From: Candidatus Woesearchaeota archaeon CG_4_10_14_0_2_um_filter_33_13
Lineage (GTDB): Archaea; Nanobdellota; Nanobdellia; Woesearchaeales; GW2011-AR9
Length of the DNA: 38,212 nucleotides
NCBI GenBank assembly: GCA_002792115.1
Contig: PFNQ01000002.1
Coordinates: 1-38,212 of the forward strand
Direction of reading: 5' to 3'
A model generated the notes under the pieces. That model was not told the origin of the DNA. It saw nothing but the letters and a program-made list of their open reading frames with translations, and searched no databases. Of this stretch, positions 1 to 38,212 are shown piece by piece. Position 1 is the stretch's first letter. Each line of letters starts with the position of its first letter. The position numbers were made by a program, and so were the translations under genes.

Positions 1-18
1 AGTTGACTTTTCTATTAA

Positions 19-1209
19 ATGCTTTCAAGAGTTTATAACTTTCATGACGTAACTGGTGCTACCCACAAGGAAGTGGGGGTTGAAGAGATAGTTGATGATG
101 CCGTAGATAAAGGATTATCTGGTCTTGTAGTTATAAGTTCTGGGAATTTTTCTGAAGCAATTAGTGATGAAATTGCTAAGCGCGGATTAAAATTAGAATT
201 ATATAATTTGGTCAATGGCATTCCTAAAAGTAAAAATGAAGTGAGAATTCCTAATGGTCAAATTTTAAGAACTGCTAAAGAAAGAATACAATTAGTTCGC
301 GATGTAAGGGGTCTTGAAGGAGCATTAGATGATTACACGGATTTTTTCCCTAAATCTTATACTGCACACGCTAGGTTAATTTTGCAAAGTCGACCAGATT
401 ATGTTCTTTGTCCAATTGGTTCTGGTAAATTATGGTTATCTTTAGTTAGGGAAGTTGAAGCAACTGACTCAAATAGTCGAGTGATTGGCATTACTCCCAG
501 GGGAAAAAATGCTTTCTTCTTTTCAACTAGTGGAAAAAAATTTGATTTATCCTCTGTTGCGGATAAATTAACTGCACCTTATACTCATTTCCAGCACGAA
601 GTATTGTCCCATGGTCCAAGGCACACTGTTGCAGAGGTTTCTGAAAAACAGTTAAAGAGAGCATATAAACATGCACAAATGGAAGGTTGTGATTGTGAAC
701 CAAGTGGAGCAGCAGGTTTTGTATTTTATGATTCTAGTTTTAGAAAAGATGTTAGTCTGAATTTAAGTGATAGAGTTATGATTGTTTCTACCGGTAAGGG
801 TTTTAAAGCGGAAGTGGCTGACATGAAAAGGAGGGAGTCTGGAATTAAAATGAAAGTAGCAACAGTTACAACTGCATTATTTTTAGGCTTTACGGCTTTA
901 ACTTTTGGTTATTTTAGAGCTTTGCAAGATCAACATGATGCGCAAGAAATTATGTCTGTTCTTCCGGATAACAAATATGGAAGAGAAGTTTTAGAATTTG
1001 TAGCCTTAAGAGAAGGTGTGTCTTCTCCTTTCAGACTTGATTCTCAGCAAGCTTCTGATGCTTTAACACTTTATATGATGAATTCTGACGGTTTATCTTT
1101 TGTGCAAGGTTCTGTTGATCCTAAGAAAGCAGAATTATATCAAGATTTTGCTATGCGTTGCAGAAATCACGGTAGGCCAGATTTCAAATATTGTGAACCA
1201 CAGGTTTAG
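19..1209 (+). CDS. PLP-dependent fold-type-II-like protein (threonine synthase/cysteine synthase superfamily) with C-terminal TM segment
   Basis: Motifs VVISSGNFSEA (SSGN loop), CPIGSGKLW, EPSGAAGF; candidate Schiff-base Lys in ATHKEVG; hydrophobic ATVTTALFLGFTALTFGYF segment near residue 280. Confidence 0.65.
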   Translation: MLSRVYNFHDVTGATHKEVGVEEIVDDAVDKGLSGLVVISSGNFSEAISDEIAKRGLKLELYNLVNGIPKSKNEVRIPNGQILRTAKERIQLVRDVRGLEGALDDYTDFFPKSYTAHARLILQSRPDYVLCPIGSGKLWLSLVREVEATDSNSRVIGITPRGKNAFFFSTSGKKFDLSSVADKLTAPYTHFQHEVLSHGPRHTVAEVSEKQLKRAYKHAQMEGCDCEPSGAAGFVFYDSSFRKDVSLNLSDRVMIVSTGKGFKAEVADMKRRESGIKMKVATVTTALFLGFTALTFGYFRALQDQHDAQEIMSVLPDNKYGREVLEFVALREGVSSPFRLDSQQASDALTLYMMNSDGLSFVQGSVDPKKAELYQDFAMRCRNHGRPDFKYCEPQV

Positions 1210-1272
1210 TCATTCTATCGTAAACATTAGTAACAAATCTAATATGGTTTTACTCTGGAAATAATCTTCTCA

Positions 1273-1842
1273 TTATTCTATCTTCTTTAATCCTTTCCAC
1301 CACTCGTTTGGATCAGTGTTTTCAATTTCAGTTAAAAGTAGTTTTGCTGATTCTGTTTTAAGGATTGTTTTAATATTGTCGATCCAATTTTGAGCATCAG
1401 CATATCCAATTTTGATATACTCTTTTGCTTGCACAGCATTTTCTAGAAGATCAGCATCTCTAGCAACTCTTGCTTCTTTAGTTTCTCTTTTCTGAAATTC
1501 AGTTAAGAACTGTAACAACTCATCTCCGTAACCATCTAACTCTTTCATCTGTTCTGCATGTGCTTTTGACTCTGCTTCCTTAAAATCAATATAGCGATGA
1601 CCAACTTTATGTAAATCATTTAATCTAGCTTCATGAATGTCGTTGAATAAACACATCATCACAACTTTATGGACATCAACCTTTTCTATCTTTGCTAAGA
1701 AATAGCCAATGACTGCTGCTCGTTGTGAATGTTCAGCAACATTTTCTGGATCATTAACATTAATCAACCACCAACCACTTCTTTTAACTCTTTTTAATTG
1801 GCCAGTTTCATACAAAAAGTTTGCAATTTTCTTAATGGTCAT
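1273..1842 (-). CDS. HD-domain hydrolase (HDDC2/YfbR-like)
   Basis: NVAEHSQRAAVIGYFLA...CLFNDIHEARLNDL...ARDADLLENAVQAKEY pattern of HD phosphohydrolases. Confidence 0.8.
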   Translation of the reverse strand: MTIKKIANFLYETGQLKRVKRSGWWLINVNDPENVAEHSQRAAVIGYFLAKIEKVDVHKVVMMCLFNDIHEARLNDLHKVGHRYIDFKEAESKAHAEQMKELDGYGDELLQFLTEFQKRETKEARVARDADLLENAVQAKEYIKIGYADAQNWIDNIKTILKTESAKLLLTEIENTDPNEWWKGLKKIE

Positions 1843-1872
1843 TTTTATTTTTTTTATTTTTATAAATTCTTA

Positions 1873-2433
1873 TCAATTTCTTTTTAATTTCAAATCCAAA
1901 ACTAAGTCTTCTAACTTTCTTAAATCATACTTGATGCCGTCTACCTTTCTTCTGATTTCGTTGTCCCTGAAATCAAATTTTAATAATTGGCCATACAATT
2001 CGTCAACTTCATCTTTAATTTTAATAACTTTGTCTACTTCTCCCTTTCCAGCAAGGTAAACAGCTTTTCTTACTAACTCTCCAGGTAAGTCTGCTACTCC
2101 TAAAACAAAATGTTCTGGAGCAACTTTTAAGTCTATCAACTTACCATTTTTAACAAAGTTAAAATAAAGTATTGCTTCAACATATTCTTGAATCGCTACT
2201 TTGTAAGAGCCTTCACAACTCATCTTAGGACTATGCTTAGACATATTATCCAGGGCAGCTTTTTCTTTTTCAATCTGAACAATCAATTTAGCAGCTTCAA
2301 CAATCTCATCTCTATGTATGGCGTAGATGATTTGTTTACTTAATTTTAGAACGTCTCTTGATTTTTTGATCAAAAGTTCTCTTTCAGAGTCATAATCTTG
2401 GATGTATTTGATTAATTTTGTGTAATTTACCAT
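1873..2433 (-). CDS. Translin family protein
   Basis: All-helical; YVEAILYFNFVKNGKL...LGVADLPGELVRKAV resembles archaeal translin/TRAX. Confidence 0.75.
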   Translation of the reverse strand: MVNYTKLIKYIQDYDSERELLIKKSRDVLKLSKQIIYAIHRDEIVEAAKLIVQIEKEKAALDNMSKHSPKMSCEGSYKVAIQEYVEAILYFNFVKNGKLIDLKVAPEHFVLGVADLPGELVRKAVYLAGKGEVDKVIKIKDEVDELYGQLLKFDFRDNEIRRKVDGIKYDLRKLEDLVLDLKLKRN

Positions 2434-2470
2434 TTTTGTCTTACTCTCTATTTTGTTTATAATACTTTCT

Positions 2471-3331
2471 CTAAAATGTATCTTCTAAGCTGTTACTATT
2501 ATTTAAACGTTGATAAGTTACTTGCAAATATGGTCCAGAAAGAGTCTCACAGGCCATTTCTCTATTTTGATCTGAATCAAATGATGGTGTCCAGGGAATT
2601 GTTTGGAAAAAACGATCTCTTCTGAAGTCTGTGCGAAAGGATTGCCATTTAAACCAACCCATCTCTCCAAAATAATTTATCCCGTAATCTGTTAAAGAAA
2701 AGGTGATTACTGAATCCTCAGCAACAACACCCATCACTAACTTACCTTGTGGATTAATTGAGTAAATGTCTCTTTCATCACCAAAAATTTTTAACAAATC
2801 GTCAGTACTAGGTAATCCGTGAAAATCTACTTCCTGTCTAGCTTGGAAATAAGCATCTCTTTGATCAAGGTTTCCTTTCTGTGCTTGAGAAAAATATTCT
2901 GCAATAAGTTTTTTTGCAAAATCTGTTGGATGGATATGGTAAACCCTTACTTCCGGATGTTTCTTCATTAACTCCTCTAATTTGTCTGAGTCAATACTCA
3001 CTTTAGTATAACCTACGCATTGTCCTTGATGACAATAAACGTTGCCATTAAATTTGTCATCATTTTCATTTACTCCTACTTCAATCCATTCTTGAGTTTG
3101 TGGAAGGAATGCATAAGCTTCTTCTTGATCTGCTGTTCTAGCTATCTCTGCTAAATCTTTTAAACCATCTTCTAAGGATTTTGTTGCAACTTGCCTTTTG
3201 TTGTTGTCTAAATTAAGAGAAAGAGTTTCAACAGCTACTATCTCTGGTGGGGATCTGGAACATTGGTAGCCTACTCCCAAACCGACTAATAAAGCCAAAC
3301 CTGCAATTATTGTTTTTGTTCTTGTTAGCAT
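2471..3331 (-). CDS. Secreted or membrane-anchored protein with JAMM/MPN-like HxHP...PSxxD motif
   Basis: N-terminal hydrophobic anchor; VYHIHPTD...FHGLPSTDDL. Confidence 0.45.
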   Translation of the reverse strand: MLTRTKTIIAGLALLVGLGVGYQCSRSPPEIVAVETLSLNLDNNKRQVATKSLEDGLKDLAEIARTADQEEAYAFLPQTQEWIEVGVNENDDKFNGNVYCHQGQCVGYTKVSIDSDKLEELMKKHPEVRVYHIHPTDFAKKLIAEYFSQAQKGNLDQRDAYFQARQEVDFHGLPSTDDLLKIFGDERDIYSINPQGKLVMGVVAEDSVITFSLTDYGINYFGEMGWFKWQSFRTDFRRDRFFQTIPWTPSFDSDQNREMACETLSGPYLQVTYQRLNNSNSLEDTF

Positions 3332-3480
3332 AATTTCATTTGTTTTTTATTTCTTCTTTATAAAATTTTGTAAATTTTCATAACTTAACAGTGCTAACAG
3401 CACTTTATTTCAACTAACAGAAACATTTATATAACCAACACTTTCTTTACAGCTTAATCACTTGGGGGTGCATTATTAAA

Positions 3481-3708
3481 ATGGATGAAGGATCAAGACC
3501 ATTGGACACATTAAATCATGCAAGGGGTAAAAACGTCATGCTTGACTTAAAAAACGGAGTAAGTTATATTGGAAAGTTAAAAGCTTTTGATATTCACATT
3601 AATATCGTTTTAGAAGACGCGGAAGAAAGAAAAGATGGTACTGTAACCAGAAAATTGGGTACGGTCTTTGTAAGAGGAGACACCATCACGATAATTTCTC
3701 CAGCTTAA
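3481..3708 (+). CDS. Archaeal Sm/LSm-like RNA-binding protein
   Basis: Sm1/Sm2 pattern GKNVMLDLKNGVSYIGKLKAFDIHINIVLEDAEE...LGTVFVRGDTITIISP. Confidence 0.92.
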   Translation: MDEGSRPLDTLNHARGKNVMLDLKNGVSYIGKLKAFDIHINIVLEDAEERKDGTVTRKLGTVFVRGDTITIISPA

Positions 3709-3731
3709 ATTTTTTAGATTAGAGAAAGAAA

Positions 3732-3908
3732 ATGACCAAAGGAACAGCAAGTATGGGCCGCAAATCTGGCAAGAAGACACATATAATCTGTAGAAGATGT
3801 GGGGGATTTTCCTTTCACGTTAGAAAGAAAAGATGCTCTTCTTGTGGTTACGGAGAGACTGCTACCATGCGGAAGTATAGTTGGAACAAGAAAAATTCTG
3901 CTGATTAA
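3732..3908 (+). CDS. rpl37e: Ribosomal protein L37e (eL37), 58 aa, absent from ORF track
   Basis: Manual translation [58 protein letters not shown]; CxxC...CxxC zinc motif; directly downstream of LSm as in many archaea. Confidence 0.93.
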
Positions 3909-3939
3909 ATTAGATTTATTTTTTTATTACTTTTTTTTG

Positions 3940-4470
3940 ATGTCCAAATCAACAGCAAGGTGGTTTGATGAGAACTTATCTTTGTTGGAAGATCTAGTTT
4001 ATAGTTTCGATGATTCTGTTAATTTTTCTTCTTCGGATTCTTTAGCAATTGTAGTTCATCCTTTTTTTAGGCTAGATAAATATTTTCTTGATGATTATCC
4101 GATGAGAATGGAAAAATTTCTGAGAGAATATTCTGGTCCTATTTTAATAATGGAAGAATCCATTCCCAATAAACTGTATACTACTGTTAATCGCGTTAAC
4201 GCTTCTGAAATTACACCACTTAGGTATTACCTCCCAACATTAGTGGGTGATCCTGAACCAGAATTGAATAGTTGGAAAGATTTACATCATTTTTTATCTT
4301 GCTTTTCTATACCTCATTTTAAATTGGGCGGTGGTTTATTAGCAGATGGTCATTATGTTGATGATCGTGGTTGTTTAGGTTATACTCAACATCGATTAAA
4401 AAGATGGGGATTTAAAACAGAATTAATGCCAGGATTATCTTTTGGTATAAGCGACTTAATTGTAAAATAA
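3940..4470 (+). CDS. Hypothetical protein (start corrected from 3799 to ATG at 3940)
   Basis: In-frame ATG MSKSTARWFDENL; the upstream extension is out-of-frame with and inside the L37e gene. Confidence 0.6.
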   Translation: MSKSTARWFDENLSLLEDLVYSFDDSVNFSSSDSLAIVVHPFFRLDKYFLDDYPMRMEKFLREYSGPILIMEESIPNKLYTTVNRVNASEITPLRYYLPTLVGDPEPELNSWKDLHHFLSCFSIPHFKLGGGLLADGHYVDDRGCLGYTQHRLKRWGFKTELMPGLSFGISDLIVK

Positions 4471-4490
4471 TTTTAATCTGTTGTATATTA

Positions 4491-5165
4491 TTAACTTGTA
4501 AATGTTTGATTTTCAAAAGAGTCTAAACAACCTTGTTTAATCTGTTTGTATTTTATTTCTGAGCACAATTCTGGGTTATTGCTTAGTTTTGCAATCTTCG
4601 TTCTACAAGAATCTTGAGATATGTCATTACTTAATTGTCCGCATAGCTCAATTTTTAAGGTTGATTTAGCAATTGTGGTAATGCATTTATCTTTATCTAT
4701 TGTATTTAGAAATTCGCACAATAAACTGTCATTAGTAGCAATAGCAATCTTTTCCCTACATTTTAGTTGCTGAGTTACATCAACAATTAAAGGGCACAAT
4801 TCATTATTATTGTTATTTATTGCTAACTGATAATGGCAATTATCTTTCCAGTAAGGATCGATAATTTGTTTACATATTTTTTGCTCATTCTTAGCAACTG
4901 CAACTTGATACATGCAATTTTCTTGAACTTTATCATCAGTAATCTCATCACATATTGTTAAATCTTTATTTTTTCCTGCAAGATCAGAAAGACAAGAATT
5001 CTTCAAAGTGACATCATTAATATTATTACATTGAATTGCTTCTAAATAACAATTATCCCTTTCAATTCCTTCTAGTGTTACACAATCTGGGGAACTAGAT
5101 AAGTGGGTTGTACAAGCACTTAAAAATAAAATAAATATTACCAATAACGCTATGACTGTTTTCAT
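4491..5165 (-). CDS. Lipoprotein with tandem Cys-rich ~30-aa repeats
   Basis: Lipobox-like LFLSAC; recurring C-x2-I...(K/D)xxC...(I/V)A...(L/I)C units. Confidence 0.6.
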   Translation of the reverse strand: MKTVIALLVIFILFLSACTTHLSSSPDCVTLEGIERDNCYLEAIQCNNINDVTLKNSCLSDLAGKNKDLTICDEITDDKVQENCMYQVAVAKNEQKICKQIIDPYWKDNCHYQLAINNNNNELCPLIVDVTQQLKCREKIAIATNDSLLCEFLNTIDKDKCITTIAKSTLKIELCGQLSNDISQDSCRTKIAKLSNNPELCSEIKYKQIKQGCLDSFENQTFTS

Positions 5166-5233
5166 TGAATGAAGAACTAAAATCTTAGTTTTTAAATCTT
5201 ATGGAAGTTATCTCTCAAAGGTTCTGATAAATT

Positions 5234-5677
5234 TTATCTTTCATGAATTACAATCAAAGATTGGGTTCTGTCTACTCCTGGAATATTTTGAAACTTTTTT
5301 AACAAAAATTTATCATAACCCTCAACATCTTTGACTCTGACCCTTACTACCATATCAGTGCCACCAGTAACAATATCTACTTTTTCAACTTCAGGCAAAA
5401 AACTAATTTCTTTTGCTAATTGGTGTTGATCTTTCTTTAACTCTCTTAAAACTTTGTAATCAGCTGAAACAAGGATAATGGCAGAGAAGTCTTTACCTAA
5501 TTTTTTATAATCTAAATCTATCGTAAATCTCTTGATAATACCCTCTTGTTTAAGTTTTCTGATTCTGTTATGGATTGTAGTTACGGGCAGCAAAGTTTTT
5601 TTAGCAATTTGTCTAGTAGTAAAGTCACCATGCTCTTTTAGTATTTCTATAATTTTCTGGTCTTTTTCGTCTATCAT
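5234..5677 (-). CDS. Lrp/AsnC family transcriptional regulator
   Basis: N-terminal wHTH (TTRQIAKKTLLPVTTIHNRIRKLKQEGIIKRFTI) plus RAM-like C-terminal domain. Confidence 0.93.
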   Translation of the reverse strand: MIDEKDQKIIEILKEHGDFTTRQIAKKTLLPVTTIHNRIRKLKQEGIIKRFTIDLDYKKLGKDFSAIILVSADYKVLRELKKDQHQLAKEISFLPEVEKVDIVTGGTDMVVRVRVKDVEGYDKFLLKKFQNIPGVDRTQSLIVIHER

Positions 5678-5687
5678 TTGTTTATAT

Positions 5688-5705
5688 TTGGAACAAATGT
5701 TCCAA
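5688..5705. promoter_or_regulatory. Palindromic operator candidate of the Lrp/AsnC regulator
   Basis: TTGGAACA-AA-TGTTCCAA, 8-bp perfect arms, beside TATA-like tatatataaatatt on the minus strand. Confidence 0.6.
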
Positions 5706-5917
5706 TATATATAAATATTGTGGTAAAAATGGTGTTAATTCCGCTTTTATTTGGGATTGATTTATAAACCATTAATGTGTATAGTCTGTTATGAAAACAA
5801 AAACAGAATCTTCAGAAGATAGGGAGTTAGAAATTGAACTGTTAAGAATCAAGCTAGCGAAATCACTTGGGTTTATGGCTGGCAGATTTATTTGTTAGGC
5901 TTAGGAAATGAATTAAA

Positions 5918-6961
5918 ATGGAGGAAAATAAAATGATAACATTACCAAAAGGATATACGCCAAAATTGGATTTTTTTGCTACGGAAGCGGCAATAAAATT
6001 AGTTAAGGATACGTTTGAAGAAAAATTAGCTAAGAAACTATCTTTGCATCGGGTAACTGCACCCCGTTTTTTGATTGTTGGGGATGGTTTACAAGATGAT
6101 TTAGCTGGAACACAAACTCCAGTTAGTTTTAAAGCGAAACACACTTCTACACCCATCGAAGTTGTTCATAGTTTAGCTAAATGGAAACGTTATGCTTTAG
6201 GCAAATATGAATTTAAACATGGCACTGGCCTTTACACTGACATGGATGCTATTCGTAAGGATGAAGATTTAGATGAGATTCACAGCCTTTATGTTGATCA
6301 GTGGGATTGGGAAAGGGTTGTTAGTAAAGATGAAAGAAGTTTAGATTTTTTGAAATCAATTGTTAAGAAAATTTACGCGGCTATCTTAGAAACACATAAA
6401 CATGTTGTGAAAGAGTTTCCTGTGTTAAAGCGTGAATTGCCTGAAAGTATTACTTTTTTACATACTGAAGAACTAGAAGAATTATATCCTTCTCTTAGTG
6501 CTAAGGATAGGGAGAAAGAGATTGCTAAAAAATATGGGGCAGTATTTTTAATTGGAATAGGGCATCCATTAAAATCTGGTTTGCCACATGATGTTAGGGC
6601 GACCGATTATGATGATTGGGTAACAGAAACATCTGTCGGAAAAAGAGGATTAAACGGAGATATTTTAGTTTGGGATTCCGTTAGAGAAGATGTTTTAGAA
6701 CTATCTTCAATGGGTATCAGAGTAGCAGCAGAATCTTTATTGATTCAGTTAAAACATATGGGCTTAGAAGAACGAAAAGATTTGGCCTTTCATAAGGCGG
6801 TTTTAGAAGAAAAACTTCCTTTAACAATTGGTGGTGGAATTGGACAATCTAGACTCTGCATGTTTTTATTGCAAAAAGCACATATCGGGGAAGTGCAAGC
6901 GAGTGTCTGGCCTAAAGAAGTTGAAGAAGAATTTGCTAGCCGAAGGATTCCATTGCTCTAG
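5918..6961 (+). CDS. asnA: Aspartate--ammonia ligase (asparagine synthetase A)
   Basis: KLSLHRVTAPRFL...GLQDDLAGTQTPVSFK...GTGLYTDMDAIRKDE...SLYVDQWDWE...LTIGGGIGQSRLCMFLL. Confidence 0.95.
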   Translation: MEENKMITLPKGYTPKLDFFATEAAIKLVKDTFEEKLAKKLSLHRVTAPRFLIVGDGLQDDLAGTQTPVSFKAKHTSTPIEVVHSLAKWKRYALGKYEFKHGTGLYTDMDAIRKDEDLDEIHSLYVDQWDWERVVSKDERSLDFLKSIVKKIYAAILETHKHVVKEFPVLKRELPESITFLHTEELEELYPSLSAKDREKEIAKKYGAVFLIGIGHPLKSGLPHDVRATDYDDWVTETSVGKRGLNGDILVWDSVREDVLELSSMGIRVAAESLLIQLKHMGLEERKDLAFHKAVLEEKLPLTIGGGIGQSRLCMFLLQKAHIGEVQASVWPKEVEEEFASRRIPLL

Positions 6962-6999
6962 TTAGCCAATAGATTTTTATATTCCTTTTTAATTTCATC

Positions 7000-8307
7000 A
7001 TGACTATGGCAAATAAATTTATTAGCATAAAAGAAGCGATTGAACAAGGACAAGGGCAAGTTTCCATTAGAGGGTGGGTTTACCGGGAAAGAGGTTCTAA
7101 CAAACTTAAATTTATCACTTTACGTGATTCTACTAATGTTATTCAATGTGTTTTAGATAGGGGCAATTTTGATAGTACTTGGAGTGAAGTTGATAGTATC
7201 CGGATGGAAACGTCTATGGAACTTTCCGGAGAAATCAAGAAGGATGAACGTGCTCCAACGGGTTATGAATTGCAGGTTAAGGAGTTTAAGGTTGTAGGCA
7301 AGTCTGAAAATTTTCCAATTAACAAGGATCAATCTGTAGAGTTTCTAGCTGATAATAGACATTTATGGTTACGTAGTAGAAGAATGACTTCAATGTTAAA
7401 GATTCGTAGTACTGTTTTTGCTGCTATTGACGAGTTCTTTAAAGGTGAAGGATTTTATGAATATCACTCTCCCATTTTCCAAGCTGTACAATGTGAGGGT
7501 GGAAGTGAGTTATTTTCCGTTAACTATTTTGATAAGAAGGATGTTTTTTTAGCACAAACTTGGCAATTATATGCTGAACCAGCAATTTTTGCATTAGAGA
7601 AAATTTATACTATCTCTCCAAGTTTTAGAGCAGAGAAAAGTAAAACTAGTCGTCATTTAACAGAATACTGGCATGCTGAAATGGAAGTAGCTTGGGCTAA
7701 TTTTGAAGAGATACAAAATTATGGTGAAAGATTATTAAAACATATTGTTAAGAAAGTTTTAGATAATAACAAGCCAGAATTAGAATTATTGGAAAGAGAT
7801 TGGAAAAAGCTTTTACCAACACTTGAGAAACCATTTATCAGGATGACTTACACTGAAGCGCTTAAGATTTTGAAAGATAAATTTGAGATGGATATTGAAT
7901 GGGGCAAAGACTTAAGGACAATTGAAGAAGAGAAATTGGTCAGTCTTTATGATGTTCCTGTTATCTGCACCTATTATCCTAAAAAAGTTAAGGCTTTTTA
8001 TATGACTGAAGATCAAGAGAATCCCGAAGTAGTACAAGGTTGTGATTTCTTAGCTCCCGAGGGAAATGGTGAGATTATTGGTGGAAGTCATCGTGAACAT
8101 GATCTTGAAAAGATTAAAGCAAGGTTGCGTGAACAAGGAGAAGATCCCGCCCAATATGAATTTTATTTAGACACTAGAAGGTATGGTAGTGTTCCTCATG
8201 GTGGTTTCGGCCTAGGAGTAGAAAGGGTAATCAAATGGGTTTGTGGATTAGATAATATTAAAGATGCAATTCCTTTTCCTAGAACCATGGAAAGATATAA
8301 ACCATAA
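7000..8307 (+). CDS. asnS: Asparaginyl-tRNA synthetase (start may be 7000 or 7006)
   Basis: Class II aaRS: OB-fold N-terminus, FRAEKSKTSRHLTEYWHAEMEVAW, GGFGLGVERVIKWVCGLDNIKDAIPFPRT. Confidence 0.93.
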   Translation: MTMANKFISIKEAIEQGQGQVSIRGWVYRERGSNKLKFITLRDSTNVIQCVLDRGNFDSTWSEVDSIRMETSMELSGEIKKDERAPTGYELQVKEFKVVGKSENFPINKDQSVEFLADNRHLWLRSRRMTSMLKIRSTVFAAIDEFFKGEGFYEYHSPIFQAVQCEGGSELFSVNYFDKKDVFLAQTWQLYAEPAIFALEKIYTISPSFRAEKSKTSRHLTEYWHAEMEVAWANFEEIQNYGERLLKHIVKKVLDNNKPELELLERDWKKLLPTLEKPFIRMTYTEALKILKDKFEMDIEWGKDLRTIEEEKLVSLYDVPVICTYYPKKVKAFYMTEDQENPEVVQGCDFLAPEGNGEIIGGSHREHDLEKIKARLREQGEDPAQYEFYLDTRRYGSVPHGGFGLGVERVIKWVCGLDNIKDAIPFPRTMERYKP

Positions 8308-8371
8308 TGGTGAGCACTTTTTAGTGATTACAACCCAAATATTTATATATTTTTAATTCCTTTTTCTTTAA

Positions 8372-9055
8372 ATGAGTGTTGGAGACTGGGGAAAGACTAT
8401 AGTAATGCAAAGTAGGTTACAAGATCATTCTGGTGTTGAAGTAAGAGATGGTACATTCTATTATCAAGGTAGACATATAATTAATCGGTATTCTTCTATA
8501 AATGGTGGGGTGTGTATGGGTGAAGGACAAAGGGAAGCTTTTTTTATTGATTTTGATGATGGTACTTGTCCTTTAGCTAGTGATTTATATGGAAGAGTTA
8601 TCAAAGATATGGTTGATCAACGGAAAGGGGATTGTTCTGATGATGATTTGGCCTTAAGATTGACGTACGAACATATTAAGGAAGCAATGCCTTTTGGTAA
8701 TGTCAGATTTCTTAAAGAGTTATTAAAGCGGTTTGACCGAGCGTATGGTTTACTTAACGATAAGACTATTCCGATTGATGCGTTTATTGCTAACAACGTT
8801 GCAGTTTGTCGGCATTATGCTGTTGCTTCTGCAGGAATTTTAGAAAGATTATCGGAGCATCATCTTATTGATGGAACGGCAAGGGTCAACCGTAACTCAA
8901 TGTATCTTGGTGGTCATGCTTGGTGTAGATATGAACGTAAGGATGGACAAGTTGATATTGTTGATATAATGCAAGAATTTCAAGGCCCATTAAAAGATTC
9001 CTTAAAAGATGCTAAATGGTTTTATTCTCGTCCTGATGATGATCTGCTTAAATAA
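8372..9055 (+). CDS. Transglutaminase-like / EDR1-like cysteine protease-fold protein
   Basis: NNVAVCRHYAVASAGIL ... GGHAWCRY ... VDIVDIM: Cys-His-Asp triad order. Confidence 0.55.
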   Translation: MSVGDWGKTIVMQSRLQDHSGVEVRDGTFYYQGRHIINRYSSINGGVCMGEGQREAFFIDFDDGTCPLASDLYGRVIKDMVDQRKGDCSDDDLALRLTYEHIKEAMPFGNVRFLKELLKRFDRAYGLLNDKTIPIDAFIANNVAVCRHYAVASAGILERLSEHHLIDGTARVNRNSMYLGGHAWCRYERKDGQVDIVDIMQEFQGPLKDSLKDAKWFYSRPDDDLLK

Positions 9056-9114
9056 GTGTTAAGTGGAATTTTGTCAAAAGATTTTTAAATAGTTATTTAA
9101 CCAATCTTTCGTTT

Positions 9115-9405
9115 ATGAAACACCATTATTTACGTGTGTATCTTGCTTTACAAGGTAGAGAACTTGAAGAAGATAAATTTTATCTTAGTCAGCGAGCTTG
9201 TCAAGATGTTGGAATGGAAATGACCATTGAACATTGGGTCAATGGATCTGAAAAACACGCTGCTAGATTTGAAGATGCGTATAATCAACATGAAGATGAG
9301 GTTGTTTCTTATTGTACTACTAGTTGTGTTGGCCCGATGAACTGTCCTGGTTTTGGTAAATGTGAAATGCCTATGGACTTAGTACATAAATTGTTGCATG
9401 ATTGA
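9115..9405 (+). CDS. Hypothetical small protein with Cys-rich C-terminus
   Basis: ORF with plausible upstream TATA (tttttaaatag); YCTTSCVGPMNCPGFGKCEM. Confidence 0.5.
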   Translation: MKHHYLRVYLALQGRELEEDKFYLSQRACQDVGMEMTIEHWVNGSEKHAARFEDAYNQHEDEVVSYCTTSCVGPMNCPGFGKCEMPMDLVHKLLHD

Positions 9406-9462
9406 GGTTTTTTTCCTAAAACTAAGGAAAAGGTTTTTAACTTTGAAAATAAAATTGTTTTT

Positions 9463-9966
9463 ATGGTCATCCATTTTGAACATACTTTGCAGAATGCTTT
9501 AAGGGAGATTAATTTTGTTGAACATAGTGAAACTTTTGTTGTTCATAATGATGAAAAGACTAGGATTTTGAGTAATTCTTGCGAAATTGTAGAAAAATAT
9601 GGGCAAGCTAAGAACGATGTTGTAAAATTAATCAATGATGTGTATGGGCGTAACTTTGATTTACATAACTGGATCGAAAGAAAAACTGATGATGAAGTTT
9701 CATATTTTTTAAGTGAAGCAGGTTCAAATGTACTTAATTATTCTCAGTTTAAAGCACCATCATCATTTAATGTTTGGTTTGGCAAAAAAGGTTTTATAAT
9801 TGGGGTAGAACAAAAAGGAAAAAGTTTTAATGCTAAATTTGTTCATGACAATAATGTTAAATCAAATGAAGGGATGGCCTTTAGTTTTTTTAAGCGATGT
9901 CAAAATAAAATCTTCTTTGATCATCCACAAGACAGTAATATAGTCTATTTGGAGTTTTTATTTTAG
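9463..9966 (+). CDS. Hypothetical protein
   Basis: 167-aa ORF, no family recognised. Confidence 0.5.
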   Translation: MVIHFEHTLQNALREINFVEHSETFVVHNDEKTRILSNSCEIVEKYGQAKNDVVKLINDVYGRNFDLHNWIERKTDDEVSYFLSEAGSNVLNYSQFKAPSSFNVWFGKKGFIIGVEQKGKSFNAKFVHDNNVKSNEGMAFSFFKRCQNKIFFDHPQDSNIVYLEFLF

Positions 9967-9971
9967 AAAAT

Positions 9972-11450
9972 TTAATCTTTGGAACAAGATACAATCTGTT
10001 CAGGAGTGTATCTACCTTCAAATAAACTGGCAATTTCTTCAGCAGGATGACCCTCTGCTAAAAAATCTCTTATTAAAATAACGTCTTCAACTCTTTGTTC
10101 TTCTAATCGTAATTCTTTTTGTATTCTTCTAGTGTAAGCTGCTTTATGTCCGGCTAATTGCATTGTTGTTAGGCCATATTGTCTTTTTATTTCATCATCA
10201 GACATTTTAGCAGCAATATCATCATAGATTGTTCTTTGGTTCTGTTCTTGTTCGGGCGCAACATATTGCGTTGGCATGGATACACCACTTTTTTCATTTA
10301 CTTCTAATTTTTCATCGGCTTTTAAAACAACCCTTTCTAAAGGGATTTTAATCTCTCCTTGATTTAAAGATTGTCGATACATATTCAGATGATATTGATT
10401 TAATGCTGCCAATAATTGTTGAGCTTTCTTTGTGTGTTTTATTCTTATGGCCATTTTGCCGTTGATAATCTGATAAGTAACACTATTTCTTACGTTTGCT
10501 GGTAGATTAAATCTTTCTTCTTCAAAGAAATAGAAATCACTGATCATCGGGGTTCTAGAATCACTAACATATTTGTATGCTTCATGATCAAAACATTCAA
10601 AAGATCGGGTTTGTGATTTAGTGAAAAACATCATTAACAAGGCAACATCTCTTGGTTGACCCTCAACCATTAATTTTGAGAGAAGTTCTCTGTTCTCTCC
10701 ACCTAGACTTAAATTGAATTGTTCTATTGCTCTAGTTGTGTCGCGTTTATATTCTTCTGGTTGTGTGCTTAAGAAGGTTTTAAAATAATGGGTATTCCAA
10801 AACCCAGTGCCATAGTACATTTCAGCAATTGGTGTGCCTTGTACTGTTATGTTTCTTAAATCTCCTAAGGAGGTTTCATTGTCAACTATTTTAACATTAT
10901 CTAATATAAATTGTTTAAATTGTTCTGGGTCAGCATGGATTAATCTTTCATGTTCATTAACGAATAAACCAGTTCTTCTTAAACCATGTTGAGCAATTCT
11001 TCCTTCTCTAGCCATTTGATAATTTGTAATTAAAATAGCTCTTGGTCCAAGCAATCCTCTTAAAGCTAGTTTGCTAATATCTAAATACCTTTCATCATCA
11101 AAGTACCCACAATAATCTAAACAGACGATATCAAATCTTCTGTTCTGAACTTGATTAAGATAGGCGGTTACAGGAGAATTAACAACAGTTATTGGTTGAT
11201 CCAAGCTTTCATTTAATCTTTTTTCAGCTTCATATTCACTAGTAATTTCTTCTAAACTTACAATATTGCGTCTTTTCACGCCTAATTGATCATAAATTTC
11301 AAATACTTCTTGCATCTCTTTCCCAGCTAAACATAATACTTGGAGATTTCTTAACTGTCCTGGAGAATAATGTCTTCTAACAAAATCAACAATTCTTTCT
11401 CGCCATAATTGTTTAGCGGAATCAGTTTTAAACGATTTTACTTCTGCCAT
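9972..11450 (-). CDS. Hypothetical protein with Rossmann/methyltransferase-like N-terminus and helical, possibly HTH-like, C-terminus
   Basis: LQVLCLAGKEMQEVFEIY...NIVSLEEI...FDIVCLDYCGYF alternation typical of a Rossmann fold. Confidence 0.45.
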   Translation of the reverse strand: MAEVKSFKTDSAKQLWRERIVDFVRRHYSPGQLRNLQVLCLAGKEMQEVFEIYDQLGVKRRNIVSLEEITSEYEAEKRLNESLDQPITVVNSPVTAYLNQVQNRRFDIVCLDYCGYFDDERYLDISKLALRGLLGPRAILITNYQMAREGRIAQHGLRRTGLFVNEHERLIHADPEQFKQFILDNVKIVDNETSLGDLRNITVQGTPIAEMYYGTGFWNTHYFKTFLSTQPEEYKRDTTRAIEQFNLSLGGENRELLSKLMVEGQPRDVALLMMFFTKSQTRSFECFDHEAYKYVSDSRTPMISDFYFFEEERFNLPANVRNSVTYQIINGKMAIRIKHTKKAQQLLAALNQYHLNMYRQSLNQGEIKIPLERVVLKADEKLEVNEKSGVSMPTQYVAPEQEQNQRTIYDDIAAKMSDDEIKRQYGLTTMQLAGHKAAYTRRIQKELRLEEQRVEDVILIRDFLAEGHPAEEIASLFEGRYTPEQIVSCSKD

Positions 11451-11547
11451 TACAATACCATTAGAACCAGCCTCTTCTTTTTAGAAATATGTTTATTTTA
11501 TAAAGTTTAGCTTAATATTTTTAAATGGAAGGAATTAATTACTCTTT

Positions 11548-12579
11548 ATGTACAAATTAAAACAAATACCTGAAGACTTTATTGTTAAGGAAATTAATAA
11601 TGTTAAGATTAAAGATACTGGTTCCTTTGCTTACGTCTTAATTAAAAAAAAAGAACGAAATACTTTAGACGTTGTTAAGGAGTTAGCTAAACAATTAGGT
11701 TGTAAGGAAAAAGATATAGGATTTGCGGGTACGAAAGATAAGAAGGCAGTTACTGAGCAAGTGATGTCATTATTAAAAATAAGAAAGGAAAGAATTTCAG
11801 ATTTGAAGATTGAGAATGTTTCTATAAATTTTTTAGGTTATGGTAATGATCCACTCTCTTTAGGAGATTTAAGCGGAAATAAATTTGAGATTGTTGTAAG
11901 AAATTTAGAAAATAGAAAAATAGATAACACTTTTTTTGTGGAAAACTATTTTGATGAACAAAGGTTTTCTGAGCATAATGTTGAGATTGGCAGATTGATT
12001 ATAAAAAAACAATTTTCTGAGGCAGTAAAGTTAATTGATAACTTTAATATTAGAAATTATTTGAAAGAGAACTCTACTGATGCAGTAGGTGCACTAAAAC
12101 GGTTACCAAAAAAAATGTTAAAGATGTACATTCACGCTTATCAAAGTTATCTTTGGAATGAAACTTTAGCGAGTTATTTGCGAATTAATGTAAAAGTAAT
12201 GAAAGAGATTACTTATTCTCAAGGTAAGTTTGTTTTTGTTAAAGATGATTTTATCAAAAATAATTTTATCAAAAATAATGTAGCTTTAAAAGTTCCATTA
12301 ATTGGATTTAATGATGAAATCATTAATGGCGAATTTAGGCAGATTATCTTAGAATTGATGAAAAAAGAACAGATTAACTTTTCTGATTTTGTCATTAAAC
12401 AAATACCAGAGTTTAGTTTAGAAGGAGAGTCACGTAATGCTTTTACTGAAATTAATGACTTAAAGATTAGTGAGTTTGAAAATGATGATCTGAATTCTGA
12501 TAAGAAGAAAGTTAAGGTTTCTTTTACTCTTGGTAAGGGTAGTTATGCTACGATGATTATTAGAAGATTGTTCTCTTAG
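11548..12579 (+). CDS. truD: tRNA pseudouridine(13) synthase TruD
   Basis: PEDFIVKEI, KKKERNTLDVVKELAKQLG, IGFAGTKDKKAVTEQ, NYFDEQRF. Confidence 0.95.
   Translation: MYKLKQIPEDFIVKEINNVKIKDTGSFAYVLIKKKERNTLDVVKELAKQLGCKEKDIGFAGTKDKKAVTEQVMSLLKIRKERISDLKIENVSINFLGYGNDPLSLGDLSGNKFEIVVRNLENRKIDNTFFVENYFDEQRFSEHNVEIGRLIIKKQFSEAVKLIDNFNIRNYLKENSTDAVGALKRLPKKMLKMYIHAYQSYLWNETLASYLRINVKVMKEITYSQGKFVFVKDDFIKNNFIKNNVALKVPLIGFNDEIINGEFRQIILELMKKEQINFSDFVIKQIPEFSLEGESRNAFTEINDLKISEFENDDLNSDKKKVKVSFTLGKGSYATMIIRRLFS
12249..12278 (+). repeat. Perfect tandem duplication of 15 nt inside truD
   Basis: TTTTATCAAAAATAA x2, encoding FIKNN-FIKNN. Confidence 0.9.
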
Positions 12580-12647
12580 ATTTTTTTAGATTGGTTTCTT
12601 AAAAAACCAAAACGGTTATAAACGTCTCTATGTAGTGACAACATTAA

Positions 12648-13064
12648 ATGGTTGGCCCAGAACAGATTGAACAATTTAGACAAGCTCTTGAATGTAGAGA
12701 AAATGCCACAACATCTGGTGACCTGAATAAATATGGATATTTAGCCACATTTTATTATAATGGGCAAAGTATTGGTCATGCTAGGTTAAGTATAAAACAT
12801 GCTTCTAGGCAAATAGAGGGTATAGATTTTTATCCTTTTGATTTTATGCCTAATTTAATTGGGAATGGTTTTGGTCTTGTTGCGTTTAAACATCTAATGG
12901 ATTACGCCGCTCGTTCTTGGGGAGTTGATGTTGATTACAGTGTTTGATATCCTGTTGCTTTAATGGAACTGCCTTTTAAAAGAATGCTCGGAAGAATGAA
13001 TTTATTAGATCCCTCTTCCTCTGAGGAGGTTGTAGTTTTTTCCATTGATGATGTTTTAAAATAA
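12648..13064 (+). pseudogene. GNAT-like acetyltransferase ORF interrupted by one in-frame TGA (12945-12947)
   Basis: NLIGNGFGLVAFKHLMDYAARSWGVD resembles GNAT motif A; after TGA the same frame continues YPVALMELPFKRMLGRMNLLDPSSSEEVVVFSIDDVLK* to 13064. Confidence 0.5.
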
Positions 13065-13088
13065 CAGTAGATAATTATTTTAGTATTT

Positions 13089-13829
13089 TTATTTTAATGG
13101 AATTCTAAGTGTTTGGTCTTCCTTAAAGGTTGTACCAATCTCGCCATGCCAAACTGATTTTAATGAATCTCTAGTTAAGTCTATTTCTAAAGAAGGTTTT
13201 CCTAAATAAGTTCCCGGAGGAGTCATTTCATAAGGTTGATATCTTACTTTGATATCTGTTCCAAATACTGCTTTAAGTGTAAAGGTGAAGCCCCTTACTT
13301 GAGCTAAAACATATAATCGGTCATCAGGATTATCAAATTGTTTAATGGGTTTGGTGTAAAAAATTGTTGCCCAAGCTTGTTCAGGATTGCTCATTCGAGG
13401 ATCATGACTAAATTCTTCTAACATTCTAGCATTAGCCATTAAAGAATCTGGTCTTGGGTCATAATGGGTTACTGCTGCAGTTGTCCTGCCATCTTTTTTA
13501 ACATAAACAAATATTGCATTACAGCCATTAACTCCGTCTAAACGATATCTGGCATTATTTGGAAGAATTTTTCCATAATTAGTATATAATCCTAGGTTTT
13601 CTTTATCAACATAAATATTTCTTTCAACTTTTACTTTAGGAAAATTAAATTCTTTTGCTTCATCTCTTTTTAATGGTGTGGAATCAACAACCATTTCTTC
13701 TAATGGTTGTATTATTGCTGTTGGCTTAATTATAGTTGTTTTAGTTAGAAGCTCTGGTTGACCTGGTTGTGAATCTCCAGTCAAAGCTAGTAATAAAGCT
13801 GTTGTAGAGATGGCTAATAGTTTTTTCAT
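13089..13829 (-). CDS. Secreted hypothetical protein
   Basis: N-terminal signal-like MKKLLAISTTALLLALTG; GVNGCNAIFVYVKKDGRTTAAVTHYDPRP. Confidence 0.5.
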   Translation of the reverse strand: MKKLLAISTTALLLALTGDSQPGQPELLTKTTIIKPTAIIQPLEEMVVDSTPLKRDEAKEFNFPKVKVERNIYVDKENLGLYTNYGKILPNNARYRLDGVNGCNAIFVYVKKDGRTTAAVTHYDPRPDSLMANARMLEEFSHDPRMSNPEQAWATIFYTKPIKQFDNPDDRLYVLAQVRGFTFTLKAVFGTDIKVRYQPYEMTPPGTYLGKPSLEIDLTRDSLKSVWHGEIGTTFKEDQTLRIPLK

Positions 13830-13860
13830 TTTATAAAACTCCCACCTCTACTTTGTTTCT

Positions 13861-15000
13861 TTACCAAGCATATTTGTAATACTTCATAAATCTTTTGAAG
13901 AATAGAAACAACTTTATCTTGTTGATAATGCCTGGAATTTTTAAACCTAATTTAGCTAATTGTTTTAAAGAATTAATGTTATGAGTACCTAAACAATTTA
14001 AATAAAATTCTAACTTCCCTTCTTTTAATAATCTTAAATAGATTCTTCTGGCCTTAAGACTTGCTGTGGTGGCTTTTCCAAATTCGCTTTGCCACCATAA
14101 CTGTTGATAGTTTGTTAAAGGAATTTTATCCTTTAAATGCTTTTTAATAACTTCAGCAGCCAAAATTCCGTCAAAGATAGCAACTGGAATTCCTCCTCCC
14201 GATAATGGGTTTGTGTGACCTGCAGCATCACCTACTAACAAAACTAGTTCATTACAAAATTTCTGTAAAGGTCCATGCAAAGGAATTTGTCCGGCATTTA
14301 TCTCTACAACTTGTTCGTTTTCTAAGCCTAACTTCTTAACAAATTTGTCTAATGGGGCTTTAAGATTTCTCTGTTCCATTGAACCAACTCCTACATTTAA
14401 GCTTTTTTCTTTTGGGAAAATCCACAAATAACCTTTATTCTCTAACTCAATATCAACATACATCTGCAATGAACTAAGATGGTTATTGTTTTGTGTGGAA
14501 ATCTCATACTGGTATCCGCAGCCTAATTTTGGGTTACCTAAACCAGATTTTTTACCTATTGTTGAGTATGGTCCATCAGCACCAACTATTACTTTTCCTT
14601 TAATTTCTATTTTATCTTTAAGAATGATAGTATTGTATTTTAGGTTAAGAACCTTTATTCCTAATTTAACTTCTGCACCAGCGTCTTTGGCTCTTTCAAC
14701 GAGAGCATAATCAAACTTTTTCCTATCTAAAACATAACCCCTAGTTCTTCTGCCTTTTAGAATAATATTGTTTTTATAGTTAGAAATAATCAATGAATCA
14801 ATCTTTTTTGAAATCCATTCTGGTTTAATCACAATATTTAACTCTTTAAGAATTTCTTCGTTAATACCTTCTGCACATTGTTTTGGTGTTCCTGGTTTAA
14901 TTCTTTGGTCTATCAACAAAGTCTTTAATCCTTTTTTAGCACAATTGTAGGCCGTACTGCTTCCTGCTGGACCAGCACCAACAACAATTACATCATACAT
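13861..15000 (-). CDS. Geranylgeranyl reductase family FAD flavoprotein
   Basis: DVIVVGAGPAGSSTAYNCAKKGLKTLLID...GYVLDRKKFD...VLLVGDAAGHTNPLSGGGI. Confidence 0.9.
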   Translation of the reverse strand: MYDVIVVGAGPAGSSTAYNCAKKGLKTLLIDQRIKPGTPKQCAEGINEEILKELNIVIKPEWISKKIDSLIISNYKNNIILKGRRTRGYVLDRKKFDYALVERAKDAGAEVKLGIKVLNLKYNTIILKDKIEIKGKVIVGADGPYSTIGKKSGLGNPKLGCGYQYEISTQNNNHLSSLQMYVDIELENKGYLWIFPKEKSLNVGVGSMEQRNLKAPLDKFVKKLGLENEQVVEINAGQIPLHGPLQKFCNELVLLVGDAAGHTNPLSGGGIPVAIFDGILAAEVIKKHLKDKIPLTNYQQLWWQSEFGKATTASLKARRIYLRLLKEGKLEFYLNCLGTHNINSLKQLAKLGLKIPGIINKIKLFLFFKRFMKYYKYAW

Positions 15001-15118
15001 AAGTCCTTCTTGCTAAAAGATCAGTTAAATAGTTTTTGTTTTTTTTGAGCGGTTAAAGTACTCCTGGATAGTAGTATTTACTGCAAAAGTTTATAAATTA
15101 TTCTTCGGTTTTACGGTT

Positions 15119-16447
15119 ATGAAACCAGCAGTCAGCGTAATCATCCCTACTTATAATATGGCTAGTTATTTGCCATCGGCTGTCCAAAGCATTGTTTCTC
15201 AAACTCAAAGAGATCTAGAATTGATTATTGTCGACGATGGTTCTACTGATAATACTTTTGAAGTAGTTAAAAGATTAAAAGAGGAGGTTAGCCGGTCTGA
15301 TTTAAATATCAAATATCTGACAACAACTAATCGTGGTCGATCATTAGCATTAAATTATGGGATGAAATTTGTTTCTTCTCCTATGCTTACCTTTCTTGAT
15401 GCAGATGACTCTTTACCTTCAGATAGTTTAGAATTACGATGTCAGCACTTAAAAGAGCATCTGAATCTGGATGGAATTTTTGCAGCAGCGAATGTTTTAG
15501 ATTTAAACGGAAGATTACAGTTTGTTTGCGGGATTGTTCCAGAAGAAGTATCACGATTAGATGATTTAATTCTTGACAGACCTTCAGTGCCTATTCATGT
15601 TAACACTATGATGGTGCGGACTGAAAAGGTTAGAAACATAGGTGGATTTGATCCACAGTACTTAAGAGCAGAAGATCTTGATTTTGCCATAAGGGTTTCT
15701 CAACAGTTACAAATGGGTTTCTTAGACCAAGTAGTTTATAATTACACTATAGATAGTCATAACTGGCAGTCCCGGGTTCGTAATCGTGTGATTGCCACTT
15801 GTTCCAAAGCGAAATTAACAGATCTGCATAGCTCAAAATTAGATTTGCCTGACCGATTAACTAGGGTCGGGAAAAGGGTTTTTTGGGAAACATTAAAATT
15901 AGGTATGGATTTGGTTACTAATCGAAAAAATTTGCCTTTTAGTTCTTTGTTTAGTCAAGTGATTTATGTTCGAGATGCTTTAGGTAAAGATGGTGAACAT
16001 GTTAGAATCTACAAACTGAGAACAATGGTTTCAAATGCAGATAAAAAACGCGATGCCTTAATTGAGCAATCCGGTTTGGATCCTTTAGGTAAGATTAGTG
16101 ATGATCCCCGAATAACTCCAATAGGAAGAGTTTTAAGAAAATATTGGATTGATGAAATTCCTCAATTATATAATTTAATTCGAGGAGACCTTGATTTAGT
16201 GGGCGTTAGACCTAGGTCTGAGCAATTGTGGGCAGATCTTCCTCCAGAACATAAAGATAAAGCATTAAGGTACAAACCGGGATTGGTGGGAGTACAATAT
16301 GCTTTTTCCAGTTCGTGTTTTTCTGAAATGTTGAATCGTGAGCTTGATTATTTAGAACAAAAAGAATGTTATGGTTACTTAGCTGATGTTAAATTTCTTG
16401 CTTTGGTGGTTTATAACGTCTTATTTCATGGTTGTAGAAGCAGTTAA
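15119..16447 (+). CDS. Fusion of GT2 glycosyltransferase and bacterial-sugar-transferase (monotopic phosphoglycosyl transferase)-like domain
   Basis: N-term VSVIIPTYNMASYLPSAVQSI...VDDGSTDNT...FLDADDS; C-term VRIYKLRTMVSNAD...DDPRITPIGRVLRKYWIDEIPQLYNLIRGDLDLVGVRPR. Confidence 0.88.
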   Translation: MKPAVSVIIPTYNMASYLPSAVQSIVSQTQRDLELIIVDDGSTDNTFEVVKRLKEEVSRSDLNIKYLTTTNRGRSLALNYGMKFVSSPMLTFLDADDSLPSDSLELRCQHLKEHLNLDGIFAAANVLDLNGRLQFVCGIVPEEVSRLDDLILDRPSVPIHVNTMMVRTEKVRNIGGFDPQYLRAEDLDFAIRVSQQLQMGFLDQVVYNYTIDSHNWQSRVRNRVIATCSKAKLTDLHSSKLDLPDRLTRVGKRVFWETLKLGMDLVTNRKNLPFSSLFSQVIYVRDALGKDGEHVRIYKLRTMVSNADKKRDALIEQSGLDPLGKISDDPRITPIGRVLRKYWIDEIPQLYNLIRGDLDLVGVRPRSEQLWADLPPEHKDKALRYKPGLVGVQYAFSSSCFSEMLNRELDYLEQKECYGYLADVKFLALVVYNVLFHGCRSS

Positions 16448-16466
16448 GTTTTATTATCCTTTATAA

Positions 16467-16838
16467 TTAATCTTTTTTGCAACAATCTTCGCAAATACCT
16501 TTAACTTCCAACTGGAAACTAGTAATCTTGCCGGGAATTTTGTTTTTAAGAAAATCAATGTTGTCAATCTCAAAATGAATTATCTGGCCACTGTTTTCAC
16601 AGATAAAATGACAGTGAGATTTCTTCTCCTTTGAGTAAACTGTTTTTCTATCACAAAGGTAAGAATAAACTTCTCCTTCTTCTTTGAATTTGTTTAAAAA
16701 TCGATAAACTGTGGCCAAAGAAACATTTTTGTCTTTTTTCTTAATCAAATTGTAAAGATCTTCCGCGGTGAAGAATGTATTAATTTGATTGACAATACTT
16801 AATATTGTTTCTTTTTGTTTAGTATTTCTATTTTTCAT
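16467..16838 (-). CDS. Fur family metalloregulator
   Basis: FTAEDLYNLIKKKDKNVSLATVYRFLNKFKEEG...KSHCHFICENSGQIIHFE...GICEDCC. Confidence 0.9.
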   Translation of the reverse strand: MKNRNTKQKETILSIVNQINTFFTAEDLYNLIKKKDKNVSLATVYRFLNKFKEEGEVYSYLCDRKTVYSKEKKSHCHFICENSGQIIHFEIDNIDFLKNKIPGKITSFQLEVKGICEDCCKKD

Positions 16839-16842
16839 TTTT

Positions 16843-16860
16843 ATTGAGAATGAGAATCAG
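16843..16860. promoter_or_regulatory. Fur-box-like sequence in the Fur/ZIP divergent promoter region
   Basis: ATTGAGAATGAGAATCAG, similar to GATAATGATAATC hexamer repeats; ttatttaaatag TATA-like sequence immediately downstream for the ZIP gene. Confidence 0.5.
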
Positions 16861-16895
16861 TAAGTTATTTAAATAGGTTTTGTTTTTATTATATC

Positions 16896-17642
16896 ATGAT
16901 TGCAGAAGTATACACAATTGTTAGTGTTGTAATTATTTCATTAATCTCTTTAGTGGGAATTTTTTTCCTGACTTTAAATAAAAATTTTCTCAACAAGATT
17001 CTTTTGTTTTTAGTTAGTTTATCTGCTGGGTCACTTTTTGGTGGGGCTTTTCTACATATCTTACCAGAAGTTACTGAAGAATCAGGATTTACTTTAACTA
17101 TCTCTTTATCAGTATTAGCAGGAATCTTATTCTTCTTTGTAATTGAGAAGATTGTTCATTGGCGTCATTGTCATATTCCTACATCTAGTAATCATCCTCA
17201 TCATTTAGCACCAATGAACCTAATCGGTGATGGAATTCATAATTTTGTGGATGGTTTAATCATTGCCGGTAGTTATTTAATTAGCATTCCTGTAGGAATT
17301 GCAACAACTGTTGCAGTGATAACTCATGAAATTCCTCAGGAGATTGGTGATTTTGGAGTTTTACTTTACGCAGGTTATTCTAAGGCTAAGGCATTATTTT
17401 TTAACTTTCTTTCAGCTTTACTTGCTTTGGTTGGTGCTTTAATTGGTTTAATGATTAGCAGTGGTTCTGAGAAATTTGCTCTGATGATTTTGCCTTTTGC
17501 AGCAGGTGGTTTCTTATATATTGCTGGTTCTGATTTGCTTCCAGAATTACATAAACATTGTGGAACGAAAGATACGATTCTGCACTTCTTGGCCATGGTT
17601 CTGGGTATTTTTCTAATGCTTCTATTGAAGCTTTTTGCTTAA
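16896..17642 (+). CDS. ZIP family metal transporter
   Basis: HNFVDGLIIAGSYL...THEIPQEIGDFGVLLYAG. Confidence 0.92.
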   Translation: MIAEVYTIVSVVIISLISLVGIFFLTLNKNFLNKILLFLVSLSAGSLFGGAFLHILPEVTEESGFTLTISLSVLAGILFFFVIEKIVHWRHCHIPTSSNHPHHLAPMNLIGDGIHNFVDGLIIAGSYLISIPVGIATTVAVITHEIPQEIGDFGVLLYAGYSKAKALFFNFLSALLALVGALIGLMISSGSEKFALMILPFAAGGFLYIAGSDLLPELHKHCGTKDTILHFLAMVLGIFLMLLLKLFA

Positions 17643-17709
17643 GTTTCTTTAATTATTTTTAACATAAGGTTTATAAATCCGCTCAATTTCAAGGTTTTAA
17701 AGCATATTG

Positions 17710-17796
17710 TCAAGAAAAAGTTAATTCTTGAAGTGTTTTTTTAAGAGAATCCAATTAGGGATTTTCAGAATGCTTCGGCCTAATGGACGAAGACAT
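17710..17796 (+). promoter_or_regulatory. Structured 5' leader of the zinc-ribbon gene: two hairpins
   Basis: TCAAGAA(17710-17716)/TTCTTGA(17725-17731); ATGCTTCG(17770-17777)/CGAAG-A-CAT(17788-17796); TATA-like aggtttataaat near 17667; AGGAGG SD at 17801. Confidence 0.5.
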
Positions 17797-17812
17797 TTAT
17801 AGGAGGAATAAA

Positions 17813-18007
17813 ATGGGATACGAAAATCGTGGCGGACCAAGAAGAGATGGCCCAAGAGATAATGGACCAAGAGGAGACTTCGGACCGCGAGAATCGCACA
17901 AAGCTACATGTTCAGAATGTGGTCAAGAGTGCACAGTGCCTTTCAAACCAACTGAAGGCAAACCAGTATATTGTAGAGAATGTTACTCTAAAAGAAAAAG
18001 ATTTTAA
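17813..18007 (+). CDS. RG/GP-rich protein with CxxC...CxxC zinc ribbon
   Basis: MGYENRGGPRRDG...ATCSECGQECTVPFKPTEGKPVYCRECYSKRKRF; AGGAGG upstream of ATG 17813 supports this start over 17783. Confidence 0.85.
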   Translation: MGYENRGGPRRDGPRDNGPRGDFGPRESHKATCSECGQECTVPFKPTEGKPVYCRECYSKRKRF

Positions 18008-18069
18008 TCTTTTATCTTTCACTAGTTAATATTCCTAATTTCTTTTTTTTCTTTTCTTTGTTCTTTAAC

Positions 18070-18202
18070 AGCTAATATGGAACCCTCCCGTTCGCATCCG
18101 TTTAATCAATTAAGCTTCGCTTTTGAATGGACGGCAAACTAATTTTTGTCTTACGAGACACATCAATGCTCACTCCCAATTGGCGAGGGTTTCATAATGG
18201 CT
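18070..18202 (+). ncRNA. Candidate novel structured RNA (alternatively a MITE-like element)
   Basis: Closing stem 18070-18087/18185-18202 (one A.A mismatch, G.U wobbles); hairpin 18098-18109/18123-18134 with inner AAGC-UUC-GCUU; hairpin UGUCU-UACG-AGACA 18147-18160 (UNCG loop); no ORF. Confidence 0.55.
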
Positions 18203-18250
18203 TTCTTCAACAGCAGATTTAAATAAGCGAAAGATGTTCTTTGTCAAATT

Positions 18251-18718
18251 ATGAAAGACTATCTTAAATTGATAATCTCTTTAGCAATACCACAAATTGC
18301 TGGGGCAATTGGATCAATCTTTACAGTTAGTTCCGTTTCTACATGGTATTTAGAGTTAATGAAACCATCTTTTAACCCGCCTAGTTGGGTCTTTGGACCG
18401 GTTTGGACAACGTTGTTTGTTTTAATAGGAGTTGCTTTATTTTTGGTCTGGAAGAAAGGATGGAAAAATAATAAGATTGCGTTGTATGTTTTTTCTGCTC
18501 AAATGGTATTTAATGTGATATGGTCAGCATTATTTTTTGGATTAAGATCTCCATTTTTAGCTTTGATTGAAATTTTTATTTTAAGTATTTTAATTGCACT
18601 TAACATATGTTATTTTTATCGCATTTCTAAGCCAGCAGCTTACTTATTAGTTCCTTATTTTGTATGGGTATGTTTTGCCGCAGTGTTAAACTATTATTTG
18701 TTTGTATTAAATCATTAG
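18251..18718 (+). CDS. tspO: TspO/MBR family protein
   Basis: STWYLELMKPSFNPPSWVFGPVWTTLFVLIGVALFLVW...NVIWSALFFGLRSP; atttaaat TATA-like ~18217 suggests a near-leaderless transcript. Confidence 0.93.
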   Translation: MKDYLKLIISLAIPQIAGAIGSIFTVSSVSTWYLELMKPSFNPPSWVFGPVWTTLFVLIGVALFLVWKKGWKNNKIALYVFSAQMVFNVIWSALFFGLRSPFLALIEIFILSILIALNICYFYRISKPAAYLLVPYFVWVCFAAVLNYYLFVLNH

Positions 18719-18764
18719 TTTTATAAACCTAAAAAATTTACTTTAAACAAAAGAGGTGTTAATA

Positions 18765-19103
18765 ATGAAAAAAAATATTTCTGGTTTAGATCGTACGATT
18801 AGATTAATTGTAGGTGTGTTACTTTTGGTATTGGGGTATTATACTCATTGGATCTGGTACATTGTGGCGTTAGTTCCGTTAATAACAGGATTAACTGGTT
18901 ATTGCGCGCTTTATTCTCTTTTCAAAAGAAAGCCTAAGGTGGAAAGGAAGCCTGAAGTTAAGATAATGCCAGCTAAAATGGCACCAGAAACAGCTTCAAA
19001 AAAAGCTGTTTCAAAGGTTGCTAAAAGGAAAGTGGCTAAGAAAGCTGTCAAGAAAGCTGTCAAGAAAGTTGCTAAAAAGAAAGTAGTAAAGAGAAAAAGA
19101 TAA
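18765..19103 (+). CDS. DUF2892/YgaP-like two-TM protein with Lys/Ala-rich tail
   Basis: GLDRTIRLIVGVLLLVLG...LVPLITGLTGYCALYSLF, then KKAVSKVAKRKVAKKAVKKAVKKVAKKKVVKRKR; gaggtg before ATG 18765. Confidence 0.8.
   Translation: MKKNISGLDRTIRLIVGVLLLVLGYYTHWIWYIVALVPLITGLTGYCALYSLFKRKPKVERKPEVKIMPAKMAPETASKKAVSKVAKRKVAKKAVKKAVKKVAKKKVVKRKR
19038..19073 (+). repeat. 12-nt tandem repeat encoding KKAV
   Basis: AAGAAAGCTGTC x2 followed by AAGAAAGTTGCT. Confidence 0.85.
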
Positions 19104-19137
19104 TTTTCTCTCCTTTTCTTTATTTTTTCTAATTTCT

Positions 19138-19434
19138 TTAGTCTAGCAACAACCCCGTGCATCGCCAATTAATTTCTGCGGTTTTTTGTTCTAAATTAAT
19201 AACGCAAGCAGGATTACATCCTGTTTTTGGTTCTTTCATTTTTAAATTAATCCACCAAGTATTAGTATATTCATTGTGATTAATTTCTTCTGTTAAATAA
19301 GCAGCTTGTCCACATTCACTTTTTTCTGCTAAACTAATGGCCTGGTCTTTGGTAGAATTGTTGTTATTACATCCAGAAATAAAAATTGTTAAAATCAGTA
19401 TCAAACTCAAACTTAAATTAATTATTAATTTCAT
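19138..19434 (-). CDS. Small lipoprotein
   Basis: LSLILILTIFISGCNNN lipobox. Confidence 0.65.
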   Translation of the reverse strand: MKLIINLSLSLILILTIFISGCNNNNSTKDQAISLAEKSECGQAAYLTEEINHNEYTNTWWINLKMKEPKTGCNPACVINLEQKTAEINWRCTGLLLD

Positions 19435-19509
19435 TTTATATAACCTCGCTTTAAGTTTATATATCTGTGAGATATTTAAAAGAATTCATAACTTTAATTG
19501 TGGTCAAAG

Positions 19510-19995
19510 TTATATCCGATTTAATTCCCAAAACAAAGGGTCATATTTCTTCTCTTTAATGATCTGAGCAATCTGTCTTTTGATTTCAAGAATATCTTCT
19601 TTATTTAATGGTTTAAAATTTTCATAAAAACCTGTTGACCTATCAGGTAGTTGAACTGATTCTGGAAATACTTGGATTTTTGCATCCTTAGAACGTCCAA
19701 GTATATGAACATGAAGAAATGGTTTTTCTTGTTTTTTAAAAGCCCAGTTCCCCATATCTTGATAATTTACTTTTATTATTGGAACATCTCTTATAGTCAT
19801 CGCTTTTTCTAATGCTTTTCCAATAATCATTGTTAATCTTATTAATTCAATAGCTACTTTTGGAGAAAGCATAGTTCTATCTATGATTGATTTATCTTTA
19901 ATACTTATTCGAAGGTGACCGCCCTCTTCTCTTGAAACGAAAGGCTTATCATGCGACTCAACTATAAAAGAGTCTGTTTGGTAAATTAAAGTCAT
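19510..19995 (-). CDS. Hypothetical protein, possibly HIT-like
   Basis: FLHVHILGRS resembles HxHxxG of HIT/GalT-like folds; weak. Confidence 0.4.
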   Translation of the reverse strand: MTLIYQTDSFIVESHDKPFVSREEGGHLRISIKDKSIIDRTMLSPKVAIELIRLTMIIGKALEKAMTIRDVPIIKVNYQDMGNWAFKKQEKPFLHVHILGRSKDAKIQVFPESVQLPDRSTGFYENFKPLNKEDILEIKRQIAQIIKEKKYDPLFWELNRI

Positions 19996-20044
19996 ATCTT
20001 AAAAACTGGATTTAAGGTATATAAATATTTCTAGCTTCTCTGGG

Positions 20045-20650
20045 CTAAAATTTCTCTTTAATTTGATACTCTTTTAATGATATTTTATCTTCTTTCCCTT
20101 TTTTAACTTCTAACCAATGCAGGACTGCCCAACCAGCAACGCCCATAATCCCGGCCATAATGAAAGTGTACTTAAAACCAATAAATTGAGCAATGGCTGC
20201 GCCAACTGCAGCAGTGGCTGCTGTTCCTAAACCCGTAAGGGTTGAATAAAGACTCCATTCAAAACTTTCATGTTTATGATCTAGATTAGTACTCCACAAA
20301 CCTAACCAGGTGGGGTAGGCAAGACCACTACCTAATCCATAAACAATCTGGGCTAAATATATCCAATAAATATTCTCTGCAAAAACGTAAATAAATGGCA
20401 CTGAAGTAATTAAGAAGGCTCCCATTATTAACCACTTTACTTTATCATCATGTTCATCGACATAACGAGAAAAAGGTAATTGTATAATACTTTTAGTTAA
20501 GAGGAACATCATACTTGCTAATCCTGCAGCGAAAATTGTTCCCCCAGCTAGGTTCTCTTTGATGAAAATGGCTAAAATTGGATCTACCAAACCAAAACCA
20601 GTTACAAAGAAAATGTCCGAGAACATTAGTAATTTAATGGTTTTGTTCAT
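20045..20650 (-). CDS. Half-length MFS-like transporter (about 6 TM)
   Basis: Hydrophobic segments; FSRYVDEHDDKVKWLIMGAFL resembles the MFS motif A region. Confidence 0.7.
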   Translation of the reverse strand: MNKTIKLLMFSDIFFVTGFGLVDPILAIFIKENLAGGTIFAAGLASMMFLLTKSIIQLPFSRYVDEHDDKVKWLIMGAFLITSVPFIYVFAENIYWIYLAQIVYGLGSGLAYPTWLGLWSTNLDHKHESFEWSLYSTLTGLGTAATAAVGAAIAQFIGFKYTFIMAGIMGVAGWAVLHWLEVKKGKEDKISLKEYQIKEKF

Positions 20651-20809
20651 GGCAGGAGGAATTACTTTTAAGCTTATTAATCTTTCTTGCTACTAAATAC
20701 TAGTGTTTTATTTGTTTCTGGCCGTATCATTATTCTCTTGTCTAGATAAATTTATAAACTTGTTTATGCTCGAGAAAGGTGTTAGATTAAAGGTTAAAGA
20801 GGGGATAAT

Positions 20810-21589
20810 ATGATCTACATTCATAACTTAAGGTCTTTGAATCAAAAGAGTGCTGAAACAGAAGCCACTTATCTACTGAGGCCACTTAGAGAAAAAGCTA
20901 AGTTTCCTTTAAATGATGCTTTTTTAATCAAAGAGTTGGATAGTTTTTTTATTTCTAATACTGATTTAGAAACAATCTCTTTAGCATTTCCTCTTTTAGA
21001 AAAATTGCCTCTTGATCTTGAACAACTTAAAAAAGATAATCAAGGAGAGTTATACGAAAACATTAATATCCTCAGGACACATGCGTTGCTGAAAGAGTTT
21101 CCTGAACCTTTGCAAAATAATTTACAATATCTTAAAGATTTAATGCAGTGGCAGAACGGAGATTTACTTAATTTATTTGCTTTCTTTAATCAGATACCTT
21201 ATCTGAAGATTAACAATAAAGCAGAGTTAAACACTAAATTAAATAATTTGTTTCAAACATTGTTAAGGACCAGCAACTTTACTTTTGGTGCTATGGATAT
21301 TATCAATGAAGCTCATCTTGAACATAGTCGTGGCTTGGTGGAAAGTTTTTCTAAAGGATACTTAATTCATATTTATCTAGAGGAACAGATGAAGGCTTTA
21401 TCTTTTGAGCAAATCTCTCGAAGAGTGCCACCAGCGGAATTGCAGAAACTTAAAGAAATGGAAGGTAATATCAAAATAATTAACAAAAGTATTGAGAAAG
21501 CCTATGAAGTTAACATGCGCATGATTGAATTAGCAGTCAATCTTTATACTTTTACTAAGTGGGCGATGGAAATACAGCTAAGAACTTAG
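20810..21589 (+). CDS. Hypothetical alpha-helical protein
   Basis: 259-aa ORF, no family recognised. Confidence 0.5.
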   Translation: MIYIHNLRSLNQKSAETEATYLLRPLREKAKFPLNDAFLIKELDSFFISNTDLETISLAFPLLEKLPLDLEQLKKDNQGELYENINILRTHALLKEFPEPLQNNLQYLKDLMQWQNGDLLNLFAFFNQIPYLKINNKAELNTKLNNLFQTLLRTSNFTFGAMDIINEAHLEHSRGLVESFSKGYLIHIYLEEQMKALSFEQISRRVPPAELQKLKEMEGNIKIINKSIEKAYEVNMRMIELAVNLYTFTKWAMEIQLRT

Positions 21590-21616
21590 GGTTAACAATT
21601 TAAAGGATCTTAAAGT

Positions 21617-22804
21617 TTATTTTTTAATTCTGGTAGCAATTATCATAAACATTAAAAACATTATTGATGAACCAATCCATAATCCTGAAATACCAAAAAA
21701 GAAGATTAAACCAGAACCAATTAATGGTGCAATAATATTTGCTACAGGTTCTGCAGTATTATATACTCCATAAAACCTTTCTTCATCTTTTTCTTTGATT
21801 TCTTTAAACAAATATGTCTCTTGTAATGGTTCAATCAAAGCTGAACCAAAGTTGATTACTGACATTAACATTAAAACAATGGTGGCGATTGGCGTTATAT
21901 TAAATAATCCTGTAACTATGGCCAAAATTAAAAAGCCTAAACTGACGTAAATTCTTATTCCATGTTTATCAGAGAGTTTGCCAATAAGTTTCTCTAATAA
22001 AATTAAAGGGATCATAGATGCGGCAACAATATATCCTATAACACTTTCTCCAAAACCATGTTCAATAATGTAAATTGGAATGTAAATACTGCTTATAACC
22101 CACCAATAATTCATACCTAAAGAAACGGCATAAACCTTCCTTAATTCTTTTTTCTTAAAAAATAGTTTTATATTAGACCAAAGCTCTTTAATGGTTAGCT
22201 TTTCTTTTTTGTGAATAATTAAAGGATGCTGTTTTATATGCTGGTGGTGAAAAATCATCAAACTGATAAGATACATGCCTGCACTAAATAAGAAAGCGTA
22301 ATCATAAGATAAATATTCTCCTAAAATACCTCCAATCAATGGACCGATTAACCATCCTACATTAGCGTAAAGATAATATCGTCCTTCGGTCATGCCTAAG
22401 TTTTGACTTTTAGCTGTATCTCTTACATATAATGAAAGTACAATCCCTACTAGTAAGGTAAAGAAAGCTCTTGGAATCTCAACAAAAGGTAAATGAAATA
22501 GTTTTGAGATCAAAGTTATAATTACTAAACTAATTGTAATCAGTAAAAGGCTGTATTTTGTTACTTTAATTCTTGAAAAATGGCGAAGAATAACTGTGCT
22601 TAGTAATGATCCACACATGGTTAGTACAGAAATTGCAGAAAAGAATAAACCTACTTTTGCTTCACTTTCAATGAAATTTTCTACAACTAAAGGAAAGATA
22701 GTCCAGAATGCAGCATTCCCCAGACCAACAGTTAAAGCTAGCCAAGCGAATACTTTACCTAGTTCATGTTTATGGTGCGCACTATGCCTCTTTTTGAAAT
22801 ACAT
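21617..22804 (-). CDS. Major facilitator superfamily transporter
   Basis: About 12 hydrophobic segments; LIGKLSDKHGIRIYVSLGF motif A-like. Confidence 0.88.
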   Translation of the reverse strand: MYFKKRHSAHHKHELGKVFAWLALTVGLGNAAFWTIFPLVVENFIESEAKVGLFFSAISVLTMCGSLLSTVILRHFSRIKVTKYSLLLITISLVIITLISKLFHLPFVEIPRAFFTLLVGIVLSLYVRDTAKSQNLGMTEGRYYLYANVGWLIGPLIGGILGEYLSYDYAFLFSAGMYLISLMIFHHQHIKQHPLIIHKKEKLTIKELWSNIKLFFKKKELRKVYAVSLGMNYWWVISSIYIPIYIIEHGFGESVIGYIVAASMIPLILLEKLIGKLSDKHGIRIYVSLGFLILAIVTGLFNITPIATIVLMLMSVINFGSALIEPLQETYLFKEIKEKDEERFYGVYNTAEPVANIIAPLIGSGLIFFFGISGLWIGSSIMFLMFMIIATRIKK

Positions 22805-22879
22805 CCGTTTTAGAAGTATTTTATGGGTTTATATATCTTATCTTAAAATTGAAAAAAAAGTTAAAAATTAATTAGTTTA

Positions 22880-23236
22880 TTAATTAATCTTCAAGGCTTT
22901 CATGATTGCATCAAGTTTTCTATTGATTTCATCAAGGCTATTAGAAGAATTGTCTCTTGGAGCTGATCTATTGTCGTCTTTTCTAAAGCAATCACTACAA
23001 TAGATTGGTTTGTTAGAAGTGGGTTTGAAAGGTACCTCACAAGTTTTGTGACATTTATCACAAATTACTTCATGCATTTCTGTCCTAGATGATCTTCTGT
23101 CACTTCCTCTGTCATCTCTTCTAGCGGAAAATCTACCTGAAGATCTTTCCTGACTGAAGCTACTTTTTCTATCTGATCCGCCATCACGGCCTCTTGATTG
23201 TCTATTATCTGTTCTCTCTCGTTTGAATCCTGCCAT
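22880..23236 (-). CDS. RG/RS-rich protein with CxxC...CxxC zinc ribbon, paralogue of 17813-18007
   Basis: MAGFKRERTDNRQSRGRDGG...VICDKCHKTCEVPFKPTSNKPIYCSDCF; internal Met at 23236 preferred. Confidence 0.75.
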   Translation of the reverse strand: MAGFKRERTDNRQSRGRDGGSDRKSSFSQERSSGRFSARRDDRGSDRRSSRTEMHEVICDKCHKTCEVPFKPTSNKPIYCSDCFRKDDNRSAPRDNSSNSLDEINRKLDAIMKALKIN

Positions 23237-23339
23237 ATTAGTTTCAAAACAATTTCTGTTTATAAATGTATGTTGAGAAATTTGTTTAAGTTGTTTTAAG
23301 AGTAATATGTTAGACAAACCATAAGCTTTATATATCATT

Positions 23340-23363
23340 TCATTTGCATGAATATGCAAATGA
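23340..23363. promoter_or_regulatory. Perfect inverted repeat, candidate ArsR/SmtB operator
   Basis: TCATTTGCAT-GAAT-ATGCAAATGA, 10-bp perfect arms, immediately after TATA-like ctttatatatc. Confidence 0.7.
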
Positions 23364-23623
23364 ACACATTAAACGAAAAATCTTGTTTTTACAAGGCCTT
23401 AGGTGACCCCATTAGATTAAGGATAATTGAATTTCTTCTTAATGAGAAGAAATGTACTTGCATTTGTCATTTAAGTAAACACTTGAATCGAGATCAATCT
23501 GTAATATTCAGGCATGTTCAGGTATTGAAGTCTGTGGGAATATTAAATACAATTAAAGAATCCAAATATTTGATGTGTTGTATTAAAGACAAGGATAAAC
23601 TGAGGAAAATGTTGGAGAATTAA
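23360..23623 (+). CDS. ArsR/SmtB family metalloregulator (start 23348, 23354 or 23360)
   Basis: FYKALGDPIRLRIIEFLLNEKKCTCICHLSKHLNRDQSVIFRHVQVLKSVGI; CTCICHL resembles ELCVCDL metal site. Confidence 0.9.
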   Translation: MNTLNEKSCFYKALGDPIRLRIIEFLLNEKKCTCICHLSKHLNRDQSVIFRHVQVLKSVGILNTIKESKYLMCCIKDKDKLRKMLEN

Positions 23624-23624
23624 A

Positions 23625-23747
23625 ATGAAAGATAAAAAGAAGGGTTTTTTTGCTAAATTATTTGAAAAGATTGACCAAAACTTGGAAGATAAATCCAAAA
23701 AAAGTTGTTGTTGTTGTTGTGAGGGAAAGAAAGATAAGAAATGTTAG
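23625..23747 (+). CDS. Penta-cysteine micro-protein (40 aa), absent from ORF track
   Basis: Manual translation MKDKKKGFFAKLFEKIDQNLEDKSKKSCCCCCEGKKDKKC; starts 1 nt after the arsR stop and overlaps the downstream permease start (ATGTTAG). Confidence 0.75.
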   Translation: MKDKKKGFFAKLFEKIDQNLEDKSKKSCCCCCEGKKDKKC

Positions 23748-24703
23748 AAGAGATAGTTAGTTGGATTTTGTATTCTTTAATTAAATTAGATTCTCAACTA
23801 AAATGGGTGGAATCATTACATTTCTTTATCTCTGATTTTATAAAAATCGTATTATTATTATTTTTGATGATTTCTGTTATCGGTTTCTTAAGAACTTATT
23901 TTCCTCAAGAGAAGCTAAAAAAATGGATTGGTAAAGGGAAATATGGGTTAAACAATTTAATAGCGTCTTCTTTTGGAGCAATAACTCCTTTTTGTTCTTG
24001 CTCATCAATCCCAATGTTTATTGGTTTCTTAGAGGCGGGTGTACCTTTAGGAGTTGCTTTTTCGTTTTTGATTACTTCTCCATTAGTAAATGAATATTTA
24101 GTGATATTAATGTTAGGCCTTTTTGGTTGGAAGATTACTTTAGCTTATGTGATTAGTGGTGTACTAGTTGGGGTTATTTCTGGTATGATTTTAGGAAAGC
24201 TTAAATTAGAAAAATATTTAGTTAAGGATCTCATTACTAAAAAGATTGATGTTTCTAAAGAAGTTAAATATGAGAATATCAAGAAGAGGATGCTTTTTGG
24301 TTATTATGAAGCATTATCGATTATTAAAAAAATTTGGTATTGGATTTTAATTGGTGTTGGTATTGGAGCGATAATTCATAATTATGTCCCCACAGAATTA
24401 ATTCATTCTTTAGTTGCTAAAGGAGGAATTTTCGCTGTTCCATTAGCAGTCCTACTTGGAGTACCTCTTTATGGAAGTTGTGCTGCTATTGTACCTATTG
24501 CAGTTGTTTTGTTTGAGAAAGGTGTTTCTTTAGGAACAGCTTTAGCATTTATGATGGCTATCTCAGCATTAAGTTTCCCAGAAGCTGTAATCTTAAGAAG
24601 AGCGATGAAGTTAAAGTTAATTTTAATCTTCTTTTCAATTGTTACAGTTGCGATAATTTTGACTGGTTATTTGTATAATCTTTTACAATACTTTTTGATT
24701 TAA
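23741..24703 (+). CDS. ArsP/YraQ (DUF318)-type permease
   Basis: ASSFGAITPFCSCSSIPMFIGFLEAGVPLGVAFSFLITSPLVNE...GVPLYGSCAAIVPIA. Confidence 0.9.
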   Translation: MLEEIVSWILYSLIKLDSQLKWVESLHFFISDFIKIVLLLFLMISVIGFLRTYFPQEKLKKWIGKGKYGLNNLIASSFGAITPFCSCSSIPMFIGFLEAGVPLGVAFSFLITSPLVNEYLVILMLGLFGWKITLAYVISGVLVGVISGMILGKLKLEKYLVKDLITKKIDVSKEVKYENIKKRMLFGYYEALSIIKKIWYWILIGVGIGAIIHNYVPTELIHSLVAKGGIFAVPLAVLLGVPLYGSCAAIVPIAVVLFEKGVSLGTALAFMMAISALSFPEAVILRRAMKLKLILIFFSIVTVAIILTGYLYNLLQYFLI

Positions 24704-24782
24704 TAATTAAGTAAAGTTAATTTTATTAATTTAGCATAAGGTTTATTAATCAATTATTTTTTGCGTGATTTGGTGATTTTAT

Positions 24783-25184
24783 ATGAAAACACATTTTTTT
24801 GCATTATTTAGCTTGTTAATTGTAGGGCTGTTTTTAATAGGTTGTTCGCAGAATGAATCTGGTGGATATGTTACTAAAACAAAATTTGTTTCTGCAGAAG
24901 TTGATGGGGCCCAAGTTGTTGATATCAAAGCACAATCAGTAGTTTCTGGTTCTACAAAAAAAGTTATTTCTGAAACAGAATTGTCTAAACATAACACTGA
25001 AGAAGATTGCTTAGTCGCTTATGATGGTAAGGTTTATGATATTACTGAGTTTATTCTAAAGCATAAGGCACCATTAGGTTCATATTGTGGTACTAGTAAA
25101 GAATTTGAGGAGGCTTATATGGGCAAGCATAAAGGTACAAAAGACGATATTTTAAACCAGTTTGTTATTGGTGTTCTTGAGTAA
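24783..25184 (+). CDS. Lipoprotein with cytochrome-b5-like heme-binding domain
   Basis: Lipobox LFLIGC; LSKHNTEEDCLVAYDGKVYDITEFILKHKAPLGSYCGTSKEFEEAYMGKHKG. Confidence 0.8.
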   Translation: MKTHFFALFSLLIVGLFLIGCSQNESGGYVTKTKFVSAEVDGAQVVDIKAQSVVSGSTKKVISETELSKHNTEEDCLVAYDGKVYDITEFILKHKAPLGSYCGTSKEFEEAYMGKHKGTKDDILNQFVIGVLE

Positions 25185-25190
25185 ATTATC

Positions 25191-26480
25191 ATGAATCAAA
25201 AACAAATCTCTTTTTTTAAATATTTCTTATTGTCTTTATTTATTCTAGTTATTGTTGCTTTAATTAACGTTGTTTTATCCTCAGAAATTAAATTAAGTTT
25301 TTTATTGTACACACTAGGAAAATTAACTGGCCTAATTGGATTTTTGTTCCTTTCAATCTTAATCATTTCTGGAGATCTGTCTAGGATATTTGACAAGATA
25401 TTTGGTTTAGATAAAATCATCAAATTTCAAAGAAAATTTTCATTCTTTACTGCCATCTTTGTTTTGGCACACCCACTGTTTTTCATGTTGTCTAACGGAA
25501 TTTTTTCTGATTATTTAATCCCCAATTTTGCTTTAATGCCATTAGCTTTAGGTATCATTTCATTGTACATCTTTATTATAATAATGTTTTGTTCCATAAC
25601 TTACAAAAAAATATCATATCATCTCTGGCAATATCTCCACGTCTTTACTTACATTTTATTTTTCTTTAGTCTTTATCATGCCTTTAATTGGGGTTCCGAT
25701 TCTGGTAATTTTATTGTGAGACTTATTTATGGGTTATTGTTGACTTTTTTTTTAATCGGAATTATTTATCGAACAAATTACAAAATTAAGCAAAGAAAAT
25801 TTAAGTTTAAAGTTTTAAAGATAAACTGGGAAACTAAAGATACTTTTACTTTAATTCTGAAGTCAAATAACCCATTTCACTTTAAAGCGGGGCAGTTTTG
25901 CTTTTTAAGATTAAATAAAGAGAATTTATTTGCTCGGCACCCTTTTACCATCTCTAATTCTCCTAATGGAGACGGAGAGTTACATTTTACAATTAAACTT
26001 CAAGGAAGGTTTACCAAAGCGGTTTCTGAATTAAAAGAAGGTGAGCAAGTTATTGTGGAAGGTCCTTTTGGAACTTTTTATGTAAAGGATAACCAGAAAG
26101 AATTGGTCTTTATTGCTGGTGGGGTTGGTATAACTCCTTTTATGAGTATTATAACAGATCAGATTAACAAACATAATCTACAAAAGATTACTTTATTTTA
26201 TTCATCTAAAAAGAAAACAGAAGTTATCTTTAAAGACAGATTAGACCAAATCAAAGAAAGCTGGTTTAAGAAGGTTTACATCTTAAGTCAAGAAGAGGGT
26301 TTTGAAGAAGAAGAGAAAGGGCGTATCAACAAAGAAATAATTGCCAAACATCTTATTTTATTAGATAATTGCTTGTTTTATATTTGTGGTCCAGAAGGAC
26401 TAAAGAACAGGGTTACAAAAGAATTAATTCATTTAGGTGTTAAGAAAAGTAATATTATTATTGAAGATTTTTTTTGGTAA
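25191..26480 (+). CDS. Ferric-reductase-like transmembrane protein with FAD/NAD(P)H-binding domain
   Basis: N-terminal multi-TM with paired His; ARHPFTISNSPN, VFIAGGVGITPFMSII, FYICGPEGLKNRV. Confidence 0.9.
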   Translation: MNQKQISFFKYFLLSLFILVIVALINVVLSSEIKLSFLLYTLGKLTGLIGFLFLSILIISGDLSRIFDKIFGLDKIIKFQRKFSFFTAIFVLAHPLFFMLSNGIFSDYLIPNFALMPLALGIISLYIFIIIMFCSITYKKISYHLWQYLHVFTYILFFFSLYHAFNWGSDSGNFIVRLIYGLLLTFFLIGIIYRTNYKIKQRKFKFKVLKINWETKDTFTLILKSNNPFHFKAGQFCFLRLNKENLFARHPFTISNSPNGDGELHFTIKLQGRFTKAVSELKEGEQVIVEGPFGTFYVKDNQKELVFIAGGVGITPFMSIITDQINKHNLQKITLFYSSKKKTEVIFKDRLDQIKESWFKKVYILSQEEGFEEEEKGRINKEIIAKHLILLDNCLFYICGPEGLKNRVTKELIHLGVKKSNIIIEDFFW

Positions 26481-26544
26481 TTAGTATTTTGTTAGGTAAA
26501 TAATATAAAGTAACTTTATTTTTGTAATGTAAGAGGTTGATAAT

Positions 26545-26931
26545 ATGAAAGCATACACAGTAAATATTGAAGAAAAGACTATTGAGAATGAATTCTATAG
26601 ACAAGTTATCTTTACAGGAAGTAAAATGCAACTTGTTTTGATCAGCTTAAAGTCAGGTGAAGATATTCCTGAAGAGGTTCATCACGAGATTGATCAGTTT
26701 CTCAGAATTGAAGGTGGGCAAGCGTATGTTAAAGTAGGAGAGGACGAGTTTAATCTTAAAGATGGTGATGTGGTTGTTATTCCTGCTGGAAACAAACATT
26801 ATGTGAAAAATACCTCTGATCATGAGGACTTAAAGTTGTATTCCATTTACGCAACCCCTGAACATGCTCCCGGAACAATTCACAAGACTCAGGAAGAAGC
26901 TGATGCGGCAGAAGCTGAGCATCATCATTAG
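26545..26931 (+). CDS. Cupin domain protein
   Basis: EEVHHEIDQFLRIEGGQAYVKVG...DGDVVVIPAGNKHYVKN. Confidence 0.88.
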   Translation: MKAYTVNIEEKTIENEFYRQVIFTGSKMQLVLISLKSGEDIPEEVHHEIDQFLRIEGGQAYVKVGEDEFNLKDGDVVVIPAGNKHYVKNTSDHEDLKLYSIYATPEHAPGTIHKTQEEADAAEAEHHH

Positions 26932-26936
26932 GTCTT

Positions 26937-26954
26937 AAGTTATTTTAATAACTT
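26937..26954. terminator. Hairpin downstream of the cupin gene
   Basis: AAGTTAT-TTTA-ATAACTT, 7-bp perfect stem, no clear T-tract. Confidence 0.4.
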
Positions 26955-27010
26955 GAAATTAAGCAAAATAATAGAAGGATTTAAAAATGGTGTATTTTTT
27001 ATATGAGTAT

Positions 27011-27066
27011 CAGAACGTTTAAGTTATCAGTTGGCAAAGTCTGTCAACCATAGTTGAGTTGTTCTG
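27011..27066 (+). promoter_or_regulatory. Long hairpin in the cspA-like 5' UTR
   Basis: CAGAAC(27011-27016)/GTTCTG(27061-27066); G.U-rich middle helix; GTTGGCA(27030-27036)/TGTCAAC(27042-27048); TATA-like gatttaaaaat ~26978. Confidence 0.55.
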
Positions 27067-27096
27067 TAAAAGTTAGTAAAACACGGAGAATAGAAA

Positions 27097-27288
27097 ATGA
27101 AAGGAACAGTAAAATTTTTTAACGAAATGAAAGGATTTGGATTTATTACATCTGAAGACGGAAAAGAAATCTTTGTACATCAGTCTTCATTAGAAGCAGG
27201 TGTAACTTTACGTGAAAACGACACAGTTACATTTGATGTAGAACAGGGGGACAGAGGTCCAAAAGCAGTTAATGTTAAGAAAGAATAA
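27097..27288 (+). CDS. CspA-family cold-shock-domain protein
   Basis: KGTVKFFNEMKGFGFITSEDGKEIFVHQSSL RNP motifs. Confidence 0.97.
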   Translation: MKGTVKFFNEMKGFGFITSEDGKEIFVHQSSLEAGVTLRENDTVTFDVEQGDRGPKAVNVKKE

Positions 27289-27319
27289 AAATTAACACTT
27301 ATTGTTATTAAGAATTCAA

Positions 27320-27364
27320 TTGGGTTAACAAGGCTAACGCCTAGTTAACTCAAAACTTTTTTTC
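27320..27364 (+). terminator. Hairpin plus T-tract after the cspA-like gene
   Basis: TTGGGTTAACAAGG (27320-27333) pairs with CCTAGTTAACTCAA (27340-27353), followed by aaaacttttttt. Confidence 0.65.
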
Positions 27365-27418
27365 TAATTTATTTTTACAAATTCTAAAGTCACTCTGTTA
27401 AAAAGAGAAAGAATAAAC

Positions 27419-28537
27419 TTATTTATTAATAATTTTTAGTTCTTTGTTTACTTCTATTGAATCTAACCCATACTTGACAGAAATATTTTCAAATCTTTCT
27501 ACATCTTCTGGACAAATCATTGTTAAAGAATAACCTTTTTTATCTATTCTACCGGTCCTTCCAATTCGATGAACATAAAAATCATCTTTCGTAGGAACAT
27601 CATAATTAACAATGATATCAACGTTTTCAATATGTAAGCCGCGGGCTACAACATCAGTTGTTACTAGAATCTTGATCTTGCCCTCTTTAAACAAATTAAG
27701 ATGATTTAACCTTTCTGCTTGCTCTAAATCACTATTTAATGATTTAGAGTTAAAGTTATTAGCTTGTAAAAACTCAGAAATATTGTATGATTTTATTTTA
27801 GTATTACAAAAAACCATTGCTCGAGTGAATTTTCTCTTTGAAAGCAGATTCAGTAAAATAGCGTTTTTTTCTAACTTATCACAATACACCTTTTCCTGAA
27901 TAATATTTTTAGGGATTAATTCTCCAATTTGTAATAATTCATAATTTCCTATAACTTCTTCAATAAAATCGTTAACCTTTTCAGTCATAGTTGCAGAAGA
28001 AAGAAGAACTTGGGCATCTTTACTTATTCTTTGCCTTATGTAAACGCAATCATTGTAAAAACCGTGATCAAACATCTGGTCAGACTCATCATAAACTAAA
28101 TACTTTACATCTCCAACCTTGATGTTTTTGTTGTTTATGTGGACTAAGAGTCTTCCAGGAGTTCCAATAACAATGTGATTCTTTTTGTTTAGTGTTCTAT
28201 AATCTCCGGAAACTTCTCTGCCACCATAAAGCATCCCTACATTTATCCCAAGAGGATCACAGACTTTTTTTATTTCCTTACCAACTTGAATACATAATTC
28301 TCTGGTAGGAACGAGAACTATCATTTGAGTATTTTGTTTTTTTGTGATCTTACCTAAGAACCCAAGAAGGTAAGCTAAAGTTTTTCCACTTCCCGTCCTT
28401 GAAGTGAAGACAATGTTTTTTCCTTTCATAGCTAAGGGAATAATTTGATCTTGAACTTCAAATGATTCTTTGAACTTTAATCTAGATAAAATACTAAGAA
28501 TTTCTTTCTTCAAGCCAAGTTTAGTGAAATCTCCCAT
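27419..28537 (-). CDS. DEAD-box RNA helicase
   Basis: FTSRTGSGKT, PTRELC, GTPGR, YDESD, SSAT, RIGRTGR. Confidence 0.95.
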   Translation of the reverse strand: MGDFTKLGLKKEILSILSRLKFKESFEVQDQIIPLAMKGKNIVFTSRTGSGKTLAYLLGFLGKITKKQNTQMIVLVPTRELCIQVGKEIKKVCDPLGINVGMLYGGREVSGDYRTLNKKNHIVIGTPGRLLVHINNKNIKVGDVKYLVYDESDQMFDHGFYNDCVYIRQRISKDAQVLLSSATMTEKVNDFIEEVIGNYELLQIGELIPKNIIQEKVYCDKLEKNAILLNLLSKRKFTRAMVFCNTKIKSYNISEFLQANNFNSKSLNSDLEQAERLNHLNLFKEGKIKILVTTDVVARGLHIENVDIIVNYDVPTKDDFYVHRIGRTGRIDKKGYSLTMICPEDVERFENISVKYGLDSIEVNKELKIINK

Positions 28538-28647
28538 CTTAATACTAAAAAAGGTTTGTTTGTTTTATATACTTATTCTTTTTGTTTAGAACTATTTTTT
28601 GATCTAATTATTTTATTAAATGATTTTATTAGATTATTATATTAGAT

Positions 28648-28679
28648 AATTCTATTAGATAAGGGCTTCTAATAGAATT
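28648..28679 (-). terminator. Perfect 12-bp hairpin overlapping the 3' end of the ZIP gene
   Basis: AATTCTATTAGA-TAAGGGCT-TCTAATAGAATT; stop codon of the 28655-29389 ORF lies inside it. Confidence 0.55.
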
Positions 28680-29389
28680 ACAAACAGGATCCCTATAATT
28701 AACGCGAAGATTGTTTTATGGTCTGTTGTTCTACAGCAAGAAGTAGGAATAATTTCATCACTAGTTATATATATCATTAAACCAGCAGTCATTGCTATCA
28801 AAAATCCAATTAAACTATTTGAGATGTATTGGTATAATTGATCTGCGAAGAGGAAACCTAAAAGTACGGGTATCGCTGTTGAGGAAGATACTAAAAATGA
28901 CTTCAGTTTCTTTTTGGTTACGTAATAATAGGGTGCTGAAGTACAAATCCCTTCTGGAATATTCTGCATAGCTATTGCCAGAGCGATAACAATACTACTT
29001 TGGACGCCTGATACTGTACCAATGGCAATAGCCATTCCTTCTGGAAAGTTGTGGATAAATATTCCAACAATTAAATATAATGCTGTTTTCTTTAATTTTT
29101 TTCCTTGTTCTTGTTGACACAATTGTGGATGGATGTGAGGGATGAGTCTATCTACCATAAACATAACCACTGAACCAAAGATAATTCCTGCTGCGGTAAT
29201 CCAAATGGAGGAGAGAGCAATACTTTCTGGAATTAAGTTTAAAAATGAAACCGCTAACATAACACCGCCAGCAAAAGAAAGCATATTATACATAAATCGA
29301 TCAGAAGGTTTTTTAAGAACTCCAATCAAGGAACCGAGTATTGGACCTAAAACTGAAATGATTATGATTAATAATAATTGATTATCCAC
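28655..29389 (-). CDS. ZIP family metal transporter
   Basis: HNFPEGMAIAIGTVSG...AMQNIPEGICTSAPYYY. Confidence 0.93.
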   Translation of the reverse strand: MDNQLLLIIIISVLGPILGSLIGVLKKPSDRFMYNMLSFAGGVMLAVSFLNLIPESIALSSIWITAAGIIFGSVVMFMVDRLIPHIHPQLCQQEQGKKLKKTALYLIVGIFIHNFPEGMAIAIGTVSGVQSSIVIALAIAMQNIPEGICTSAPYYYVTKKKLKSFLVSSSTAIPVLLGFLFADQLYQYISNSLIGFLIAMTAGLMIYITSDEIIPTSCCRTTDHKTIFALIIGILFVILLEALI

Positions 29390-29480
29390 TTTTTGATTAA
29401 ATTACTTCTCTTTAAATAGTTTTGTAAAGTAGTTACCTGTAATAGTGTTGTAACAAATAAAACAGAATAAGATGAGTTAA

Positions 29481-29690
29481 TTAAGAAAACATTTTCTTTA
29501 ACAAAGGAAGCATTAGGATAACCATTATGATCAAGTACCAGTACCAAGCAAATCCTAAAACTAATTCTCTAAATCCTGTCCAAGCGGTTATCAGAAATAA
29601 GGTTGCGAAAAATACTGTTAACTTTAGCAATGAGATGTCGTACCATTTCATTTTTTTAACAACTTTCTCTAACCATTTAGTAAAACTCAT
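29481..29690 (-). CDS. Small membrane protein (69 aa)
   Basis: MSFTKWLEKVVKKMKWYDISLLKLTVFFATLFLITAW..; GGTGAACAT upstream of ATG 29690. Confidence 0.6.
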   Translation of the reverse strand: MSFTKWLEKVVKKMKWYDISLLKLTVFFATLFLITAWTGFRELVLGFAWYWYLIIMVILMLPLLKKMFS

Positions 29691-29725
29691 TATGTTCACC
29701 TCTGTTAGTGGTATGATTAAAATAG

Positions 29726-30031
29726 TTATAAAGTTTCCTGGTGTGGTTCTAAATACCATCTGGCAATTGCTAAAGAAGGATTGAAATGTTTGGTTCTGGC
29801 TAGGGGTTTGTCTTGTTTATATGATTGGATTCTGGCATAATTACTCGCAAAATACACCCCTAAATTTGTATTGTTAGAAGTGCAACCAATTTCACTTACT
29901 TCAATAACTGGAGTTGCAAAAATAATTATATCTTCTAACACATTAGGCTTAGTTGGATCATATTGACCTACCCATGTTGTTCTATCTGGCATCGAAAATC
30001 CATATAATCCCTTCTGTTCTTCCATAATCAT
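29726..30031 (-). CDS. Hypothetical protein
   Basis: 101-aa ORF, no family recognised. Confidence 0.45.
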   Translation of the reverse strand: MIMEEQKGLYGFSMPDRTTWVGQYDPTKPNVLEDIIIFATPVIEVSEIGCTSNNTNLGVYFASNYARIQSYKQDKPLARTKHFNPSLAIARWYLEPHQETL

Positions 30032-30145
30032 TCAGTGATAATACTAAAATTATAAAGATTTCGTTATTTATTACTAATTTAAAGCTGAAGTATTTTTTGA
30101 TAGATTGCGTTAACTTTATATTGGTGCCAAATTATTGTACAGATA

Positions 30146-30859
30146 ATGGATAGGGTACAGAAGATTATCTGCAATGCTGGTTATTGTTCTAGAAGAAAAG
30201 CTGAAGAGTTAATTCAAGCAGGTAGAGTAAAAGTAAATGGAAAAAGCATTACAATTGGTGATCAAGCTTCTGAAACGGATGAAATCAGGATTGATAACAA
30301 GCCGATTGTTAAAGAACGAAGAGTTTACTTAATGTTCAATAAACCCGGAGGTTGTGTTACTGCTTTAACTGATCCTCAGCTTAGGACAGTAGCAGACTAT
30401 ATTCGCATTCCAGAAAGGGTTTTTCCAGTAGGTAGGTTAGATTATGATACTACTGGTTTACTGCTTTTAACTAATGATGGAGATTTGGCTAATTTAGTTA
30501 TGCATCCAAGGAATGAAGTTAAGAAAACTTACTTAGTTAAGTTGGATGTACCAATTAAAGATGAACAAATTAAATTGCTAGAAAGAGGTATTGTGTTAAA
30601 GGATGGTAAGACCAGTCCAGCTAAGGTGAAAAGATTAAGTCCGATAGCATTTGAAATCACCATTCATGAGGGTAAGAATCAGATCATTAAAAGAATGGTC
30701 AGAAAGTTAGGTTTTTTTGTAAGAGAGCTTAAGAGAATTTCTATAGGTCAGTTAGAGTTGGGTGGGATTAAATTGGGAGAGTACAAAGAAGTTAGCAGAA
30801 AAGAGTTAGAAAAAATCTTTACTGATAATAACAAAAATCATAAGCACCGCCAATCTTAA
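30146..30859 (+). CDS. RsuA/RluB-type pseudouridine synthase with S4 domain
   Basis: RVQKIICNAGYCSRRKAEELIQAGRVKVNG...VFPVGRLDYDTTGLLLLTNDGDLAN...EGKNQIIKRMVRKLG. Confidence 0.95.
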   Translation: MDRVQKIICNAGYCSRRKAEELIQAGRVKVNGKSITIGDQASETDEIRIDNKPIVKERRVYLMFNKPGGCVTALTDPQLRTVADYIRIPERVFPVGRLDYDTTGLLLLTNDGDLANLVMHPRNEVKKTYLVKLDVPIKDEQIKLLERGIVLKDGKTSPAKVKRLSPIAFEITIHEGKNQIIKRMVRKLGFFVRELKRISIGQLELGGIKLGEYKEVSRKELEKIFTDNNKNHKHRQS

Positions 30860-31198
30860 TTATTTTTGATATTTAGTAGCAACATAATCAATAATTATTC
30901 CGTAAACAATACCTGCAAAGAATCCTGGGGTGTCTTTAAAAGATGTAGCTAAATAGAATGAGCCGCTGATTATTAATCCAAAGAAAGTTCCTCGCAGTAA
31001 AACGTTTCTAGTGTTATTTTTAATTTTGTAATAATGGGCTAGGCCGATTACTAAACCCATAATCAATCTATTTATGTACGTAGCAAGAATAAATAATTCA
31101 TTTCCAGCAAAGCCCATTCTTAGGCTGATCCCAACAATACAGAAAATGCCTAGAACTGCTCCAGTTATAATGGCTGCGGTTAATCTTTTATTACTCAT
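30860..31198 (-). CDS. Small multi-TM hypothetical protein
   Basis: Four hydrophobic segments. Confidence 0.55.
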   Translation of the reverse strand: MSNKRLTAAIITGAVLGIFCIVGISLRMGFAGNELFILATYINRLIMGLVIGLAHYYKIKNNTRNVLLRGTFFGLIISGSFYLATSFKDTPGFFAGIVYGIIIDYVATKYQK

Positions 31199-31337
31199 TG
31201 TCGTGTAATATAATCTTGTTTTTCTATTTAAACTTGTTGTAGGCCCGTTTGGTTGTAAATAAGATTCATCAACATTGTCACTAAGTAGTTGTGATATAGC
31301 AAAGCTTTATAAACAGTACCCCTAATCTTGCCTTATT

Positions 31338-32843
31338 ATGGAAGAATTTAAAAAATTAGGTCTTTCTGAAAATGTTATTAACGCATTAAGGAAGAAAGGA
31401 TATGTAAAGCCAACTGAAATTCAACAGAAAGCAATACCAATCTTATTAGAAGGTAAGTTAGATATTATTGCACAATCGCAAACCGGAACAGGTAAAACTG
31501 CGAGTTTTGCTTTACCAATCATTGAGAAAATTCATGAAAATGCTCATCATGTTCAAGCAATCATCTTAACTCCTACCAGAGAGCTAGCGATACAAGTTTC
31601 TAAAGAGATTGAATCTTTAGTTGGAAAAAAGAAGTTAAGAATTTTAGCAGTTTATGGTGGAACTTCTGTAAGTGATCAAATTGTTCATTTAAGAAGGGGT
31701 ATTGATATTGTGGTAGGTACTCCAGGAAGAGTAATTGATCAGATCAAAAGAAAAAGTTTAGACATCTCTAAGGTTAGTTTTGCTGTATTGGATGAAGCTG
31801 ATGAAATGCTTAACATGGGTTTCTTAGAGGAGATTGAAAAAATCTTAGAGAAGACTAATCAGCAAAAGAAGATGCTTTTATTTTCAGCCACCATGCCAAA
31901 GGCTATTCACAAGATTGCTAAAAGGTTTATGCGGGAACATATTGTTTTAGAATTAGAAAATAAAGAGTTAACGATTAGTTCTACTGAACAAGTTTATTAT
32001 GAAGTAATGTCTCACGACAGATTTGAAGCATTACGTAGAATAATTGATGTTAGTGAAGAGTTTTATGGGATCATTTTTTGTAAGACGAGAATTGATGTTG
32101 ATGAACTTACTAGAAAGTTGATTGATGAAAATTATAGTGCAGCAGCAATTCATGGTGATATTTCTCAAGCACAAAGAGAGAAGATTTTAAATTTATTCAG
32201 AGCAAAGAAAGTTAATATTTTAATCGCTACTGATGTTGCTGCCCGTGGAATTGATGTTAATGATCTTACTCATGTTGTTAATTACTCTTTGCCTCAAAGC
32301 CCAGAATCTTACGTACACAGAATTGGAAGAACTGGCCGAGCAGGTAAGAAAGGTACGGCAGTTACTTTAATAACACCTTCTGAGAGTAGTAGATTAAGAT
32401 TCATTGAGAAGATTGTTAATGTAGAATTAAAGAAACAAGAATTGCCTAGCATTGAAGAAGTTATTAATTTCAAGAAGAAACATATCACTAAAACTGTTGA
32501 GCAATATCGTAAATATGGCAATTCTAAATCCTATGAAGATATCGCTAAAGAGATCTTAATCAACAATACTCCAGTTGCGGCTTTAGCTTCATTGTTAGAG
32601 TATACTTTTAAGTCAGTACTGAATCCTAACAGATACAAAGAAATTAAAGTTGTTAGGGAAAGTCACCGATCATCTAGAAGAGACAGAAAAGATTCTTTTG
32701 GAAATAATTTTAGAAAGAAACGATCTGATTCAAATGATGATTCACAGAGTAACAGATTTAATAAAAAACCTAGATTTAAACTGGGAAGACCAAATTCTGG
32801 AGATAACAATAGAGGATTTAAGTCCTTTAACAAAAAAAGATAA
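31338..32843 (+). CDS. DEAD-box RNA helicase (DeaD/CsdA-like) with basic disordered tail
   Basis: AQSQTGTGKT, PTRELA, GTPGR, LDEADEML, FSAT, HRIGRTGRAG; Arg/Ser/Asn-rich C-terminus. Confidence 0.96.
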   Translation: MEEFKKLGLSENVINALRKKGYVKPTEIQQKAIPILLEGKLDIIAQSQTGTGKTASFALPIIEKIHENAHHVQAIILTPTRELAIQVSKEIESLVGKKKLRILAVYGGTSVSDQIVHLRRGIDIVVGTPGRVIDQIKRKSLDISKVSFAVLDEADEMLNMGFLEEIEKILEKTNQQKKMLLFSATMPKAIHKIAKRFMREHIVLELENKELTISSTEQVYYEVMSHDRFEALRRIIDVSEEFYGIIFCKTRIDVDELTRKLIDENYSAAAIHGDISQAQREKILNLFRAKKVNILIATDVAARGIDVNDLTHVVNYSLPQSPESYVHRIGRTGRAGKKGTAVTLITPSESSRLRFIEKIVNVELKKQELPSIEEVINFKKKHITKTVEQYRKYGNSKSYEDIAKEILINNTPVAALASLLEYTFKSVLNPNRYKEIKVVRESHRSSRRDRKDSFGNNFRKKRSDSNDDSQSNRFNKKPRFKLGRPNSGDNNRGFKSFNKKR

Positions 32844-33380
32844 ATGGCAAGAATAACTGTTTCTGGACATGAATTCAATGAGTTAATAGTTAGGGATTCC
32901 TATGATCGAAGAGCCGTACTATTTAGAAATAATATTATTCAAGCATTAAAGAAAGTTGGTGTTACTGATGACGATATTGAAGTAGAGTTGCCAAAGGTTG
33001 CTAGATTAAAAGGAAATGCGGTGGCAGCATGGTATTTTGATGATCGACATATGTATTTTAGTTACAAGTTATGTAACAAGTATGTTGAGAATTTATACAT
33101 TGTTTCTAAAGTAATTGAGTTAGAGGTTAAATCTCTTTTAGACGGAGAGATTACTCCGGAAGATTTTATTCATCATTTTAATGAGGATCAGGATATTGAA
33201 AAGCAGCGTGTAGAAGCTCGAGAGATTCTTGGTGTTGAAAAAGATTGTTTAGATCTTGAAGTAATTAATGCAAAGTACAAAAATCTTGCTAAGAATCATC
33301 ATCCTGATGCTGGTGGAGATCAGGAAATGTTTAAGAAGATTAATCGCGCTCACAAGATGTTGAAGAAGGAATTAAGTTAG
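32844..33380 (+). CDS. J-domain protein (C-terminal DnaJ domain)
   Basis: KYKNLAKNHHPDAGGDQEMFKKINRAHKMLKKEL with HPD; begins directly after the helicase stop. Confidence 0.85.
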   Translation: MARITVSGHEFNELIVRDSYDRRAVLFRNNIIQALKKVGVTDDDIEVELPKVARLKGNAVAAWYFDDRHMYFSYKLCNKYVENLYIVSKVIELEVKSLLDGEITPEDFIHHFNEDQDIEKQRVEAREILGVEKDCLDLEVINAKYKNLAKNHHPDAGGDQEMFKKINRAHKMLKKELS

Positions 33381-33381
33381 A

Positions 33382-34611
33382 TTATTTTCTAAAACTGTGT
33401 TTAGGCTTAAAGTGTTTTGAATATGGTTTCTTACTTCTTCCAGCGGGTTTGGCCGCTGCACCAACAGCATTCTTAGCTGTTTCTGAATGAAATTTATGTT
33501 GCATAACCTCTATTTTTTGTTTAATGAGCCTTTCGATATCATTAAGAAAAGATCTTTCCTCGGCTGAACAGAATGAGTATGCTGTTCCTTCAGCTCCAGC
33601 TCTAGCAGTTCTCCCAATCCGATGAACATAACTTTCAGGTTCATTTGGAAGTTCAAAGTTTATTACGTGAGAAATGTCTGGGATATCTATTCCTCTGGCA
33701 GCAATATCTGTTGCTACTAGCACTTTAATTTTACCTGTTTTAAAATCTTTGATTGCTTTAGTTCTAGCATTCTGTGATTTATTTCCATGGATAGCATCTG
33801 CATAAATATTATTTCTATTTAGAAATGTTACCACTTTATTTGCTCGATGTTTTGTTCTGGTAAAAATTAAAATGCTAATAAGATGTTTTTGTTTTAACAA
33901 CTCCAGCAACAATCTTTCTTTCTCAGATTGATCAACAAAGAAGAGGCATTGTTTTATCTTTTCCACAGTGGTTGCTTGAGCTGTAACTTCAACATGAATT
34001 GGATCTTTAAGCAAAGGTTTTGCTAAAGCATTAACTTGCGGAGACATTGTTGCTGAGAAGAATAATGATTGTCTTTTATGTGGAAGTTTTAAGATGATTT
34101 TTTTTATGTCATGAATAAAACCCATATCTAACATTCTATCTGCTTCATCTAAAACAAAGAATTCTATATCATTTAAGGTAAGTTTTTTTTGGTTCATCAA
34201 ATCTAACAGTCTTCCTGGCGTAGCTACAAGAATATCTACTCCCTTGGATAAGGCTTCAACTTGTTTTCCTTGACTAACTCCACCAAAGATAACAGTATGT
34301 TTAAATTTAAGAAATTCACCATAAGTAGAGAAACTTTCTCCAATCTGAGCAGCTAACTCTCGAGTTGGTGCTAACACTAAAGCTCTGATTGTTCTGGGAT
34401 ACTTTTCAGTCATTCTTTGCAGAATTGGTAAAACAAAGGCAGCAGTTTTTCCAGTACCTGTTTGAGCGATACCAATCATATCCTTGCCTAGTAATAAACC
34501 TGGAATTGATTTTGCTTGTATTGGTGTAGGAGTAGTATAACCTTGTTTAGTTAGTGCTTTCTCTAGCTGAGGTATTAAATTCAAATCTTTAAATGAGGAA
34601 GGTTTATCCAT
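33382..34611 (-). CDS. DEAD-box RNA helicase (RhlE-like)
   Basis: IAQTGTGKTAAF, PTRELA, ATPGRLLDL, LDEADRMLDMGF, FSATM, HRIGRTARAG. Confidence 0.96.
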   Translation of the reverse strand: MDKPSSFKDLNLIPQLEKALTKQGYTTPTPIQAKSIPGLLLGKDMIGIAQTGTGKTAAFVLPILQRMTEKYPRTIRALVLAPTRELAAQIGESFSTYGEFLKFKHTVIFGGVSQGKQVEALSKGVDILVATPGRLLDLMNQKKLTLNDIEFFVLDEADRMLDMGFIHDIKKIILKLPHKRQSLFFSATMSPQVNALAKPLLKDPIHVEVTAQATTVEKIKQCLFFVDQSEKERLLLELLKQKHLISILIFTRTKHRANKVVTFLNRNNIYADAIHGNKSQNARTKAIKDFKTGKIKVLVATDIAARGIDIPDISHVINFELPNEPESYVHRIGRTARAGAEGTAYSFCSAEERSFLNDIERLIKQKIEVMQHKFHSETAKNAVGAAAKPAGRSKKPYSKHFKPKHSFRK

Positions 34612-34719
34612 AATAGTCTAAAATATTGCTTCAGTTATAAAGGTGTGCAATATTGATGGTGGTTTTTTAGTTATCAATTTAGGGGAGTCTTTTTATATAA
34701 TGGTAAACATCGTTATGTT

Positions 34720-35013
34720 ATGAAAAAATTAATTTTAATATTGGGATTATTAATGATTGGATTATTAATTGCTGGTTGTAAGACTTGTAGTGATACTGAT
34801 AATGGGAAAAACATTTATCAGGAAGGAACTTTAACTGGTCTTTTAAGTAATGGTCAAGAAGCAACAGTAAGAGATTACTGTCACGATGGCGATCCTAGTA
34901 AACAGTTAGAAGAGGGAACTCAAGTTTCTGAATATTTTTGTTTAAGTGGTGGGAAATATAGCAGAGAAAACGTTGAATGTCCATTGGGATGTATTGATGG
35001 TGCTTGTAAGTAA
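34720..35013 (+). CDS. Small Cys-rich lipoprotein
   Basis: LLMIGLLIAGCKTC lipobox; ECPLGCIDGACK. Confidence 0.7.
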   Translation: MKKLILILGLLMIGLLIAGCKTCSDTDNGKNIYQEGTLTGLLSNGQEATVRDYCHDGDPSKQLEEGTQVSEYFCLSGGKYSRENVECPLGCIDGACK

Positions 35014-35131
35014 TTTTTTTTTTTTTATTTATTCTTCTTTTCTCTAAAACACTTCAGAATAATCTATTGAGGAAAATCCTCTTTGTAGTTAAAACAGGAG
35101 AATTATGTTGCCTATTGATTTTGAGTAATAA

Positions 35132-35152
35132 TTGAAATTAACGATGTTAAAC
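35132..35152 (+). repeat. Intergenic motif copy 1 (TTGAAATTAACGATGTTAAAC)
   Basis: 19/21 identity to 36551-36571; core TTAAC-GAT-GTTAA is an inverted repeat. Confidence 0.6.
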
Positions 35153-35327
35153 TCGTCTGTTAGGACTTGATTTTTAGTGCAACGATGCCGAAGGACTAAA
35201 AAGTTGTGGGCGTTCTATAAGATACAAAGTGCCTTAAAGAACAACAAAAAAAAGAATAAATATTTAAAGTCCAAATATATACTTGGGATATACATATATG
35301 CATGTGTATATTTAAGAGGTGATTTAT

Positions 35328-36443
35328 ATGAAAAAAATAATGATATTGTTTGTATGTCTTTTGTTAATTACGGGTGCGTCTTCTGTTCTTGCCGATGAAG
35401 ATATTGATTCAACAGATGCAGGTGTTACACCAGATAGTGCAATGTATGGTCTTGATAAAGCCATGGATAGTTTGTCTTTAGCTCTTACTTTTGGGAATGC
35501 AAATAAGGCAGAGAAAGGAATCAAGATTGCTCAAGAACGTTTAATGGAAGCTCAAGAAATGGCTGATAATGATATGCCTGAAGAAGCAGAGAAAGCAAGA
35601 GAAGAGCATCAGAAAGCTATTGAAAAAGCAGAAACAGAACTTGATGAATTAGAAGAAGGTGATGATGCTGACAAATCAAAAGAAGCTATGGTGAAAGTAG
35701 CTAGAATTCAAGAAAAGATTGAAAGTCATTATCAAAAAGTTAGTGAAGTAAAAGATGCTATCTTAGAAAGGATGAGAGATCAGAAAACTCCTGAACAGTT
35801 TGCTAAGATGGAAGAAGTTTTTAACAAGATTAAAGCAAAAGCCCTAGAGATGGAAACAAAAACTGATGCTAAAAAAGAAAAAGCAAAAGAAAAATATAAG
35901 TCAAATTCTGGGAAAAATGATGCTGAAGTAGATGCAGAGGAAGAAACGATTGACAAAGAAATCGGTCTTACCAAGGGAAGAGAAGAAAGAGCTCAAAAAG
36001 AAATAAACCACGCTGAAGAAGCAACTGTAAAAGCAAAAGGAAAACTAAAAGCTGAAAAGGATAAAGGGAGCGATATTTCTGATTTTGAAGAGGAACTTGA
36101 AGATGTTGAGCAGGAAATAGAAACAGCAAAAAAAGCAAAAGATAATGGCGACAATAAAGACGCAAGGAATATTGCAGAGAAAATAAAAGAGTTTGGAAAC
36201 GAAGTAAGTGTAATTGCAACTAAACTAGGCGAGGCTAGAAAAGCAGGCAATTTTGATGAAGTCAAAGCTCAATTAAATGCTCAAATCGAAGCAAGACATG
36301 ATGAAAAATTAAATTGGATCTTAGAAAATGCTCCGGAAGAAAGAAAGCAAGGAATTGAGAAAACAATGGAGGACTCAGAGGAACGAAGGTTGAACAATAC
36401 TGCTTCTAAAAAGCCAGAAGGCGCAGGTAATCCTAAAAACTAA
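35328..36443 (+). CDS. Secreted DUF5667-like coiled-coil protein
   Basis: Signal peptide MKKIMILFVCLLLITGASSVLA; TPDSAMYGLDKAMDSLSLALTFGNANKAEKGIKIAQERLMEAQEM; long Glu/Lys coiled coil; gaggtg before ATG 35328. Confidence 0.75.
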   Translation: MKKIMILFVCLLLITGASSVLADEDIDSTDAGVTPDSAMYGLDKAMDSLSLALTFGNANKAEKGIKIAQERLMEAQEMADNDMPEEAEKAREEHQKAIEKAETELDELEEGDDADKSKEAMVKVARIQEKIESHYQKVSEVKDAILERMRDQKTPEQFAKMEEVFNKIKAKALEMETKTDAKKEKAKEKYKSNSGKNDAEVDAEEETIDKEIGLTKGREERAQKEINHAEEATVKAKGKLKAEKDKGSDISDFEEELEDVEQEIETAKKAKDNGDNKDARNIAEKIKEFGNEVSVIATKLGEARKAGNFDEVKAQLNAQIEARHDEKLNWILENAPEERKQGIEKTMEDSEERRLNNTASKKPEGAGNPKN

Positions 36444-36505
36444 GCTTCTTCTTTTCTTTTTTTTATTTCTTATAATAAAATCTCGACCGAAGGAAGTGTA
36501 TCTGT

Positions 36506-36608
36506 GCGTAGCACCGCCCCCAACTCTATTCTAAAAAAGTGAAAATTCGATTGAACTTAACGATGTTATACTTTCCACACTTTATGGGGGGATGCGTAGA
36601 GTTAGCGG
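36506..36608 (+). ncRNA. Candidate structured intergenic RNA
   Basis: CCGC-CCCC-AACTCTA (36514-36528) pairs with TAGAGTT-A-GCGG (36597-36608); inner AAAGTG/CACTTT; GTGC-GTA-GCAC hairpin at the 5' side. Confidence 0.35.
36551..36571 (+). repeat. Intergenic motif copy 2 (TTGAACTTAACGATGTTATAC)
   Basis: 19/21 identity to 35132-35152. Confidence 0.6.
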
Positions 36609-36649
36609 AGCAAGTTTTTGAATTGCAAATAATTAACTGGTACTTTCCC

Positions 36650-37351
36650 TCAAAAACCAGCTTTTGTTGATTTAACAACAATGTAAGGTGGTAAACTATT
36701 TCCAGGAACAGAAACTTCACATAATTCTCTAAAATTAAAGCCATTTTCTGGTGAAAGATTTAGATAAGTTGAAAGTGAATAATGATAATCTAAAAAACTT
36801 TCATCTGTGACTTCTGTTCCGTCTTTTCTTCGCAAAACAAATTGATATTGTTGAGCGGTTTGGAAATAATCTCTATTGCCTATAAATATATTTCTATAAG
36901 TAGTAAAAGTTTTGTCTGTAAAAGCAGGATGCGTTATACAATAAGCCAAAATTCCTCCAGGTTTTAATACTCTATTAATTTCTTGATGAATTTCTCTAAT
37001 GTGTTCAACTGAATCGCACATCATTAGTACCAAATTGCTAACTACGGCATCAAGGGTATTATTTGGTAAAGGTATTACTCCACTCTTAATCTTTTTTAAT
37101 GCGGCTTTATCTTTTATTCTTTTTTTGGCTTCTGAGATCATTGAATCAGAAAGATCATAACCAAATACTTCTGCTTCTCTTTCTACTAATTCTTGAACTA
37201 ACTTTCCCTCTCCACACCCATAGTCTGCAACTTTTCTATCTTTTATTTCACCAACCATTCTAAGAATAACTGGGTGAATAACGTCTAATTCTGAATTGTC
37301 GTACTGGCTATATGTTCCTACGTGTGATTCATTCCAAGCATTGTTTGTCAT
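36650..37351 (-). CDS. Class I SAM-dependent methyltransferase
   Basis: KVADYGCGEGKLVQELVEREAEVFGYDLSDSMI...LDAVVSNLVLMMC...INRVLKPGGILAYCITHPAF. Confidence 0.92.
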   Translation of the reverse strand: MTNNAWNESHVGTYSQYDNSELDVIHPVILRMVGEIKDRKVADYGCGEGKLVQELVEREAEVFGYDLSDSMISEAKKRIKDKAALKKIKSGVIPLPNNTLDAVVSNLVLMMCDSVEHIREIHQEINRVLKPGGILAYCITHPAFTDKTFTTYRNIFIGNRDYFQTAQQYQFVLRRKDGTEVTDESFLDYHYSLSTYLNLSPENGFNFRELCEVSVPGNSLPPYIVVKSTKAGF

Positions 37352-37441
37352 TAAATAATAGTCACTTGAAGAATATATAAATTAATGTTGTCATATGTTG
37401 TGATGATAATATTTAAATAGAAGTATTACTTTTATTTTTGA

Positions 37442-38185
37442 ATGGACAAATTAGCATTAATCAAGCTTGGATTAAATAAAAATGAATCTAAAATTTATGT
37501 TGTACTATTGAAAAAAGGACAAGCAACAGCAGGGGAACTGATCAAAGCAACAGAATTTCATAGGAACATTGTTTACGATAATTTAGAAAAATTAATTGAT
37601 AAAGGTCTTGTTTCTTTTATTGTTGAGAATAATAGAAAATTATTCCAAGTTAATTCCCCTGATTCAATTTCTCAAATGGTAGAAAAGAAGCAGAAAGAAT
37701 TAGATGAACAAAAAAAAATTGCAGAAGAAGTAAAAAATGAAGTTTATAAAATTGTTACTGAGAGAAAAGTTGAACAAGAAGCCACAATCTATAGGGGAGT
37801 GAAAGGACTAAAAGTTTTCTTTAAAGACACATTAGAAGAAGGAAAAGATTATTATGTTTTTGGAGCACCAAAAGAATCATTAGAAATTATGGGTTCTACA
37901 TTTTGGGAAAATTACAACTTGAAGCGTGAAAAGATTAAAGTTGGAGTTAAAATGATTTTTAATGATGATTTAAGAGAGTGGAGTAAAAAAATTCAAAGTA
38001 AATTAACCAAAGTTAAATTTTTATCAAAGAAATTTGATACTTTAACTGAAACTGTTGTTTATGGAGAAAAGGTAGGGATTATTGTATGGACAGAAAAACC
38101 AATTGTTACTTTAATTAAAGATATTAATTTAGCTAAAGCTTATAAAAAATATTTTAAGATCCTTTGGGAAGAGGCAATAGAGTAA
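37442..38185 (+). CDS. TrmB family transcriptional regulator
   Basis: LIKLGLNKNESKIYVVLLKKGQATAGELIKATEFHRNIVYDNLEKLIDKGLVSF plus TrmB-like C-terminal region. Confidence 0.88.
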   Translation: MDKLALIKLGLNKNESKIYVVLLKKGQATAGELIKATEFHRNIVYDNLEKLIDKGLVSFIVENNRKLFQVNSPDSISQMVEKKQKELDEQKKIAEEVKNEVYKIVTERKVEQEATIYRGVKGLKVFFKDTLEEGKDYYVFGAPKESLEIMGSTFWENYNLKREKIKVGVKMIFNDDLREWSKKIQSKLTKVKFLSKKFDTLTETVVYGEKVGIIVWTEKPIVTLIKDINLAKAYKKYFKILWEEAIE

Positions 38186-38212
38186 AAGACAGTACCAGTA
38201 GTAAAATTATTT

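Follow-up and report, generated by a model that had tools for sequence, protein, structure and literature searches.

The window, the whole stretch of 38,212 nucleotides of archaeal DNA analyzed here, carries on its plus strand the gene of a small protein, probably a treble-clef zinc finger (17783-18007; PF23477, E = 6e-19), followed by tspO, a gene of the TspO/MBR family that starts with an ATG at 18251 (18251-18718, plus strand; PF03073, E = 7e-47). The original prediction placed a novel structured RNA in the gap between these two genes, and the nested complementarity it described is present. An outer helix joins 18070-18087 to 18185-18202 with one A.A mismatch and G.U pairs, and it encloses an inner hairpin (hairpin I, 18098-18134, plus strand) and a UACG-capped hairpin, UGUCU-UACG-AGACA (18147-18160, plus strand). 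The limits at 18070 and 18202 are sharp and coincide with the ends of the outer helix, and no open reading frame of at least 50 aa was found between them. The arms of the helix are also terminal inverted repeats (TIRs), AGCTAATATGGAACCCTC on the plus strand at 18070-18087 and, on the minus strand at 18185-18202, the reverse complement AGCCATTATGAAACCCTC. Comparison of the flanks of TIR pairs revealed a 9-bp target-site duplication (TSD) around this 133-bp plus-strand element, with the left copy TTCTTTAAC at 18061-18069 and the right copy TTCTTCAAC at 18203-18211 (neither assigned a strand) differing by one mismatch (8/9). The right copy is followed by a 6-bp spacer, AGCAGA, in the position of the BRE (18212-18217, plus strand) and by the TATA box of tspO, TTTAAATA (18218-18225, plus strand), so a TATA-like box does lie 3' of the structure as had been proposed. 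If this TATA box is used, the core promoter lies 3' of the element, and the element is therefore outside the tspO mRNA.

The fold is more stable than expected by chance. The minimum free energy of 18065-18207 was -42.6 kcal/mol compared to -25.7 +/- 3.2 kcal/mol for 200 dinucleotide shuffles (z = -5.25), and 0/200 shuffles were as stable. The claim that the structure belongs to no known RNA family also held up, as Rfam covariance models at the gathering threshold gave no match in the window or in six loci with related copies, and a search of the window at E up to 10 returned nothing relevant. Additionally, ARAGORN found no tRNA in the window. When the outer 22 nt were removed from each side, the remaining interior had z = -2.6 on the plus strand and +0.5 on the minus strand. 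Much of the stability of the fold is contributed by the terminal inverted repeats.

When 18070-18202 was compared by BLAST with 60 relative genomes, a second, partial copy was found in its own genome and many partial matches were found elsewhere, several per genome. Once extended, these matches turned out to be whole elements of 123-605 bp with near-perfect TIRs, (G/A)GCTAATATGAAACCCTC, and with a direct duplication bordering each of them. In the set of 63 distinct TIR pairs the duplication was exact over 9 bp in 44 and matched at 8/9 positions in another 7, and an exact duplication of at least 10 bp was found in 0/63; distinct insertions with a duplication of at least 7/9 numbered 57. The copies are dispersed at unrelated loci, with dozens in Woesearchaeota, and copies related to the window element occur in at least 10 lineages, while other subfamilies with identical TIRs have an unrelated interior. 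The exact TIR was present in 94 stretches of a species-level genome collection, and its hosts, among the matches listed, were nearly all Woesearchaeota, Nanoarchaeota or unnamed-archaeon MAGs. No TIR was found when viral contigs were scanned.

Several features of individual copies should be mentioned here. One exact TIR lies on a contig labelled as a Gammaproteobacteria MAG (L191), which is probably mis-binned archaeal DNA. The dataset consists of MAG contigs throughout, and at L018 (G012:C57, also C75) the TIR pairs are parted by NN in the assembly. Such gaps in scaffolds seem to conceal collapsed copies, and copy numbers in MAGs are therefore underestimated. Growth by further small hairpins inserted in the interior was seen when L012 was compared with L069 and L042 and L053 with L084, and also in L051 and L052. 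The L012 insert is a 91-bp stretch of two hairpins, and nested palindromes reach about 600 bp. These inserted hairpins may be another class of tiny mobile palindromes.

Full insertion sequences (ISs) of about 1020 bp have TIRs and duplications of the same kind and encode a DDE transposase. The complete IS at L146/L219 is 1018 bp long with the same TIRs, a TSD matching at 8/9 positions and a 304-aa transposase; that at L220 is 1019 bp long with an exact TSD (AAATAGAAG twice) and a transposase 63% identical to the first; and L224 is a broken-ORF copy of 1022 bp, also with an exact TSD (CTACAAAAC twice). The TIR of L146/L219 and L220, GGCTAATATGAAACCCTC, is the one found at the ends of the window element. 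The transposase matches PF01609 (DDE_Tnp_1, E = 1e-10) over the cut-off and also PF05598. Its nearest NCBIfam model is that of the IS5 family (NF033579, E = 4e-38), with a score of 131.6 bits against a cut-off of 140, and it carries a stretch, YLQRNRIETSIDMFKKR, that by eye resembles Y(2)R(3)E(6)K. The putative parent ISs resemble the IS5 family in their DDE_Tnp_1 transposase, in their 9-bp TSD (10 bp in two relatives) and in their length of about 0.9-1.0 kb, but differ from it in the NF033579 score and in targeting core promoters. The 9-bp TSD together with the GGC-type TIR, GGCTAATATG, recalls the IS903 group of the IS5 family, a likeness of ends and TSD that is not a claim of membership. 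In genome G016, about six contig ends were found for each side of such an IS, two of them with a common duplication, ACCACAAAG, read by eye.

Since 18070-18202 has TIRs and is flanked by a 9-bp duplication, it is therefore very probably a miniature inverted-repeat transposable element (MITE). At 133 bp with no transposase ORF it is short (<500 bp), though relatives of 553 and 605 bp are also found; its TIRs are common with those of an autonomous element (L146/L219, L220); its TSD length equals that of the ISs (9 bp in both, 8/9 in the window copy); and copies are dispersed, with one full and one partial in its own genome and many in relatives. In these respects it is like other prokaryotic MITEs, such as SMN1/SM3A of Sulfolobus, the Haloquadratum MITEs and QMITE of Coxiella, which are under 500 bp with TIRs and a target duplication and likewise have an intergenic preference, a stable predicted transcript fold and TIRs common with a full IS (PMC10969869, PMC3718332, PMC3119063). 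However, the Woesearchaeota MITEs differ from these in their fixed spacing to a TATA box. The IS5-like transposase of the ISs with the same ends is probably what mobilizes the MITEs in trans. A search of the window's own genome detected no transposase of this IS5-like type, so we infer the mobilization of the window copy there. The missing transposase and the slight decay of the element (TSD mismatch, imperfect TIRs) also suggest that the window copy is probably an old insertion. Two other candidate parents were rejected. A transposase fragment of IS4-like type next to a TIR in G068 (L055/L097) was dropped as an apparent composite of two ISs, and a PF01609 protein from the window's own genome (L093, G000:C17) was ruled out because it lacks these TIRs. 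The L093 locus has a 537-aa open frame with DDE_Tnp_1, adjoined by a frame that is IS200-like in look.

The alternative first proposed for this locus is a stand-alone structured non-coding RNA gene, in which case the related copies would be paralogous RNA genes. The strength of the fold favors it, and so does hairpin I, whose arms vary among lineages while their complementarity is kept. When the arms from 10 lineages were swapped, the pairing score was 11.1 compared to 14.9 for each arm with its own partner (permutation p = 1.5e-4). This permutation was used in place of RNAalifold on a MAFFT alignment of the copies, which recovered the TIR helix alone, as hairpin I fails to align at the sequence level. 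Additionally, G.U exceeds A.C on the plus strand by 12 to 3 among 10 lineage representatives (p = 0.035), which are related samples. The covariation expected among relatives was thus found for hairpin I; the UNCG hairpin, in contrast, is not conserved, since GTCTNACGAGAC is present in only 8/50 elements, although the GTCTNACGA part of it is a subfamily motif present in 21/50. Several observations are difficult to reconcile with an RNA gene. Its limits are TIRs bounded by 9-bp TSDs, and full ISs carry the same ends. Either orientation to the promoter is found among the copies (12 vs 9), other subfamilies share the TIRs but have unrelated interiors, and hairpin I is more stable on the plus strand in only 7/11. 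Therefore, while the structure, its limits and its lack of a known family stand as first described, we consider a stand-alone RNA gene very improbable.

It is also conceivable that the MITE additionally encodes a functional structured RNA or an RNA-level regulator of its neighbor. The covariation of hairpin I and the weak G.U excess would agree with this, and MITE-derived sRNAs have been reported in Coxiella (PMC10969869). However, the TIR arms change in concert as well (GGCTAC...GTAGCC, GGCTCATATG...CATATGAGCC), so palindrome correction at the DNA level or transposition can yield compensatory pairs. Transcription of tspO from the TATA box at 18218 would also leave the element out of the tspO mRNA, a further argument against such a role, which we regard as unlikely. 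In other subfamilies, both strands of the interior give strong folds, which fits DNA palindromes. The RNA-like fold of the MITE comes mostly from pairing of the TIRs, to which the conserved and covarying hairpin I is added.

The insertion sites of these elements have a consistent relationship to promoters. A motif of nnAAnn-TTTATAWA, which is the archaeal BRE-TATA arrangement, begins 6-7 bp past the TSD on one flank only. When the starts of TATA-like motifs were counted by offset after the TSD (0-based), without reference to genes, 42 were at +6, 21 at +7, 9 at +8 and 0-4 at each other offset. The motif was found on exactly one flank in 46/57 insertions and on both flanks in 0/57, the opposite flank being without it. 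Using a graded score of at least 7/8, 53/57 paired insertions (93%) had a TATA-like box at +6/+7 compared to 9% at control offsets, and the PWM of the aligned flanks showed A at +3 in 82%, A at +4 in 91% and TTTATAWA at +7 to +14. The window spacer matches this at +4 (A) but not at +3 (C), and its TATA box is at the fixed offset of the family. Unpaired TIR ends, a sample not used earlier in which the partner end is missing, gave the same result, with TATA at the offset in 33/78 independent ends, where about half is expected, compared to 5% in the control (p = 4e-22). IS relatives from order- and phylum-wide searches, which have transposase identity down to about 30%, differing TIRs (GGCTCTGTTGAAA, GGCTCCGGTG) and 9- or 10-bp duplications, had a TATA-like box at +6/+7 in 12/13 lineages compared to 12% in the control, and the sole lineage without it has doubtful limits. 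Since the fixed TATA spacing appears in paired insertions, single ends and IS lineages, we conclude that these elements insert into the upstream edge of core promoters in archaea. This preference has near single-base precision in both the ISs and the MITEs, and we are highly confident that 18070-18202 is an old copy of a Woesearchaeota MITE family of this kind.

The positions of genes agree with this placement. A start codon lies 35-70 nt away in 26/52 insertions compared to 19% in the control (p = 4e-7), and only 1/52 insertions lies between convergent genes. That shortage between convergent genes, together with the depletion of MITE copies from coding sequence, could also arise by survivorship, with insertions elsewhere being lethal and those upstream of promoters being kept. 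However, survivorship predicts a broad spread of distances, whereas the TATA box of most copies starts at +6/+7 and very rarely at any other offset, making this explanation extremely improbable. In L153:2449-2757, one copy precedes a tRNA gene (Rfam tRNA, 2643-2757) by about 40 nt and has TATA at the fixed offset; a comparable layout in L140 involves a tRNA-like sequence below threshold. A search of 49 family genomes for tspO found one other (G035), which also carries a MITE copy, so no empty site was available by tspO synteny. The tspO of G035 has a MITE of the same TIR family, but of another subfamily and with the TSD TCTGAATCC, directly upstream of its TATA box (L218:1290-1431). This is an independent insertion at the promoter of the same gene.

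Two models may explain how the target is found. The TSD stops 6 bp short of the TATA box and lies just beyond the BRE, which places insertion at the upstream edge of the core promoter. One possibility is that the transposase reads the BRE/TATA DNA directly, without TBP or TFB. The strong PWM at the insertion sites favors this, as does the fact that the BRE AA is present at 30/38 insertion sites compared to 90/150 untargeted promoters. However, a symmetric signature would be expected from a transpososome that reads the target itself, whereas the motif lies on a single flank. We therefore prefer a bound third party, TBP plus TFB, as the explanation. Motif matches in coding DNA are also seldom hit (3/46 vs 418/1064), but selection may contribute to this, and so tethering and sequence reading are not separated by it. 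Direct reading is the main rival to tethering and a substantial possibility, though we do not think it probable. As far as sequence can tell, the data fit TBP-TFB tethering and direct BRE/TATA recognition alike. The one-sided, fixed spacing leads us to lean slightly toward a model in which the target would be found by contact with TBP-TFB and not by TATA sequence alone. In such a model the transposase would dock on the TBP-TFB-promoter complex as Ty3 docks on TFIIIB.

Promoter-targeting transposons are already known from yeast (Ty3) and among some bacterial DDE elements (TnGBS, ISLre2, ISKra4). The yeast Ty3 retrotransposon integrates upstream of Pol III genes via TFIIIB, including a TBP contact (PMC8632968). 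It is similar to the elements described here in its near single-base precision at a TBP-bound promoter and in its 'harmless' position, but it uses a retroelement integrase at eukaryotic Pol III promoters, and its TBP contact has been solved (PMC8632968), whereas the archaeal one is a proposal. TnGBS, ISLre2 and ISKra4 (p-MULT 3/4) insert at a fixed distance upstream of sigma-A promoters in bacteria (PMC3942029). They also have a DDE transposase, and an initiation complex has been proposed to take part, but the transposase is Mutator/IS256-like, the promoters are bacterial sigma-A promoters and the distance is 15-17 bp from the -35 (PMC3942029). Most p-MULT 3 elements are oriented (PMC3942029), whereas the archaeal elements here are found in both orientations. 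ISH6 of haloarchaea (p-MULT 2) is an archaeal IS with an AT-rich target, for which promoters were suggested to be favored, but its AT-rich motif is within the TSD and no fixed TATA spacing was reported (PMC3942029).

The literature searched, in which few subscription papers were covered, contained no report of a fixed TATA-box spacing of MITEs, or of promoter targeting at an archaeal TATA/BRE or by an IS5-family element. The structure of the element is that of an ordinary prokaryotic MITE, and it differs from the promoter-targeting elements described above in the archaeal BRE/TATA promoter, the IS5-like transposase and the use of both orientations, though priority is not proven.

The data presented here raise the question of whether a clade of archaeal IS5-like transposases, together with its MITEs, binds the TBP-TFB-promoter complex and is spread in Woesearchaeota and related DPANN archaea as a DNA-transposon counterpart of Ty3/TFIIIB, a proposal whose chances we judge to be evenly balanced. 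If the transposase does dock on TBP-TFB, transcription-factor-guided target choice would be a trait that evolved in each of the three domains, and it could be studied in the simplest TBP system. An element inserted at this position disrupts neither the core promoter nor coding sequence, and so would do limited harm in a genome that is small and gene-dense. Each insertion also points, with base resolution, to a likely core promoter in archaea that are uncultured and for which there is no transcriptome.
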